In this document: positions 1 to 64,000 of the stretch, piece by piece
Layout: every line of letters starts with the position of its first letter
Numbering within the stretch: position 1 is the stretch's first letter
Assembly: GCF_900445265.1 (NCBI RefSeq)
Contig: NZ_UFTA01000002.1
Location: 186,001 to 250,000, forward strand
From: Anaerococcus octavius
Lineage (GTDB): Bacteria > Bacillota > Clostridia > Tissierellales > Peptoniphilaceae
Reading direction: 5' to 3'
Length of the DNA stretch: 64,000 nt
Position numbers and translations under genes: made by a program
The notes under the pieces: generated by a model
Seen by the model: only the letters and a program-made list of their open reading frames with translations
The model's database searches: none
Told to the model about the DNA's origin: nothing

Positions 1-1
1 A

Positions 2-967
2 CCACGGTCGCTTATGGGTAGGATGCACGATAAATATATGATTGTAGATGATGGAATAGCCTTTGTCGGTGGTAGAAATATAGCTGATAGATTTATGCAA
101 ACTACAGGCAAATATACCTATGATTGGGATGTTTTGCTTTATTGTGATAAAAGAAGCAAGAATGATGCTATAGGTCAACTTAAAAAATATTTTTATGACA
201 TATATGATAATGGACAAAGAAATAAGGATATAAAAAAGGCAGCAATTTTTGCAAATGATAGAAAAAATAAAGAAATTTTAGACAATCTTAAAACTATTTA
301 TGAAAATGATAAGATTAATAATCTTGACAATTATAAAAATAGAGATTATCCAAACACTCTTATTAAAGTTTCTAGAGTAAATTTGATAGCAAATCCAATA
401 AATGTCTATAGCAAAGAGCCGCAAGTCTTTTATCAAATTATAGAACTAATGAAAAATGCTAATAAATCAGTAGACATACATACACCATATTTTATAGGAA
501 ATAAACTTATGTATGATTCTCTAAAAGATATATCTAAAAAAGTACCTACAAGACTATTTACCAATTCACCAGCTAGTGGTGTAAACACGGCTGGAAATGG
601 AGAGTATATAGTTCATAAAAATAAAATCAAAAATTTAGGTGTAAATCTTTTGGAAAATGAAAAAGATTTTTCCTATCATGGCAAGGCATTTACAATAGAT
701 GATAACTTATCTGCTGTAGGAAGTTTTAACTGGGATATGAGATCGACATATATAGATACAGAACTAATGCTAGTTATAGAAGGAGAGGAATTTTCTAAAA
801 AAGTCAAAGATGAATTTAGTTTCTACGAAAAAGATGCTAACAAAGTTTTAGAAAACGGAGATAAGATTAACTTAGCTGGCAAAAAAATAACAAAGGCAAG
901 TTTTGTAAAGAAATTTATATCAATTATGTTTATAATCTTATTTTATCCCCTCAGATTTCTCTTTTAA
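2..967 (+). CDS. Phospholipase D family protein (cardiolipin synthase-like), 5' end cut off
   Basis: The reading frame is open to the window edge, so the true start lies upstream; the first ATG visible is at 14. Two HKD half-sites of the PLD superfamily are visible: HDKYMIVDD near the window start and HGKAFTIDD about 50 residues after the HTPYF segment, followed by the typical GSFNWD. Both have the His-x-Lys-x4-Asp pattern that forms the phosphatidyl-enzyme intermediate. Members transfer or hydrolyse phosphatidyl groups, for example in cardiolipin synthesis. The C-terminus ends in a hydrophobic stretch (FISIMFIILFYPL), so it is probably membrane-associated. Subfamily cannot be decided without the N-terminus. 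Confidence 0.8.
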   Translation, partial: PRSLMGRMHDKYMIVDDGIAFVGGRNIADRFMQTTGKYTYDWDVLLYCDKRSKNDAIGQLKKYFYDIYDNGQRNKDIKKAAIFANDRKNKEILDNLKTIYENDKINNLDNYKNRDYPNTLIKVSRVNLIANPINVYSKEPQVFYQIIELMKNANKSVDIHTPYFIGNKLMYDSLKDISKKVPTRLFTNSPASGVNTAGNGEYIVHKNKIKNLGVNLLENEKDFSYHGKAFTIDDNLSAVGSFNWDMRSTYIDTELMLVIEGEEFSKKVKDEFSFYEKDANKVLENGDKINLAGKKITKASFVKKFISIMFIILFYPLRFLF

Positions 968-1064
968 GCTAGTTAATATCAGCCTTGTATAATTTTACAT
1001 GAACTTTACAATTGAATGATATAATCTAGCTATACTAACAGTATATAAAATGCTAGGGGGAAGA

Positions 1065-1844
1065 ATGAACACAGCTGACAATATAAAAAATAAGCTAGAC
1101 AAACTTTGCAATGAAAATAAAATTCAGACACTATTCTTTAATGAAGAAAGTGAAGTGCTTATTATTTTGAACTTAGAAACTGTAGAATATAGAGGTGTTT
1201 ATATTAAATACGAGCAAGAGGGAAGTGTTATTGAAATAAACACTGCTACAAATAGCTTAAAAGTAAATGATAATGGAGGAGTTTCTAGGACAAAAATAGA
1301 TCCACTTATTAGAAAATCATTGGATAAAGTAACTGTAAGCAAATTTAATGTCAATAAGATTGATGAGGATTATTTTTCTGATTTAGAAAATGTTTTTGAG
1401 GATGATATAGTTCAAATCCAAGATGAAAAAACAAAGAAAATCTACAAAAAAGTAAAAGAAACCCTAAAAGAAATCCACGATAAAGATTATGATAAATATT
1501 TTATAATCGACCAATTAAAAAGATTTGATTTCGTAGATAAAAAAGATCATTTTAACTTAGAAAGATATATAGATTCATCAAAAATTAAGTACAATTCCTT
1601 GAAAAATAAAATAACAGTAAGAAATGATTATAATTTCAAAGAAAAATTTTCTTTTACAGATGTGGTCAATGATTTTGATACTGCACTATTTTTAGAAATA
1701 GTTAGAGAATATTATCGCAAAAAAGAATTTGACCAAAGAAGAATGAGTCTAGATGATGCTTTTATAGATGGCTATCCAGTATTTACCCATACGGCTGCTC
1801 TTGGAGATAAAGATAAAAACTACGATAAGCAAAACAATAACTGA
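1065..1844 (+). CDS. Hypothetical protein, unrecognised
   Basis: I do not recognise this family. The protein of about 259 residues is rich in Lys, Asp, Glu and Asn, has no signal peptide or membrane segment, and looks cytosolic. The N-terminal 70 residues read as alternating beta strands; the middle is charged and helical; the end is polar (KNYDKQNNN). I chose the ATG at 1065 because AGGGGGAAG sits 5-6 bases before it; an in-frame ATG at 1050 has no ribosome site. It stands between a PLD gene and ppiB, with about 80-100 bases free on each side. Function is unknown. Confidence 0.6.
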   Translation: MNTADNIKNKLDKLCNENKIQTLFFNEESEVLIILNLETVEYRGVYIKYEQEGSVIEINTATNSLKVNDNGGVSRTKIDPLIRKSLDKVTVSKFNVNKIDEDYFSDLENVFEDDIVQIQDEKTKKIYKKVKETLKEIHDKDYDKYFIIDQLKRFDFVDKKDHFNLERYIDSSKIKYNSLKNKITVRNDYNFKEKFSFTDVVNDFDTALFLEIVREYYRKKEFDQRRMSLDDAFIDGYPVFTHTAALGDKDKNYDKQNNN

Positions 1845-1908
1845 TGTTTCTTTTAATTGTTTTTGGGATATAAATTAAATATCACAAGATTAAAAGAAAG
1901 AGGTAAAT

Positions 1909-2427
1909 ATGACTAATCCAATAGTGACATTTGAAATGGAAAATGGAGATATAATAAAAGCAGAATTATATCCTGAAATAGCACCAAATACAGTAAATAA
2001 TTTTATTTCACTTATAAATCAAGGTTTTTATGATGGACTAATCTTTCATAGAGTTATAAAAGGATTTATGATCCAAGGGGGAGATCCTGAAGGAACAGGT
2101 ATGGGTGGACCAGGTTATGGAATCAAAGGCGAATTTACTTCAAATGGTTTCAAAAATGACCTAGCCCATGAAGCTGGAGTTTTATCGATGGCAAGATCAA
2201 TGATGCCAGACTCAGCAGGCAGCCAATTTTTTATCATGCATAAGGATAGTCCACACCTAGATGGTGACTATGCAGCCTTTGGTAAAGTAATCGAGGGCAT
2301 GGATGTGGTTGATAGAATCGCTCAAACAAAAACAGATAGATCAGATAGACCAAAAGAAGAACAAAAAATAAAAAAAGTAACGGTAGATACTTTTGGTGAA
2401 GAATATCCACAGCCAGAAAAAATGTAA
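1909..2427 (+). CDS. ppiB: Peptidyl-prolyl cis-trans isomerase, cyclophilin type
   Basis: A 172-residue single-domain cyclophilin that accelerates Xaa-Pro isomerisation during folding. The active-site set is visible: FHRV with Arg48, then GFMIQGGD with Phe53, Met54 and Gln56, and later SMARS...AGSQFFI. There is no signal peptide, so it acts in the cytosol. The start ATG follows AAAGAAAGAGG with good spacing. Length and motifs match bacterial PpiB well. It is monocistronic, closed by a strong hairpin terminator shared with the convergent leftward operon. Confidence 0.95.
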   Translation: MTNPIVTFEMENGDIIKAELYPEIAPNTVNNFISLINQGFYDGLIFHRVIKGFMIQGGDPEGTGMGGPGYGIKGEFTSNGFKNDLAHEAGVLSMARSMMPDSAGSQFFIMHKDSPHLDGDYAAFGKVIEGMDVVDRIAQTKTDRSDRPKEEQKIKKVTVDTFGEEYPQPEKM

Positions 2428-2445
2428 ATGATAATTTAATAATAG

Positions 2446-2490
2446 AAAAAGATGGTAAAGTACAAATTTGTGCTTTACCATCTTTTTTTA
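2446..2490. terminator. Bidirectional intrinsic terminator between ppiB and the fbp operon
   Basis: AAGATGGTAAAG (2449-2460) pairs with CTTTACCATCTT (2473-2484). The intervening CAAATTTG is also self-complementary, so the stem is very long. A T-run follows on the + strand and an A-run precedes it, so it can end both convergent units. Confidence 0.9.
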
Positions 2491-2742
2491 TTTTAATTCT
2501 GCTCCGCAATGTGGACAAGTTTTTTTAAATGCTGACTCTCTTGTAATATGAGATTTGCAATTAGGACAGTTATAATACTTTTTTGAAATTATAAGTGTCG
2601 TGATAAATAGTATTAATGTAGCAATTGCAATTAATTTATTAGTTGATTCATATAAAGTTACTTGTAAAATAACAAGAACTAATATCAGTATAGCTATTGT
2701 AAAATTTATCCTGCTAGCATTTTTATAAGAAATATTAACCAC
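2488..2742 (-). CDS. Small membrane protein with C-terminal zinc ribbon
   Basis: An 84-residue protein with two hydrophobic helices at about residues 14-30 and 36-52, followed by a CPNC...CPHC zinc ribbon at 58-80. Function is unknown. It resembles its upstream neighbour (2762-3019) in size and layout, so the two look like diverged tandem duplicates. It is the last gene of the leftward fbp operon. The start is odd: the only ATG-like codon in frame is GTG at 2742, directly abutting AGGAGG with no spacer. An in-frame ATT at 2733 would have ideal spacing. The N-terminus is therefore uncertain by a few residues. Confidence 0.7.
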   Translation of the reverse strand: MVNISYKNASRINFTIAILILVLVILQVTLYESTNKLIAIATLILFITTLIISKKYYNCPNCKSHITRESAFKKTCPHCGAELK

Positions 2743-2761
2743 CTCCTAAATAAATTTATAA

Positions 2762-3019
2762 TCATTTTTCGGATTCATATAAATATTTTCCGCAATAAGG
2801 GCAATATCCATTATCTTTTGGAATATCTCTTAAATAAGAATGACAGTGAGGACATCTGCTATATTTCAAATTTATAGCAAAGGATATAACTAGCAATATT
2901 ATTGCCAAATAAAACCAAATATCCAATTCCTCATGGCCCATAATCATTGGAACTATTAGAAAAAGTGCTGCAATTATTGAAATAATAGTAGTAACTTTTT
3001 TAGACGTTTTTAAATCCAT
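2762..3019 (-). CDS. Small membrane protein with C-terminal zinc ribbon
   Basis: An 85-residue protein with two hydrophobic helices at about residues 10-28 and 33-50 and a C-terminal CPHC...CPYC zinc ribbon. The layout is the same as the next gene, suggesting duplication. The start ATG has AGGAGG at ideal distance. It begins 8 bases after fbp stops, so it is co-transcribed with fbp. No function can be assigned. Short two-helix zinc-ribbon proteins are often orphan membrane proteins in clostridia-like genomes. Confidence 0.72.
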   Translation of the reverse strand: MDLKTSKKVTTIISIIAALFLIVPMIMGHEELDIWFYLAIILLVISFAINLKYSRCPHCHSYLRDIPKDNGYCPYCGKYLYESEK

Positions 3020-3027
3020 ATTTCCTC

Positions 3028-4926
3028 CTATAAATTATCATACTTTTTTAGGAGTTCTTCTAAAACTTCTATTCTTTTTCTAATTGTTTTTCCTTCATCT
3101 GTATCTTTTATAAGCATCCTAGGATGTAGAACTTCTATTTCTCTTATATTTGGTCTGTATGAACTTACACCATCTGTAATTGATTTATAATTTTTGTGTT
3201 CAGCAAGTGAAACCGCATGGGAATTAAAAACTAAAGTGTATCCAGCTATACCAGTTTTATCTTGGTAAGGTTTTGATATACCGCCATCAATTACATAAAG
3301 CTTGCCTTTTGCTCTTATTGGATTGTCTCCTTTTATAGTTTTTACTGGAACGTGTCCATTTACTATACGTCTGCGTTCACCAGTTACCCTAAATTCATCT
3401 AATATCATATCTACGATTTCTTCTTTTTCGGATAGGGAGTAATAAGGATTGTAAATTTCTTTTTTTAACTCCTTATTTTCTATAAAAATATTTTCAAAAT
3501 ATGAAAATTGAGATTTTCCGAATAAAGGAGAATATCTACCATAAAATAAGTACCAGAGTATGTCTAAAGATTTTTCATCTCCTTTATAATAAGCGTTTCT
3601 TGAAATTTGATCAAACTTATCCATCAAAGCTTTGCCTTTGTATTTTTTGCCACAAATATCTACCTCTGTAAATGTACCATCCTTGTTTAAAGGTAAACAT
3701 GCATGGAATAACAAAGATCCATTTTCAATTTTATAAAGAGCTCCGTTTTCGTATAAAAACTCTATATGTCGATTAAGTTTTACACCGCGTTTAAAATCTA
3801 AAGATAAGGCATCTATTACTGTCTGTTCAGCTTTTGTTAATTTTAATGGATTTTTTGGATCTACAGTTGGGAAATTACTATCTTTTAATGCCTCTCCCTT
3901 ATAGGTCATATTTTTATAATCAATTAATTTTAAGAAGTTTCTATCTTCCATACTAAAATCAGGATTACGTTCAATAAGCTTTCCATCCAATTTATAACGA
4001 ATAATAGAGATTGCCTTAAACATTTTTGCGGCTATCTCAGAGCTTATGTTGTCATAGAGATTTTTGTCAAATATCCTTGGCATAAATAATTTACAAGGAT
4101 CATCTTTGTAGGTTATGATTGCAAATTCATAAAGTGGTCTAAGATTTATACCATAACCATCTTCTAGCATATCAAAATTATTATAGGAAATTGCATTTGC
4201 TATGCAGGCAGCAACTAGAGCTTTATTACCAGCGACTGCTCCCATCCACTCAATATCATGATTGCCCCATTGGATATCTACATTTGGAAAGGTTAATAAT
4301 TCATCCATAATTATCTGTGGAGAAGGACCACGGTCGTATATATCACCTACCACATGAAGTTTATCAACACTTATTCTTTGTATAAGGGTTGTAATTGTCA
4401 CTATAAATTCTTCTGCAGCATCATATTTTACAATATTTTCAACTAATTTATCATAGTATTGCTTTTTATTAAATTCTGAATCGTTGGTATATAAAAGCTC
4501 ATCAACTATATCAGTAAATAGATAGCCAAATTTTTTTTTAACATAAGTTTTGGCATATTTGGTAGAAACGAATCTGAATAAACTTATAAGCCTATGGATT
4601 GTTATTGTTAAATAATCTTCTGTTAGTTCTCCATTAATTTCCATCTGATGAAGAGCCTCTTTGGGATTGTATATTAATTCTGCAAGCTTATCTTGCTCAT
4701 CTTTTAAAAGTGTTTCGCCAAAGTGCATGGATATCTTTTCTCTGATATTGCCTGAAGCAGATTTTAAAAGTTGTAAGAAAGCGGGAGCTTCGCCGTGGAC
4801 ATCGGAAAAAAAGTACTCTGTGCCCTTTGGTAAGTATAATTTTGCATTTAAAGATATTAGTTCGCTTCTAATATCAGCTTTGCTTGGGTAATATTCTTTT
4901 AGAAGTTTAAAATAGTTTTCGTCCAT
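3028..4926 (-). CDS. fbp: Fructose-1,6-bisphosphatase class III
   Basis: A 632-residue cytosolic enzyme that hydrolyses fructose 1,6-bisphosphate to fructose 6-phosphate in gluconeogenesis. It belongs to the metallophosphoesterase-type class III family found in Firmicutes. Metal-binding motifs are in order: FFSDVHGEAPAF near residue 40, GDIYDRGPSPQ near 195, WGNHDIEWMG near 220, and NGHVPVK in the C-terminal part. Length agrees with B. subtilis Fbp (about 640). The ATG at 4926 follows GAGGTAGG. It lies 16 bases after an unknown membrane protein gene and 8 bases before a zinc-ribbon gene. Confidence 0.95.
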   Translation of the reverse strand: MDENYFKLLKEYYPSKADIRSELISLNAKLYLPKGTEYFFSDVHGEAPAFLQLLKSASGNIREKISMHFGETLLKDEQDKLAELIYNPKEALHQMEINGELTEDYLTITIHRLISLFRFVSTKYAKTYVKKKFGYLFTDIVDELLYTNDSEFNKKQYYDKLVENIVKYDAAEEFIVTITTLIQRISVDKLHVVGDIYDRGPSPQIIMDELLTFPNVDIQWGNHDIEWMGAVAGNKALVAACIANAISYNNFDMLEDGYGINLRPLYEFAIITYKDDPCKLFMPRIFDKNLYDNISSEIAAKMFKAISIIRYKLDGKLIERNPDFSMEDRNFLKLIDYKNMTYKGEALKDSNFPTVDPKNPLKLTKAEQTVIDALSLDFKRGVKLNRHIEFLYENGALYKIENGSLLFHACLPLNKDGTFTEVDICGKKYKGKALMDKFDQISRNAYYKGDEKSLDILWYLFYGRYSPLFGKSQFSYFENIFIENKELKKEIYNPYYSLSEKEEIVDMILDEFRVTGERRRIVNGHVPVKTIKGDNPIRAKGKLYVIDGGISKPYQDKTGIAGYTLVFNSHAVSLAEHKNYKSITDGVSSYRPNIREIEVLHPRMLIKDTDEGKTIRKRIEVLEELLKKYDNL

Positions 4927-4942
4927 AACCTACCTCGATTGC

Positions 4943-5914
4943 TTAATTATTTTCTTCGTTAATATCGTCTATTTTTATTTTTGTAAATTGGCTTTTATCA
5001 AAAACTTTGTCTTCTTTTTCTTTTACTATCTTTTCTTTATGTTCATTGCCGTATGTTTCTTCATCCTTTTTTTCGTTTTCATAAGAAACATTATTACTAC
5101 TTACTTTTTTATTTGAAACAGGACGGGAGGTTTTTGTGCTGCTAGCAATTTCCATTTTAGGATATTCATGGCTTTCAAATACCGTTTTTTGATCATCTTC
5201 AACTACTTCGGTCTTTGGATTTTCACTTTCTTTCTTTATCTCGTCTTTGTTTAAGACTTTTGTTTGATCCTTATTTTGTTTTGGTTTTTCTTTACTATTT
5301 TTTATGGTTCTGCTTTCGTCGGTTCTTATTTTTTTATCTGAATCGTTTTTTACTTTTCCAGTATTATCTACGAGATTGTTCATATAAAAATCTTTATCTT
5401 CAGTAATTTTGTTTTCTGCATTATTATCATCGAATTCAATATAATCGTTTGCCCTTGTGTTTTGACTAGAAATTATTTCTTCTTTAGGATATAAACCACG
5501 AGCTTTGGCTATTAATCCTAAAAGAGAATTTAATACTAGTATTGCATTCAAAACAAAAAATACAAATATTAAATTTGTTGTAAGGCTTTTAAAAGTTATA
5601 TAGATAAATGCAGTTAAGGCTAAAAATAATAGTCCAAATACAAAATTGGATAAGTGGTATTCGCCATAATCCCCAGACTTATAAATATGTCTTGTTATTA
5701 TTAAATTGATAATAAAAAGTACGGCAAAAATCAAAATTAATATTGGTTTTACAATATTTTCTGAAATCCCTTGAAAGCCTAGTAAATCTAAAAATGACAT
5801 TAATAGCTTACTATCAACTAAAATAGTAAATCCTATGCCTAGTAAAAATAAAATAGTCACAAGAGACCTAAAAATCCCTGTTACTACACTAAAAAATTTA
5901 ACTGTATCTTTCAT
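4943..5914 (-). CDS. Hypothetical membrane protein with acidic, low-complexity C-terminal tail
   Basis: The first 150 residues hold four hydrophobic helices. The remaining 170 are charged and repetitive in composition (Lys, Glu, Asp, Asn, Ser) and probably disordered in the cytosol. I chose the ATG at 5914 because GGAGGAGAT precedes it; an in-frame ATG 18 bases upstream lies before that ribosome site. It is the first gene of the leftward operon with fbp. I recognise no domain. A scaffold or membrane-anchor role would be speculation. Confidence 0.65.
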   Translation of the reverse strand: MKDTVKFFSVVTGIFRSLVTILFLLGIGFTILVDSKLLMSFLDLLGFQGISENIVKPILILIFAVLFIINLIITRHIYKSGDYGEYHLSNFVFGLLFLALTAFIYITFKSLTTNLIFVFFVLNAILVLNSLLGLIAKARGLYPKEEIISSQNTRANDYIEFDDNNAENKITEDKDFYMNNLVDNTGKVKNDSDKKIRTDESRTIKNSKEKPKQNKDQTKVLNKDEIKKESENPKTEVVEDDQKTVFESHEYPKMEIASSTKTSRPVSNKKVSSNNVSYENEKKDEETYGNEHKEKIVKEKEDKVFDKSQFTKIKIDDINEENN

Positions 5915-5956
5915 ATCTCCTCCATTGGTCACATTATATCATAAAAAGCTTACGTT

Positions 5957-5985
5957 TTGGACGTTTTTAATATACAGAATAGATA
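5957..5985 (+). promoter_or_regulatory. Candidate promoter for the nitroreductase gene
   Basis: TTGGAC (5957-5962) and TAGATA (5980-5985) are separated by 17 bases and lie about 60 bases before the start codon. The match to the sigma-A consensus is moderate. The region is divergent with the leftward operon. Confidence 0.45.
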
Positions 5986-6044
5986 AAAATTAGTTAGCAA
6001 ATATTTGTAAAATTCGTATAGTAAATAGTAAAGTGAGGTTATTT

Positions 6045-6554
6045 ATGGATTTTTATAAAGTATTAGAAAAACGTGTTTCAACTAGAAAATATACTGACGA
6101 AAAAGTTAGTGATGAAAATATTAAAAAATTGTTAGATGCAGCTTACAAAGCTCCTATTGGCTTGGGGGCTTATGATAAATCAAGACTAACTGTTATAAAG
6201 GATAAGACTTTAATAGAAGAAATTAGCAGAGAATACCAAGAAAAGATGGATAAAAAATCTGATCCTTTATTTAATGCACCTTTGCTAATTATTTTTTCAT
6301 CAGATAACAAAGAAAATGATTTAAGATTTCAAGATGCAGGTTGTGTTTTAGAAAATATTTCTCTTGCTGCAACAAGTTTAGGCTTAGGATCTTGCTATAT
6401 AAGAGGAGTTTTTCATAATTTAGGTGATAGTGGCAAATACATTGAAAAACTAAATTTAGACCAAGGCTTTTGTCCAGTTAGTGGTATAGTAATAGGCCAC
6501 AGCGAAGATGAACTTTCAGGAAAAGAGCATACTATAAAGACTAATTTCATATAA
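6045..6554 (+). CDS. Small nitroreductase family protein
   Basis: A 169-residue FMN-dependent nitroreductase-like enzyme. The N-terminus shows the family pattern KRVSTRKYTDEKVSDE, where Arg and Ser residues contact FMN phosphate. GLGSCYIRG in the second half and VIGH near the end are typical of this fold. The length matches the short clade found in anaerobes. Start: ATG at 6045 with GTGAGG 7 bases upstream; a GTG at 6033 is part of that ribosome site. It is monocistronic and just upstream of rpoB. The substrate is unknown. Confidence 0.85.
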   Translation: MDFYKVLEKRVSTRKYTDEKVSDENIKKLLDAAYKAPIGLGAYDKSRLTVIKDKTLIEEISREYQEKMDKKSDPLFNAPLLIIFSSDNKENDLRFQDAGCVLENISLAATSLGLGSCYIRGVFHNLGDSGKYIEKLNLDQGFCPVSGIVIGHSEDELSGKEHTIKTNFI

Positions 6555-6568
6555 TATTGAAATTTTAC

Positions 6569-6598
6569 TTGACAATACCTTGATAATCATAGTATAAT
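6569..6598 (+). promoter_or_regulatory. rpoBC promoter
   Basis: A near-perfect sigma-A promoter: TTGACA at 6569-6574, 18-base spacer, TATAAT at 6593-6598. It lies between the nitroreductase gene and rpoB, so rpoBC has its own promoter here and need not depend on rplJL. Confidence 0.9.
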
Positions 6599-6611
6599 TA
6601 AGCATTGCTAG

Positions 6612-6686
6612 AAATCTGTACACAAGAGATTTTTATTTGCTATTAAGGCTAAGATATTTGCGTATTTTTAGCCTTTTGTGTTTTTA
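6612..6686 (+). promoter_or_regulatory. rpoB leader with two hairpins, attenuator-like
   Basis: AAATCT (6612-6617) pairs with AGATTT (6627-6632). AAGGCTAA (6645-6652) pairs with TTAGCCTT (6668-6675) and is followed by TTGTGTTTTT. The second hairpin has the form of a weak intrinsic terminator inside the transcribed leader, 33 bases before the rpoB start. Regulation by attenuation is inferred. Confidence 0.5.
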
Positions 6687-6708
6687 AAAGATAAGGAGTT
6701 TTTAATTA

Positions 6709-9700
6709 ATGGCCCAATATCACAATGAGATGTTTGGAAGAACTGAGAGAGTGAGCTTTTCCAAATTCCCTCAAGTCTTAGATCTACCTAATTTACTAAA
6801 AGTTCAAAAAGATTCATATGAGTGGTTTCTCAATGAAGGTCTTGGTGAAATATTAGAAGATATTTCCCCAATTGAAGATTACAACGGAAACTTAATTCTA
6901 GAATTTGTAGGATATGAATTTGATGATGAAACAAAATATACTATTCAAGAAACAAAATATAAGGATACAACTTATTCACGTGACCTTAAAGTTAAGGCGA
7001 GACTTATAAATAAAGAAACTGAAGAAGTAAAAGAACAAGAAGTTTTCATGGGAGATTTCCCTATGATGACAGATTCTGCTACTTTTGTTATTAATGGTGC
7101 AGAAAGAGTAATTGTAAGCCAACTTGTTCGTTCACCTGGAGTTTACTATGCAGAAGAAACTGATAAGTCTGGGGATAAGCTGTACTCTTCAACTGTAATC
7201 CCAAATAGAGGAGCTTGGATTGAGTTTGATACAGATGCAAGTCATACTGTAAATGTACGTCTTGATAGAACTCGTAAATTACCAGCAACTACTCTAGTAC
7301 GTGCGCTTTTATTTGAAAATGATGATGAAATTATAAATGCACTTGGAGATACAAAACATCTTAGAACTACTTTAGAAAAAGAAAATTCTGAAACTAGTGA
7401 AGAGGCTTTAATTGAGATATATAGAAAATTAAAACCAGGAGATCCTGCAAGTTTGGAATCTTCTCAAAATCTTATAAATAATTTATTATTTGATGATAGA
7501 AGATATGATTTGGCAAAAGTAGGAAGATATAAATACAACTTAAAACTTGCCCTATGGCCAAGAATAGAGGGCAGAGTTGCAGCCATTGATGTAATTGATA
7601 GCGAAACTGGAGAACTTTTCATAAAAGAAGGCGAAACTATTGATAGGACAACTGCCATTGCTATTGAAAATGCAGGTATAAATACAGTTGATATTAAAAA
7701 AATCGATAATGATGGTGAAGACCAAGTCTTAAGAATAGTTGGTAACCACTTTGTAGATATCACTTCTTTTGAAGAACTAGAAGATGTTGACTACGATGTT
7801 GATGAATTCTCAGAAAAAGTTTATTATCCAGTAATGAGAGAAATCTTAGATCAATATGATAATGCTGAAGATATTTTAAATGCAATGAATGCTAGAAAAA
7901 AAGAACTAGCACCCAAAAATATTACAAAAGCAGACTTACTTGCAATTGTAAACTACCAATTCAACTTATTTGAAGGCATTGGTGAAGTTGACGATATTGA
8001 TCACTTAGGAAACCGCCGTGTAAGAGGTGTTGGTGAATTATTACAAAATCAATTTAGAGTTGGTCTCGCAAGAATGGAAAGAGTCGTTCGTGAAAGAATG
8101 ACAACCCAAGATCCAGACTTAGCAACTCCACAAGGTTTAATTAATATAAAACCAGTTACTGCAGTTATAAAAGAATTCTTTGGTAGTTCCCAACTTTCAC
8201 AATTTATGGATCAAACAAATCCAATGAGTGAGCTTACCCACAAAAGAAGATTATCTGCTCTAGGACCAGGTGGTTTGTCAAGAGATCGTGCTGGTGTAGA
8301 AGTACGTGACGTTCACGATTCCCACTATGGTAGAATCTGCCCAATAGAAACACCAGAAGGACCAAATATCGGTCTTATAACTTCTCTTACAACTTATGCG
8401 AGAATTAATAAATATGGATTTATCGAAACTCCATACAGAGTTGTAAAAGAAGGCGGAGTTGTTACAGACGAAATTGATTATCTAACAGCAGATACAGAGG
8501 ATAATTATATCATTGCCCAAGCCAACGAACCTTTAGATGAAGAAGATAGATTCATAAATGAGAGAGTATCAGGACGTGGTTTAAACGGTGAAAATGATAT
8601 TTATCCAAGAGAAAAAATTCAATACATGGATGTTTCTCCTCAACAAATCGTATCAGTAGGAGCATCTTTAATTCCATTCTTAGAAAATGACGATAGTACT
8701 CGTGCTCTAATGGGTGCAAACATGCAACGTCAGGCTGTACCTTTATTAAAGGCAGAAGCACCAATAATTGCTACAGGTATAGAACATAGAGCTGCAAAAG
8801 ACTCTGGAGTTTGTGTAGTTTCTAAAAATGCCGGAGAAGTAGTTTATGTTGGTGATAACCATATTAAGGTAAAAAGAGATTCTGATGGCGAAATTGACTC
8901 TTATGAATTATTAAAATTTGTAAGGGCAAACCAAGGTACTACTATTAACCAACGACCTCTAGTAAAACTTGGCGATAAAGTGCAGGCAAATGAAATTTTA
9001 GCAGATGGTCCATCTACTCAAAATGGTGAACTTGCCCTTGGTAAAAATATCCTAATTGCCTTTACAACATGGGAAGGATATAACTTCGAAGATGCTATGC
9101 TTCTTAATGAGCAATTAGTAATTGACGATGTGTTAACATCAGTTCACATAGAAGAACACGAATGTGAAGCTCGTGAAACAAAATTAGGTGCAGAAGAAAT
9201 TACAAAAGATATCCCAAATGTCGGCGAAGATATGAAAAAAGACCTTGATGAAAATGGGGTTATTAGAATCGGAGCTGAGGTAAAATCAGGAGACATCCTA
9301 GTTGGTAAAGTATCTCCAAAAGGAGAAACAGAACTATCACCAGAAGAAAGATTACTAAGAGCAATTTTTGGAGAAAAAGCTCGTGAAGTTCGTGATACAT
9401 CACTAAAAGTACCACACGGTGAAGAAGGTATTGTAGTAGATGTAAAAGAATATAACAAAAAAGATGGAGACGAATTATCTCCAGGTGTAAATAAAGTTAT
9501 AAGAGTTTATGTAGCAACCAAAAGAAAAATCATGGTCGGGGATAAAATGTGTGGTCGTCACGGTAACAAGGGTGTTGTTTCTCGTATATTACCACGTGAA
9601 GATATGCCATTTTTACCAGATGGTACACCAGTACAAATCTGCCTAAACCCACTAGGTATCCCAAGCCGTATGAACCTTGGACAAGTACTAGAGGTACACA

Positions 9701-10500
9701 TGGGACTTGCTGCAAGAACTATGGGATGGAAAGTTGCAACACCAGTATTTGATGGGGCAACAGATATAGAAATTGAAGATGCACTAGAAGAAGCATCACA
9801 AACTGCACCATACATTAATAAAACAGGAAAAATTGAACTACGTGATGGTAGAACAGGCGAAAGCTTTGAAAACCCAGTAACAGTTGGAGTTATGTATATG
9901 CTAAAACTTCACCACATGGTAGAAGAAAAAATTCACGCTAGATCAATAGGTCCATATTCACTAGTAACCCAACAACCACTAGGCGGTAAGGCACAATTTG
10001 GTGGACAAAGATTTGGGGAAATGGAAGTTTGGGCATTAGAAGCTTATGGAGCAAGCCACACCTTACAAGAAATCTTAACTGTAAAATCAGATGATGTTAC
10101 AGGACGTGTAAAAACATATGAAGCCATTGTAAAAGGTGAAAATATTCCAGAACCAGGTACACCAGAATCATTTAAAGTACTAGTAAAAGAATTGCAATCC
10201 CTTGCCTTAGATGTTGAGCTTTTAGACAATGAAGGAAGTGTCATTGAGTTAAAAGAAAATGTCGAAGAACAAGATAGATTTAGTCAAGTAGATAAAATAG
10301 ATGCATCAAAAATTAAATCCCAAACCAGATCTTTAACACAAAACCCAAGTGAAGAAGTTTCAAACACAAATACAAAACAAACTGCTGTAAAAGATGAAGA
10401 AAATGTTGAAAGCAGTGATGATATCCTAAAAGATAGTGATCTTGAAACAAAATATGAAGAATCTAATAGCGAAGGATTTAGTATCGAAGAATTAGAATAG
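6709..10500 (+). CDS. rpoB: DNA-directed RNA polymerase subunit beta
   Basis: A 1263-residue core polymerase subunit. The rifampicin pocket near residues 490-520 reads [20 protein letters not shown] with SALGPGGL following. The usual Asp, His and Ser resistance positions are wild-type, so susceptibility is predicted. [12 protein letters not shown] near residue 944 and [16 protein letters not shown] near the end are diagnostic. After the conserved C-terminus there is an acidic, low-complexity tail of about 90 residues ending in FSIEELE, longer than in B. subtilis. The start ATG follows AAGGAG. rpoC starts 8 bases after the stop. Confidence 0.99.
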
Positions 10501-10508
10501 GGAGATTT

Positions 10509-13500
10509 ATGAGCGAATTAACACAATTTGACGGGATGAGGATGAAAATCGCATCCCCTGAAAAAATCAGATCCTGGTCTCATGGGGAAGTAAAAAAGCC
10601 TGAGACAATAAATTATAGAACCCTTAAGCCGGAAAAAGATGGTCTATTTTGTGAAAAAATCTTTGGACCAACCAAAGACTACGAATGTTCTTGTGGAAAG
10701 TACAAGAGAATTAGATATAAAGGCGTAGTTTGCGAAAAATGTGGTGTAGAAGTTACAAAAGCAAAAGTACGTCGTGAAAGAATGGGTCACATAGAACTTG
10801 CAGCTCCTGTAAGTCATATTTGGTATTTTAAAGGAATTCCATCAAAAATGGGATTACTTTTAGATATGAGTCCTAGAATACTTGAAAAAATTCTTTATTT
10901 TGCATCATACGTAGTAATCAATCCTGGCGAATCAGGCTTTGCTTTTAAAGAAGAAATATCAGAAACTCAATACCAAGAAGCCATCGAACTACACCCAGAT
11001 GACTTAGAATTTCATGCAGCAATGGGTGCTGAAGCTGTAAAGGAACTTCTTGCTAGCATTGACCTAGAAAAAGAATATAGCTTGCTTTTAAAGGAATTGG
11101 AAGAATCTACAGGCCAAAAAAAAGTTAGAATTTCAAGACGTCTAGAAGTTGTCGATGCCTTTATGACAAGTGGTAACCGTCCAGAATGGATGATTTTAGA
11201 TGTACTTCCAGTTATGCCACCAGAACTAAGACCAATGGTACAACTTGAAGGTGGTAGATTTGCTACATCTGATTTAAATGATCTATATAGACGTGTTATA
11301 AATAGAAATAACAGATTAAAAAGACTTTTAGACATTGGAGCACCAGAAATTATTGTTCGTAACGAAAAAAGAATGCTTCAAGAAGCTGTTGATGCTCTAA
11401 TAGATAATGGTCGCCGTGGCCGTGCAGTAACTGGTGCCTCAAATAGAAATATGAAATCACTATCTGACTTATTAAAAGGTAAATCAGGTAGATTTAGACA
11501 AAACTTACTTGGTAAACGTGTAGACTACTCAGGTCGTTCAGTAATTGTAGTTGGTCCAGACCTTAAATTTAACCAATGTGGTTTGCCACAAGAAATGGCA
11601 TTAGAATTATTTAAGCCATTTATAATGAATAAAGTAGTAGACCGTGGTATGGCTCATAATTTAAAATCTGCTAAAAAAATGGTAGAAAAAAAAGATCCTA
11701 GAGTTTATGATGTCCTTGAGGAAGTTATAAAAGACCATCCAGTTTTGCTAAATCGTGCTCCGACACTGCACAGACTTGGTATCCAATCTTTTGAACCAGT
11801 TCTAGTAGAGGGGAAAGCTATTAAACTTCATCCACTTGCATGTAACGCATTTAATGCTGATTTTGATGGGGATCAAATGGCTATCCACTTACCATTATCA
11901 AATGAAGCACAAATTGAAGCTCGTCTTTTAATGATGTCTACAAATAATATCTTAGGTTTAAAAGACGGTAAACCTATCACAACTCCTTCTCAAGATATGG
12001 TACTAGGTGCCTATTATCTAACTACTATTAAAGAGGGTGCCAAAGGTGAAGGAATGGTATTTGAATCTACTAATGAGATGAAAAAAGCTCTTTTAACTGG
12101 AGATGTAGAATATCAAACAAGAGTAAGCGTTAGAGTTAAGAAAGATAATGAAGATCCAGGAAAAATTGTTGAATCATCAGTAGGTAGATTTATCTACAAT
12201 GAAGGTATTCCACAAGATTTAGGATATGTAAATAGAAAAGAAGATCCATATTCACTAGAAATTAATCAAGTAGCAGATTCTGGAGTATTAAAAGACATTG
12301 TAGATAGATGTTTTAGAAAGCATGGTAATATTAAAACTGCAGAAGTGCTTGACTATATAAAACAAACAGGATATAAATATTCAACACTTTCAGGTTTGAC
12401 TGTATCTATGGCAGACGTTAATATTCCAAAAGCTAAATGGGATATTATAGCAGATGCAGATGCGGAAGTAGATAATTACGAAAAATTATACAGACGTGGT
12501 CTTATAACAGATGACGAAAGGTATGAAAAAGTTATCGATATTTGGAGAGAAACTACAGATAAAGTAACAGAAGCTCTACTAACTGACCTACGCAGTGATA
12601 ATAATATCAAAATATTTGCTGATTCTGGTGCCCGTGGTTCTACAAACCAAATCAGACAGCTAGGTGGTATGCGTGGACTTATGAGTCAGGCAGATGGTAA
12701 AACAATCGAAATCCCAGTAAAAGCAAATTTCCGTGAAGGACTTTCAGTACAAGAATACTTTATTTCTTCTCACGGTTCTCGTAAGGGACTTACAGATACA
12801 GCTCTAAGAACTGCCGATTCAGGTTATCTAACACGTAGAATGGTAGATATTTCTCAAGATGTAATTGTAACAGAAGATGACTGCCATACACATGGATATG
12901 TAGAAGCTTATGAATTTAAAGATGGTAACGAATTAGTAGAAAATCTTTATACACGTATAGTTGGACGTACATCATTTGAAGATGTAAAAGATGAAAACGG
13001 TGAAATATTAGCTAAAAAAGACCAATTAATCGATGAAGATACAGCAGAAAAAATTGTAGCTGCTGGAGTAAAAAAAGTTAAACTTCGTTCAGTATTAGAA
13101 TGTAGATCAAAACAAGGCGTTTGTGCAAAATGCTACGGACGTAATCTTGCTACTGGTAAACCAGTAAATATAGGTGAAGCAGTAGGAATTATTGCCGCTC
13201 AATCAATAGGTGAACCGGGTACACAGCTTACAATGAGGACCTTCCACTCAGGTGGTATAGCAGGTGTAGGAATCACATCAGGTCTTCCTAGGGTTGAAGA
13301 GTTATTTGAAGCACGTAAACCAAAAGGTCTTGCTTATATAGCAGAAAATAGTGGTACAGTAAGTCTTATTCAAAACGAAAAGAAAACAGATGTAGAAATT
13401 GAATCAGAAGATGGACACGTACACAAATACAATATTCCATTTGGTTCTAGATTATTAGTTAAAGATGGAGATGTTGTAGAAAAAGGTGCTCAACTAACAG

Positions 13501-14072
13501 AAGGTTCCCTAGATCCACACGATGTATTAAATGTACTAGGTAAGGTAGGGGTACAAAACTACATTACAAAAGAAGTACAGAAAGTATATAGGATCCAAGG
13601 TGTAGAAATAGACGATAGGCACATAGAAGTTATAGCCCGTCAAATGCTTAAAAAAGTAAAAATTGATGAATCAGGTGATACAGAATTCTTACCAGGAAGC
13701 CTACAAGAAAGACGTGAAGTTGACTTCATAAATGAAAAATTGATTGAAGAAGGCAAAGAACCTGCAGAATATACACAAGAACTTCTTGGTATAACAAAAG
13801 CATCACTTGCTACAGATTCTTGGCTATCTGCAGCAAGCTTCCAAGAAACAACAAGAGTTCTTACAGATGCATCTATAAAAGGAAAAGTAGATGACCTAAT
13901 GGGTCTAAAAGAAAATATCATCATAGGTAAACTTATACCAGCAGGTACAGGTATGAAACGCTACAATGATGTAGAAATAGACTATGAAACAAAAGATCTT
14001 GAAGATGCACAAATTGCTTTAAATATGGAATCTTTAGAAGAATCTGAGAATGAAGAACAAATGCAAAATTAA
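10509..14072 (+). CDS. rpoC: DNA-directed RNA polymerase subunit beta'
   Basis: A 1187-residue catalytic subunit. The N-terminal zinc site is CSCGKYK...CEKCGVEV near residues 60-78. The catalytic Mg-binding loop [14 protein letters not shown] lies near 448. The trigger-loop region [11 protein letters not shown] is near 910, and a second zinc site [14 protein letters not shown] precedes it. Length is normal for Firmicutes. The ATG follows GGGAG, 8 bases after rpoB, so the two are co-translated from one mRNA. A terminator follows immediately; str genes do not, unlike the usual order. Confidence 0.99.
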
Positions 14073-14085
14073 ATAATTTATAATT

Positions 14086-14126
14086 AACACCTTATGATTT
14101 TTGTAAAATTGTAGGGTGTTTTTTAT
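14086..14126 (+). terminator. rpoBC terminator
   Basis: AACACCTTA (14086-14094) pairs with TAGGGTGTT (14112-14120), followed by a T-run. It ends the rpoBC unit. Confidence 0.85.
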
Positions 14127-14160
14127 TTGGCAAAAAAAGCATAAAAAAATATAAAAAAAT

Positions 14161-14190
14161 TTTACAAATTATATAATTTAGCAGTATACT
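14161..14190 (+). promoter_or_regulatory. Promoter of the OPT transporter unit
   Basis: TTTACA (14161-14166), 18-base spacer, TATACT (14185-14190), about 45 bases before the start codon. Confidence 0.65.
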
Positions 14191-14235
14191 ATATTAAAGT
14201 ATTATATATTTTACTTATTATAAAAAGGAGTCATT

Positions 14236-16116
14236 ATGGAAAAGAAACCTGAAAAAAATGAACTAAGAGAATTTACGCCTTTGGCGATTATCTTAGGAGT
14301 CATTATTGCTATTGTTTTTGGTGCAGCCAATGCTTACTTGGGTCTTAGAGTAGGCCTTACCATATCAGCATCTATACCAGCTGCTGTTATTTCAATGGGT
14401 ATAGTAAGAAAAATTCTCAAAAGAGATTCTATTCTTGAAAACAATCTTGTTCAAACTATAGGTTCGGCAGGTGAATCACTTGCTGCAGGTGCAATTTTTA
14501 CCTTGCCAGCAGCATTTTTATGGGAAACAGAGTGGGGTGATAGTCACTATATCTCTTACTTAAATATCCTATTGTTGACTTTAATTGGGGGTATATTGGG
14601 AGTTATTTTTATGATTCCTTTAAGACGTGCCCTTATAGTTAAAGAAGATGGCGTTTTACCATATCCTGAAGGCAAAGCTTGTGCAGAAGTTTTAAAGGCA
14701 GGCGAAGAAGGCGGACAAGATTCAAGTGTTGTGTTTAAGGGCCTTGGATTAGCAGCTTTATATAAATTTTTGGCAAATGGACTAAAAATATTTCCAGAAG
14801 AAGTAAGTTATGAAATATCAGCTAAAAATTTTGCTGGAACTGCTGTAGGTTTTGATGCTCTACCTGCTTTAATGGGAGTAGGATATATAGTAGGACCAAA
14901 TATTTCTGCAATAATGTTATCAGGTGGTATACTTGCTTGGTTTGTACTTATGCCATTACTTCATGCTTTTGGTAGTACTGAACTGACTAATCTAGCACCA
15001 TCTGATTTGTGGTCAAACTACATAAGATATATAGGAGCTGGTGCGGTAGCCACAGGTGGAATTATTTCTTTAGTTAAATCCCTGCCTATGATTGTTAAAT
15101 CTTTTAAGGATTCAATTAGTGATTTAAAAAGCAGAGATGATAATAGTAACAGTGATAGATTAGATACTGATATTTCTTTTAAGGCATCAATTATATTAAT
15201 AATAATATCTGTGATTTTAATATTTTTAATGCCATCAACACCAGTTAATATTGTTGGTGCAATTATTATAGTTATATTTGGATTCTTCTTTGCTACTGTA
15301 TCATCAAGAATGGTTGGCATAATCGGTTCATCCAATAACCCGGTATCTGGAATGTCTATAGCTACTCTATTAATTGCTACTTTAATACTTAAAGCTACAG
15401 GATTAGTTGGACACGATGGAATGATAGCAGCGATTTCTATAGGAACAATCATATGTGTAATAGCAGCTATAGCAGGAGATTGTTCACAAGATTTAAAAAC
15501 AGGTTATATAGTAGGTGCAAGTCCTAAATATCAACAAATCGGTGAAATAATAGGTGTTTTAGCTTCTGCTTTGGCTATAGGTGGAATACTTTGGATATTA
15601 AATACATCAATAGGATTTGGTACTAAGGATTTACCAGCTCCTCAAGCTGTATTAATGAAAATGATAGTAGAAGGAGTAATGAATGGAAACCTTCCTTGGG
15701 ATTTAGTATTTATAGGTGCTGCTATTGCGATAATGATTGAATTGCTAGGTATAAGCGTACTACCTTTTGCTATAGGTCTTTACCTACCACTTAATACTTC
15801 TCTAGGAATAATGTTTGGTGGTGTCGTTAGACTAATAGTTGATAAATTAAAAATAGATAAAAAAAGCAAAAAAGATGCAGAAACAAAAGGAACATTATAT
15901 TCAGCAGGCCTTATAGCAGGTGAAGGAATAATGGGCATTATACTTGCAATATTTGCTATTATACCATCACATGGTAAAACTTTGGCAGATGCTATAAATA
16001 TATCTGACAAATTTAGCCTACCTCAAGAAGTTTCTATAGTATTATTTTTGGGATTAGCTGTACTTATTTATTCTAAGGCAAAATCAGTAATAAAGAAAGA
16101 AAAAGTAAATGCATGA
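14236..16116 (+). CDS. OPT family oligopeptide transporter
   Basis: A 626-residue polytopic membrane protein with about 14-16 hydrophobic helices. The N-terminus is characteristic of the bacterial OPT clade: ELREFTPLAIILGVII and FGAANAYLGLRVGLTISASI. SAGESLAAGAIFTLPA and GDCSQDLKTGYIVGASP are further conserved stretches. OPT proteins import oligopeptides or metal chelates by proton-coupled transport; the substrate here is unknown. AAAAGGAG precedes the ATG. The stop overlaps the PqqD-like gene by 8 bases, indicating coupled translation. Confidence 0.92.
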   Translation: MEKKPEKNELREFTPLAIILGVIIAIVFGAANAYLGLRVGLTISASIPAAVISMGIVRKILKRDSILENNLVQTIGSAGESLAAGAIFTLPAAFLWETEWGDSHYISYLNILLLTLIGGILGVIFMIPLRRALIVKEDGVLPYPEGKACAEVLKAGEEGGQDSSVVFKGLGLAALYKFLANGLKIFPEEVSYEISAKNFAGTAVGFDALPALMGVGYIVGPNISAIMLSGGILAWFVLMPLLHAFGSTELTNLAPSDLWSNYIRYIGAGAVATGGIISLVKSLPMIVKSFKDSISDLKSRDDNSNSDRLDTDISFKASIILIIISVILIFLMPSTPVNIVGAIIIVIFGFFFATVSSRMVGIIGSSNNPVSGMSIATLLIATLILKATGLVGHDGMIAAISIGTIICVIAAIAGDCSQDLKTGYIVGASPKYQQIGEIIGVLASALAIGGILWILNTSIGFGTKDLPAPQAVLMKMIVEGVMNGNLPWDLVFIGAAIAIMIELLGISVLPFAIGLYLPLNTSLGIMFGGVVRLIVDKLKIDKKSKKDAETKGTLYSAGLIAGEGIMGIILAIFAIIPSHGKTLADAINISDKFSLPQEVSIVLFLGLAVLIYSKAKSVIKKEKVNA

Positions 16117-16426
16117 TTTAGATAGGATTCCTCATAAGAATGTAGACTATGAATATGATCAAGATAATAAAAATTATATAATACTAATGCCCCATAAGGG
16201 GCTTAACCACAAGATAGCCCAAAAGTTTTTTAATAGACCAGAAATTACAAGGGTTAAGGTTAAAGGAATGGGTAACAAAGTTTGGGAGTCTATAAATGGA
16301 GAGAATACTATAAAAGATATTGGACAAATATTAAAGAGTGAATATAAAGATGAAGCTGAGCCTTTGTATGAACGACTTTGCTTATATCTTAATGGTTTAG
16401 AAAAAAATGATTTTATAAAATACTAA
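16109..16426 (+). CDS. PqqD-like protein
   Basis: A 105-residue protein resembling the PqqD/RRE fold: an N-terminal beta-rich half (NYIILMPHKG) and a C-terminal helical half with WESINGENTIKDIGQIL, the usual winged-helix signature of the family. PqqD-like domains bind peptides for radical SAM or other modifying enzymes. No such enzyme is nearby; its partner here appears to be the OPT transporter, whose gene it overlaps by 8 bases. A peptide-binding or coupling role is inferred. Family assignment is from pattern memory, not search. Confidence 0.65.
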   Translation: MHDLDRIPHKNVDYEYDQDNKNYIILMPHKGLNHKIAQKFFNRPEITRVKVKGMGNKVWESINGENTIKDIGQILKSEYKDEAEPLYERLCLYLNGLEKNDFIKY

Positions 16427-16455
16427 ACAAATAATATATTTTAAACTCAAAAAAC

Positions 16456-16497
16456 AAAAACCACTGCCTAATGAAAAATTATGGCAGTGGTTTTTTT
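16456..16497. terminator. Bidirectional terminator between OPT/PqqD and the reductase gene
   Basis: AAAAACCACTGCC pairs with GGCAGTGGTTTTT around a 14-base loop (16456-16496). T-runs exist on both strands, so it serves both convergent units. Confidence 0.93.
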
Positions 16498-16527
16498 ATT
16501 TTTTAGTAAAAATTACATAAATAATTT

Positions 16528-17565
16528 CTAGGCTAAAAAGGCATTAGCTTTTTTTAGTCCTTCAATGATTTCGAGATTTTGTAGACATATTTCTTCACAT
16601 TTACCACACTCTATGCATTCTATTGGACTTACTCCATTTTTTAGATAATCTTTATATTGCTTTCTGCTTTTTTTACTCTCATCATATAGGTAAGCATTAT
16701 TCCAAAGAGAGAAGACTTTAGGTATGTTAATTTCTACTGTGCAAGGTAAGCAGTACTCATAAGCAGTGCATCCTATTTGTTCTTTTAATTTATATATAAA
16801 AAGAGCCTTTTCATAAAAGTCTATATCATCTTTTGATAAAGAATTATAATCAACAGAGCTTGCCATATGAATGTTTTCTCTTATTTGATTCATATCATTC
16901 ATACCGCTTAAAACAGTCATAACATTATCTAGACTTAGAGGAAATTTTAAGGCCTCTTGAGCTGGACTTAAGTCTGTAAAATCTTTTAATAAATCTGATA
17001 TTTTTTCAGGAGGATTAGCTAAACGAGATCCCTTTATTGGCTCCATTATAGCAACCGATATGCCCATATCTTTTGCAAGTTTATATCCTTTTAATCCAGC
17101 TTGGTAATTAATATCTAGATAATTTAGCTTGATTTGACAAAAGTCCCAACCATAAGATTTTATAATTTTTTCAAAGGAAGAATATTCATCATGGAAAGAA
17201 AAACCAACATTTTTGACTAATCCTTTTTCCTTGATTTCATCTAAGAATTCAAATACACCTAAATCAACCATTTCATTAAACCTTTTAATATCTAAAGAAT
17301 GCAGCAGGTAGAAATCAAGATGGTCAGTTCTAAGATTTTCGAGATGTTCATTTAATAACTTATAGAAATCTTTCTTTTCTTTTACTAGCCAGCAAGGAAG
17401 CTTTGTTGTCAAATAAATTTTATCTCTTAGATTATTTGCTTCTAGAATTATTTTTGAAGAAGTTTCTTTATCGATTTTGCTGTTGTCATTATCTATAGTA
17501 TTAAATCTCATGCAAGCAAAACCTAATCTAGAAATATTTTCTCCGTTTAAATTATAGTATTTCAT
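16528..17565 (-). CDS. Aldo/keto reductase with internal deletion and C-terminal Fe-S region
   Basis: A 345-residue protein of the clostridial aldo/keto reductase family that carries a ferredoxin-like tail. After MKYYNLNGENISRLGFACMR, family members have about 27 residues carrying the catalytic Asp (NYFDTA) and Tyr (AYGYHGGESE). Here IDKETSSKII runs straight into EANNLRDKIYLTTK. The catalytic Lys (TTK) and His (LLH) remain. In the tail, CTAYEYCLPC has Tyr where the family has a cluster Cys (CTGCRYCMPC); CIECGKCEEIC is complete. The frame is open, so this is an in-frame loss. The enzyme is probably inactive or altered. The ATG has AAGGATAG upstream. Confidence 0.8.
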   Translation of the reverse strand: MKYYNLNGENISRLGFACMRFNTIDNDNSKIDKETSSKIILEANNLRDKIYLTTKLPCWLVKEKKDFYKLLNEHLENLRTDHLDFYLLHSLDIKRFNEMVDLGVFEFLDEIKEKGLVKNVGFSFHDEYSSFEKIIKSYGWDFCQIKLNYLDINYQAGLKGYKLAKDMGISVAIMEPIKGSRLANPPEKISDLLKDFTDLSPAQEALKFPLSLDNVMTVLSGMNDMNQIRENIHMASSVDYNSLSKDDIDFYEKALFIYKLKEQIGCTAYEYCLPCTVEINIPKVFSLWNNAYLYDESKKSRKQYKDYLKNGVSPIECIECGKCEEICLQNLEIIEGLKKANAFLA

Positions 17566-17651
17566 ATACTATCCTTTATAAATACAGTGCCATTTATATT
17601 GATTTTGTAATAAGTTCTATAACTTTTAATTGTAGAATTAAAAATGTAAGT

Positions 17652-17684
17652 AAAAATCAACCCTAATTGATTACTAGGGTTGAT
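17652..17684 (-). terminator. Terminator of the luciferase-like monooxygenase gene
   Basis: ATCAACCCTA (17656-17665) pairs with TAGGGTTGAT (17675-17684). On the minus strand the hairpin is followed by TTTTTAC, directly after the gene's stop. Confidence 0.8.
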
Positions 17685-17690
17685 ATAAAA

Positions 17691-18692
17691 TTAGTCAAAT
17701 ATTTCTTTTAGTGATTTATAAGTATTTATTCTATTATCTACTCCAAAAATAGGAGTGAAACATAGGATTTCATCTATATAAAACTCCTCTATTTCTTTTT
17801 CTAGAATATCGGCAACTTCTTGTTTACTGCCTTTGATTAGGAAATTATTATCATAACCTTTTTTTAGTATTGCTTGCTCATTTAGGCTAAAGTTGTAATC
17901 TTTAAGTTCTTCAGGATCAGTTACGCCATTGAATTCTCCATTATTTTGTTGAATATGGAAATATTCAAAAGATTTTCCTAAATATTCTAGTTCATCTTTA
18001 TCATCGCTTATAAGAATTTTATAAGATATAGATATGTACGGCTTATCCGCATAGATAGATGGCTTAAAGTCAGATCTATATTGTTTAAAGACTTCAGCAG
18101 GAGTTTCTACTAAGAAAAATTTAGCAAAAGAATAAGGCAATCCCCATTCAGCTGCCTTAGGAGCAGATTTACCTGTAGAGCCTAGCATCCATGGATTAAC
18201 CAATGATTCGTTATTTGTTGGTACCGCTTTTACAAACCTATATATAGGATCTTTTGGCTTTTTATCTTGCAAATAATCAAGGATAGTTTCTATTTCATCA
18301 TATAATTCAGGTGTTTTTTCATCAAATTTGTGGTTTAAAGCTCTTGTTTCAGATACTCCACATCCTGGAGCACGACCTATACCTAAGTCGACTCTGCCTG
18401 GTGCAAGTTCTGCCATAGTTTTAAATAATTCTGCTACCTTAAGTGGTGAATAATGCATTATCATGCAACCACCAGCACCTAAATGTATATTTTTTGTTAT
18501 TGGTAGAAAATAAGAAGAAATGATTTCTGGTGCCACAGCTAGTAAATTTTCGTAGTTATGGTGCTCAGCAAACCAATATCTATCATAACCCATTTCATCT
18601 AAGGTTAAAACTATTTTTTTAGTGTCTTCAAAGAATTCCTGGTTAGATTTGCCGTTTTCTCTTAACATTAAATCATGAACTCCAAGTTTCAT
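17691..18692 (-). CDS. LLM class flavin-dependent oxidoreductase
   Basis: A 333-residue luciferase-like (beta/alpha)8 flavoenzyme. Motifs typical of the MsnO8-type branch are visible: RYWFAEHHN near residue 40, HLGAGGCMIMHYSPLKVAE near 75-93, and GRVDLGIGRAPG near 100. LVNPWMLGSTGKSA follows in the middle. Such enzymes use reduced FMN; the substrate is unknown, and an oxygen-using role would be notable in an anaerobe. Start: ATG at 18692 preceded by GGAGG. An in-frame ATG 12 bases upstream lacks a ribosome site. Confidence 0.87.
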   Translation of the reverse strand: MKLGVHDLMLRENGKSNQEFFEDTKKIVLTLDEMGYDRYWFAEHHNYENLLAVAPEIISSYFLPITKNIHLGAGGCMIMHYSPLKVAELFKTMAELAPGRVDLGIGRAPGCGVSETRALNHKFDEKTPELYDEIETILDYLQDKKPKDPIYRFVKAVPTNNESLVNPWMLGSTGKSAPKAAEWGLPYSFAKFFLVETPAEVFKQYRSDFKPSIYADKPYISISYKILISDDKDELEYLGKSFEYFHIQQNNGEFNGVTDPEELKDYNFSLNEQAILKKGYDNNFLIKGSKQEVADILEKEIEEFYIDEILCFTPIFGVDNRINTYKSLKEIFD

Positions 18693-18855
18693 GCTTACCT
18701 CCAAAGTTATTTTTTATATAGTATTAGAACAATTATAACATAAATATACTCATCTTAGTAAAAAAATGTTATAATATTGCTTAACTTATTTTGCCTGATA
18801 ATATAGTAATTAATTATATTTCTTAAATAAAACTAAATATCATTAAAGGAAAATA

Positions 18856-21800
18856 ATGTATAATAGTTATAAGGATTATAACATATTTTATCAACTTACA
18901 TTCACATTATATAAAGATATCTTATATAGAATTTTTGTTGATAAATTACTAGAAAAGGTATTAAAGATGAAAGATTTTAATTCACAAGAAGATTTTATAA
19001 ATGGGCTTACAGAAAATATTAAGACAAATAGGAGCTCACTTGTAGGTGAAAAATTTAATATTATTTCTATGATGGGTGAAGTAAAATATGAGGTTGAAGT
19101 AAATAAACTCATAGGAGAAGGAGCTTCTGCTCTTGTTTATGAGGTATCGGTAGATGATACCTATCCACCTATTAAAAAAATGATTATGAAAGAATTTTAT
19201 CCAAACTACAATGAGGATAATATTGTTGCAGAAAGAAATCCTATTAACAGACTGGAATTATATTTTGATGCAATTACTAGCAAGGATGAACAGAGAATAA
19301 AAAAAGATCGAAATAAATTTATTGATGCCTATAATAAGCATATTAGAATTTTGGAGATGGATAGCTTTTTTGATAGCAAGATAGTAAGACCTTATAGGGT
19401 AGAGATAGACAATTCATTTTTATATTCTCTTTATGAGGTGGATTCTGCTACTAGTGTGGATAAGTATTATAATTTAGATTTGGCAAGGATTGTAGATATT
19501 CTTATTCAAACAGCAGATATACTAATCCACCTACATAATAATGATATTATATATATGGATTTAAAACCTGCTAATATACTTTATGATTATAATAATAGCA
19601 GGGTAAAATTATTTGACTTTGATGCAGCTATTGATCTAAATGAGCTTGATCAAATTAATGAATTTGCCATGCCTAGTGATAAGACCTTTATCCCACCAGA
19701 GATTAGATTTATTTCTGATATTTCTAAAAGAAAAGAAATATTTATTACCGAAGAAATAGACTTATATATGCTAGCAGCTACATTTTTTACATTATTGATG
19801 GCTAGGACTCCGACAGTAAAAGAAAATGAAGATATGGATCTATTAGAAAGAAATCTAAGAGAAGTCCTAAATCATAAGTCAAATAAAATTCTAATTAATC
19901 AAAAATCCGAGGATGAGATTGTTAGCTTATTGCAAGATACCTTATCAATTCATAGGCTAATTAGTGTAAGAGATTTTAAAGATAGGCTAATAGGAATACA
20001 AGATAATATTAGATTTAGAGATGATGAAGAATTCTCCGCAATTATATCAGCATCTTATTTTCTAGACTATCATAGACTATATAACTATATTACAGAAGAT
20101 AAGGAAAAGAAAAATATTGATGTTGCTATAGTAGGTAATAACGATGTATCAAAGATATTCTTTAGCTATATATTTTCAGTAGCTAATATCAAAGATGTCA
20201 ACTTAAATATCTCATTTTATGATAGGAATCCTAAGATTTTTTATAAAGAGATGATAGAAGAAAATCCTCTCCTATCACAAACTAGTAAAATTTTCTTAAA
20301 TAAAAAACTAGTAAATGATTATATAAATCCACAGATCACTGATAAGGCATATGCAAATATAAATTTTTTTCCTTTAAATGAGAGAATATACCAGTCATAT
20401 ATATTAATCCTAGATCCATCTGGTTATAATTACCCTCGCATGGGAGATATTTTATACAATGAGTTTAAAGCAGATAGCAAAAAAAGGATTATTTTAAATT
20501 ATTCTAGAAATAATCATAAAGTAGATATTAGGCATGAGGGAAATATTGCCTTTTATAATCTAGACCTTACCTCTACATCTACTTCTAAAAATAGATATTT
20601 TAGTGACAAGCTTTTAGATGAAGCCTTTGAATTTTATAGATATCACATAGTTAGTAACCACGGTGAAAGAGTAGATAATGAAATGGTCTGGTCAAATTTT
20701 ATAGAAAATGATTTTTATAATCTCAAATCCTCTCTTAGAGTTGCCCTCTCAATAGAATATTACAAATATATGGCTGGAATAAAAGAAAGTGATGATGTAG
20801 CCTTCAAATTTTCTAAAGAAGTAATATACAAAGATAGTGATGATGGCAAAGCAAGTCTACATGATATGCTAGCTGATTATGAACATCATTCTCGGAATAG
20901 ATTTATGATAGTCCAAGGATTTAAAGTTCCAACAGATGAACAGCTAAGATCATATTCTTATGTTGATCAAAAAAAATATGTGGATTACAGAAATAAGTAT
21001 CATCCGTTAATTTCTAATACTCATTCCAAAGTACTAAAAAAAGGTGGTGAAGATAATTTGTCAAAAATTTCACAAAAAATTGATGAAATTATAAGGCAAA
21101 AGACCATCTATAAAGAAGAACAAGTAAGATCTCGAGTTAACAATATACTAAACAATACACTTTGGGATGACAATGAGTATTTAATAAAACTTAGACCACT
21201 GTGGATAGAACTATATAAATTATCTGATAGCATAATAGAAAATGAATATTATACCAATAACTCATTAAATATTTTAACCTATGAAATAGAGGAAATATTA
21301 AATGAAGCTAGTCCAGATTTAAAACAACTTTCTAATGATTATTACCAAATAAAAGATGATCTTACTTTGATAATAAAAAGAAATAAAAGCACAGATATCA
21401 AAGCGGTAGATTATATGATAATTGATTCTATACCTTTGGTTTCTTCAAAAAGAGTAAAAACTATCTACAAACCATTTTTAGAAAGCGATGAAAATTTGTG
21501 GGCAAATATAATTGCTGCTATTAAGTTTTATCCAGAAAAACTTATTTTTTTAAGCGATTATCCTGTTGATTCAAATAAAATATATAGGATAGAAAATTTT
21601 CTAAAAAATAAGAGATTACAGAAATCTTTAAAAATTGAAACTATAACTTACGATAAGTTTAAGGACTACAGCAAAGAAAATTCCATAGTAGATCTTACTT
21701 TAAATTCTCATGCTGATGCCAAAAGAGAAGAACTAATAGGATTAGAATTTGTAGAATATATAGGATCTAATAATTGGTGCGGTAATTATAAGGCTCTCGA

Positions 21801-22971
21801 TTACTATATATATAACAGTTCGCTAACAGTAGAAGAAACTTTTTTCTTAAATAATGCTAGAATTATAGATAATGATAGCCTTGTAAGTATAACTAGGTTA
21901 AAGAAATATTATCCAAGAATATGGCAAACATATATAAATTTAAGTTCTGATGACTGGAAAAATTCTATTGAAGCAATTAATGCTAGCGAAAAATACTATA
22001 GGCTAAATATAGATAACTTTCCAAAACAAGACCAACATAGCTTAATAGAAGTTGGAGATTTTAAATTTAGAAAAAATGATGCCGGCAAATATAACTCATT
22101 AAAAAACCTCTTAGACCAATTAATTAAAGAAGAAATATTAATTGCTTATCAATTCCCAAAAAATCCTGGCAGCTTGAAACTACATTCATATAACGACAAG
22201 CTTTCTAAAGTTATTGGAGAATTTATTTCTAAAAATATGTGGGAATATAATTTATACTTTAATCTAGTAAAAACTGAGCTAGCAGAGAAAAATTATGCTT
22301 ATAGCTATAGTATATATTCAGATAAATTAAACTTTAGCTATGAATATGAAGTGGATAATCCAAAGGGATTTGCGAAGAAATTTAATAATATAATAGAAGC
22401 TATGGATAAAGAAGGTAAGCTTACAGATACTAGAATATTTAACCATATAGATAATAAACCATATGCAGAAAGTTTAGAAAAGAAAGTTATGTTAAACTAT
22501 GAATATGGAGATGCAGGATTTAGAGAATTTTTTAGTAGAAAAGATAGCCTGCTTAGAGTTTATACTTACTTTGAATTATTAAAATATTCAGAATTTTTTG
22601 ACGATATAAAAATAAAAGTAAATCTAAGGTGGAAGGCTTACGATGATTACAGGGAAGATAGTCTAGCAATTGAAAACGTACTCGACCTAGTATGCACAAA
22701 AGGATTTTCAACTATTATAATTTCTACAGTAGAAGGCAATATAAAAAATGAAGACCTATATGAGATTAATAACGACAGCAAGCAATTTGGTATGGATGCA
22801 AAGCCAGTTCTAATAACATCAAATTCTAACGATGACACTAGCCAAATAAAAATGATAGCAGCTGCAGCAGGTGTATATTTTATAGATAGAGAAATGATTG
22901 TAGAAAATAATGTAGCAGATTATATAAAAAATATTGCCCTTGGTAAAAAAGATTGGCAAAATATAGAATAA
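18856..22971 (+). CDS. Large multidomain protein: Ser/Thr kinase-like head, Rossmann/RyR-like middle, Card1-like C-terminus
   Basis: A 1371-residue protein, monocistronic. Kinase-like domain about 80-340: glycine loop LIGEGASALVYEV near 84, Lys in IMKEF near 110, catalytic loop YMDLKPANIL near 233 (Tyr replaces His of HRD), metal site FDFDAA near 253 (DFD for DFG), FIPPEI as APE-like. About 415-720: Rossmann-like IDVAIVGNNDVSKIFF, then EMVWSNF and YEHHSRNRFMIVQGF, recalling RyR domains fused to TrkA-N-type folds. About 850-1000: KLIFLSDYP and IVDLTLNSHADA, resembling the CARF part of Card1/DUF1887. About 1270-1340: NVLDLVCTKGFSTIII, DLYEINNDSKQFG, MIAAAAGVYFID, resembling the Card1 nuclease fold, with STV where E-x-K is expected. 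Domain calls beyond the kinase are pattern recognition. Two starts are possible: 18856 (AAAGGA upstream) and 18967 (AAAAGG upstream). Confidence 0.75.
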   Translation: MYNSYKDYNIFYQLTFTLYKDILYRIFVDKLLEKVLKMKDFNSQEDFINGLTENIKTNRSSLVGEKFNIISMMGEVKYEVEVNKLIGEGASALVYEVSVDDTYPPIKKMIMKEFYPNYNEDNIVAERNPINRLELYFDAITSKDEQRIKKDRNKFIDAYNKHIRILEMDSFFDSKIVRPYRVEIDNSFLYSLYEVDSATSVDKYYNLDLARIVDILIQTADILIHLHNNDIIYMDLKPANILYDYNNSRVKLFDFDAAIDLNELDQINEFAMPSDKTFIPPEIRFISDISKRKEIFITEEIDLYMLAATFFTLLMARTPTVKENEDMDLLERNLREVLNHKSNKILINQKSEDEIVSLLQDTLSIHRLISVRDFKDRLIGIQDNIRFRDDEEFSAIISASYFLDYHRLYNYITEDKEKKNIDVAIVGNNDVSKIFFSYIFSVANIKDVNLNISFYDRNPKIFYKEMIEENPLLSQTSKIFLNKKLVNDYINPQITDKAYANINFFPLNERIYQSYILILDPSGYNYPRMGDILYNEFKADSKKRIILNYSRNNHKVDIRHEGNIAFYNLDLTSTSTSKNRYFSDKLLDEAFEFYRYHIVSNHGERVDNEMVWSNFIENDFYNLKSSLRVALSIEYYKYMAGIKESDDVAFKFSKEVIYKDSDDGKASLHDMLADYEHHSRNRFMIVQGFKVPTDEQLRSYSYVDQKKYVDYRNKYHPLISNTHSKVLKKGGEDNLSKISQKIDEIIRQKTIYKEEQVRSRVNNILNNTLWDDNEYLIKLRPLWIELYKLSDSIIENEYYTNNSLNILTYEIEEILNEASPDLKQLSNDYYQIKDDLTLIIKRNKSTDIKAVDYMIIDSIPLVSSKRVKTIYKPFLESDENLWANIIAAIKFYPEKLIFLSDYPVDSNKIYRIENFLKNKRLQKSLKIETITYDKFKDYSKENSIVDLTLNSHADAKREELIGLEFVEYIGSNNWCGNYKALDYYIYNSSLTVEETFFLNNARIIDNDSLVSITRLKKYYPRIWQTYINLSSDDWKNSIEAINASEKYYRLNIDNFPKQDQHSLIEVGDFKFRKNDAGKYNSLKNLLDQLIKEEILIAYQFPKNPGSLKLHSYNDKLSKVIGEFISKNMWEYNLYFNLVKTELAEKNYAYSYSIYSDKLNFSYEYEVDNPKGFAKKFNNIIEAMDKEGKLTDTRIFNHIDNKPYAESLEKKVMLNYEYGDAGFREFFSRKDSLLRVYTYFELLKYSEFFDDIKIKVNLRWKAYDDYREDSLAIENVLDLVCTKGFSTIIISTVEGNIKNEDLYEINNDSKQFGMDAKPVLITSNSNDDTSQIKMIAAAAGVYFIDREMIVENNVADYIKNIALGKKDWQNIE

Positions 22972-22978
22972 ATAAATT

Positions 22979-23011
22979 AAAACCAGCTAAGTATTTAGTT
23001 GGTTTTTTTAT
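22979..23011 (+). terminator. Terminator of the kinase-headed gene
   Basis: AACCAGCTAA (22981-22990) pairs with TTAGTTGGTT (22995-23004, one G-U) and runs into seven T. Confidence 0.9.
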
Positions 23012-23227
23012 GGAATAATAAATTAATTTTTATATTATAACTTGTTTTTCTTAACACTTAGCTACTAAGCATAGTACATTTTATAAACTATAAATAAAAC
23101 ACTCCATTATATGTACAAAATTATTTGATAATATTATATCAATTTTATTATAACTTTATTTAAAAAAACGATAATATTTTTTTGCATTATGTTATAATAA
23201 AAGAGCAAAAATTTTTGAGGGAAAAAA
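23012..23227 (+). promoter_or_regulatory. AT-rich region with glmS promoter
   Basis: Very AT-rich and without a credible reading frame. A good -10 box TATAAT lies at 23193-23198, about 40 bases before the ribozyme core. I see no convincing -35 box at 17 bases, so only the -10 is supported. Confidence 0.5.
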
Positions 23228-23362
23228 TATAAGAAGCGCCAGGACCTTTTGGTTGACGAGGAGTGGAGTTATCGAAAAATTCGGCGGATGCTCCACAGGT
23301 ATTACAGCCTTAGTAATGTACAAATATTTCTAGTAATAGGATAACAAAATCATTACAGTAAA
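23228..23362 (+). ncRNA. glmS glucosamine-6-phosphate-activated ribozyme
   Basis: The conserved core is unmistakable: AGCGCC at 23235-23240, GGTTGACGAGGAGTGGAG at 23251-23268, TTATCGAAA, ATTCGGCGGATGCTCC, then the P3-P4 pairing arms up to the glmS ribosome site. Self-cleavage is expected just 5' of G23236. In the known mechanism, GlcN6P acts as cofactor, cleavage exposes the mRNA to degradation, and glmS expression falls when the product is abundant. The 3' boundary is approximate. Confidence 0.95.
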
Positions 23363-23385
23363 CCCTCACCACAAGGAGGTTTATA

Positions 23386-25206
23386 ATGTGTGGAATTGTT
23401 GCATATAATGGAAGCGAAAGTTGTAAGAAAAAGTTACTAGAGGGATTAGAACAATTAGAGTATAGGGGCTATGATTCAGCAGGTATCGCCCTTTTGAATG
23501 AAAATTCTATAGATGTTATCAAAAAAAGTGGAAATATAGATGCTCTGATAGAAAAGGCAAACAATGATCCGTCAGAGGCAAATATTGGTATCGGTCATAC
23601 TAGATGGGCAACTCATGGCAAACCAACAGAAGAAAATGCCCACCCACATGTAAACAATAAAAAAGATATTGCTATTGTTCACAATGGTATTATTGAAAAT
23701 TATCAAATATTGAAAGAAGATTTAATAAAAGACGGATATTCTTTTTATTCAGAAACTGACAGCGAAGTTATAGCAAATCTTATAGATAAATACTATGAAA
23801 AAGATCTATCTACAAGTGTAAAAAAAGTAGTAGATCTTTTAGAAGGATCTTTTAGTTTGGCAGTTATATCTAGCAGAGATCCAGAAACATTAGTTCTAGT
23901 TCGTAAAGAAAGCCCACTTATATTAGGTATTATAGATAATGGTGTATTTGCAGCATCAGATATAACAGCAATATTAAATTATACTAGAGATGTAATTTAC
24001 CTAGATGATGAAGAAATAGTAACTATTAAAGATGGAAAATATAAAATTGAACTTAAGGATAAAGAAGTAAATAAAGAAATTATTCATGTAGATATGTCTG
24101 TTGAAGCAGCTAGTAAAAATGGTTATGATCACTTTATGATAAAGGAAATTCACGAGCAGCCAAAGGTTATAGAGGATTCTTTAATTAGGAAGATTAAAGG
24201 AGATTTTATAAACTTAGGAGATACTTCTTTTACTAAAGAAGAAATATTATCCTTTGATCACATATATCTAACAGCTTGCGGAACAGCTTTTCATGCAGCA
24301 GAAGCTGGGAAAATATCCATGGAAGATGCCTTAAAAAAATCAGTTAGTGCAGAACTTGCATCTGAATTTAGATATAATATGCAATTTTTAACTAAAGATA
24401 GTCTTTTAATAGTTCTAAGTCAATCTGGAGAAACAGCAGATACATTATCTGTTCTTAGGGAAGCTAAAAAACGTGGGGCAAAAGTGCTAGCTATAACAAA
24501 TGTTGTTGGTTCAAGCATAGATAGAGAAGCAGACAAAGTAATATATTGCGATGCAGGTCCAGAAATATCAGTAGCATCTACAAAAGCATACACAGCTCAA
24601 CTTATGGCTCTATATTTACTTAGTTTAGATTTTGGATATAAAATAGGAACTTATAATGAAGACTATGTAAGTGAAATTGTTCGTGAATTTAAAACTTATC
24701 CAGCTTTAATAAAAGAATATTTAGAAAAAGATCAAGTAATTGATAAGATTGCTGAAAAAATAAAAGATGCTCCAGCAGTTTTTTATTTAGGTAGGGGACT
24801 AGATTATTTGTCAGCAAAAGAAGGAGCATTAAAACTAAAAGAAATTTCTTATATTAATTCTGTAGCGATGCCAGCTGGAGAATTAAAGCATGGATCCATT
24901 GCTCTTATAGAAGAAGGAGTGCCTATAATAAATATAGTTACTCAAAAAAATCTTAGAGAAAAATCATTATCAAATATAAAAGAAGTAAAGGCACGTGGAG
25001 CATATACTATTGTAATTACACAAGATATAGATAAGGATATAGAACAAACTTATGATATTTGTTTACAGATACCAAAATGTAGAGATATGTACCAAGCAAT
25101 TTTTGCGGTTATCCCACAACAATTACTTGCCTATGAAGTGGCAAATAAATTAGGCTTAGATATTGATAAACCAAGAAATTTAGCGAAATCAGTAACGGTT
25201 GAATAA
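23386..25206 (+). CDS. glmS: Glutamine--fructose-6-phosphate aminotransferase (isomerizing)
   Basis: A 606-residue cytosolic enzyme making glucosamine 6-phosphate from fructose 6-phosphate and glutamine, the first step to UDP-GlcNAc and peptidoglycan. The mature N-terminus MCGIVAYNG supplies the catalytic Cys2 of the glutaminase domain. HTRWATHGKPTEENAHPH is the class II amidotransferase signature. Two SIS domains follow, with LTACGTAFHAA and LSQSGETADTLS. The C-terminus LAKSVTVE is standard. AAGGAGG precedes the ATG. The upstream ribozyme controls expression. Confidence 0.98.
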   Translation: MCGIVAYNGSESCKKKLLEGLEQLEYRGYDSAGIALLNENSIDVIKKSGNIDALIEKANNDPSEANIGIGHTRWATHGKPTEENAHPHVNNKKDIAIVHNGIIENYQILKEDLIKDGYSFYSETDSEVIANLIDKYYEKDLSTSVKKVVDLLEGSFSLAVISSRDPETLVLVRKESPLILGIIDNGVFAASDITAILNYTRDVIYLDDEEIVTIKDGKYKIELKDKEVNKEIIHVDMSVEAASKNGYDHFMIKEIHEQPKVIEDSLIRKIKGDFINLGDTSFTKEEILSFDHIYLTACGTAFHAAEAGKISMEDALKKSVSAELASEFRYNMQFLTKDSLLIVLSQSGETADTLSVLREAKKRGAKVLAITNVVGSSIDREADKVIYCDAGPEISVASTKAYTAQLMALYLLSLDFGYKIGTYNEDYVSEIVREFKTYPALIKEYLEKDQVIDKIAEKIKDAPAVFYLGRGLDYLSAKEGALKLKEISYINSVAMPAGELKHGSIALIEEGVPIINIVTQKNLREKSLSNIKEVKARGAYTIVITQDIDKDIEQTYDICLQIPKCRDMYQAIFAVIPQQLLAYEVANKLGLDIDKPRNLAKSVTVE

Positions 25207-25230
25207 AAAATATTTATAAATTTGTAAAAT

Positions 25231-25263
25231 AAAAATAGGCTAAGCACTTAGCCTATTTTTCAT
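25231..25263. terminator. Bidirectional terminator between glmS and tpx
   Basis: AAAAATAGGCTAA (25231-25243) pairs perfectly with TTAGCCTATTTTT (25248-25260) around a GCAC loop, with T-runs on both strands. Confidence 0.93.
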
Positions 25264-25276
25264 TTGAAATTAATAA

Positions 25277-25774
25277 TTAAATAAGTTTTTTAACTTCTTC
25301 TAAAGCTTTATCAAAGTCAACTTCATCTGTTACTTCTGGTACATATTCCACGTATGCTACTGTGCCATCTTTATCAACAATTACAACACCACGAGCTAAA
25401 AGTTTGTTTTCGTCCATTAGGAATCCGTATTTTTCTCCAAATTCACGATCTTTGTAATCTGAAACCATTAGATTATTTTCGATCCCTTCATTAGAACAGA
25501 ATCTTGCTTGAGCAAATGGAAGGTCTTCTGTAATTGTTACTACATTTACTCCGTCTAATTCACTTGCTTCTTTGTTAAATTTTTTAGCTTGAAGAGCACA
25601 AACGCTTGTATCAAGTGATGGTGCTACTGAGTAAATTACTACTTTATCATCACAATTTTCGCTTGACCATTCGCTTAGGTCATTCATAGTTGCCTTGAAT
25701 GCTGGAGCCTTGTCACCAACTTTGATTTCATTTCCTATTAAATTTACTTTATTTCCGCCAAATGTTATATCCAT
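25277..25774 (-). CDS. tpx: Thiol peroxidase (Tpx-type peroxiredoxin)
   Basis: A 165-residue atypical 2-Cys peroxiredoxin reducing hydroperoxides with thioredoxin. PSLDTSVCALQAKKFN carries the peroxidatic Cys near residue 59. The family usually has T-P-V-C; Ser replaces Pro here. ARFCSNEG carries the resolving Cys near 93. The N-terminus MDITFGGNKVNLIG and the GVVIVDKDG stretch fit Tpx. AGGAGG precedes the ATG. It is monocistronic and convergent with glmS, and likely provides oxidative stress protection in an anaerobe. Confidence 0.93.
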   Translation of the reverse strand: MDITFGGNKVNLIGNEIKVGDKAPAFKATMNDLSEWSSENCDDKVVIYSVAPSLDTSVCALQAKKFNKEASELDGVNVVTITEDLPFAQARFCSNEGIENNLMVSDYKDREFGEKYGFLMDENKLLARGVVIVDKDGTVAYVEYVPEVTDEVDFDKALEEVKKLI

Positions 25775-25939
25775 TGATATATCCTCCTAATATTTAATTC
25801 TTTTATTACTACTTACTTATATATACCCACAAATCATCTTTTATTTTGTTAAATAATTATTTATTATAGGGCAGATTTATAAGTATATTTTGCTAAAAGC
25901 TTCTATATAATATTTATTAACTTCTTTTTGACAAATCAT

Positions 25940-25968
25940 TTGACATTAGCAGGCTAAGATAGTACACT
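25940..25968 (+). promoter_or_regulatory. Promoter of the rpsL-rpsG-fusA-tuf operon
   Basis: TTGACA (25940-25945), 17-base spacer, TACACT (25963-25968). A second TTGACA at 25928-25933 has no well-spaced -10 box. Confidence 0.75.
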
Positions 25969-26003
25969 TATTAAGTATTGGCATAGGTATGCCATTTATA
26001 AGT
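25966..26003 (+). promoter_or_regulatory. rpsL leader hairpin
   Basis: ACTTAT (25966-25971) pairs with ATAAGT (25998-26003) and GGCAT (25980-25984) with ATGCC (25989-25993) around an AGGT loop. It sits between the promoter and the rpsL ribosome site. A role in autoregulation is inferred only. Confidence 0.4.
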
Positions 26004-26026
26004 ATAAAAAGAAAAGGAGGTGCATT

Positions 26027-26440
26027 ATGCCTACAATTAACCAACTTGTTAGAAAAAGTAGAAAAAGTACACAAACAAAATCTAACACACCAGCTTTAGG
26101 TTACAACTACAATACACTTAAAGGTAGAGTTACTCCTAACCAATCACCACAAAAACGTGGCGTTTGTACATCTGTTAGAACTGTAACACCTAAAAAACCT
26201 AACTCAGCTTTACGTAAAGTTGCCAGAGTTAGACTTACAAACGGTGCTGAAGTACTTTCATACATTCCAGGGATTGGTCACAATTTGCAAGAACACAGCG
26301 TTGTACTAATTAGAGGTGGAAGAGTAAAAGACCTTCCAGGTGTGCGTTACCACATCATAAGAGGTACTCTTGATACTGCAGGAGTTGATGGAAGAAAACA
26401 AGCTAGATCTAAATATGGTGCGAAAAAAGACCAAAACTAG
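26027..26440 (+). CDS. rpsL: 30S ribosomal protein S12
   Basis: A 137-residue protein of the decoding centre. [35 protein letters not shown] and [14 protein letters not shown] are invariant family stretches. Lys at the streptomycin-resistance positions (TPKKPNS and GRVKDLPG) is wild-type. AAAGGAGGTG precedes the ATG. It is the first gene of the str operon, here preceded by tpx rather than by rpoC. Confidence 0.99.
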
Positions 26441-26593
26441 GATCTAGAAATATAAGTGCATAATGTACCTATAATTATAAAATAAATTATTAAATTATTA
26501 TAGAAAATTATGGTATATGCATGCACACTGACGACAAATAATTAGTCGAGTACTAATGATATTACTTAATAATTGGTAAAGGAGGGAAGCAAA
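26441..26593 (+). promoter_or_regulatory. rpsL-rpsG intercistronic structured region
   Basis: A 153-base gap, long for this operon. GTGCAT (26456-26461) pairs with ATGCAC (26521-26526), and the flanking TGTACC pairs with GGTATA (one G-U), closing a long arm. A second small hairpin GACGAC...GTCG follows at 26530-26548. In E. coli, S7 binds the rpsL-rpsG gap to repress translation; a comparable control here is inferred. Confidence 0.4.
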
Positions 26594-27064
26594 GTGTCAA
26601 GAAAGGGACATATACCAAAAAGAGAAGTAATGCCTGACGCTAAGTATAACGATAGAGTAGTTACAAAACTTATCAATAACGTTATGCTAGATGGTAAAAA
26701 AGGCCTTGCAACAAGAATTGTCTATGATGCATTTGACATTATAGAAGAAACAACAGGAAATGACGCACTAGAAGTATTCTACCAAGCACTTGAAAATATT
26801 ATGCCAACACTTGAAGTTAAAGCAAGAAGAATCGGTGGTGCTAATTACCAAGTTCCTATGGAAGTTAGACCAGAAAGAAGACAAACTCTAGCTTTAAGAT
26901 GGTTAGTTAATTTCTCAAGAGCTCGTGGTGAAAAAACTATGGTAGAAAGACTTGCAAAAGAAATTCTAGACGCATCTAACAACTCTGGTGCAGCTGTTAG
27001 AAGAAAAGAAGAAATGCACAGAGCAGCAGAAGCTAACAAAGCCTTTGCACATTACAGATATTAA
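26594..27064 (+). CDS. rpsG: 30S ribosomal protein S7
   Basis: A 156-residue primary 16S rRNA-binding protein of the 30S head. The sequence begins [15 protein letters not shown] and ends [15 protein letters not shown], both typical. [23 protein letters not shown] is the conserved rRNA-binding segment. The start is GTG at 26594 with AAAGGAGGG upstream; the frame opens 21 bases earlier but without a ribosome site, and 156 residues is the standard length. fusA follows after 14 bases. Confidence 0.98.
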
Positions 27065-27078
27065 TTTCAGGGGGATAA

Positions 27079-29151
27079 ATGCCTAGACAAGTTTCACTAA
27101 AAGATACCAGAAATATAGGAATCATGGCTCATATCGATGCCGGTAAAACTACAGTAACAGAAAGAATGCTATATTATACTGGTAAAATTTATAAAATAGG
27201 TGATACTCACGATGGTACAGCAGTAATGGACTCCATGGACCAAGAAAAGGAACGTGGTATTACAATCGGATCTGCTGCAACTACAGCTTTTTGGAAAGAC
27301 CATAGAATAAATATTATCGATACTCCAGGACACGTTGATTTTACAGTAGAAGTTGAAAGATCACTAAGAGTACTAGATAGTGCTGTAGCTTTATTTGATG
27401 CTAAAAGCGGAGTAGAACCACAATCAGAAACTGTATGGAGACAAGCTGACAAATACCACATCCCAAGAATTTGTTTTATCAACAAAATGGATGCGACTGG
27501 GGCAGACTTCTTCATGTCAGTAGACACAATTAAAGATAAATTAAAAGCAAATGCAGTACCTATAGAAATTCCAATAGGAGCTGAACAAGATTTCCAAGGT
27601 GCCGTAGACCTAATCACTATGGAAGCTGTAACATATAATACAGAAGACTTAGGTGCTCACCCACTATATGGAGAAATACCAGCAGATTTAAAAGAGCAAG
27701 CTGAGGAATACAGAAACAACCTTTTAGAAGAATTATCAGAAATTGATGATAATATTATGATGAAATATCTAGAAGGTGAAGAAATAACTGTAGAAGAAAT
27801 CAAAGCTGCTATTAGAAAAGGAACAATCGAACAAAAGATTTTCCCATGCCTATGCGGTTCAGCATACAAAAATAAAGGTGTACAACCACTTCTAGATTCT
27901 ATCATTGAATTTATGCCAAGCCCACTTGACGTACCAAGTATAAAAGGTATCGATCCAAAAGATGAATCAGTAGAAATGGAAAGAAAACCTGATGATAATG
28001 CACCAACAAGTGCACTAGCATTTAAAGTTGTAACTGATCCTTATGTAGGTAAACTAATCTACACAAGACTATACTCAGGTACAATTGAGTCAGGTTCATA
28101 TATATATAATGCAACAAAAGGTAAAAGAGAACGTGTTGGACGTATCATGCAAATGCACTCTAATAAACAAGAAGAAATCGAAAAAGCATATGCTGGAGAT
28201 ATCGTAGCTTTATTAGGACTAAAAGATACAACAACAGGGGATACACTATGTGATCAAGATAATCAAATCATCCTTGAAAAAATGGAATTCCCAGATCCAG
28301 TAATCTCAGTTGCAATCGAACCAAAAACAAGAGCTTCACAAGATAAAATGATTATTGGTCTTCAAAAACTAGCAGAAGAAGATCCAACTTTCGTTACAAA
28401 ATCAGATGAAGAAACAGGTCAAACAATCATCTCAGGAATGGGAGAGCTTCACCTTGAAGTTATCGTAGATAGGCTACTTAGAGAATTCAAAGTAGAAGCT
28501 AATATCGGTAACCCACAAGTAGCTTACAGAGAAGGTATCACACAAGAATCTGAAGCACAAGGTAAGTTTGTAAGACAATCAGGTGGTTCTGGTCAATACG
28601 GTGATGTTCACTTAAGAGTAATCCCAGGTGAAGAAGGAAGCGGTATTACATTTGAATCACAAATTGTCGGAGGTTCAGTACCAAAAGAATACATCAGACC
28701 AGTTGAAGAAGGTGTACGCGAAGCAGCATCTAGCGGTATCCTAGGTGGATATCCAATGGTAGATATGCATGTTATACTTTACGATGGATCATACCACGAA
28801 GTAGACTCATCAGAAGTAGCCTTCCACGTAGCAGGATCTATGGGTCTTAAAAATGCAGTAGAAAAGGCAAAACCAGTTTTACTAGAACCAGTAGAAAAAG
28901 TAGAAATTACAACACCAGATGAATATCTAGGAGATGTAATGGGAGACGTATCAAGCCGTCGTGGTAAAATCGATGGTATGAATCCAAAAGATGGTATCCA
29001 CATATTAGATGCCTTCATCCCACTTTCAGAAATGTTTGGTTATGCAACAGATCTAAGAAGTAAGACACAAGGTAGAGCAACTTACTCAATGCAATTTGAC
29101 CACTACGCTCAAGTACCAGAATCAGTAAAAGAACAAATATTAGATAAATAA
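27079..29151 (+). CDS. fusA: Elongation factor G
   Basis: A 690-residue translocation GTPase. G1 [10 protein letters not shown]2 [10 protein letters not shown]3 DTPGHVDF and G4 NKMD are present in order, followed by domains II-V. The C-terminal [18 protein letters not shown] is typical of canonical EF-G rather than EF-G2 or tetracycline-protection proteins. CAGGGGG precedes the ATG. It lies 14 bases after rpsG and 16 bases before tuf. Confidence 0.98.
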
Positions 29152-29167
29152 TTAATAGGAGTTAACA

Positions 29168-30364
29168 ATGAGTAAACAACAATTCGAAAGAACAAAACCA
29201 CACTTAAATATCGGAACAATCGGTCACGTAGACCACGGTAAAACAACAACAACAGCAGCAATTACACAAGCATTAAACAAAAAATACGGAACAGGCGAAT
29301 TCGTAGACTACGAAAACATAGATAAAGCACCAGAAGAAAGAGAACGTGGAATCACAATCAACACATCAGTAGTAGAATACGAAACACCAAATAGACACTA
29401 TGCTCACATCGACGCTCCAGGCCACGCAGACTACGTTAAAAACATGATCACAGGAGCAGCACAAATGGACGGAGCAATCATAGTAGTATCTGCAGCAGAC
29501 GGTCCAATGCCACAAACAAGAGAACACATCCTACTAGCCCGCCAAGTAGGAGTACCAAAAATCGCAGTATTCCTAAACAAAGAAGACCAAGTAGACGATC
29601 CAGAACTAATCGAATTAGTAGAAATGGAAGTAAGAGACCTACTAAACGAATACGAATTCGACGGAGACGAAGCCCCAGTAGTAGTAGGAAGCGCCCTAAA
29701 ATCACTACAAGAAGGTGGAGAAGGCGAATGGACAGACAAAATCCTAGACCTAATGGAACAAGTAGACGAATACTTTGATGTACCAGAAAGAGACAACGAT
29801 CAACCATTCCTAATGCCAGTAGAAGACGTAATGACAATCTCAGGACGAGGAACAGTAGCAACAGGAAGAGTAGAAAGAGGAACATTAAAAGTAAACGACA
29901 CAGTAGAAATCATAGGTCTAACAGACAAAACAAAAGAAGCCGTAGTAACAGGCGTAGAAATGTTCCACAAATCACTAGACCAAGCAGAAAGTGGAGACAA
30001 CGTAGGAGTCCTACTAAGAGGAATCCAAAGAGACGAAATCTCAAGAGGACAAGTAATAGCAAAACCAGGCAGCGTACAACCACACACAGAATTCGAAGGA
30101 CAAGTATACGTACTAACCAAAGAAGAAGGAGGACGTCACACACCATTCTTCAGTGGATACAGACCACAATTCTTCTTTAGAACAACAGACGTAACAGGCG
30201 ATATCGAACTAGAAGAAGGCGTAGAAATGGTAATGCCAGGAGACAACGCAACATTCAAAATCAAACTACAAAAACCAATAGCCCTAGAAGAAGGACTAAG
30301 ATTCGCAGTACGTGAAGGTGGAAGAACAGTAGCATCAGGAGTAGTAACAAAAATAGATAAATAG
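29168..30364 (+). CDS. tuf: Elongation factor Tu
   Basis: A 398-residue GTPase delivering aminoacyl-t[21 protein letters not shown] and NKEDQVDD are visible; the G4 reads NKED instead of the more usual NKCD. Codon use differs sharply from neighbours: NAY codons end almost always in C, fourfold codons in A, and Leu is mostly CTA. This is the pattern of extreme translational selection. It leaves long stop-free runs on the opposite strand that are not genes. Last gene of the str operon. Confidence 0.99.
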
Positions 30365-30382
30365 TCCCAATCTATACATGGT

Positions 30383-30472
30383 TGTTAGATGCAAAGCATC
30401 TGACATCTATCTCTAAGATTAAGTAAAGCTTAAATTTAGATAACTAAGTAAGAAGAGCCCAAAGGGCACTTC
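30383..30472 (+). other. Three-hairpin array in the tuf 3' untranslated region
   Basis: Hairpin 1: TGTTAGATGC and GCATCTGACA around AAA (about 30383-30405). Hairpin 2: TCTAAGATTAAG and CTTAAATTTAGA (30412-30440, one mismatch). Hairpin 3: GAAGAGCCC and GGGCACTTC around AAA (30452-30472). They lie between the tuf stop and its terminator. Their role is unknown; mRNA stabilisation or a processed small RNA are possibilities. Confidence 0.55.
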
Positions 30473-30493
30473 GAGAGGATTATAAATATTTTA

Positions 30494-30524
30494 AAAAGAG
30501 TAAGTAAAACTTGCTCTTTTTTTA
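30494..30524 (+). terminator. str operon terminator
   Basis: AAAGAGTAAG (30495-30504) pairs with CTTGCTCTTT (30510-30519, one G-U), followed by a T-run. Confidence 0.88.
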
Positions 30525-30617
30525 TACAAAAATATATTATATATTTTAAAATTATAAGAAATAAGCTGAAACTTTAAATAATTTCACTAGTTCATTTCCT
30601 AAAGTACTTTACAAATA

Positions 30618-30646
30618 TTTACACATACCCTATAAAAAAGTATAGT
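30618..30646 (+). promoter_or_regulatory. Promoter of the YkvI-like gene
   Basis: TTTACA (30618-30623), 17 bases, TATAGT (30641-30646). A second overlapping pair, TTTACA (30608-30613) and TATAAA (30631-30636), is also spaced by 17 bases. Confidence 0.65.
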
Positions 30647-30664
30647 AATTAATATGGAGGAACT

Positions 30665-31918
30665 ATGAATAAAAAATCACTAGTAATAATGTTAGCATAT
30701 GTAGGAGTAGTAACAGGAGCGGGACTTGCTTCAGGACAAGAACTTTTACAATATTTTGTTTCACTAGGAATACCAGGTCTTATTGGAGCAGGAATGGTAG
30801 GATTATTACATACATTGATAGGCGGAGTTCTTTTGCAATTAGGATCACACTATATGGCAATAGACCACTCAGAAGTATTTGGAGAAATTACTAATAAATA
30901 CATGGCTAAATTTATGGACTATTCCTTGATATTTACTTGTTTTGTTATAGGATTTGTAATGATAGCTGGAGCAGGATCAAACTTAAATGAAGCCTTTGGC
31001 ATCAAAAAATGGATAGGACAAGTTATTTGTGCAGCCCTTATAATAATAGTGGGCATGATGGATTTTGATAAAGTATCCAAAATTATAGGGTCATTTACAC
31101 CGTTAATTATTATTTTTACACTAATAGGTTCTTTATATACATTCTTTAATTATCATCCAGATTGGAATCAACTAAATAGCATAGCTACACAATTACCATC
31201 AAATTTTAATAGTGTAATATTTTCCACATTTAATTATTACGGAATGTGCCTAATGAGTGGAGTTTCAATGGGACTTGTATTAGGTGGAGAAGAATTAAAT
31301 ACAACAGATGCTGGAATAGGAGGTCTATTAGGTGGAGCAATTGCTGGTATACTAGGAATTTTAATATCATTTACACTTTTTATTAGAGTAGAAGAAGTAG
31401 GTAAGCTTGATATACCAATGCTATACATAATTGAAGACATAAATCCAATACTCGGAATACTAATGGCTTTGGTAATATTTGGTATGATATTTAATACAGG
31501 TATTTCCCTATTTTATGCCCTAGCACGTAGATTTTCAAAAGGAAAAGAAAATAGATTTAGAATATTTTTAGTAGTACTAACCCTAGTAGGATTTGTACTA
31601 AGCTTTGGCGGTTTTAAAGAGCTAGTATCAATATTCTATCCAATAATAGGCTATGTCGGCATACTAATGATGATAGTATTAGTAGCAGCTTGGCTAAAAG
31701 AAAGATCTGCAATAAAATACGAATCCTATAAAAGATTAGGAATTAGCCATTATATGAGAAAAAAAGTAGATGAAAATGAAGATTTTTCTAAAAAAGACGA
31801 AGAAAAATTAGAAAAACTAATAGATAGATCAAATATAGATAACGAAAAAATGGAAGAAGCTGCTGAAGAATTCGTAAGAAGTGAAATAGAAACAGAAGCA
31901 GAGGATAATGAAAAATAA
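30665..31918 (+). CDS. YkvI-like membrane protein
   Basis: A 417-residue membrane protein with about ten hydrophobic helices and a charged C-terminal tail of about 70 residues (rich in Glu, Lys and Asp). The N-terminus VGVVTGAGLASGQELLQYF recalls the unwound substrate-binding helix of APC-superfamily transporters; the nearest named family I recall is YkvI. It may carry an amino acid or similar solute; the substrate is unknown. GGAGG precedes the ATG. It is monocistronic with its own promoter and terminator. Confidence 0.75.
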   Translation: MNKKSLVIMLAYVGVVTGAGLASGQELLQYFVSLGIPGLIGAGMVGLLHTLIGGVLLQLGSHYMAIDHSEVFGEITNKYMAKFMDYSLIFTCFVIGFVMIAGAGSNLNEAFGIKKWIGQVICAALIIIVGMMDFDKVSKIIGSFTPLIIIFTLIGSLYTFFNYHPDWNQLNSIATQLPSNFNSVIFSTFNYYGMCLMSGVSMGLVLGGEELNTTDAGIGGLLGGAIAGILGILISFTLFIRVEEVGKLDIPMLYIIEDINPILGILMALVIFGMIFNTGISLFYALARRFSKGKENRFRIFLVVLTLVGFVLSFGGFKELVSIFYPIIGYVGILMMIVLVAAWLKERSAIKYESYKRLGISHYMRKKVDENEDFSKKDEEKLEKLIDRSNIDNEKMEEAAEEFVRSEIETEAEDNEK

Positions 31919-31933
31919 ACAAATATAGTAATT

Positions 31934-31965
31934 AAAAGAGGTCATTTAAAATGGTCTCTTTTTTA
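31934..31965 (+). terminator. Terminator of the YkvI-like gene
   Basis: AAAAGAGGTCAT and ATGGTCTCTTTT pair (two G-U) around TTAAA, followed by T. Confidence 0.8.
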
Positions 31966-32038
31966 AATTATATATAAAAAAAAGAAAAAAATTAAATAGT
32001 AATATTTTAAAAAAACTTAATAAAAGATTATAAGAAAG

Positions 32039-32109
32039 CTTGGAATATTTAATAATTATGCAAGTCAATATAACTATTCTTGGAATAATATTCTTAAAAT
32101 TGCAAGTCA
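32039..32109 (+). repeat. Two imperfect direct repeats, possible short peptide
   Basis: Copies at 32039-32067 and 32079-32109 share the ends CTTGGAATA and TGCAAGTCA with diverged AT-rich middles. A 30-codon frame (32058-32150) overlaps them: a hydrophobic N-terminus followed by a Lys/Arg tail ending at TAA. Its ribosome site is poor, so I do not call it a gene. A strong terminator follows. Confidence 0.4.
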
Positions 32110-32163
32110 TGGATTATGTAAAAAGAAAAAAGAATATGAAAATTAAATAATATACTTATTGCA

Positions 32164-32197
32164 AAGAGACTCTTAAATTGAGTCTCTTGTTTTTTTA
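32164..32197 (+). terminator. Orphan terminator upstream of the FMN riboswitch promoter
   Basis: AAGAGACTC (32164-32172) pairs perfectly with GAGTCTCTT (32180-32188), followed by GTTTTTTT. The YkvI-like gene already has its own terminator, so this one suggests a separate short transcript. Confidence 0.8.
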
Positions 32198-32247
32198 TTA
32201 CACATACTTGTTTTTTATAATCATGAAAAATATATTGTGCAATCGTT

Positions 32248-32276
32248 TTGACAAATAAATAATTATCTATTACAAT
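32248..32276 (+). promoter_or_regulatory. Riboflavin operon promoter
   Basis: TTGACA (32248-32253), 17-base spacer, TACAAT (32271-32276), directly before the riboswitch. Confidence 0.85.
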
Positions 32277-32298
32277 ATAATTGTAAATTAAATATTAA

Positions 32299-32404
32299 AT
32301 TCTTCAGGGCGGAGTGCAAGTCTCCACCGGCAGTAAAGTCTGCGAGCGAAAGCTGATTAGGTTCGATTCCTAAACCGACAGTTATAGTCTGGATGAGAGA
32401 AGAA
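32299..32404 (+). ncRNA. FMN riboswitch (RFN element)
   Basis: Conserved blocks in order: TTCAGGGCGGAGTGCAAGTC, CACCGGCAGTAAAGTCTGCG, AGCTGATTAGGTTCGATTCC, AAACCGACAGT, AGTCTGGATGAGAGAAG. Binding of FMN is known to favour termination or block translation of riboflavin genes. It sits 100 bases before ribD, with the expression platform between. Confidence 0.97.
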
Positions 32405-32448
32405 ATAAGAGTAATTCATTTGTGTATTACTTAGAATCTCAACGTACA

Positions 32449-32474
32449 AGTCCCTGAGTTCAGGGGCTTTTTTT
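32449..32474 (+). terminator. Regulatory terminator of the FMN riboswitch
   Basis: AGTCCCTGA (32449-32457) pairs with TCAGGGGCT (32460-32468, one G-U), then T7. The hairpin forms in the leader, so it is the likely FMN-controlled off switch. Confidence 0.88.
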
Positions 32475-32502
32475 ATATGCCCGAAGCTTTTAAGGAGGCA
32501 AG

Positions 32503-33576
32503 ATGAATGATGAAAAGTTGATGAAAAGAACTTTTGAATTAGCAAAAAAGGGTGAAGGAAAGGTTCTAACAAATCCTATGGTTGGAGCTGTAATTGTCAA
32601 AAATAATAAGATCATAGGAGAAGGTTACCATCATAATTATGGCAATCTTCATGCTGAAAGAGATGCCTTTAATAATCTTACAGAAGATGCTAAGGGTGCA
32701 AGTTTATATGTAAACTTAGAGCCTTGTTCTCACCAAGGAAAACAACCACCATGTGTTGATGAAGTTATAAGACAGGGCATAAGCAAAGTTTATATTTCAA
32801 ATATTGATACCAATCCTAAGGTAGACGGTATAAAAAAGCTTAAAGATCATGGTATAGAAGTTTATACTGGATTACTTGAAGAAGAGGGGAAAAAGTTAAA
32901 CGAAGTATTTTTTTATAATATGAAATACAATAGACCTTTTATTTCCTTAAAATATGCTATGACTTTAGATGGGAAAATTGCTTGTGCAAATGGTGATTCT
33001 AAATGGATAAGCAATGAAAAGTCTAGGGAGCATGTCCATAAATTACGTAGTAAATACGATGCTATTATAGTAGGAAAGACTACAGCTATACATGATAATC
33101 CTTCTCTTAATTCTAGAATAGAAGCTGGCATAGATCCTGTTAGGATAATAATAGATAGTAAACTAGAACTACCAGAAGATTTAAAGGTATTTGATCTAGA
33201 GTCTGATAAAAAGACTTACGTAGCAACTTGTTCAGATAAAGAAAATCCTTACAAAGTAGATTTGATCAGATGCAAGGATAAGAATGGACAAGTAGATATT
33301 AATGATTTGTTATATAAGCTTTATGCTATGAATATTGGTTCAGTATTAGTAGAAGGAGGATCACATATAAATAATACTTTTCTAGAAGCTGATCTAGTAG
33401 ATAGGATCTATGAGTTTATTAGTCCAAAAATCATTTCTGGTGAAAGGACGCTTTCTCCTTTTACTGGAAAGGGATGTGAGTTTATGAGTGATGCTTATAA
33501 GTTTGATATAGAAAATGTATCTATGTTTGATACAGATATTTTGATAGAGGCAAAAAATGTTCACTGGAATATCTGA
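32503..33576 (+). CDS. ribD: Bifunctional riboflavin deaminase/reductase RibD
   Basis: A 357-residue enzyme for the second and third steps of riboflavin synthesis. The N-terminal deaminase domain has HAERDAF (zinc His and catalytic Glu) and EPCSHQGKQPPC (zinc Cys pair). The C-terminal reductase domain has RPFISLKYAMTLDGKIA and VLVEGGSHINNTF. AAGGAGG precedes the ATG. The 3' end overlaps ribE by 20 bases. Confidence 0.97.
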   Translation: MNDEKLMKRTFELAKKGEGKVLTNPMVGAVIVKNNKIIGEGYHHNYGNLHAERDAFNNLTEDAKGASLYVNLEPCSHQGKQPPCVDEVIRQGISKVYISNIDTNPKVDGIKKLKDHGIEVYTGLLEEEGKKLNEVFFYNMKYNRPFISLKYAMTLDGKIACANGDSKWISNEKSREHVHKLRSKYDAIIVGKTTAIHDNPSLNSRIEAGIDPVRIIIDSKLELPEDLKVFDLESDKKTYVATCSDKENPYKVDLIRCKDKNGQVDINDLLYKLYAMNIGSVLVEGGSHINNTFLEADLVDRIYEFISPKIISGERTLSPFTGKGCEFMSDAYKFDIENVSMFDTDILIEAKNVHWNI

Positions 33577-34174
33577 GGAAATAGGAGAAGTTGTTGGATT
33601 TACCCAAAAATCTGACCATGTCACCATTGAAGTTAAGGCAGATAAAGTCTTAGAAGATATCAAAAAGGGTGATTCGATAATGACTGATGGCGTTTGCCTA
33701 ACTGTTACATCTTTTACAGATAAATCTTATACTGCTGATATAATGAATGAATCATTAAAAGTCACTAAATTTGATAGATCAATGTTATTAAAAAAGGTCA
33801 ATCTTGAAAGGGCCATGAGAATTGGATCAAGACTTGACGGTCATGTTGTCCAAGGTCATGTTGATGGACTTGGAAATATAATTGCTATAAATAAAAATGT
33901 CTATAGAATTAAAACAACAAGAGATATTTCAAAATATATAGTCAAAAAAGGATCGGTTGCCATAGATGGCATATCACTTACTGTTTCGATGGCAGATAAG
34001 GATATTTTTGAAGTTTCTCTTATTCCAGAAACTTTAGAAGCTACGAATTTTAAGTATAAAAAGATAAATGATCAGGTAAATATAGAAACTGATATTATAG
34101 GAAGATATATAGAAAAATTGACAGAAGATAAAGAAAGGGTGGACAAAAACTTTTTATTAGAAAATGGTTTTTAA
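33557..34174 (+). CDS. ribE: Riboflavin synthase alpha subunit
   Basis: A 205-residue enzyme that dismutates 6,7-dimethyl-8-ribityllumazine to riboflavin. It shows the tandem lumazine-binding repeats: MFTGISEEIG...GVCLTV in the first half and HVVQGHVDGLG...IDGISLTVS in the second. The start overlaps ribD by 20 bases, so translation is coupled. Length is normal. Confidence 0.96.
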   Translation: MFTGISEEIGEVVGFTQKSDHVTIEVKADKVLEDIKKGDSIMTDGVCLTVTSFTDKSYTADIMNESLKVTKFDRSMLLKKVNLERAMRIGSRLDGHVVQGHVDGLGNIIAINKNVYRIKTTRDISKYIVKKGSVAIDGISLTVSMADKDIFEVSLIPETLEATNFKYKKINDQVNIETDIIGRYIEKLTEDKERVDKNFLLENGF

Positions 34175-34179
34175 ATATA

Positions 34180-35385
34180 ATGGAAGAAATATTACAAGCA
34201 CTAAGAAATAATGAAATAATAATAGTTACAGATGATGAAAATAGAGAAAATGAGGGAGATTTTATTTGTGCCGGTCAAAATGTTACAGGAGATATGATTA
34301 ATCTTATGGCCTGCTACGGTAAGGGACTTATATGTACACCTATCAGCCAAAATGTAGCTGATAGACTTAATCTAGAACCAATGGTTGCGGTGAATACAGA
34401 CAATCATTCCACAGCTTTTACAGTATCAGTTGATCATATTAATACTACAACTGGCATTTCTGCCTTTGAAAGAGCTGATACTATCAGAAGTTTGTGCGAT
34501 TTATCTACAAAAGCAAGTGATTTAAGACGTCCTGGCCATGTTTTCCCTCTAATAGCAAGGGAAGGTGGAGTTCTGGTAAGAGATGGACACACAGAAGCAA
34601 CAATTGACTTAATGAAGCTTGCAGGATTAGAAGAAGTTGGGGTTTGTTGTGAAATTATGGCAGAAGATGGTCATATGCTTAGAGGTGAGGGCTTAGAAAA
34701 ATTAGCAAAGAAATTTAATCTGAAAATGACAAGTGTCGAACAAATCCAAAAATATAAACTTGAGAAATTAAGGGAAAAGGAAAAATTAATCGAACAAACA
34801 GATATAATAAACTTGCCAACAGACTATGGAACATTTAAGGCTATAAGTTTTCTAGATAAGGAAAATGAAGAAGAACATATAGCACTTATAAAAGGTGTTA
34901 TAAATAAAGAAGATGTTTTATGTAGGATACACTCTGAGTGCTTAACAGGAGATGTATTTGCTTCTCGCCGTTGTGATTGTGGATCACAATTACACAAGTC
35001 CTTAGAAATGATAGAAAAAGAAGGATCTGGAGTTTTGGTTTACCTAAGACAAGAAGGAAGAGGTATTGGTTTATTTAATAAAATCAAAGCCTACAAACTT
35101 CAAGAAGAAGGTTATGATACTGTAGATGCGAATATTAAGTTAGGTTTTCCTGCAGATATGAGAAATTACAGGATAGCTGCAGATATCCTAGAAGAGCTTG
35201 GAGTAAAATCTGTTAGATTATTAACCAATAATCCAGATAAAATAGAGCAAGTAGAAAAATATAATATAAAAGTAAATAATAGAGTTCCAATAGAAATTCA
35301 TTCCAACGAGATTGATAAAATATATCTAAAAACAAAAGCTGATAGAATGAGACATGACTTACAAGAATTTAAAGGAGCAAATTAA
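34180..35385 (+). CDS. ribBA: Bifunctional DHBP synthase / GTP cyclohydrolase II
   Basis: A 401-residue fusion. The N-terminal DHBP synthase half has [15 protein letters not shown] and [12 protein letters not shown], with [16 protein letters not shown] and RDGHTEA. The C-terminal GTP cyclohydrolase II half has [20 protein letters not shown], where the Cys residues bind zinc, and [13 protein letters not shown]. It supplies both precursors for lumazine. The ribosome site is weak, only 5 bases after ribE, so it likely depends on coupling. ribH overlaps its stop by one base. Confidence 0.97.
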
Positions 35386-35843
35386 TGAAAGAATATAGTG
35401 CAGAATTAACAAGTGAAGGCAAAAAATACGCAGTAGTAGTAGCAAGATTTAACCACTTTATAACAGATAGACTAGTAGAAGGATGTCTAGATACTCTTAA
35501 AAGACATGGGGTAAAGGATGAGGAAATAGAAATCATCAGAGTACCAGGAGCATTTGAAATCCCACTAGCAGCTCAAAAAGCAAGTAAAAAAGACTACGAT
35601 GCCATAATTACACTTGGAGCAGTCATTAGAGGAGATACGCCACATTTTGACTATGTATGTGCTGAAGTATCAAAGGGAGTAGCAAATGTAAGTCTAAATA
35701 CTGGAAAACCAATAATATTTGGAGTAATAACAACAGATACCATAGATCAAGCAATCCAAAGAGCAGGTGTAAAATCAGGAAATAAGGGAAGCGATGCTGC
35801 TCTATCTGCTATTGAAATGGCTAACCTAATTGATATGTTTTAG
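35385..35843 (+). CDS. ribH: 6,7-dimethyl-8-ribityllumazine synthase
   Basis: A 152-residue enzyme condensing DHBP with the ribitylaminopyrimidine. [14 protein letters not shown] near the start, [26 protein letters not shown] (catalytic His) and [12 protein letters not shown] are the family landmarks. The ATG overlaps the ribBA stop (TAATG) with AAAGGAG upstream. Last gene of the riboflavin operon. Confidence 0.97.
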
Positions 35844-35880
35844 AAAAGATATATGATAAATTTAAATTAATTTATGTAAA

Positions 35881-35930
35881 AAAAAGAGCCAAATAGCTTT
35901 GCTACTTAAAAATCTATATTTGGCTCTTTT
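35881..35930. terminator. Terminator between ribH and the ABC transporter
   Basis: AAAAGAGCCAAATA (35881-35894) pairs with TATTTGGCTCTTTT (35916-35929), with an inner TAGC/GCTA arm. The A-run before it allows use by the convergent minus-strand gene as well. Confidence 0.85.
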
Positions 35931-35940
35931 GCCTTATATT

Positions 35941-37002
35941 TTATTCCTCCCTAAGTGCCTCGACAGGATCTTTTTTAGCTGCCATGCTTGATGGGATGAT
36001 TCCAGCTATTAATGTCAAAACTACTGAAATTAAAACCAAAATTCCCGCAGCGTTAACTGGAAGGGTGGATGCTATATAATCTACTCCTGTTAGATTTCTA
36101 ATTAGATTTGTAATTGGTATATTTAAAATCATAGTAACTCCTATGCCGATTAAACCTGATAATAAACCTATGATAAAGGTTTCAGACATGAAAACTTTTA
36201 TGATATCTGCCTTGCTAGCACCAATGGATCTTAGGATGCCTATTTCTTTAGTACGTTCTAAAACTGATATATAAGTTATAATTCCTATCATTATTGAAGA
36301 AACTACCAAACTTACTCCAACAAAGGCTATTAGCACATAGGAAATAGCATTAATTATATCTGTGATTGATTTTGTTATTAGTCCAATAATATCTGTATAG
36401 TTTATTTGCTCGTTTTCACTTTTACCTTGATTGTATTTATCTATTACATTTTTGATATTTTCACGATTTTCAAAGTTTTCTACATAAATGTCTATTTCTG
36501 CTGGTGCATCCTTGCTTACAACTCCTAGATCTTCTAAGTTTTTGTTGTAGGAATTTCCAGATAAAAACTCATCGTAAATATCAATTAGAGTATCTTTGTT
36601 GTTTTCTTCTAAAATGTATTGGGCAAGTTGGTTTTGTTCTTTAATATCTGCATTTTGCTTATTTTTATCTTGTGCTTGCATAAGGCTTGGATTAATCATA
36701 GCTTGCTTTTGCATTTCTCCAGTCTTTTTTTGTGCTTGTTCTGCAATTTTTGGCTTATTTTTAACTATCCAAGTAGAAAAGGCTAAAGAGTCTTTGTCAT
36801 TTAAATTTTCTAGATAATATTTTGCTGCCTTTTGTTTGTCATCATCATTTTGTGCTTTAAATGGCAGATTATTTAGAATATTTTTGTCTTTGTCTGCTAT
36901 TTGTGCTTTTACAATTTCAGATGCATTTGCGTGCTCTATCATCATATCGGTTAGACCTTCTGTAAATCCAATAGTACCATTTACAACTTTGATTATCTTC
37001 AT
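35941..37002 (-). pseudogene. 3' part of frameshifted ABC transporter: FtsX-type permease
   Basis: The 353 codons give part of an extracytoplasmic domain followed by the FtsX permease core with three C-terminal helices (YVLIAFVGVSLVVSSIM, GLLSGLIGIGVTMIL, ILVLISVVLTLIAGI) and KDPVEALREE at the end. RTKEIGILRSIGASKADI is the usual coupling loop. There is no ribosome site or signal segment before the ATG at 37002. The frame continues the upstream ATPase gene after a -1 shift at the A-runs 37006-37016 (T-runs on the + strand). Together they would form one MacB-like protein of about 912 residues. Confidence 0.8.
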
Positions 37003-38677
37003 TAGTTTTTCTTTTTGCTATACCAACTATTTTTGCACTTACGCCATCTTTTACTATTTCATCTACTTTTATTTCATCATCTTTTATGTTTACAAAACTA
37101 TCACCATTTTTTTCATAGTAATCGGAAGGGGATACTATTTTGTATTCATGGTCTAAAATATCAGATGATTTTATGCCGATTTCATCTAGGTCAACTTTTT
37201 CATTATTATCTAGTTTTGCAATAATATTTTTATAGTCTTTTGCTGGCAAAAATCCTAGTTCATACATATGAGATGCTAGGATTTCATTATTATAATCGGT
37301 AAATAACACTAGCTCATTGGATTTTCTTGGCCAGTGGCCATCTACTATTTCATATTCATCTGTTATTATTGGGCTAATACTCCCATCATCTTTGCTTATT
37401 AATTGAGTGAAATTTTTATTATCTTGGCTAGGCTCAAACATACTAGCAAATTCTGGACGATTATCCTCTTCAAAATCTTCTCCGTTTGTATTTACTAGCT
37501 CTCCCTTTGGATCTTTGGTAAATATATCAAAGTTCATATCATAAAGATAGCTAACAAAGTGCGGCCCTACATTTTTATTTAAATCGTCTTTGCTTTTTTC
37601 TATATATTTTTTAAAAGGGGTGAGATTATTTTCCTTTACATTTGAAGCCAAATCTGACCTACGATCCAAGATGAAGTTATTGGTGTATATTTTATTGTCC
37701 TTGTGGTTTTTCTCTTCGGTTTTTGGTGGTGTTATAAGAGATGATATATTTACTGATTCTTTTTTTACTTGTATGGGATAAGCTTTTAAAGCTTTTCTTT
37801 GGCTATCAGCTATAAAATCATTGGCACCAGTAGATATTGATAAAATAAGAGCTATACCGATTATTCCTATAGATCCCGCAAATGCCGTTAAAATTGTTCT
37901 TGCCTTTTTAGTTAAAAGATTATTAAAAGAAAGGCTTATAGCTGTAGGCAATCCTAATTTTATTTTTCTTGTTTTAAAATTATCATTTTCATTTATTTCC
38001 TTATAAGGGTTGCTATCACCAATTATTTGCCCATCTTTTATGCGAACTATTCTTGTAGAATAAATTTCTGCTAGTTCTGGATTGTGAGTTACCATTATTA
38101 CTAGGCGATCTTTGGAGATTTCTTTTAATAATTTCATTATCTGCTGGCTAGTTTCCGTATCCAAGGCTCCTGTTGGTTCATCTGCAAGTACTATATCAGG
38201 ATTATTTACCAAAGCTCTTGCAATGGCAACTCTTTGCATTTGCCCACCAGATAATTCTGAAGGTTTTTTATTAATATGTTTGCCAAGCCCCACTTTTTCT
38301 AAGGCTGCTATAGCTTTTTGCTTTCTTTGATCTTTGGAAACTTCAGATAAGGTTAGAGCAAGTTCTACATTTGATAATATATTTTGATGGATAATAAGGT
38401 TATATGATTGGAAAACAAAACCTACTGATACATTTCTGTAATAGTCCCAATCATTATCTGTAAAATTTTTAGTTAATTTATTATTTACTAAAAGGTCACC
38501 TGAAGTGTAGTGGTCAAGCCCACCTATTATATTTAACAAAGTGGTTTTACCACCTCCTGACTGACCCAAAATAGAGACAAATTCATTTTGCCTAAAAGAT
38601 ATGGAAATATTATCCAAAGCTTTTTGCTCAAAATCTCCAGTCTTGTAAATTTTAGATATATTTTTTAGAGTTAACAT
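36917..38677 (-). pseudogene. 5' part of frameshifted ABC transporter: ATPase and first permease segment
   Basis: The ATPase domain (residues 1-230) is complete: Walker A GQSGGGKTT, signature LSGGQMQRVA, Walker B VLADEPTGALD, and MVTHNPELAE. One membrane helix follows near 265-285, then a long extracytoplasmic domain. The sequence turns non-homologous after VGIAKRKTN, where the reading frame is lost near 37006-37016. The remaining 29 codons (DNQSCKWYYWIYRRSN...) are out of frame. MacB-like fused exporters of this kind export peptides or antimicrobials. The break may be real or a sequencing error in homopolymers. AGAAGG precedes the ATG. Confidence 0.8.
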
Positions 38678-38763
38678 TTATGCCTTCTTTCTGTAATCAA
38701 AATATTATACCCTTAAAATTTGTCAAAAGTAAAGTAAAATATAATATACTTTAGAGGGCAAAT

Positions 38764-39831
38764 ATGGGAGATTTAGTAGTTTATAAAGAAAATCAAATAG
38801 ATATTATAAATAAAATTACATATTATAAAAAACTTGGTATAAATGCTATTTTGCTAGATCCATTTATAAAATTAGATGAAGAAATTATAGAAAAAGTTCT
38901 ATATATAAACTTTTTACTTGCAGATAGGAGCATAAAATTATTTGTAAAAATAGATATGAAAAAAATATCTAGCTTACTACTGGACACTAAAGAAGAGGAT
39001 TTGGCTTGGAATGATCCTAAAATACGCAAGTCTTTTTATCAATTTATTAACTATTTGAAAAAACATGATATAAGTGGACTTTACTTTAGTAATTTTGAAG
39101 ATTTATTTTTTGAGAATTCAAGTTTTTATCTAAGAGAAATGAGCAAAAATATACTGGCTACGAATGAAATAACTTCTATTGTTGAAGTGGATTCGGATGA
39201 TTTGAACTATCAAAATTACTTATCCCATGGAAAGAGTGGATTATTCTCATATATTTTTAATAAAAACTTAATTGACAATCAAAATGATTTTTTAGATAGC
39301 AAAAAATGCTTATCAGCTATACAGGATAGAAATATAAATCAAATATATACTACAGATAATAATTTAAAAAATTTTACAAATAATAAAAATTTCCCGTTTT
39401 TAACTAGCTCTTTACTTGCAGGAGTAAGTTTTCTTTTAAAGGGAGCGATTATTTTAAAAGATTTTGAGGAGCTAGGTATATTTTCATCTTCAAACTACAG
39501 CAATGATTATAAAGTTTTAGATCAAACTAATAAAACTTTTGAATTTTATCAAAAACTTATTAAAATAAAAATCCAAAAAGAGACCATTATAGAAGGAAAA
39601 TACAGGGAAATTTTTGATAAAGATCCTGATATATTCGCCTTTATAAGAACTTTTAAAAATAAGAAAATTATTGTATTCGCAAATTTTACTCAAAAGGAAA
39701 TTCTTGCTGATATTAGATTTCATTTTATAGATAGAAATGATTTTCACTATTTACTTGGCAATTATGGTAGAAGAAAAATAGTTAAAAATTTATTACTTAG
39801 ACCTTATGAATTTATAGCCTTTATAAAATGA
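38764..39831 (+). CDS. Degenerate GH13 (alpha-amylase family) protein without catalytic residues
   Basis: A 355-residue protein that reads like a shrunken oligo-1,6-glucosidase or trehalose-6-phosphate hydrolase (family about 550). ITYYKKLGINAILLDPF matches the barrel start and WNDPKIRKSFYQFINYL the segment before the nucleophile. FYQKLIKIKIQKETIIEG, KDPDIFAFIRTFKNKKIIVF and LLRPYEFIAF match the C-terminal domain. The nucleophile site, normally GFRMDV, reads GLYFSNF; the NHD motif is absent. Catalysis by the normal mechanism is not possible. It is divergent from the frameshifted ABC gene and monocistronic. It may be a decaying gene or a repurposed binding protein. Confidence 0.7.
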   Translation: MGDLVVYKENQIDIINKITYYKKLGINAILLDPFIKLDEEIIEKVLYINFLLADRSIKLFVKIDMKKISSLLLDTKEEDLAWNDPKIRKSFYQFINYLKKHDISGLYFSNFEDLFFENSSFYLREMSKNILATNEITSIVEVDSDDLNYQNYLSHGKSGLFSYIFNKNLIDNQNDFLDSKKCLSAIQDRNINQIYTTDNNLKNFTNNKNFPFLTSSLLAGVSFLLKGAIILKDFEELGIFSSSNYSNDYKVLDQTNKTFEFYQKLIKIKIQKETIIEGKYREIFDKDPDIFAFIRTFKNKKIIVFANFTQKEILADIRFHFIDRNDFHYLLGNYGRRKIVKNLLLRPYEFIAFIK

Positions 39832-39872
39832 TTTATAAATATATTATATAAGTGAAATATTATATAAAAATA

Positions 39873-39901
39873 TTGTATATTTTATGCTAAAGTGTTAAAA
39901 T
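39873..39901 (+). promoter_or_regulatory. Promoter of the symporter gene
   Basis: TTGTAT (39873-39878), 17-base spacer, TAAAAT (39896-39901), about 40 bases before the ATG. Confidence 0.55.
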
Positions 39902-39942
39902 AATATCTGATAGATAAAATATATACAAATCAGGAGGAATAT

Positions 39943-41232
39943 ATGCAATTTGTTGCTGTACTAGTGACCCTAGTATTGTTTTATGTACTCTATCAAATGA
40001 AAAAGCGTGGTATTTCATTTGGTGGCAGAGTAATAACAGGTACTATTGTAGGTCTTATTTTAGGATTTATTTTTAAAGGCAATACCGAATATGTATCTGT
40101 TTTTGGCAGTATTTATGTAAACTTGCTATACGCAATGGTTATACCGCTACTTCTAACTACTATTATAAGAACTATGTTAAATACTGGTTCTCTTACAAAA
40201 CTTAGATCAGTTGGTCTAAAATCAATTGGAATTTTAAGTTTGCACAATGTAATGGGTTCTATTGTAGGTCTTATTCTAGCAGTTGCTTTTAAAATTGGTC
40301 AAGGTGTACATTTTGATGTACCAGTAGATTCAGAAGTTAAGGAAGTGCCAACTGTTAGTGAAACTATTACTAACTTCTTCCCTTCAAATATAGTTTCAAA
40401 TGCAGCTGAAGGTCAAGTTGTACCGATTATTATATTTTCCGTTTTAGTTGGTGTTGCTACTTTAAAATTAATTGAATCTGGCAAAGAAGAAACTGTTCGT
40501 CCTTTTTCTGAATTTATAAATTCTTTTGCAGAAGTTATTTTTAAATTAACAAGTATGATTACAAGCTTAACTCCATATGCAGTGCTTGCTTTAATGACAA
40601 ATGCTGTTGGTAGAGTGGATTCTACAGCTATTACACCATTTATATTAATTTTGGTATTAAATTATGTAGCATCAGTAATCCACACTTTCCTTGGAACAGG
40701 TATCCTTGTTTCTTCATTTGCAAAAGTAAATCCTATAGCGTATTTCAAAAAGGTATGGCCAGTAACAATGATTGGCTTTACAACTCAATCATCAATGGGA
40801 GCTATTCCTGCTAATGTTGAAAATCTTACGGAAAAACAAGGTGTTGCTGAAGAAATAGCTTCATTTACAGCTCCACTTGGAGCAACCATGGGCATGCCTG
40901 GCTGTGCAGGATTTTGGCCAGTAATGAACGCGATTTTTGTTGCAAATATGATGGGACTTGGCTGGGGAGCAGGAGATTATGTAAAATTAGTTTTAATTGC
41001 TCTTTTAGTTTCCCTAGGAACAGTAGGAGTACCAGGAACAGCTACAATTACAACAACAGCATTATTTGCAGCTATGGGATTGCCACTAGAAATGGTAGTA
41101 CTTCTTGCTCCAATTTCTACACTTGCAGATATGGGCAGAACAGCTACAAATGTAACAGCTGCAAACTCATCAGCACTTATAGTAGCAGCAAGTGAGGATA
41201 AATTAAATAGAGAAGTATTTAATAGAGCCTAA
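39943..41232 (+). CDS. Dicarboxylate/amino acid:cation symporter (cystine TcyP-like)
   Basis: A 429-residue DAACS-family transporter with about eight helices plus re-entrant loops. GFTTQSSMGAIPANVE is the first serine-rich hairpin (TSSSAATLP in glutamate carriers), and TAPLGATMGMPGCAGFWPV and ADMGRTATNVTAANSSA carry the substrate and cation residues. The TQSS and PANVE variants recall L-cystine uptake proteins more than glutamate carriers, so cystine is the best guess. CAGGAGG precedes the ATG. Monocistronic. Confidence 0.85.
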   Translation: MQFVAVLVTLVLFYVLYQMKKRGISFGGRVITGTIVGLILGFIFKGNTEYVSVFGSIYVNLLYAMVIPLLLTTIIRTMLNTGSLTKLRSVGLKSIGILSLHNVMGSIVGLILAVAFKIGQGVHFDVPVDSEVKEVPTVSETITNFFPSNIVSNAAEGQVVPIIIFSVLVGVATLKLIESGKEETVRPFSEFINSFAEVIFKLTSMITSLTPYAVLALMTNAVGRVDSTAITPFILILVLNYVASVIHTFLGTGILVSSFAKVNPIAYFKKVWPVTMIGFTTQSSMGAIPANVENLTEKQGVAEEIASFTAPLGATMGMPGCAGFWPVMNAIFVANMMGLGWGAGDYVKLVLIALLVSLGTVGVPGTATITTTALFAAMGLPLEMVVLLAPISTLADMGRTATNVTAANSSALIVAASEDKLNREVFNRA

Positions 41233-41241
41233 CAAAAAAAT

Positions 41242-41271
41242 AAAAGCTTGGTTTTTATCAGGCTTTTTTTA
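41242..41271 (+). terminator. Terminator of the symporter gene
   Basis: AAAGCTTG pairs with CAGGCTTT (one G-U) around GTTTTTAT, followed by a T-run to 41270. Confidence 0.82.
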
Positions 41272-41325
41272 TTGTAAAAATTAACTTTTCTTGTAAAATA
41301 ATCTTAACTATTTTAAGGAGAGTTT

Positions 41326-42483
41326 ATGAAAATTTTAGTTTTTGGATTAGGCTATGTGGGACTAGCAAATGCTATTTTACTTAGCCAATCAAACGAAGTC
41401 ATAGGGATAGAAACAGATGAAGAAAAAATAAATCTGATAAATCAAAGAAAATCTCCCCTAAATGACGAAATGATTATTGATTATTTAAATAATAAAGATT
41501 TAGATTTAATAGCTACAAAAAACTATGAGGATCATTTATTAGATAGTGATCTAGCAATTATTGCAGTACCTACAAATTATGATGAAAATACCAGATATTT
41601 TGATACAAGCTTTGTAGATGATGTAATAACAAATATAAAAAATGATAATGAAGATTTGCCAATATTAATAAAATCTACGATACCTGTAGGCTATACAAAA
41701 GGACAAAGGGAAAAATTTGCCTGCCAAAATATTATATTTTCTCCAGAATTTTTAAGAGAAGGTAAAGCCTTAGCTGATAGTTTAAATCCTTCTAGGATAA
41801 TTGTTGGCGATAAGACAGATATAGGCAAAAATATAGCTAATCTTTATAAAAAAGAATCTTTAAATGATACAGAGGTTTTATATATGGATTCTACAGAAGC
41901 TGAGGCAGTAAAACTTTTTGCAAATACTTATCTAGCTATGAGAGTTTCTTATTTTAATGAACTGGATACTTTTGCAGAAATGAAAGGTCTATCAACAAAA
42001 GATATAATTATGGGAGTTTCTGCAGATCCTAGGATAGGAAATTATTATAATAATCCTTCATTTGGCTATGGTGGATATTGCTTGCCAAAAGATAGCAAGC
42101 AACTATATGCAAACTTTGAAAATGTACCAAATGCTATGTTTAAAGCTGTGATTGATGCCAATAAAATTAGAAAAACTTATATAAGTGATAGGATTTTAAG
42201 AAATGCCCCAAAAACAGTTGGTATATATAGGCTTATAATGAAAAAAGACTCAGATAACTTTAGAAAATCAGCTATTTTTGACGTTATAAATAATATTAAA
42301 GACAAAACTAAGGTCCAAATCTACGAACCAAATTTGGATGAAGATTACTTTGAAGGACTAAGAGTAGTCAATGATTTAGCAGAATTTAAAAAATCTGACA
42401 TCATAGTTGCAAATAGACTTGATCAAGAATTATTAGATGTAAAAGAAAAAGTATATACTAGAGATATTTTTAACAAAGATTGA
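41326..42483 (+). CDS. ugd: UDP-glucose 6-dehydrogenase family protein
   Basis: A 385-residue NAD-dependent enzyme oxidising a UDP-sugar to its uronate. FGLGYVGLANAILLSQ is the Rossmann loop. IKSTIPVGYTKG, FSPEFLREGKALAD and FGYGGYCLPKDSKQL (catalytic Cys) identify the family. The length and compact sequence match the short Ugd clade. No capsule genes are adjacent, so its pathway role is open. AAGGAG precedes the ATG. Specificity for UDP-glucose is likely but not proven. Confidence 0.9.
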   Translation: MKILVFGLGYVGLANAILLSQSNEVIGIETDEEKINLINQRKSPLNDEMIIDYLNNKDLDLIATKNYEDHLLDSDLAIIAVPTNYDENTRYFDTSFVDDVITNIKNDNEDLPILIKSTIPVGYTKGQREKFACQNIIFSPEFLREGKALADSLNPSRIIVGDKTDIGKNIANLYKKESLNDTEVLYMDSTEAEAVKLFANTYLAMRVSYFNELDTFAEMKGLSTKDIIMGVSADPRIGNYYNNPSFGYGGYCLPKDSKQLYANFENVPNAMFKAVIDANKIRKTYISDRILRNAPKTVGIYRLIMKKDSDNFRKSAIFDVINNIKDKTKVQIYEPNLDEDYFEGLRVVNDLAEFKKSDIIVANRLDQELLDVKEKVYTRDIFNKD

Positions 42484-42531
42484 TAAAGCTTATAGCGGGT
42501 AAGAATAGAAAGTGAAAAATAGGAGGGCTTT

Positions 42532-43221
42532 ATGAGCGGAAAAAAAGAAAAAAACATACCATTGGTGCACTCAAAGCTCAGAAAATCTTTTGTAAAGGTG
42601 CCAGAAGAAGTATATAAGGCGTCTGGAATAATGATATTTGAGAAAAGAATAAAATCATTGCTTTTTACAACAGATTTAGCAATCATAAGAAATTCAAACG
42701 CTGATAGCATCATGGCAGTATATCCATATACTCCTCAAAGCACTATATCAAGTGCGATTTTAGATGTAGCAAATGTTCCATGCTTTATAGGTGTTGGAGG
42801 TGGGACTACTCAAGGACTTAGATCAAAATATGTAGCAATAGATGCAGAACTTTCTGGTGCATATGGTGTGGTAGTAAACTCACCAATGCCAAATAAAGAT
42901 ATAAAAGAGATTGCAAATTTTATTGATGTGCCAGTTATAGCAACTGTTACTACATTAAAAGATGATTACATAGGTAAAATCCAAGCAGGAGCTGAGATTT
43001 TAAATGTATCAGGAGGTAGATATACTGCAGATGTAGTTAAAGAAATAAGAAAAGATATTGGAGATAAATTCCCGATTATTGCAACCGGTGGCAAAACTGG
43101 TGAAAGCATTTTAGAAACTATATATGCAGGTGCTAATGCTATTTCTTATACACCACCATCAAGTTCCGAAGTTTTTGGTCAAATGATGGATAAATACAGA
43201 AATGAAGATGTTGCCCATTAA
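42532..43221 (+). CDS. TIM-barrel protein, phosphate-binding type
   Basis: A 229-residue protein. The second half has the look of a phosphate-binding (beta/alpha)8 barrel: VPVIATVTTLKDDYIGKIQAGAEILNV, then FPIIATGGKTGESILETIYAGANAISY, as in ThiE, NanE or indole-glycerol-phosphate enzymes. FIGVGGGTTQGLRSKY is another Gly-rich loop. I cannot name the reaction. AGGAGGG precedes the ATG at good distance. It ends at a terminator hairpin just before the P1 peptidase gene. Proximity to thiM-thiE hints at a related salvage role, but that is inference. Confidence 0.65.
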   Translation: MSGKKEKNIPLVHSKLRKSFVKVPEEVYKASGIMIFEKRIKSLLFTTDLAIIRNSNADSIMAVYPYTPQSTISSAILDVANVPCFIGVGGGTTQGLRSKYVAIDAELSGAYGVVVNSPMPNKDIKEIANFIDVPVIATVTTLKDDYIGKIQAGAEILNVSGGRYTADVVKEIRKDIGDKFPIIATGGKTGESILETIYAGANAISYTPPSSSEVFGQMMDKYRNEDVAH

Positions 43222-43223
43222 TC

Positions 43224-43252
43224 TTTTGACCTCCCAATGGAGGTCTTTTTTT
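43224..43252 (+). terminator. Terminator between the TIM-barrel gene and the P1 peptidase
   Basis: GACCTCC (43228-43234) pairs perfectly with GGAGGTC (43239-43245), followed by seven T. It lies only 10 bases before the next start, so it may be leaky or regulatory. Confidence 0.85.
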
Positions 43253-43262
43253 AAGGAGAAAT

Positions 43263-44192
43263 ATGTATAAAGGATATATTACAGATATAGATGGTATAAA
43301 AGTTGGTCATGCTCAAAATTATGAAGGTGGAACTGGACTTACAGTTTTAATTCCACCAGTAAATAATACTTGTTCTGTAGAAGTAAGAGGTTCAGCTCCA
43401 GGAACAAGGGAAACGGATTTATTGGACCCAATAAATACAGTAGAAAGTGTAAATGCTCTTATTTTAAGCGGAGGATCAGCTTATGGACTTGATGCAGCAA
43501 GTGGAGTAATGGAAGCTTTAGAAAAAGATGGTTTGGGTCTAGATGTAGGAGTTTGCAAGGTGCCAATAGTATGCCAGGCAGTTTTATTTGACCTAGCCTA
43601 TAAAAATCCAAAGATAAGACCAGATAGGAATATGGGCATAAAAGCTTACAAAAATGCAAGTACAAGTGAAAATAGCCAAGGGATTATAGGAGCAGGAGCT
43701 GGTGCAAGTGTTGGGAAAATTTTAGGTATGGAAGCTTCAATGAAGTCCGGTCTTGGTTCTGCTACAATAATTGAAGGGGATTTAAAAGTAAGCGCTATAG
43801 TAGCAGTAAATGCCTTTGGAGATATTTTTGATTATGAAAAAGGAAAGCAAATTGCAGGACCTATAGCCGATGGGAAAATGATGAAAACGACTGATCAAAT
43901 GGCAAATATAATGTCAGGATTTTCTGAAATAGCAAACAAAAATACAACTATAGGCATAGTATCAACAAATGCAAGTTTTGATAAAACTAAACTTAAAAAA
44001 ATAGCCCAAATGACTCATGACGGATTTGCAAGATCTATAAATCCAGTCCATACAGCTTTTGATGGAGATACAGTTTTTGCCCTTGCTACAAACGAAGTCA
44101 AAGCAGATTTAAATGTAGTCGGAATAATGGCGGCAAATGCTATGAGCCGTGCAATAGCAAATGCCATTTATAGTGTAGAGGAGAAACAGTAA
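43263..44192 (+). CDS. P1 family peptidase (DmpA/aminopeptidase-esterase type)
   Basis: A 309-residue N-terminal nucleophile-type hydrolase. ITDIDGIKVGHAQNYEGGTGLTVL and ALILSGGSAYGLDAASGVM are characteristic. KSGLGSATI contains the Gly-Ser bond where family members self-cleave to expose the nucleophile. KVSAIVAVNAFGDI follows as usual. Known members act as L-aminopeptidase/D-esterase or beta-peptidyl aminopeptidase. AAGGAG precedes the ATG. thiM begins on the next base after the stop, so the genes are co-translated. Confidence 0.9.
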   Translation: MYKGYITDIDGIKVGHAQNYEGGTGLTVLIPPVNNTCSVEVRGSAPGTRETDLLDPINTVESVNALILSGGSAYGLDAASGVMEALEKDGLGLDVGVCKVPIVCQAVLFDLAYKNPKIRPDRNMGIKAYKNASTSENSQGIIGAGAGASVGKILGMEASMKSGLGSATIIEGDLKVSAIVAVNAFGDIFDYEKGKQIAGPIADGKMMKTTDQMANIMSGFSEIANKNTTIGIVSTNASFDKTKLKKIAQMTHDGFARSINPVHTAFDGDTVFALATNEVKADLNVVGIMAANAMSRAIANAIYSVEEKQ

Positions 44193-45029
44193 ATGGATGA
44201 ACAAGAATTAAAACAAGGCATAACAAAAGCAGTAGAAGATGTAAGAAAAACTAAGCCGATGGCACCTTCTATTACCAATACTGTAACAGTAAATTTTGTG
44301 GCAAATGCACAACTTGCAGTAGGAGGCGCAGCTGCAATGGTTTATTTAGCAGATGAAGCTGAGGCTATAGCATCCATTTCTCAATCCTTTTATGTAAACT
44401 TAGGCACTATGTTTGATTTTTATATGGACACTTTAGAACCTTTATCTGATTATTTACATGAAAATAATCATAAATGGGTTCTAGATCCTGTTGCGGCGGG
44501 ACTTGGTCAAATGAGAAGCCAAGCTATAGATTATTTTAAAGATAAAACTCCTACTATAATTAGGGCAAATTCAACAGAAATACTTACCATAGCAGAAATG
44601 TGGGGATTAGCTAGTAACAGTAAGACAAAAATAAGAGGTGTAGAGGCAGAAGATGAAGTAGAAGAAGCAAAAGATGCAGCCATTGCCATAGCTAGCTACA
44701 CTGGAGGAGTAGTAGTAGTTTCTGGGAAAGTAGACTTAATTACAGATGGCAAAGTCATAGTTCACTCATATGGAGGATCAGAAATGATGGAAAATATTAC
44801 TGGGGCTGGTTGCTCACTAGCAGGAGTATGTGCGATTTATGAATGTGTAACAGATTCTCTAACAGCAGCTGTTACAGCAAGTCAAATTTATAATCTAGCA
44901 GGAAAAATTGCAAGCAAGAAAGCTAACGGACCAGGTAGTTTTGAAAGTGAATTCCTAGATTGTTTGTATAATTTAAGTAGTGAAGATATTGCAAATAATA
45001 AATTTGAAATTGAGGAATTAGATGTATAA
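44193..45029 (+). CDS. thiM: Hydroxyethylthiazole kinase
   Basis: A 278-residue kinase that phosphorylates the thiazole moiety in thiamine salvage. MAPSITNTVTVNFVANAQLAVGGAAAM corresponds to the conserved ITN...NFxANxxLAxG block. WVLDPVAAGLG, RANSTEILTIA and NITGAGCSLAGV (catalytic Cys/anion hole) follow. The ATG abuts the previous stop. The 3' end overlaps thiE by 8 bases. No TPP riboswitch is visible upstream. Confidence 0.93.
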   Translation: MDEQELKQGITKAVEDVRKTKPMAPSITNTVTVNFVANAQLAVGGAAAMVYLADEAEAIASISQSFYVNLGTMFDFYMDTLEPLSDYLHENNHKWVLDPVAAGLGQMRSQAIDYFKDKTPTIIRANSTEILTIAEMWGLASNSKTKIRGVEAEDEVEEAKDAAIAIASYTGGVVVVSGKVDLITDGKVIVHSYGGSEMMENITGAGCSLAGVCAIYECVTDSLTAAVTASQIYNLAGKIASKKANGPGSFESEFLDCLYNLSSEDIANNKFEIEELDV

Positions 45030-45720
45030 TAGAAATAATTTTGATATAAGTAAATATTTTATTGCAGGTCCTGAAAATACCCTAGACCGTAATGTAGAAA
45101 AAATAATAGAAGCTGTAATAGAAGAAGGATTTACCTTTATACAAATTAGATCAAAAGTAGCAAGTGCTAGAGAACTGATAGATCTTTGTGTAAAAACATC
45201 AGACATTATTAAAAAATTAAACAAAGAAGATCAAGTATCACTTGTAGTAAATGATAGATTAGATATAGTTCTTGCAGCTCGTGAACTAGGAGCAAAAGTA
45301 GATGGCATCCATGTTGGACAAACAGATATACCTGTAGAAGTTTGTAGAAAATATTTAGGTGAAGATTCCGTTATAGGTCTATCAGCAAGAACTGAAGATT
45401 TAATTGATTATGTAAAAGCTAAAGATACTACAGATATTGACTATTTTGGTGCAGGTCCTCTTAGACCTTCTACTTCAAAACCAGATTGTGGATTAGATGA
45501 TAATGGAGAAATAATAACAAGAAGTTTTGAGGAGATAAAAATATTAAAAGAATCATCAAATATACCAGTGGTCTTAGGTGGTGGAGTAAAAATATTTGAT
45601 CTTAAAGATTTAGCTGATACAGGCGTAGATGGATTTTTTCTAATATCAGCCATTTCACAAGCTGATGATCCAAGGCTTGCTGCTAGAAATATATGCAAAG
45701 AATGGGAAAAAAGTATCTGA
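45022..45720 (+). CDS. thiE: Thiamine phosphate synthase
   Basis: A 232-residue TIM-barrel enzyme joining HMP-PP and thiazole phosphate. FTFIQIRSK replaces the usual QLREK. VVNDRLDIVLAA, VDGIHVGQTDIP, DYFGAGPLRPSTSK and VVLGGGVK match the pyrophosphate and thiazole sites. Overlaps thiM by 8 bases. With thiM it makes thiamine phosphate from imported precursors; no thiC or thiD is visible in the window. Confidence 0.92.
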   Translation: MYNRNNFDISKYFIAGPENTLDRNVEKIIEAVIEEGFTFIQIRSKVASARELIDLCVKTSDIIKKLNKEDQVSLVVNDRLDIVLAARELGAKVDGIHVGQTDIPVEVCRKYLGEDSVIGLSARTEDLIDYVKAKDTTDIDYFGAGPLRPSTSKPDCGLDDNGEIITRSFEEIKILKESSNIPVVLGGGVKIFDLKDLADTGVDGFFLISAISQADDPRLAARNICKEWEKSI

Positions 45721-45729
45721 AAGTAAATA

Positions 45730-45758
45730 TTGACTTAAACGACTAATAGTAGTAAAAT
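45730..45758 (+). promoter_or_regulatory. rpsF-ssb-rpsR promoter
   Basis: TTGACT (45730-45735), 17-base spacer, TAAAAT (45753-45758), about 65 bases before rpsF. Confidence 0.8.
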
Positions 45759-45776
45759 GTATCAGTAAACACTCTA

Positions 45777-45806
45777 CTCCGCGAGAAATTAACGGGGTCA
45801 TAGACC
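45777..45806 (+). promoter_or_regulatory. Candidate S6:S18-binding rpsF leader
   Basis: CTCCG (45777-45781) pairs with CGGGG (45793-45797, one G-U), and GGTC with GACC around ATA (45796-45806); the two hairpins share GG and are alternatives or stacked. A CCG-containing leader that binds the S6:S18 complex is known upstream of rpsF in many bacteria. Identity here rests on position and the CCG element. Confidence 0.5.
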
Positions 45807-45823
45807 ATAGGGAGGTGAAAAAT

Positions 45824-46108
45824 ATGAATAACTACGAAGCAGTTTTAATTTTCAAAGCTGATATGCAAGATGCAGATAGAACTGCACTATTAGAAAGATT
45901 TAAAACAATTATTTCTGAAAATGGTGAAGTAACTGATGTAGATGACTGGGGCAAAAGAAGATTAGCTTACGAAATTAATGATCTTAAAGAAGGTTATTAC
46001 TATATCGTAAACTTTAAGTCACAACCAGATCATATCAGCGAATTTGAAAGAAGACTTAGACTTTCAGATTTCATAATCAGATACATGGTTATCAGAAAAG
46101 AGGACTAA
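45824..46108 (+). CDS. rpsF: 30S ribosomal protein S6
   Basis: A 94-residue protein beginning MNNYEAVLIFKADM and containing DDWGKRRLAYEINDLKEGYY, both typical. It pairs with S18 on the 30S platform. The ATG at 45824 has GGGAGGTG upstream; a GTG 9 bases earlier is part of that ribosome site. ssb follows after 3 bases and rpsR after ssb, the standard order. Confidence 0.97.
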   Translation: MNNYEAVLIFKADMQDADRTALLERFKTIISENGEVTDVDDWGKRRLAYEINDLKEGYYYIVNFKSQPDHISEFERRLRLSDFIIRYMVIRKED

Positions 46109-46111
46109 TCA

Positions 46112-46660
46112 ATGAATCGAGTAACACTTATAGGAAGACTAGTACGCGATCCGGAACTAAGATATACTCAATCAAACCAATCAGTTGCAAACTTTACTCT
46201 AGCCGTAGATAGACGTATGAGTAGAGAAAAGAAACAAGAAGCAGAATCTCAAAATCGTCCAACAGCTGATTTCATTCGCATAAATGTATGGGGTCCTCAA
46301 GCTGTTAATTGTGAAAGATATTTAAGAAAAGGAAGTCAATGTGCTGTTGAAGGTAGAATCCAAACAGGATCTTACCAAGACAGAGAAACTGGCAAAACAG
46401 TCTATACTACAGATATTGTTGCAGATAATGTAGAGTTTTTAGGATCTCGTTCAGATAATCAAGGTTCTTCAAACTATAATCAAAATTATGGCGATAACCA
46501 AGATTATGGTAACGATAATTACTCACAAACTGGTTATCAAAACAACAATTCTTATAACAATAACTCATATAATCAAAACCAAGCTGGCTTTGATAGTAAT
46601 GATGATTTCTTTGATGATGATTTCACTGAAATAGAAGATGATGGAAGGATTCCGTTCTAA
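46112..46660 (+). CDS. ssb: Single-stranded DNA-binding protein
   Basis: A 182-residue SSB. The OB fold covers residues 1-110: MNRVTLIGRLVRDPELRYT, VANFTLAVDR, DFIRINVWG, and YLRKGSQCAVEGRIQTGSY. A disordered Asn/Gln/Tyr-rich linker follows. The acidic tip ends DDGRIPF, close to the DDDIPF that recruits repair and replication proteins. The ATG lies 3 bases after rpsF. It belongs to the rpsF-ssb-rpsR operon. Confidence 0.97.
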   Translation: MNRVTLIGRLVRDPELRYTQSNQSVANFTLAVDRRMSREKKQEAESQNRPTADFIRINVWGPQAVNCERYLRKGSQCAVEGRIQTGSYQDRETGKTVYTTDIVADNVEFLGSRSDNQGSSNYNQNYGDNQDYGNDNYSQTGYQNNNSYNNNSYNQNQAGFDSNDDFFDDDFTEIEDDGRIPF

Positions 46661-46680
46661 AATACTAAGAAAGGAATATC

Positions 46681-46911
46681 ATGGCTCAAAATAGAAGATT
46701 TAGACCAAGAAAAAAAGTTGATCCATTTGTAAAAGATCCATCAAAAGTGATTGATTACAAAGATACTGAAACTTTAAAAAGATTTATTTCTGATAGAGGA
46801 AAAATCTTACCAAGAAGAGTAACAGGTCTTAATGCAAAACACCAAAGAGAAGTAACACGTGCTATTAAACGTGCTCGCCAAGTTGCATTATTACCATATG
46901 AAGAAAATTAA
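46681..46911 (+). CDS. rpsR: 30S ribosomal protein S18
   Basis: A 76-residue S18: [20 protein letters not shown] and [20 protein letters not shown]-type sequence (here [19 protein letters not shown]). It binds S6. AAGGAA precedes the ATG. Last gene of the operon, followed by a hairpin terminator. Confidence 0.97.
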
Positions 46912-46955
46912 TAATTAGACAATAAATATACAAACAAATTCAATAAGCGATAAAT

Positions 46956-47004
46956 AGGACGCTAAAAGTTAATGCAGACTTGCATCTCTTTGGCGTCCTT
47001 TTAT
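46956..47004 (+). terminator. rpsF-ssb-rpsR terminator
   Basis: AGGACGC (46956-46962) pairs with GCGTCCT (46993-46999), with inner ATGCA/TGCAT, followed by TTTTATT. Confidence 0.82.
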
Positions 47005-47092
47005 TATAAAAAATTCTTTAATTTGATTTATAATTGTAATATCTGAAATTAATATTACAATATAAATATAAAAAACTATATAAGGAGGACAT

Positions 47093-49054
47093 ATGTCTGT
47101 AGAGATTTTATCTTTAATAGTAGCAATACTAGCAATTCTTTTTATGATTATTACAATCACAAAAAAGATTAATCCATTATCAGCTGGTAATGATCGTATG
47201 CTACAAATCTCAAGCTATATCAGAGATGGTGCAATGACATTTCTAAAAAGAGAGTACAAATACATTGCAATTTTTGTCGTTATAGTAGCAATTTTATTAG
47301 CAATATTTTTAAACGTTAAGATTATGCTTTGTTATCTACTAGGCTCTATTCTTTCTATGCTAGCAGGTTATATAGGAATGAAAGTTTCTACTGCTTCTAA
47401 TGTTAGATGTGCAAACCAAGCTTATGAAGATGGAGAAGATGGTGCTCTAAAAGTAGCATTTTCAGGTGGATCTGTAATGGGTATGGCTGTAACAGGTCTT
47501 GGATTTATAGGAATTATTTTAACCTACCTTTACTATAAAGACCCAACTATCCTTATGGGATATTCACTAGGTGCTTCATCAGTTGCACTTTTTGCTAGAG
47601 TTGGTGGTGGTATCTACACAAAAGCTGCTGACCTTGGTGCTGATCTTGTAGGTAAAGTAGAAGCAGGAATCCCAGAAGATGACCCAAGAAACCCTGCAGT
47701 TATTGCTGATAATGTAGGAGATAATGTTGGGGACGTTGCTGGCATGGGAGCTGATTTATTCGAATCTTATTCTGGAGCTATCATTTCAGCTATGACACTT
47801 GGTACAGTTTACTTTGAACAAGCAGGATTACAATTTACATTATTCTTAGCAGCTATAGGTATTGCTGCATCAATACTTGCATCAATCATATTCTTAGCTG
47901 GAAAACATGCTAACCCACAAAAGGCATTAATGAATACCCTATACATTTCAGGCGCTATAGTATTAATCGGTTCATTAATATTATCAAACAAATACTTTGA
48001 TAGCTACAGTGCAGCATTTGCAGTAATCACTGGACTTATAGCAGGTATCTTAATAGGTTTATTAACAGAGGTTTATACTTCAGATAAATATAAACACGTA
48101 AAATACATTACAAAAGAATCATCAACAGGTGTTGCTACAAACATTATTGCTGGTCTTTCAACAGGAATGTTATCGACTGTATTCCCAATCCTTGTTATTG
48201 CTATTGCAATCATAGTTGCCTTTAACCTAATGGGAGTATATGGTATTGCTCTTGCAGCAGTAGGTATGCTTTCAATTACAGGAACAACAGTAACAGTGGA
48301 TGCTTACGGTCCTATAACAGACAACGCTGGTGGTATTGCAGAAATGAGCTATCTACCAGAAAAAGTTCGTGATATTACAGATGGACTAGATTCTATTGGT
48401 AATACAACAGCAGCCATCGGTAAAGGATTTGCGATTGGATCTGCAGCACTTACTGCACTTTCATTATTTATTACTTATTCAGAATCAATTAATCTAGAAG
48501 AAATATCAATTTTAGATAGCAAAGTAGTAGCAGGTATGTTTATCGGTGGTATGCTACCATTCCTATTCTCAGCATTGACAATGAACTCAGTAGGAAAAGC
48601 AGCAAGCCAAATGATCGAAGAAGTTAGAAGACAGTTTAAATCAGATGAGAAAATCTTAGCTGGTGAAAAAGAACCAGACTATGCTAACTGCATAAACATT
48701 TCTACAACAGCATCACTAAAAGAAATGATTATTCCAGGAATACTTGCAATAATAGTTCCAATCGCAGTAGGATTAATCCTTGGACCTTATGCTTTAGGTG
48801 GATTATTAGCAGGAGCTCTTGTAGCTGGTGTAATGATGGCAATCTTTATGTCAAACGCTGGTGGTGCTTGGGATAATGCTAAAAAATACATCGAATCTGG
48901 TGTAGAAGGTGGTAAAGGATCTGATGCTCACAAAGCAGCAGTAGTAGGGGATACAGTAGGTGATCCATTTAAAGATACATCAGGACCATCACTAAATATC
49001 CTTATCAAACTAATGACAATAGTTTCTGTAGTATTTGCAGGATTATTTATCTAA
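47093..49054 (+). CDS. hppA: Membrane-bound K+-dependent pyrophosphatase
   Basis: A 653-residue polytopic pump with about 15-16 helices that uses PPi hydrolysis to move H+ or Na+. Substrate motifs are [38 protein letters not shown] and the C-terminal [29 protein letters not shown] has Ala where K+-independent pumps have Lys, so K+ dependence is predicted. The pumped ion cannot be decided by eye; Na+ is common in anaerobes with this subtype. AAGGAGG precedes the ATG. Monocistronic. Confidence 0.95.
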
Positions 49055-49066
49055 TACATGAAAATG

Positions 49067-49094
49067 AAAACAGAGGGAAATCCCTCTGTTTTTT
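49067..49094 (+). terminator. hppA terminator
   Basis: AAAACAGAGGG pairs with CCCTCTGTTTT around AAAT, followed by T. Confidence 0.9.
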
Positions 49095-49124
49095 ATGTTT
49101 ATTTTTTCGTGTCAATAAAATCGA

Positions 49125-49456
49125 TTGACAAAAACTTGCTTATATGTTTAAATATCATAAGTAATATATTTAATTGTTAGCAAAATTGCCTTTATGGGTA
49201 GTTAAGTACACTTGCTATAAATTAATAAGATATATTTTTACTATAGATTGTCTAAAGATAGGATTTATTCCTTAGTACACACTTTAGGCTGATAAAGAAA
49301 GTTTGCTTTCTTAATAGGGAAAGTGTGCTCTTTTTTACTAATCTATAAGTAAAAAGCTTTAAAGATTACAAAGTTAAAAGAGACATCCCTGTAAAAATTT
49401 TTTACAGGTTTTTTTGTGCAAAAAAACTGATAATTACTACATATTAGGAGAAAGAA
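49125..49456 (+). promoter_or_regulatory. Promoter and long structured leader with two terminators, identity unknown
   Basis: TTGACA (49125-49130) with TTAAAT (49148-49153) at 17 bases is the likely promoter. About 110 bases of AT-rich sequence follow. A first terminator is built from ACACACTTT (49278-49286) and AAAGTGTGC with an inner AAGAAAG/CTTTCTT hairpin, then T6 at about 49331. A second one is CCTGTAAA (49388-49395) and TTTACAGG (49401-49408) with T7. GTACACTTGC at 49206-49215 could compete for the first terminator's 3' arm. I recognise no known riboswitch core. Confidence 0.5.
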
Positions 49457-50617
49457 ATGAATAATTTTAAAAAAATAGCATTAACTTTAGCAATGGCTTT
49501 ATCTTTTACTGCATGTGTAAATGATAACCAAGAAACAAAAAAAGACGATACACAAGCAGAAATGCCAGCAGGAGATGAAAAAACTGATACTTCAGCTGAA
49601 AATGTAAATGATAAAGATTCACAAACAGTTGAAAAAGAAGCGGACAAAGAAGCAAATGATAACAAAGATGAAGATAATGATGTAGAAACTACTGGCAAAA
49701 TGGAAGATGAACCACACTATGGCGAACCAATAAAAGTAGCTTATAATGGGGGAGTTTGTACAGGTGCCCCAGGAATTGCAGATGTTCGTGGAGAATTTAA
49801 AAAAAGAGGACTTGAAGTAGAATTTGTTAATGTAGAAAGTGATGTAGACTCAATTGGTACTCACACAGCAGATGCTACAGTAGGACACATTGCAAAATTC
49901 GTACCACCAACAATAAATGGTGTTGATATGGTATTTGCATCAGGTGCTCACACAGGTTGTAAATCTTTATATGTATTAGATAACGGAGAAATTAATGATA
50001 CTGAAGGATTAAAAGGAAAAACTGTAGGATTCCCAGGATCAATCGGTAGTGCAGACCACAATATTGCTATAAGATTCTTTGATAAAGATGGTATAAAGCC
50101 TGATGAAGTTAATTACAAACAAGTAGAAATGTCTGCTATAGTTCAATCAATGGAAAGCGGTGAACTAGCAGGAGCAATCCTTTCAGATGAATATGCAGAT
50201 AAATTTGTTCAAGATGGAACAATCAAAATGATCAGATCACTATCATTTGATGATGATTTCAAAGACGAAGCTTGTTGTGTAAATGCACTTAATGGTGATT
50301 TTGTAAGAGAAAATCCACTTATGGCAAAAGCTTACAACGAAGCAGTATTATCAACTCAAAAATGGATGGAAGATAACGTAGAAGATGCAGCTAAAATCTT
50401 ATTCGATAATAACTGGGCAAGTGGAGACTTTGATACAGTTGTTAAAATGATGGATTCTTATAATTGGGCAGTTTCATTAGATGAAACAGAAGATACACTA
50501 GAAGGAGTTGTAGATGACTATAGAAAGCTTGGTATTATCGACTCAGATGTGAAAACTGAAGATTTCATTTCTAATTACTGGAATAGTTTAGGATTAAAAG
50601 ATAGCGATATCAAATAG
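49457..50617 (+). CDS. NitT/TauT-type ABC transporter substrate-binding lipoprotein
   Basis: A 386-residue exported lipoprotein. The signal peptide ends in LSFTAC, a lipobox with Cys20. A strongly acidic linker (residues 21-85) tethers the binding domain. The domain pattern VAYNGGVCTGAPGIADVRGEF, LKGKTVGFPGSIGSADHNIA and IVQSMESGELAGAILSDEYA matches the NMT1/SsuA-like fold for sulfonates, nitrate or pyrimidine precursors. The ligand is unknown; Cys residues in VCTGAP, HTGCKS and EACCVNA are unusual for this fold. The permease follows after 14 bases. Confidence 0.85.
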   Translation: MNNFKKIALTLAMALSFTACVNDNQETKKDDTQAEMPAGDEKTDTSAENVNDKDSQTVEKEADKEANDNKDEDNDVETTGKMEDEPHYGEPIKVAYNGGVCTGAPGIADVRGEFKKRGLEVEFVNVESDVDSIGTHTADATVGHIAKFVPPTINGVDMVFASGAHTGCKSLYVLDNGEINDTEGLKGKTVGFPGSIGSADHNIAIRFFDKDGIKPDEVNYKQVEMSAIVQSMESGELAGAILSDEYADKFVQDGTIKMIRSLSFDDDFKDEACCVNALNGDFVRENPLMAKAYNEAVLSTQKWMEDNVEDAAKILFDNNWASGDFDTVVKMMDSYNWAVSLDETEDTLEGVVDDYRKLGIIDSDVKTEDFISNYWNSLGLKDSDIK

Positions 50618-50631
50618 AAAATTTTAAAGTT

Positions 50632-51666
50632 ATGAATGAAAAAAAAGATATAAAGGAAAATGCTCATCAAGGATATGACAAACTTGATGAGCAAGTTTCT
50701 GTTTCTAAAAAAAATAATAAGGCAAGAAATATTTTTAGATTGCTATTGCCATTAATTATGGGTCTTGCAGCAGTTTTTGAGTATATTTATGTGCCAAATA
50801 ATAGACCCATGGCTAAGCAAACAAATTTTTATAATGGATTTTTGTGGATATTAATAGGGATTTATGTTTTAAGCCTTTTAATATCTATAAAAAATAAAAA
50901 TTTAAGAGAAAAATTAATATTTAAGGCACCATTTTATAGTTTGATTATGGTAATATTAATTATTCTTGATGTACTAACCCTTAAAACAGAAAAACTAAGA
51001 CTGCCATATTTTCCATATGTAGATATGATTTTTAATGCAATTGTAAAAGATAGTGACTATATTATGGAATCTACACTTTCTTCATTAAAATTATTATTTA
51101 CAGGCTATCTAATAGGAAGCATACTCGGTCTAATTACAGGTATTTTATGTGGATATTCAAAAAAAGTATCCTACTGGGTAGAACCTTTTATGAAAATTTT
51201 AGGACCAATCCCAACTACAACATGGCTACCTGTAGTAATGGTTTTAGCAACTACACTCTTTAAAGGAGCTATATTTATAATTGCCCTTGGTGTTTGGTTT
51301 TCTGTAACTTTGGCTACCATGACAGGTATAAGAAGTGTAGATAAAAGCTATTATGAAGCGGCAAGAACTCTAGGTGCTAGCGAACATCAATTGGTAAGAA
51401 AAATTGCCATACCATCTGCACTTCCAAATATTTTTCAAGGTTTAACTGCAGGTATGAGCTCAGCTTGTACTTCACTTTTAATTGCAGAAATGATGGGAGT
51501 TGAGTCAGGACTTGGTTGGTATATCAATTGGAAAAAGTCTTGGGCAGAATATGCTAGTATGTATGGTGCAATTATTATAATTTGTTTGACATTTTTATTT
51601 GTAAACTGGGTTTTGAGAAAACTTAGAGATAGAGCCCTAATATGGCAAGAAGGAATGGTTAATTAA
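50632..51666 (+). CDS. ABC transporter permease, NitT/TauT type
   Basis: A 344-residue inner membrane permease. The N-terminal 120 residues are extra, with three hydrophobic helices before the usual BPD core. The core has about five helices and the EAA loop YYEAARTLGASEHQLVRKIAIPSALP. PTTTWLPVVMVLATTLFKGA is typical of SsuC/TauC. The ribosome site is weak, suggesting coupling with the lipoprotein gene. The stop overlaps the ATPase start (TAATG). Confidence 0.9.
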   Translation: MNEKKDIKENAHQGYDKLDEQVSVSKKNNKARNIFRLLLPLIMGLAAVFEYIYVPNNRPMAKQTNFYNGFLWILIGIYVLSLLISIKNKNLREKLIFKAPFYSLIMVILIILDVLTLKTEKLRLPYFPYVDMIFNAIVKDSDYIMESTLSSLKLLFTGYLIGSILGLITGILCGYSKKVSYWVEPFMKILGPIPTTTWLPVVMVLATTLFKGAIFIIALGVWFSVTLATMTGIRSVDKSYYEAARTLGASEHQLVRKIAIPSALPNIFQGLTAGMSSACTSLLIAEMMGVESGLGWYINWKKSWAEYASMYGAIIIICLTFLFVNWVLRKLRDRALIWQEGMVN

Positions 51667-52406
51667 TGAGTGAATTAGTTTTTAAAGATATTAATAAAGA
51701 ATTTATAAGTCCTGATTCGCAAATGGTAACTCATGCCTTAAAAGATGTTAGTTTTACGATAAATGATGGTGAGTTTGTATCTATAGTGGGACCATCTGGT
51801 TGTGGTAAGTCTACAATTTTAAGATTAATTGCAGGTCTAATAGAGCCTACAAGTGGGTCTATAAAATTAAATGGGCAAGAAGTAAAGGGTACAGATAGCA
51901 ATAGAGGTATGGTTTTTCAAAAACCAACTCTATTTCCATGGCTTACAGTAAAAGAAAATGTAGCTTTTTCTGGAAAATTAAAAAATAATCCTGATTATGA
52001 AAAAGTAGATGAGCTTTTAGAAAAAGTTGGCTTAATAGAATTTAAAGATGCATATCCTCATCACCTATCAGGAGGTATGGCACAAAGAGTAGCTCTTATT
52101 AGAACTATGATAAACGAGCCAAAAGTATTTTTGCTTGATGAACCGCTCGGAGCTTTAGATGCATTTACAAGAATGAATATGCAAGATGAGCTTTTAAAAC
52201 TATGGGGTGAGAATAATACAATGATGATTATGGTAACCCATGACATAGATGAAGCTATCTATATGTCAAATAAAGTTATAGTTATGAAACCACGACCAGG
52301 ACAGATAAGAGAAATTGTAAATATAGATATGGACTATCCAAGAGATAGGACAGATAAGAAGTTTACAGAATACAGAAATCATATATTACACATATTAAAT
52401 ATTTAA
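51666..52406 (+). CDS. ABC transporter ATP-binding protein, NitT/TauT type
   Basis: A 246-residue ATPase: Walker A GPSGCGKST, Q-loop MVFQKPTLFPWL, signature LSGGMAQRVA, Walker B VFLLDEPLGALD, and switch His in MVTHDIDEAIYMS. FPWLTVKENV and the ability to act with the preceding permease match SsuB/TauB/ThiZ. It overlaps the permease by one base and closes the operon. No terminator is obvious before the argG promoter. Confidence 0.93.
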   Translation: MSELVFKDINKEFISPDSQMVTHALKDVSFTINDGEFVSIVGPSGCGKSTILRLIAGLIEPTSGSIKLNGQEVKGTDSNRGMVFQKPTLFPWLTVKENVAFSGKLKNNPDYEKVDELLEKVGLIEFKDAYPHHLSGGMAQRVALIRTMINEPKVFLLDEPLGALDAFTRMNMQDELLKLWGENNTMMIMVTHDIDEAIYMSNKVIVMKPRPGQIREIVNIDMDYPRDRTDKKFTEYRNHILHILNI

Positions 52407-52411
52407 AAAAT

Positions 52412-52440
52412 TTGACAAAGTAGTTAGAATAGGATAGAAT
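52412..52440 (+). promoter_or_regulatory. argG promoter
   Basis: TTGACA (52412-52417), 17-base spacer, TAGAAT (52435-52440), directly before the T-box leader. Confidence 0.8.
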
Positions 52441-52469
52441 GTCCTTAATTAGAATATTAGTCTTAAAAA

Positions 52470-52716
52470 TGTGTTGAAGAGAAGAGTATTTATCTAAAAA
52501 GCTAAAAGCGAGTCCTAGATGGTGAAAGGGGATAAGTGGTTAGGTAAAGAAAAGAACCTCTGAGCTAATAAGTCGATACAAGGAGATTTATTCGGGAACT
52601 CCCGTTATAGAGTTAGAGTATTATTTGTACTTGATGAGGTTTATTTTGTGAGAAATAAATGAATATGGGTGGTAACACGAGCTTTCGTCCCTTTTTGGGG
52701 TGAAAGCTTTTTTTAT
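52470..52716 (+). ncRNA. T-box leader, probably arginine-specific
   Basis: Stem I landmarks: GAAGAGAAGAGTA (AG bulge side, near 52478) and GCGAGTCC...GATGGTGAAAGG (distal loops). The specifier region is GAAAAGAACCTCTGAG; by the usual NNN-A-CC pattern the codon is AGA (52553-52555), Arg. The antiterminator T-box GGGTGGTAACACGAGC lies at 52667-52682. The terminator pairs AGCTTTC (52680-52686) with GAAAGCT (52702-52708) plus GTCCC/GGGGT, then T-run. Uncharged tRNA-Arg is expected to switch on argGH. Confidence 0.9.
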
Positions 52717-52771
52717 TGCCAAGAAAATACACAGATGACTATATTTTAAAAAAATTTTTATGGAGGATATT

Positions 52772-54013
52772 ATGTTAAAAAACGAATATGAAATATTAAA
52801 AGAAGCGAACAAAGTAGTATTAGCTTATTCTGGCGGCCTAGATACATCAGTTATGGTAACATGGCTTAGAGAACATGGTGTCAAAGAAGTCATTTGTGTA
52901 TCAGTAGACCTAGGTCAAGTAGAAAATCCAAAAGCTTTGGAAGAAAAAGCCTTATCTTCAGGAGCTAGTAAATTTTATAATGTAAATGTAGAAGACGAAT
53001 TTATAGAAGATTATGCCTTTAAATCTTTAAAAGCTGATGCAAAATATGAAAATGTATATTTACTAGGAACTGCAATTGCTCGTCCACTAATATCAAAAGT
53101 TTTAGTAGATGTAGCTAAAAAAGAAGATACAGATGTCATTGTTCATGGTTGCACAGGAAAAGGAAACGATCAAATACGTTTTGAACTTTCAATTATGGCA
53201 CTTGCACCAGAAATCACTGTAATAGCACCATGGAGGATTTGGGATATAAAAAGTCGTAGCGAAGAAGAAGCTTATGCAAAAGAACACGACATAGAATTAA
53301 AAGTCAGCAAGGATGAAGATTATTCCATGGATGAAAATATATGGCACTTATCTCATGAAGGTTTAGATCTAGAAGATCCACAAAATGCAGCTGATTTAGA
53401 AAAAATATTATATTGGATAACTCCAGCAGAAAGAGCAGTAGATAAAGCTGAAATAGTGGAAATCGAATTTAAAAATGGAAATCCAATAGCCCTAAATGGA
53501 GAAAAGCTAAAAGGATCAGACTTGGTAAAAAAATTAAATACTATAGCTGGTAAACACGGTATAGGTATAGATGATATAGTAGAAAGCAGGATGGTAGGTA
53601 TGAAATCCAGAGGAGTTTATGAAAATCCTGCAGCAAGTGTTTTATATTTTGCTCACGAAAAATTAGAAACAGTAACCCTACATCCAGATACCTTACAATA
53701 TAAAGAAAAAATAGCCCTAGATTATGCAAAATTAGTGTATGCGGGTAAGTGGATGACACCATTAAAAGAAGCTATGGATGCTTTTATTGAGAAAACTCAA
53801 GAAAATGTAAATGGTAAAGTAAAGGTAAAATTATATAAGGGTTCAATGCAACCAGCTGGAATTTTTGCAACAAATTCCTTATACTTAGAAGAATATGCAA
53901 CATTTGAAGAAGATGATGTATATAACCAATCAGATGCCACTGGATTTATTAATCTATTCGGCTTAAGTACAAAAATTTATGCAAAAGCAATAAAAGAAGG
54001 TGAAAATAAATAA
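52772..54013 (+). CDS. argG: Argininosuccinate synthase
   Basis: A 413-residue enzyme joining citrulline and aspartate with ATP. VVLAYSGGLDTSVMVTWL carries the PP-loop. HGCTGKGNDQIRFE, IAPWRIWDIKSR and GMKSRGVYENPA are conserved sites. The ATG at 52772 has GGAGG upstream; an in-frame ATG at 52760 overlaps that ribosome site. argH follows after one base. Controlled by the T-box leader. Confidence 0.97.
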   Translation: MLKNEYEILKEANKVVLAYSGGLDTSVMVTWLREHGVKEVICVSVDLGQVENPKALEEKALSSGASKFYNVNVEDEFIEDYAFKSLKADAKYENVYLLGTAIARPLISKVLVDVAKKEDTDVIVHGCTGKGNDQIRFELSIMALAPEITVIAPWRIWDIKSRSEEEAYAKEHDIELKVSKDEDYSMDENIWHLSHEGLDLEDPQNAADLEKILYWITPAERAVDKAEIVEIEFKNGNPIALNGEKLKGSDLVKKLNTIAGKHGIGIDDIVESRMVGMKSRGVYENPAASVLYFAHEKLETVTLHPDTLQYKEKIALDYAKLVYAGKWMTPLKEAMDAFIEKTQENVNGKVKVKLYKGSMQPAGIFATNSLYLEEYATFEEDDVYNQSDATGFINLFGLSTKIYAKAIKEGENK

Positions 54014-54014
54014 G

Positions 54015-55385
54015 ATGAAATTATGGAGTGGAATGCTATCAGGTGATTTGGACAAATTTGCTGAAGAATTTAACTCATCAATTAAAATTGATCAACGATT
54101 AGTATTTGATGATATAAAAGGATCCATTGCCCATGTAAAAATGCTAAGAAAAACTGCTATCTTAGAAAAAAATGAAGCTGATCAAATTATCAAAGGACTA
54201 GAAGTTATAAAGCAAAAGCTTTTAGATGGATCATTAAAAGTAGATTTAACTAGCGAAGACGTTCATACCTTTGTAGAATCAGCTTTAATTGATGAAATTG
54301 GAGAGCTTGGCAAAAAAATGCATACGGCAAGGTCTAGAAATGATCAAGTAACAACAGATTTAAAATTAAATTTAAGAGATGAAAGCAAAGAAATTTTAAA
54401 GTTTTTAAAAAAATATATAAATGTTCTTTGTAAAAAAGCTAAAGAAAATAAAGATACAATTATGCCGGGCTACACACATTTACAAGCTGCACAGCCAGTA
54501 ACATTTGCCCATCACTTGATGGCCTACTCTATGATGGGTCTTCGTGATTTGGAAAGGCTAGAAGATTACAAAAAAAGATTAAACTTTTCACCGCTTGGTG
54601 CTTGTGCTTTAGCTGGCACAACTTATCCAATTGATCGAGAATTTACTGTAAAAGAGCTAGGATTTGATAGTCTCATGCAAAATTCTATGGATGCAGTAAG
54701 TGATAGAGACTATATTCTAGAATTACAATCAGTTTTATCGATAATTGGCATACATTTATCAAGACTTTCAGAAGAATTGATAATCTGGTCATCCCAGCCT
54801 TATCACTTTGTGAAAATAGATGATAAGTTTTCCACTGGATCATCCATTATGCCTCAAAAGAAAAATCCAGATATGGCAGAGCTTATTAGAAGTAAATCTG
54901 CAAGGCTGATAGGAAATATGAATCAATCATTTGTAATGATGAAAGGATTGCCACTAGCATATTCAAAAGATATGCAGGAAGATAAGAAATCTATTTTTGA
55001 TAGTGTAGATGCAATAAAAATGGCACTTCAAGTTATGGCAGGGCAAATTGAAACATTGACAGTAAATAAAGAAAAAATGTTAAAAGCTTGCAAAGATGGA
55101 TTTTTAAATGCTACTGATGTGGCAGATTATTTGGTAAATAAGGGACTAAGCTTTAGAGATGCCCATCATATTTCGGCAAGACTTGTAAAATATGGCATAG
55201 AAAATAATAAGGGTTTAGATGAAATAGAATTAGTAATTTATAAGAATGAATCAGAATTATTTGAAGAAGATATTTATGATGAAATTGATATAATAAAATG
55301 CGTTAATGAAAGAAAATCTCTAGGCGGACCTGCAAAAAGCGAAGTGGAAAGACAAATAAAATTTGTCCAAGAAAAAATACGATAG
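54015..55385 (+). CDS. argH: Argininosuccinate lyase
   Basis: A 456-residue enzyme splitting argininosuccinate to arginine and fumarate. HTARSRNDQVTTDLKL, PGYTHLQAAQPVTFAHH (catalytic His) and the signature GSSIMPQKKNPDMAE are present. The start is set at ATG 54015 because MKLWSG matches the family start. A GTG at 54000 is also in frame. The usual GRF after KLWxG reads GML here, a minor oddity. The gene follows argG by one base and precedes the transporter genes by 20 bases. Confidence 0.96.
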   Translation: MKLWSGMLSGDLDKFAEEFNSSIKIDQRLVFDDIKGSIAHVKMLRKTAILEKNEADQIIKGLEVIKQKLLDGSLKVDLTSEDVHTFVESALIDEIGELGKKMHTARSRNDQVTTDLKLNLRDESKEILKFLKKYINVLCKKAKENKDTIMPGYTHLQAAQPVTFAHHLMAYSMMGLRDLERLEDYKKRLNFSPLGACALAGTTYPIDREFTVKELGFDSLMQNSMDAVSDRDYILELQSVLSIIGIHLSRLSEELIIWSSQPYHFVKIDDKFSTGSSIMPQKKNPDMAELIRSKSARLIGNMNQSFVMMKGLPLAYSKDMQEDKKSIFDSVDAIKMALQVMAGQIETLTVNKEKMLKACKDGFLNATDVADYLVNKGLSFRDAHHISARLVKYGIENNKGLDEIELVIYKNESELFEEDIYDEIDIIKCVNERKSLGGPAKSEVERQIKFVQEKIR

Positions 55386-55405
55386 AATTATTAGATGGAG
55401 TAATA

Positions 55406-56881
55406 ATGAAAAACAGATTTAAGAAACTTTGTGCGATTATTTTTACCTTATGTTTATTGTTGCCTGGTAAAGTACAAGCATCAAGTGAAAAAGAAGATGG
55501 AAAAGTTCTTGATTTTGGAACAAGCGCAGATTTTCCACCATATGAATATTATGAAGGTGATGAAATAGTAGGAATCGATCCTGATATATTAAGAGCTATT
55601 GGGGATTATATGGGAGTTGAAGTTAGACTTCACGATATGGATTTTAATAATATAATTGCAAGCATTGATTCAGGAAAAATAGATGGAGGAGCTGCTGGAT
55701 TTACAGTTACAGAAGAACGTAAAAAATCAGTAAACTTTACAGATTCATTTACAAAAACAAGCCAAATTATAATCACTAGAAAAGATTCTGATAAAAAAGA
55801 AGTAGAAGATTTAAATAATGGAATAAAAATTGGGACCCAGTTGGGAACAATTGGAGATACTATAGCCAAAGATGACTTTGGAGAAGAAAATGTAAATTCT
55901 TTTAATAAAGTTCCAGATGCTATCTTGTCCTTACAAAATAAAAAGATCGATGCAGTTATTTTAGATAAGCATTCTGCAGAAAATTTTGTAAATGCCAATA
56001 AAGATTTAACTATAATAGAAACACCTTATCTTGAGGAAGAATATGCTATAGCTATTAGTAAAGATAATCCAGAACTTTTAGAAGATATGAATGAAGCTAT
56101 TGCAGCTTTAAAAGAATCTGGAGAAATAGACAAAATAATGGATAAATATCAAAAAAGCGATGATAAGCAAGCTAGTAAGGGCATATTTGGAAGGTTTAAG
56201 TCAAATATTATAGATAATGGGGCTTGTAAATATCTATTAGATGGATTAAAGACAACACTGATAGTGACAATATGCGCTTTAATTATTTCTTTTGCTCTTG
56301 GCTTATTAATAGCTCTAGTGAGAGCTGCAAATATTGATCAGGCTTATGAAAACAATGGATTTGGAAGTGTATTAATAAATATTCTTGATAAAATATTTGC
56401 ACTTTTTGTATCAATTATTCGTGGTACACCTTCTACTATTCAACTTTTAATAATGTTTAATGTTATTTTAGTGAACTTAGATAATCTTATGTTAGTTGCA
56501 ATAATTTCCTTTGCTCTAAACTCATCAGCCTATATGTCAGAGCTTTTTAGAGGAGGGATCAATTCAGTTGCCAAGGGAGAAAAAGAAGCTGCAAGAAGCC
56601 TTGGACTTAGCAATTTTCAGACTATGAAAAAGGTTACTATGCCACAAGCATTAAAAAATTCCTTGCCAGCTTTAGGCAATGAAGTAATTACCTTATTTAA
56701 AGAAACTTCAATTGCTGGATTTATAGGACTTGCCGACCTAACCCGTGGTGCTTCTATAGTAATAAGTCAAACTTTCGATGCGGCTACAGCATATTTTTCT
56801 GCTGCTATAATATATTTAGTAATTGTTTTAATAATCGAGAAAATATTTAAGGAAATAGAAAGGGCGAACCTTTATGCTTAA
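55406..56881 (+). CDS. Amino-acid ABC transporter, substrate-binding and permease domains fused
   Basis: A 491-residue protein. A signal peptide (about 1-26, ending VQAS) is followed by a type 3 periplasmic binding domain at 30-255: [44 protein letters not shown]. Then a GlnP/HisM-type permease at 275-490 with [35 protein letters not shown] and [22 protein letters not shown]. Fused SBP-permeases are known for glutamine-type systems in Firmicutes. Position 20 bases after argH without a terminator suggests arginine, citrulline or a precursor as cargo. The ATPase overlaps its stop by 8 bases. Confidence 0.92.
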
Positions 56882-57599
56882 AGTAAATAATTTAGAAAAA
56901 TCATATGGTAAATTAAAAGTGCTTGATAAAGTAAATTTACAGGTAGAAAAAAATGATGTGATTTCAATTATCGGTCCATCAGGATCAGGGAAATCAACAT
57001 TATTAAGATGCCTAAACCTTCTAGAAAAGCCAAATGGTGGAGAAATATTTTTTGAAGGTAAAAAAATAAATGATCCAGCAGTTGACATAAATAAATTAAG
57101 AGAAGAAATGGGTATGGTTTTTCAAAATTTCAACCTATTTTCAAATATGCCTATAATAGATAATTTAACTCTCGCTCCAGTTATGAGAGGGAAGATGACA
57201 AAGAAAGAAGCAAATGATAAGGCTATGAGACTTCTTGAAAGAATTGGTCTAAGCCAAAAGAAAATGGTATATCCAGTTAGCCTTTCTGGGGGACAAAAAC
57301 AAAGAGTAGCTATTGCTCGTGCACTAATGATGAATCCAAAACTAATGCTTTTTGATGAGCCAACCAGTGCCCTTGACCCAGAAATGGTCGGTGGAGTTTT
57401 AGAAATGATGCAAGAACTTGCCGATGATGGTATGACCATGGTAGTAGTAACTCACGAAATGGGATTTGCCAGAGAAGTTTCAAATAGAGTTGTTTTTATG
57501 GATGGGGGAAATATTGTGGAAGAAAGCAGCAGTCCTCAAGAATTTTTTGCTAATCCAAAAAACGAACGCAGCAAGCAATTTTTATCACAAGTCATTTAA
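56874..57599 (+). CDS. Amino-acid ABC transporter ATP-binding protein
   Basis: A 241-residue GlnQ/ArtP-type ATPase: Walker [25 protein letters not shown]-loop, signature [10 protein letters not shown], Walker [16 protein letters not shown], switch [12 protein letters not shown]. The start overlaps the permease by 8 bases. Partner of the fused SBP-permease, and apparently the last gene of the arginine T-box unit. Confidence 0.94.
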
Positions 57600-57613
57600 A
57601 GGTTAACCTTTAT

Positions 57614-57642
57614 TTGACTTTTTTTAAATTTGGGTGTATCAT
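57614..57642 (+). promoter_or_regulatory. tRNA-Leu promoter
   Basis: TTGACT (57614-57619), 17-base spacer, TATCAT (57637-57642), 15 bases before the tRNA. Confidence 0.7.
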
Positions 57643-57656
57643 GATTTAGTATTTAC

Positions 57657-57746
57657 GCAGGATTGGCGGAATTGGCAGACGCGCAAGACTAAGGATCTTG
57701 TGACCGATTTTAGGTCGTGGAAGTTCAAGTCTTCTATCCTGCACCA
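57657..57746 (+). tRNA. tRNA-Leu(AAG)
   Basis: A complete class II tRNA. Acceptor GCAGGAT pairs with ATCCTGC (57736-57742), then A and encoded CCA. D stem GCG/CGC, anticodon stem CAAGA/TCTTG with loop CTAAGGA, giving anticodon AAG. Long variable arm GACC/GGTC, and T arm around TTCAAGT. Leucine is supported by the long variable arm and G37. A34 is rare in bacterial leucine tRNAs, which normally carry GAG for CUY codons. Confidence 0.95.
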
Positions 57747-57768
57747 CAATATATGATATCTTTAGGGT

Positions 57769-57800
57769 AATATGCTGATTGTGAGCATATTATTTTTTTT
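57769..57800 (+). terminator. tRNA-Leu terminator
   Basis: AATATGCT (57769-57776) pairs with AGCATATT (57784-57791), then ATTTTTTTT. Confidence 0.88.
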
Positions 57801-57844
57801 GTTCAAAATTGATAAATTTTGTTATAATTAGAGCTGAGGTTAAA

Positions 57845-58675
57845 ATGATTAGAAAATGTTTTGCAAAAATAAACTTAACTTTGGATAGCTTGTATAAGCG
57901 TAGTGATGGTTATCACGAAATAGATACCATTATGGTGCGTATAGGCTTATTTGACGAGCTTGAAATAAAGGCAAATGATAGTGGAGATTTTAATTATTCT
58001 TCAAATTTAAATAGTATATGCCCTGTAGAAGATAATCTAGTTTATAAAGTTTGGGATATTTTAAAAGATAAAACAAATAATCCAGGGGTGGATGTTTATT
58101 TAAAGAAAAATATTCCGCTGGCAGCGGGTCTAGCTGGTGGATCAACTGATGCAGCTGAGATGATAAAAGGACTAGACGAGCTTTGGCAGCTTAATTTATC
58201 AAAAAAAGAAATGATGGATATTGGAGCTAGCATAGGTGCGGATATTCCCTTTTTCTTTGAAGATTCTACATCAAGAGCTAGGGGCATAGGTGAGATTATA
58301 GATCCATTTAAAAATAGGCTTGATATGAAAATACTATTAGTCAATGACGGGACAGAGATTTCTTCAGCTGAAGTATATAAAAGGCTTGATGACTATGGCC
58401 ATGTTGAAAATGATCTGATTATAGAAAAGCTTAAAAATGGAGATCATTCAGCTATTTTCTATTTTGAAAATGTTATGGAAGATGTTGCAACAGATCTTTT
58501 CCCTCACTTGTTAGATATAAAGAGCGATTTTTTAGATAATAATGCTGAAGTTTGCCTTATAAGTGGTAGTGGAGCTTCTATATTTGGAATATTTATGGAT
58601 GATGAAAGCCTTGAAAATGCCTATATAGATATGAAAGATAAATATGAATTTGTAAAAAAGGTGGAATTAATATGA
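57845..58675 (+). CDS. ispE: 4-diphosphocytidyl-2-C-methyl-D-erythritol kinase
   Basis: A 276-residue GHMP kinase of the MEP isoprenoid pathway. MIRKCFAKINLTLDS is the usual start, with the Lys-Asn pair of the substrate site. PLAAGLAGGSTDAAEM is the ATP loop, and LISGSGASIFGIF the third motif. The ATG at 57845 has GAGGT upstream. TATAAT at 57823-57828 marks a promoter with a very short leader. murI overlaps the stop by 4 bases. Confidence 0.95.
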   Translation: MIRKCFAKINLTLDSLYKRSDGYHEIDTIMVRIGLFDELEIKANDSGDFNYSSNLNSICPVEDNLVYKVWDILKDKTNNPGVDVYLKKNIPLAAGLAGGSTDAAEMIKGLDELWQLNLSKKEMMDIGASIGADIPFFFEDSTSRARGIGEIIDPFKNRLDMKILLVNDGTEISSAEVYKRLDDYGHVENDLIIEKLKNGDHSAIFYFENVMEDVATDLFPHLLDIKSDFLDNNAEVCLISGSGASIFGIFMDDESLENAYIDMKDKYEFVKKVELI

Positions 58676-59421
58676 CAAATATTGGAGTATTTGATTCTGG
58701 TCTGGGTGGACTAAGTGTTTTAAATGAATTAGTTAAGAAAAAAAATGCAAATTATTATTATCTAGGGGATAGTCTAAGAGCCCCATATGGAAGTCGTCCA
58801 CAAAAAGAAATAATTAAATTTTCCGATGAAATTGTAAATTTTTTGGAAAAATACAATATCGACAGATACATAATAGCTTGTAATACAATTTCAACATTGG
58901 CAACAGATTTTTTGCAAGAGAAATACCAAAAGCCTTTTTATCCTATTACCAAAGCAGGTTTAGAAAATGCTCTACTTTTTAAAGGAGATTATCTAGTACT
59001 AGGAACTCAAGCCACAGTTGATAGTCATTTTTACAAAAATTCTATTGAAAAATTATCCTCTAGCAAAGTTTATGAAATAGCAGCTCCAAATTTAGTAAAA
59101 TTAATTGAAAATGGAGATATTGAGGGACCTTTAATGGATAAAGAATTAAAGAGCTATTTAGAAATTGCTAATCAAAAACAAATACCAAATATTATTTTAG
59201 GATGTACTCATTATCCGATTATAAGAAATTCTATAGAGAAAAATTTAAACTATAATGCAAATATAATAAATCCTGCAAGTAATATTGGTAAAAAAATAAA
59301 TTTTGAAGATAGCGATGATATATCAGTTAATATATTTATGACTAAAGTAAATGAAGAGAATAAAAAATTAATAGACAAAATCCTAGATTGTAATTACTAT
59401 CTGGAGGAAAAGGAGATTTAA
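58672..59421 (+). CDS. murI: Glutamate racemase
   Basis: A 249-residue cofactor-free racemase making D-glutamate for peptidoglycan. GVFDSGLGGLSVL carries the first Asp-Ser pair, YYLGDSLRAPYG follows, and the two catalytic Cys are in IACNTIS and LGCTHYP. The overlap ATGA with ispE and direct abutment to ppx show one operon. Length is slightly short (family about 260-270) but complete. Confidence 0.95.
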   Translation: MTNIGVFDSGLGGLSVLNELVKKKNANYYYLGDSLRAPYGSRPQKEIIKFSDEIVNFLEKYNIDRYIIACNTISTLATDFLQEKYQKPFYPITKAGLENALLFKGDYLVLGTQATVDSHFYKNSIEKLSSSKVYEIAAPNLVKLIENGDIEGPLMDKELKSYLEIANQKQIPNIILGCTHYPIIRNSIEKNLNYNANIINPASNIGKKINFEDSDDISVNIFMTKVNEENKKLIDKILDCNYYLEEKEI

Positions 59422-60330
59422 ATGATATATGCAGTAATAGATATAGGATCAAATACTGTAAGGCTATCTGTGTACAAAATACATGGAGATAAAGTTACCA
59501 ATTTATTTAATGAAAAAGAGCAAGCTTCCTTAAAAACTTATGTAAAAGATGGGGTCCTTTCAGAAAAAGGAATACAAAGGCTAATAGAAACTCTTAAAAA
59601 CTTTAAATCAGTGGTAGATAATTTTGAAGATATTGATGAACTTCATCCATTTGCAACAGCAACTATAAGAGATGCTGCCAATAGACAAGAAATCCTTGAT
59701 AGGGTAAAAGATGAGCTTGATTTAGATATTGAAATTATTAGTGGGGAAGAGGAAGCTAAACTTTCTTTTATAGGAGCTAGTTCATCTGTAGATGTTTCTC
59801 GTGGCGTTTTGACAGATATTGGTGGTGGATCATCTGAAGTTGTAATAATCGACCAACATAAGGTTATAAAATCAACTTCTTTGTCAGTAGGATCATTATC
59901 TGCCTTTAATGATTATGTTGATGGTCTATTTTTAAGTAAAGATGAAAAAAAATCAATAGATAGCGAGGTTAAGTCACTCCTCGAATCAAATAAAATGTAT
60001 AGAGAAGACCATGATTTACTATGTGCTGTAGGTGGTACAGCCCGTGCTACTATGAAATTTTATAATGAATATTATAACGAATCAACTTCCAATACGGTAA
60101 TGGATGCTTCAAAATTAAATGATATGATAAAAGATTTTATCGAAAAAGAACCAAGAGAGATTTTAGATGCTATTTTAGCGGTAAAACCCGATAGGGTTCA
60201 TACATTACTTCCTGGTATGGTTATATTAAATCGTTTGGCCAAATATTTTTATTGTGAAAAAATAAGTATTAGTCAAACTGGTGTAAGAGAAGGGTATGTA
60301 TATAATAAATTACTAGGAAGGAATAATTAA
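59422..60330 (+). CDS. ppx: Ppx/GppA-type exopolyphosphatase
   Basis: A 302-residue ASKHA-fold phosphatase. IDIGSNTVRLSVY and DIGGGSSEVVII are the two phosphate loops; SGEEEAKLSFIGA follows the first. Length matches the short Ppx clade without the C-terminal HD domain. It hydrolyses polyphosphate or pppGpp. The ATG abuts the murI stop and has AAAGGAG upstream. ppk1 follows after 3 bases, so synthesis and breakdown of polyphosphate are co-expressed. Confidence 0.92.
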   Translation: MIYAVIDIGSNTVRLSVYKIHGDKVTNLFNEKEQASLKTYVKDGVLSEKGIQRLIETLKNFKSVVDNFEDIDELHPFATATIRDAANRQEILDRVKDELDLDIEIISGEEEAKLSFIGASSSVDVSRGVLTDIGGGSSEVVIIDQHKVIKSTSLSVGSLSAFNDYVDGLFLSKDEKKSIDSEVKSLLESNKMYREDHDLLCAVGGTARATMKFYNEYYNESTSNTVMDASKLNDMIKDFIEKEPREILDAILAVKPDRVHTLLPGMVILNRLAKYFYCEKISISQTGVREGYVYNKLLGRNN

Positions 60331-60333
60331 AAA

Positions 60334-62526
60334 ATGACAGATATATCTTTTACTCAGAATAGAGAACTTTCATGGTTAAAATTTGATCAAAGAGTGCTAG
60401 AAGAAGCGAATGATAAAGATGTACCAATTTTAGAAAGACTTAGATTTTTCTCGATTTTTGATACTAACCTAGAAGAATTTTTTATGGTTAGGGTAGGTAG
60501 TTTATCAGACTTTAAAAATTTAAAGAAAAAACCAGTCGATAGTAAATCTGGTATGACCAGCGATGAACAAATCGAAGCAATTTTGACAGAGTGTATCGAT
60601 CTTTATAGAAAAAAAGACCAAGTTTATGAACAAATAGTTGATGATCTTAAAGTAAATGGTATTAATTTGCTTAAAGTTTCCGAACTGAATGAAAAAGATA
60701 GAAAATCTGTAGAGTATTATTTCAATACAAAAATTGAACCTATACTGAATTTTCAAGTAGTAGATAGGGTTCACCCTTTCCCAAGGCTACCAAATTTAGC
60801 CTTATGTGTACTTTTCTCTTTAGTAGGGCAGAAGGATGAAGAGAGTAAAAATATAGGTCTTATACAAGTGCCAGATAAAATTAAAAGATATTTAAAAATA
60901 AATGACACTACTTTTGTGTTCATTGAAGACATTATAAAAGAGTTTGGCTACCAAGTTTTTGAAGGCTATGATGTAGTTAACAAATATATAATATCTTTAA
61001 CTCGTAATACCGATATTTCATATGACGACGATGACTATGATATAGATCAAGACTTTAGAGATTATATGAAAGGCAAATTAAAAAAAAGAAAAAGACTGCA
61101 CCCAGTAAGAATTGAGGTAGACCAAGACTTATCGGATTCATCGGTAGAGTTTTTAACTAAAAAGTTTGACTTAGAAAAAGAGGACGTTCTAGTAACAAAA
61201 TCCTTAATGCAAGCAGGATTTTTATTTGGATTAGCAGAAGATTTGCCAGACAATATAAAATCTAAGCATAGCTATAAGCCATTTAGTCCACAAGCATCTG
61301 TAATGGTAGATCCAACTAGAAAAATGATTGATCAGATAAATGACAAAGATATATTTTTATCATTCCCATACGAATCAATGGATCCTGTTATTAGGTTATT
61401 AGAAGAAGCTGCAGAGGATGATACAGTAGTTTCTATAAAAATCACCCTATATAGAATAGCTCACGATAGCAAAATAGCAAAAGCTTTAATAAAAGCAAGT
61501 GAAAATGGCAAAGATGTTATAGTTTTAATGGAATTGCGCGCAAGATTTGATGAGGATAATAATATATTATGGTCATCAAAATTAGAAGATGCAGGATGTA
61601 AAATTTTGTATGGTTTTGATAATTATAAAACTCACTCTAAAATTTGCCTTATAACAAGAGTTGACTACCAAGGAAATATTAACTACATTACTCAAGTAGC
61701 AACAGGTAATTATAACGAAAAAACAGCCAAATTATACACAGACTTTTCATTAATGACTTCAAATGGAGCTATAGGACTAGATGCAAAAGACCTATTTGAT
61801 AATGTCATGCTAGGAAATCTTGAAGGTGAATATAAAAATCTAATGGTTAGTCCAAAATCTATGCAAGATGGTTTAGATAAGTTAATAGATGAACAAATTA
61901 GAATTCAAGAAGAAAGTGGAAATGGCTACATTAGGTTAAAATTAAATTCTATTTCAGATAGGATTCTAATAGAAAAACTTTCAGAAGCCTCAAATGCTGG
62001 AGTAAAAATTGTTATGCTTGTTAGAGGAATAACTTGCATATTACCAGATATTAAAGATCGCACAGAAAATGTAGAAATATATTCAATAGTAGGTAGATTT
62101 TTGGAGCACCACAGAGTTTACCAATTCGGTAAGGGAGATTGTGCAAAAGTATATATTTCTTCAGCTGACTTTATGACTAGAAATATAAGGCATAGGATGG
62201 AAGTGGCAGTTCCTATTTATGATGATGTTATTAAAAAAAGAATTATAAAATTTATGGACCTAATGCTATCTGATGATGTAAAAATCAGAAAGATGCTTTC
62301 AAATGGTGAATATACAAAAGTACAAAATATAAATAATATAGATGCTCAAGCAACTTTAGCTAGCCATGCCAAAAAACGTAGCCTACAAGCTGAAGAAGAT
62401 AGAGCAGCAGAAAAAGTTGCAAAAAGAAATCAAAGAAAGCACGAAAATAACATAAGTGAAGAAAGAAAAAATCTAAAGAAAAGAAGAAATTATTTGCAAA
62501 GAATAGCAGATATTTTCAGAAAGTAA
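60334..62526 (+). CDS. ppk1: Polyphosphate kinase 1
   Basis: A 730-residue enzyme polymerising ATP gamma-phosphate into polyphosphate. NRELSWLKFDQRVLEEA is the standard N-terminus. FDNYKTHSKICLI carries the autophosphorylated His, and FLEHHRVYQFG the second PLD-like site. DLFPYES-type sequence appears as IFLSFPYESMDPV. After residue 670 there is a basic, helical tail (AKKRSLQAEEDRAAEKVAKR onward) that extends beyond most PPK1 proteins. Last gene of the ispE-murI-ppx-ppk1 operon. Confidence 0.95.
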   Translation: MTDISFTQNRELSWLKFDQRVLEEANDKDVPILERLRFFSIFDTNLEEFFMVRVGSLSDFKNLKKKPVDSKSGMTSDEQIEAILTECIDLYRKKDQVYEQIVDDLKVNGINLLKVSELNEKDRKSVEYYFNTKIEPILNFQVVDRVHPFPRLPNLALCVLFSLVGQKDEESKNIGLIQVPDKIKRYLKINDTTFVFIEDIIKEFGYQVFEGYDVVNKYIISLTRNTDISYDDDDYDIDQDFRDYMKGKLKKRKRLHPVRIEVDQDLSDSSVEFLTKKFDLEKEDVLVTKSLMQAGFLFGLAEDLPDNIKSKHSYKPFSPQASVMVDPTRKMIDQINDKDIFLSFPYESMDPVIRLLEEAAEDDTVVSIKITLYRIAHDSKIAKALIKASENGKDVIVLMELRARFDEDNNILWSSKLEDAGCKILYGFDNYKTHSKICLITRVDYQGNINYITQVATGNYNEKTAKLYTDFSLMTSNGAIGLDAKDLFDNVMLGNLEGEYKNLMVSPKSMQDGLDKLIDEQIRIQEESGNGYIRLKLNSISDRILIEKLSEASNAGVKIVMLVRGITCILPDIKDRTENVEIYSIVGRFLEHHRVYQFGKGDCAKVYISSADFMTRNIRHRMEVAVPIYDDVIKKRIIKFMDLMLSDDVKIRKMLSNGEYTKVQNINNIDAQATLASHAKKRSLQAEEDRAAEKVAKRNQRKHENNISEERKNLKKRRNYLQRIADIFRK

Positions 62527-62547
62527 TCAATATTTATAAAATTAAGA

Positions 62548-62577
62548 AAAAATCGACTAATCAGTCGATTTTTTTTG
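62548..62577 (+). terminator. ppk1 operon terminator
   Basis: AATCGACT pairs with AGTCGATT around AATC, with a T-run after and A-run before. Confidence 0.9.
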
Positions 62578-62661
62578 TTTTTTATTAAAATAAAGTCATT
62601 TTACCCCTATTAAATTTACTAGAATCATGCTATAATGTTAATAAATAGTTAATAAATCACT

Positions 62662-62690
62662 TTGCATAAAATTGAGATATATTTTATAAA
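62662..62690 (+). promoter_or_regulatory. Promoter of the VanY-like gene
   Basis: TTGCAT (62662-62667), 17-base spacer, TATAAA (62685-62690), about 60 bases before the ATG. Confidence 0.55.
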
Positions 62691-62748
62691 AGAGATTTCC
62701 CTCAGTCAAAAATTACTATAATATTGAAATAAATGAATAGGAACAAAT

Positions 62749-63753
62749 ATGTCTAACAAAGGTATCAGAGAAAAAAAGAGAAAACAAGAGAGAAAAAGAA
62801 AAGCTAGAAATAAAAAAATCATAACTACAGGATTATCTTTAGTATTAGTAGGAAGCCTATATCAATTTGCTTTTAAAGGAAATAGTGACAACGAATTTCA
62901 AATTTCAAGACCAAGTGAGATTAGGCAAGCCTCTGGTGATCTTCAACAACTTAAAGAAGAGACAGTAGAAGAAAAAAATGACAAAATCTATGTTGCTACA
63001 GATTTTGGGTTTACTGATGCAGATATTGATAAAAGTCAAGCCTTAGAAGATGATAAGTATAGTGATGAATTAAAAGAATATGTACTTTGTGCACAAACAC
63101 AATATGCTTATCAATTTCCAAATGATTATTCAAAAACTGAAAAATACATAGAAAAAGGAACATATGTACCATATTTTGGTACAGAAAACGGCTTTTCTAA
63201 GGTAAAATTAGATGATACCTATTATTATGTAAATAAGTTTGGATTATCAAAACTTCCAGAAGATAAGAAAATAAAGGTTGTAAATGGTCTAGCTTATGTA
63301 AGTGAAAACTATCCTTTGCCAGAAGATTTTGATCCAGGAGTGGATAAAACTGCTAGACGTGCTTATGAAACTATGCGTCAAGATATGCAACGTCAAAATT
63401 TAGATCTTAAAATTGCATCTGACTATAGGGGATATAACTTAGAGAAAAAAATGTTTGAAGTTTCTGAACCAGATAGCTCAGAAGCTGGTACAAACGAACA
63501 TCAACTTGGCTCTGCCTTTGACTTTTTTACAGAAGGAAGCAAGTATAACGATAAATTTGAAAAAACAGCAAGTTACGATTGGTTAGCAAAAAATGCTTAC
63601 AAATACGGTTTTATTGAAAGATATCCAAAGGGTAAGGAAAATAAAACTGGTCATAAGGCTCAGCCTTGGCATTTTAGATTTGTAGGTGTTGAAAATGCAA
63701 AGAATATCTACGAAAATGATCTTACACTTGAGGAATATTTGAAAATTAATTAA
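62749..63753 (+). CDS. VanY-type D-alanyl-D-alanine carboxypeptidase (M15)
   Basis: A 334-residue membrane-anchored wall enzyme. A very basic N-terminus is followed by one hydrophobic helix (residues 25-42), so the domain faces outside. Residues 110-170 look like a small SH3-like region. The M15 domain at 190-330 has SDYRGYN, EHQLGSAFDFF (zinc His and Asp), WLAKNAYKYGFIERYP (catalytic region), and QPWHFRFVG (second zinc His). It trims D-Ala from peptidoglycan stems. Monocistronic, with AGGAAC before the ATG. Confidence 0.93.
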   Translation: MSNKGIREKKRKQERKRKARNKKIITTGLSLVLVGSLYQFAFKGNSDNEFQISRPSEIRQASGDLQQLKEETVEEKNDKIYVATDFGFTDADIDKSQALEDDKYSDELKEYVLCAQTQYAYQFPNDYSKTEKYIEKGTYVPYFGTENGFSKVKLDDTYYYVNKFGLSKLPEDKKIKVVNGLAYVSENYPLPEDFDPGVDKTARRAYETMRQDMQRQNLDLKIASDYRGYNLEKKMFEVSEPDSSEAGTNEHQLGSAFDFFTEGSKYNDKFEKTASYDWLAKNAYKYGFIERYPKGKENKTGHKAQPWHFRFVGVENAKNIYENDLTLEEYLKIN

Positions 63754-63761
63754 AAAATTCC

Positions 63762-63790
63762 TTGAATTATTTTGTGATTTGTTATATAAA
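63762..63790 (+). promoter_or_regulatory. Promoter of the RidA gene
   Basis: TTGAAT (63762-63767), 17-base spacer, TATAAA (63785-63790), 39 bases before the start. Confidence 0.6.
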
Positions 63791-63829
63791 TGTAATGTAA
63801 AACATTTAAAAATTTAAGGAGATATAATT

Positions 63830-64000
63830 ATGAAATCATTTCACACAGAAAAAGCACCAGCAGCAGTAGGACCATATGTACAAGCGATTGGTACAGAAGA
63901 ATTTGTATTTACATCAGGTCAAATTCCATTAAATCCAGAAAATGGAGAATTAGTAACAGAAATCTCTGCTGCCGCTAGACAATCATTAAATAATATAAAA
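63830..64000 (+). CDS. ridA: RidA family protein (3' end beyond the window)
   Basis: The first 57 codons of a RidA/YjgF protein, which deaminates reactive enamine/imine intermediates. KAPAAVGPYVQAI and FVFTSGQIPLNPENGELV are the family's N-terminal signature, ending in SAAARQSLNNIK at the window edge. AAGGAG precedes the ATG at good distance. The catalytic Arg lies beyond the window. Confidence 0.92.
   Translation, partial: MKSFHTEKAPAAVGPYVQAIGTEEFVFTSGQIPLNPENGELVTEISAAARQSLNNIK

What the first reader, a model, noticed from the sequence alone, without database searches (positions are those of the whole stretch)
18856..22971. Kinase-headed 1371-residue protein with Rossmann/RyR-like middle and Card1-like C-terminus
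The kinase motifs are visible directly (LIGEGAS, IMKEF, YMDLKPANIL, FDFDAA). Downstream, IDVAIVGNNDVSK plus YEHHSRNRFMIVQGF recalls Rossmann-RyR pairs. KLIFLSDYP, IVDLTLNSHADA, NVLDLVCTKGF and DLYEINNDSKQFG recall Card1/DUF1887 proteins (CARF plus PD-(D/E)xK) of type III CRISPR signalling. No CRISPR locus is present. A single chain joining a kinase to a cyclic-oligonucleotide-type effector fold would be a new arrangement: a stand-alone sensor/effector that may be nucleotide-gated and phospho-regulated.
Basis: partly seen in the sequence, partly recalled or inferred. Interest (0 to 1): 0.75.

Follow-up and report, generated by a model that had tools for sequence, protein, structure and literature searches.

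The report
Kinase fused to RyR and dead Card1
A gene of an Anaerococcus bacterium joins a protein kinase to modules that look able to bind signal nucleotides and to a CRISPR-type nuclease whose cutting site has been lost; relatives of it sit beside NAD-destroying immune proteins, which suggests an unstudied kinase-based anti-virus signalling system.

Summary
The order is Ser/Thr kinase, TrkA-N-like Rossmann domain, RyR-like domain, CARF-like domain, PD-(D/E)xK-like domain. The C-terminal 532 residues fold-match DUF1887-type proteins (VC1899 E 5.7e-9; ranks 1-16 all VC1899, Can2 or Cdn1).

The nuclease looks dead here. The Glu needed in Can2 is V1275 and the ExK lysine is V1292. All 8 clade A/B rows lack both; kin G028 keeps Glu, Asp and Lys. 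The 10 such sequences form one clade; the domain is still under strong purifying selection. Lys99 of Can2 is His here, and no Csm1-type Cas10 passes its cut-off in 31 Anaerococcus genomes. So a nucleotide-gated nuclease is not supported for this protein.

The family is not stand-alone. In relatives it sits in an operon with two partner proteins and a DUF4062-STAND-TPR protein (DUF4062: a TIR-like antiphage NADase, 2026 preprint); three of four assessable distant homologues lie near TIR genes. RyR domains bind cyclic ADP-ribose signals (2026 preprint).

Best model: a kinase switch read out from nucleotide signals in TIR-type defence. The architecture is firm; the mechanism is inferred.

The parts
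18856..22971 (+). whole fusion gene, 1371 codons plus stop; most homologues start at the position of the internal ATG at 18967 (residue 38)
19033..20025 (+). protein kinase domain (about residues 60-390) with K112, D235, N240, D254 (DFD in place of DFG)
20113..20595 (+). TrkA-N/NAD-type Rossmann domain (about residues 420-580)
   Evidence: among the better-predicted parts of the model; TrkA 4j9u Z 9.0; RCK/TrkA-N chains Z 7.5-7.7
20818..21090 (+). RyR-like domain (about residues 655-745); positions that I equate with RyDEP H75/W78/H100/D117 are H677, R680, H716, D733; the Trp kept by the 10 other rows is Arg (CGG) here
21403..21870 (+). CARF-like domain (about residues 850-1005); the place of Can2 GGTK reads LNSH
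21871..22470 (+). family-specific insert between CARF and nuclease (about residues 1006-1205), poorly aligned to Card1
22483..22950 (+). PD-(D/E)xK-like domain of the Card1/Can2 type without its active site (about residues 1210-1365): V1275 (Glu in Can2), D1277 kept, S1290-T1291-V1292 in place of ExK/SxK

Best explanation
The gene makes a multi-domain signalling kinase. SHOWN by sequence: an intact-looking Ser/Thr kinase is followed by three modules whose known relatives bind nucleotides (TrkA-N Rossmann, RyR-like, CARF-like) and by a Card1/Can2-type nuclease domain that lost its active site, most simply once, before the gene duplicated inside Anaerococcus. INFERRED: ligand binding by the middle and C-terminal modules turns the kinase on or off, so the output is phosphorylation and no longer DNA or RNA cutting; the dead nuclease serves as part of the dimeric sensor body. 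INFERRED from gene order: the signal comes from, or is aimed at, a TIR or TIR-like NADase system. In relatives the gene forms an operon with a 176-aa protein, a 560-aa protein and a DUF4062-STAND-TPR protein, and distant homologues lie near TIR genes and, in two, beside a PP2C phosphatase that could reverse the kinase. The RyR-like module is the best candidate to read an ADP-ribose or cyclic ADP-ribose product. In the window's own genome only a fragment of the NADase gene was found and the fusion sits alone between rpoC and rpsL, with the 176- and 560-aa partners intact elsewhere on the same contig (at 1.70 Mb against 0.205 Mb).
For: Kinase: PF00069 above gathering, catalytic residues conserved in 10 of 10 rows. 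C-terminus: control. Active-site loss: E to V/I/F/H/T and K to V/I/T in 8 of 8 clade A/B rows (K position V/I/T in all 10); E276A/D278A kills Can2 (PMC7969007, passages). One clade of 10, support 99/99. Purifying selection on the dead domain: dN/dS 0.04 and 0.04, kinase 0.03 and 0.03, in two close pairs of G029, G027 and G020 copies. Partners: 176-aa protein in exactly the same 8 of 31 genomes as the fusion (1.3e-7 if genomes were independent); 560-aa protein whole in 7 of the 8; full-length DUF4062-STAND-TPR in 4 of the 8 genomes, a fragment of its TPR end in 2, separate STAND and TPR fragments upstream in G028. TIR link: 3 of 3, 1 of 2 and 2 of 9 of the TIR_2 genes of G492, G878 and G875 lie within 8 kb of the fusion. 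PP2C directly upstream in L062 (Pfam hit) and L073 (by similarity to it). DUF4062 = TIR-like antiphage NADase (preprint PMC13174449). RyR domain binds or cleaves 2'/3'cADPR (preprint PMC13232231); its four ligand residues map, in my reading, to H677, 680, H716, D733 (first pair +3 and last pair +17 apart as in RyDEP; the middle distance H to H is 39 here against 25), all four kept in 9 of 11 rows.
Against: I found no ligand, kinase substrate or phage phenotype reported for any member (searches listed in Tried and rejected). The window protein has R680 where the 10 other rows have Trp, so its own RyR pocket may be altered. RyR membership is weak by direct profile comparison and does not reach Pfam cut-off in the fusions scanned; the RyDEP sequence itself was not aligned. 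The kinase of the distant L062 protein is below Pfam cut-off (15.6 bits). The fourth assessable distant homologue (G929) has ThiF and AAA neighbours and no TIR among six scanned; in G735 the contig ends and its two TIR genes lie on other contigs. G020 keeps the fusion with no NADase match at E 1e-20. Both structure models have low confidence (mean pLDDT 52.7 and 50.4). The partner association could be inherited linkage, not function.
Confidence: 0.45

Rival explanations
1. Negative regulator (brake) of the NADase: the fusion holds the DUF4062-STAND protein in check by phosphorylation, or by sequestering or cleaving its cyclic ADP-ribose product with the RyR-like domain, as phage RyDEP does.
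For: Gene order next to the NADase-STAND gene; RyDEP precedent for sponging and cleavage; the positions that I equate with the RyDEP catalytic pair H75/D117, H677/D733, are kept in 11 of 11 rows.
Against: In G000, G020 and G029 whole fusions persist where the NADase gene is a fragment or has no match, and the G029 and G020 copies are under strong constraint (L031 against L033); a brake without a toxin should decay.
Confidence: 0.2
2. Domesticated housekeeping or stress-signalling kinase: after loss of the defence partner the clade A copy was kept for another role in the cell, together with the 176- and 560-aa partners.
For: Clade A copies other than G024's lie near core genes (rpoC, rpsL/fusA, glmS, luciferase-like oxidoreductase); the three close copies (G029, G027, G020) show dN/dS of 0.03-0.09 in kinase, Rossmann, CARF and nuclease-like parts; whole fusions survive with no whole NADase gene found in G000, G020 and G029.
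Against: Present in only 8 of 31 species; the RyR-like region is the least conserved (47-51% identity against 69-85% for kinase and nuclease-like domains), as in conflict systems.
Confidence: 0.22
3. One reading: a stand-alone, nucleotide-gated effector with a working Card1-type nuclease, phospho-regulated by the fused kinase.
For: Fold and profile match to Card1/Can2; distant members (L062, L075, L126) and G028 keep the nuclease motif (sequence strings), so it may hold for them.
Against: The window clade lacks both the Glu and the Lys of the active site; the Can2 Lys99 position is His952; no Csm1-type Cas10 above cut-off in the genus.
Confidence: 0.05
4. Decaying relic in this strain: the fusion is on its way out after the operon broke up.
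For: R680 instead of Trp at a predicted ligand position; operon remnants with stops elsewhere in the same genome.
Against: Full-length frame and conserved kinase residues; dN/dS 0.03-0.22 against L030, though dS is 1.6-2.8 and so rough; against L029 0.18 (kinase) and 0.38 (RyR), other parts saturated.
Confidence: 0.08

Closest known systems
Card1 / Can2 / VC1899 (DUF1887; PF09002; PADLOC CARF4-PDDEXK)
   Same: CARF plus PD-(D/E)xK order and fold in residues 840-1371
   Different: Catalytic Glu and Lys lost, Can2 Lys99 position is His952, a roughly 200-residue insert, fused to kinase and Rossmann-RyR-like parts, no Csm1-type CRISPR partner above cut-off
Swarozyc (DUF4062 TIR-like NADase defence; preprint PMC13174449, outline and passages read)
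   Same: A DUF4062 domain is the N-terminus of the STAND-TPR gene next to the fusion in relatives
   Different: In the passages read, Swarozyc is tested as a single protein; the main text has 0 hits for CARF and 2 for kinase, neither about a partner (supplements not seen); the window has no DUF4062 gene beside the fusion
RyDEP and RyR/R12 domains (PF02026; preprint PMC13232231, one section and passages read)
   Same: Order of the ligand residues H, W, H, D and two of their three spacings; TIR neighbourhood in distant members
   Different: Here the RyR-like part is inside a host kinase fusion; below Pfam cut-off; Trp is Arg in the window copy
Kinase-phosphatase defence modules such as KKP (PMC11341870, start of abstract in a search listing only)
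   Same: PP2C gene directly upstream of the kinase fusion in L062 and L073
   Different: No PP2C noticed beside the Anaerococcus loci (ORF lists, not all scanned by profile); kinase fused to CARF/RyR-like modules
PD-T4-6 and MADS Mad6 defence kinases (PADLOC)
   Same: Best PADLOC hits of the kinase domain
   Different: Match lies in the kinase region of P0001 only
Rossmann-RyR protein next to a TIR gene (L128, found here)
   Same: Ends 42 bp before a TIR gene in G875; residues 486-551 are hit by the profile of this family and residues 532-579 by PF02026, the overlap holding EHDRW...GY
   Different: No kinase, CARF or nuclease part seen in that 581-aa protein

Membership tests
Card1/Can2 (DUF1887, PF09002) | CARF plus PD-(D/E)xK fold | tested here: met
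   hhalign 98.9%, 95.9% for the nuclease part with window-type rows alone, control 0.1%; Foldseek ranks 1-16; VIA Z 16.4 and 15.1; model of low confidence, TM-scores 0.19-0.24
Card1/Can2 (DUF1887, PF09002) | Catalytic Glu-x-Asp and Lys | tested here: not met
   V1275, D1277, S1290-T1291-V1292; Can2 E276A/D278A inactive (PMC7969007)
Card1/Can2 (DUF1887, PF09002) | cA4-binding residues (Lys99 in the GGTK loop of Can2) | tested here: not met
   GGTK of Can2 falls on LNSH, Lys99 on H952; the other contact residues (Ser19, Thr42, Tyr118) were not compared
Card1/Can2 (DUF1887, PF09002) | Pfam gathering score of PF09002 | tested here: not met
   no match at E 1 in P0001; G028 relative 21.9 bits and 25.3 bits against 26.4
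Type III CRISPR ancillary effector | Cas10 cyclase in the same genome | tested here: not met
   TIGR02578 (Csm1) over cut-off in 0 of 31 genus genomes, no match in G000; 8 of 31, G012 among them, have partial matches far below cut-off; 3 of 14 control genomes pass the cut-off; Cmr2-type Cas10 not searched
Eukaryotic-type Ser/Thr protein kinase (PF00069) | Gathering score and catalytic K/D/N/D | tested here: met
   66 bits against 31.7; conserved residues
RyR domain (PF02026) | Pfam gathering score | tested here: not met
   no RyR match in P0001, L062, or pieces of L073, L075, L126
RyR domain (PF02026) | Ligand residues H, W, H, D of RyDEP/R12 | tested here: inconclusive
   all four in 9 of 11 rows; the window has H, R, H, D and L030 has H, W, N, D; mapping is by spacing, RyDEP itself not aligned; hhalign to two RyR sequences E 0.036 and 0.0017; bridge protein L128
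TrkA-N Rossmann | Rossmann fold | tested here: met
   TrkA 4j9u Z 9.0, 128 residues, rmsd 3.2; other NAD Rossmann folds score alike (4n7r Z 9.3), so TrkA-N in particular is not singled out
Swarozyc | DUF4062 NADase gene | tested here: not met
   none beside the fusion in the window; in G000 the STAND query matches only a TPR-end fragment with stops
Any antiphage system | Protection against phage | not testable with these tools
   needs an experiment

The most novel reading that the evidence does not exclude
A TIR-type immune pathway in which a cyclic or linear ADP-ribose signal made by a TIR or DUF4062 NADase is read by a RyR domain wired, in one chain, to a protein kinase and to a Card1 module. 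In Anaerococcus the Card1 nuclease has been turned into a non-catalytic sensor body, so a nuclease effector became a kinase effector. It would link TIR, RyR, CARF and kinase signalling in one protein.
Probability: 0.25. Interest if true: 0.88.

Novelty: new variant of a known kind. Interest (0 to 1): 0.62.

Why it matters
CARF effectors are known (partly from recall, partly from the listings) as nucleases, deaminases, phosphatases and others fired by cyclic oligoadenylates; a kinase attached to a dead Card1 module would be a different logic. A May 2026 preprint shows phage RyR-domain proteins binding and cleaving TIR-made cADPR signals; a host protein with a RyR-like domain, a kinase and TIR neighbours would be a candidate host receptor for such signals, which makes the role of bacterial RyR domains directly testable. 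The family also gives a natural series by sequence: motif-intact nuclease without kinase (G875, G929), motif-intact nuclease with kinase (G492, whose kinase is weak by Pfam, and G028), dead nuclease with kinase (window clade).

Tried and rejected
cA4-gated nuclease: rejected for this protein on active-site and GGTK loss and absence of Csm1-type Cas10 above cut-off. Mobile or phage-borne origin: no tblastn match of residues 395-1371 in 72,556 plasmid or 50,697 phage records, none in viral contigs with A2 or A7. Homology of the 565-aa protein of L062 to the 560-aa partner: looked at by eye only, no claim made. Solved structures by sequence: A2 and A7 profiles match none at E 1; L063 alone none at 0.1. 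Foldseek on the 977-residue model: best hit 1xmx only at E 0.024; the 532-residue model was needed. Deepening the alignment for structure prediction from viral contigs failed.

Papers: searches gave nothing to the point except PMC4012209 (CARF and WYL domains) and PMC3710099, not opened; some searches listed related papers on conflict or CARF systems (for example PMC7159879, PMC4012209, PMC9503650) that I did not open, so prior mention there is not excluded. Searches gave the three papers that I read in part (PMC7969007, PMC13174449, PMC13232231). The paper that I recall as the likeliest prior description of Rossmann-RyR and DUF1887 combinations (Burroughs et al. 2015, NAR) and the CARF classification of Makarova et al. 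2020 are not held. That I know of no description of this architecture rests on the titles and abstract beginnings listed.
Full report
WHAT IS THERE. The ORF at 18856-22971 (+) is present as described. It lies in an Anaerococcus genome: the window is G000:C1:186001-250000, and the seven named loci with homologues are all Anaerococcus. Its neighbours are housekeeping or metabolic: rpoC side, OPT transporter, PqqD-like protein, aldo-keto-reductase-like protein and luciferase-like oxidoreductase upstream; glmS with its ribozyme, thiol peroxidase, then rpsL, rpsG, fusA and tuf downstream (rpoC, rpsL, rpsG, fusA and tuf are named from their sequences by recall). Most homologues start at the position of residue 38; the window ORF has an extra 37-residue leader that may be untranslated.

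DOMAINS. Pfam sees only the kinase. K112, D235, N240 and D254 are conserved in 10 of 10 rows that include the kinase; the DFG glycine is Asp in all. Residues 840-1371, modelled alone (mean pLDDT 50.4), give Foldseek ranks 1-16 that are all VC1899, Can2 or Cdn1 (1xmx 5.7e-9; TM-scores by query length only 0.19-0.24) and VIA Z 16.4 and 15.1 to VC1899 and Can2, with rmsd near 23, as the aligned parts are not superposed as one body. Profile comparison agrees: 98.9%, E 1.3e-17 with distant members included; 95.9%, E 5.6e-9 for the nuclease part with eight window-type rows only; the Rossmann-RyR alignment as control gives 0.1%.

THE NUCLEASE IS DEAD IN THIS CLADE. In Can2, E276A/D278A abolishes activity (PMC7969007, passages read). 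The same column is V, I, V, F, I, H, H, T in the eight clade A/B rows and E in G028, L062 and L075; the Asp is kept in all 11. The ExK lysine position is V, I or T in clade A/B and K in G028. For L062 and L075 that alignment column gives I and T, because MAFFT opens a gap at this place; the strings printed read VECK and IECK, so I count their Lys as kept, by reading. Stand-alone DUF1887 proteins collected here read ISCK in 4 of 5 rows (the fifth ISCT), so the Ser in place of Glu at 1290 is not itself a sign of inactivity; loss of the first Glu and the Lys is. A solved Can2 (8q3y) also lacks a Lys there (its string reads ISLTT), so loss of the Glu is the stronger of the two signs. The ten pseudonuclease sequences form one clade (99/99; the tool warns of long branches; G878, which looks degenerate too, carried no label), so one loss before the A/B duplication suffices. 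The domain is still constrained: dN/dS 0.04 in two close pairs, like the kinase at 0.03. It is therefore kept for something other than cutting (inference). The GGTK loop that carries Lys99 of Can2 falls on LNSH; the His is conserved in all 8 rows of A12.

THE RyR-LIKE DOMAIN. Direct comparison with two RyR sequences is weak but in register (E 0.0017 for distant members, 0.036 for Anaerococcus). Three further facts support it. (i) The profile of the family (A13) hits a TrkA-like/RyR protein of G875 at E 2.8e-5 (residues 486-551 of L128's 581-aa ORF), and Pfam RyR hits residues 532-579 of the same protein at E 3.9e-5, 24.3 bits, below its cut-off of 27.4. The two hits share only about 20 residues, but these hold the EHDRW...GY motif. 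(ii) In the RyDEP structure the ligand is held by H75, W78, H100 and D117, conserved across PF02026 (preprint PMC13232231, one section and passages read). I equate these with H677, W680, H716 and D733: the first two are 3 apart and the last two 17 apart in both, while the two His are 39 apart here against 25; the RyDEP sequence was not in hand. All four are present in 9 of 11 rows; exceptions are the window itself (R680) and L030 (N716). (iii) A true RyR gene (E 4.4e-36) lies directly downstream of the fusion in L062. It stays 'RyR-like'.

SYSTEM AND PARTNERS. In L021, L022 and L023 the fusion (clade B; split by a stop in L022) is preceded by a gene of 176-190 aa and one of about 560 aa and followed by a gene of 1243-1287 aa, which in L023 has DUF4062, a STAND-type NPHP3_N NTPase and TPRs. 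Five near full-length copies of that gene share the N-terminal DUF4062 sequence blocks and a P-loop; which Glu is catalytic was not tested. In L024 a clade A fusion sits in the same order but without the 176-aa gene. DUF4062 is a TIR-like NADase that protects against phage (preprint PMC13174449, outline and passages read). Over 31 genus genomes the fusion and the 176-aa protein occur in exactly the same 8. The 560-aa protein is whole in 7 of these and a 72-position fragment in G013, and in no other of 248 order genomes searched. STAND genes of full or nearly full length are in 4 genomes (5 genes), fragments of the TPR end in G029 and G000; G028 has STAND and TPR fragments upstream of its 175-aa gene and fusion. 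In G000, G020 and G029 the operon keeps the 176- and 560-aa genes while the cis fusion is decayed and the NADase is a fragment or has no match at E 1e-20; an intact clade A fusion persists elsewhere in each. This suggests a three-protein unit that can act without the NADase; the co-occurrence figure (1.3e-7) ignores shared descent.

DISTANT RELATIVES. Five were found in one other family (f21) of the class: L062 (1507 aa, kinase-like part below Pfam cut-off, nuclease motif intact, PP2C gene upstream), L073 (PP2C plus kinase-Rossmann-RyR, cut by the contig end), L074 (1427 aa, TIR-LRR gene upstream, FHA/FtsK ATPase downstream), L075 (1005 aa, no kinase, motif intact, TIR-MORN gene overlapping its end), and L126 (1051 aa, no kinase, string NEVD...VSCK, ThiF and AAA neighbours). 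TIR_2 genes within 8 kb: 3 of 3 in G492, 1 of 2 in G878, 2 of 9 in G875; product of chances 2e-5 under uniform placement, for the three loci that have one. G929 is a miss among six scanned neighbours; G735 cannot be judged (its two TIR genes are on other contigs). In 298 genomes of that family, 35 match the A13 profile at E 1e-4: 5 over two or more domains, 24 only over the C-terminal part in frames of 390-564 codons, 6 only over the RyR-like region (my count of the rows). Within the order, outside Anaerococcus, only a weak CARF-region match in G120 was found (9 of 249 genomes match in all), and 3 of 398 match in a phylum sample including G000.

HOW IT MAY WORK. Shown: domain content, kinase residues, loss of the nuclease motif, constraint, gene neighbourhoods. 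Inferred: nucleotide sensing by the Rossmann, RyR-like and CARF-like modules; kinase as output; the DUF4062 or TIR protein as source or target of the signal; partners as substrates or adaptors. Against: no phenotype found in print, R680 in the window copy, weak RyR statistics, one distant locus without TIR, low-confidence models. The brake model and the domesticated-kinase model are the main rivals. The RyR-like region is the least conserved part against other clade A members (47-51% identity; the CARF-nuclease insert 48-60%; kinase and nuclease-like domains 69-85%), which fits a conflict setting but also relaxed constraint.

NOVELTY. I saw no title or abstract beginning on this architecture, but several related papers were not opened and two key papers are not held. 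I rate it a new variant of a known kind: CARF, RyR, TIR and kinase parts are known, their union with a dead Card1 nuclease is, as far as I could check, not.

Noticed in passing
L128 2925-7229 (G875:C71:38924-43228): A TrkA-like Rossmann-RyR protein ends 42 bp before a TIR gene: a second, kinase-free RyR-TIR pair in the genome that also holds L075.
   Followed up: partly
L026 5304-6335 (G027): In the clade B operon of G027 only the kinase part (343 aa) is left as an open ORF between the 560-aa gene and a DUF4062-STAND gene of 1261 aa: the Rossmann-RyR-CARF tail is gone although its neighbours are open frames.
   Followed up: no
L022 5168-9187 (G012): The clade B fusion of G012 is split into a 344-aa kinase ORF and a 992-aa tail ORF by a stop at the kinase/Rossmann border.
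   Followed up: no
window 19033-20025 against 20113-22950: Window and G012 clade A copies: dS 0.57 in the kinase but about 1.05 (RyR) or saturated in the other measured domains, which hints at recombination or exchange of the kinase part.
   Followed up: partly
window 20893-20895: Codon CGG (Arg680) where all 10 other aligned members have Trp at the predicted nucleotide-stacking position.
   Followed up: yes
L028 3957-7095 (G000:C1:1697956-1701094): Broken operon in the window's own genome: intact 177- and 560-aa genes, remnant of a second kinase, remnant of the STAND-TPR end.
   Followed up: yes
L074 642-5515 and 12574-17199 (G878): The fusion is flanked by a protein with an RyR-type EHERW motif, a TIR-LRR protein and an FHA/FtsK ATPase that looks EssC-like: possible link of phospho-signalling to a type VII-like secretion locus.
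   Followed up: no
L126 2796-10375 (G929): Kinase-free Rossmann-RyR-CARF-nuclease protein beside ThiF and AAA genes, reminiscent of ubiquitin-like conjugation loci (recall).
   Followed up: no
window 23224-23367: glmS ribozyme (RF00234, 79 bits) upstream of glmS.
   Followed up: no
L041 17152-18606: Stretch read as N beside the clade A operon of Anaerococcus sp. 9403502; not examined.
   Followed up: no
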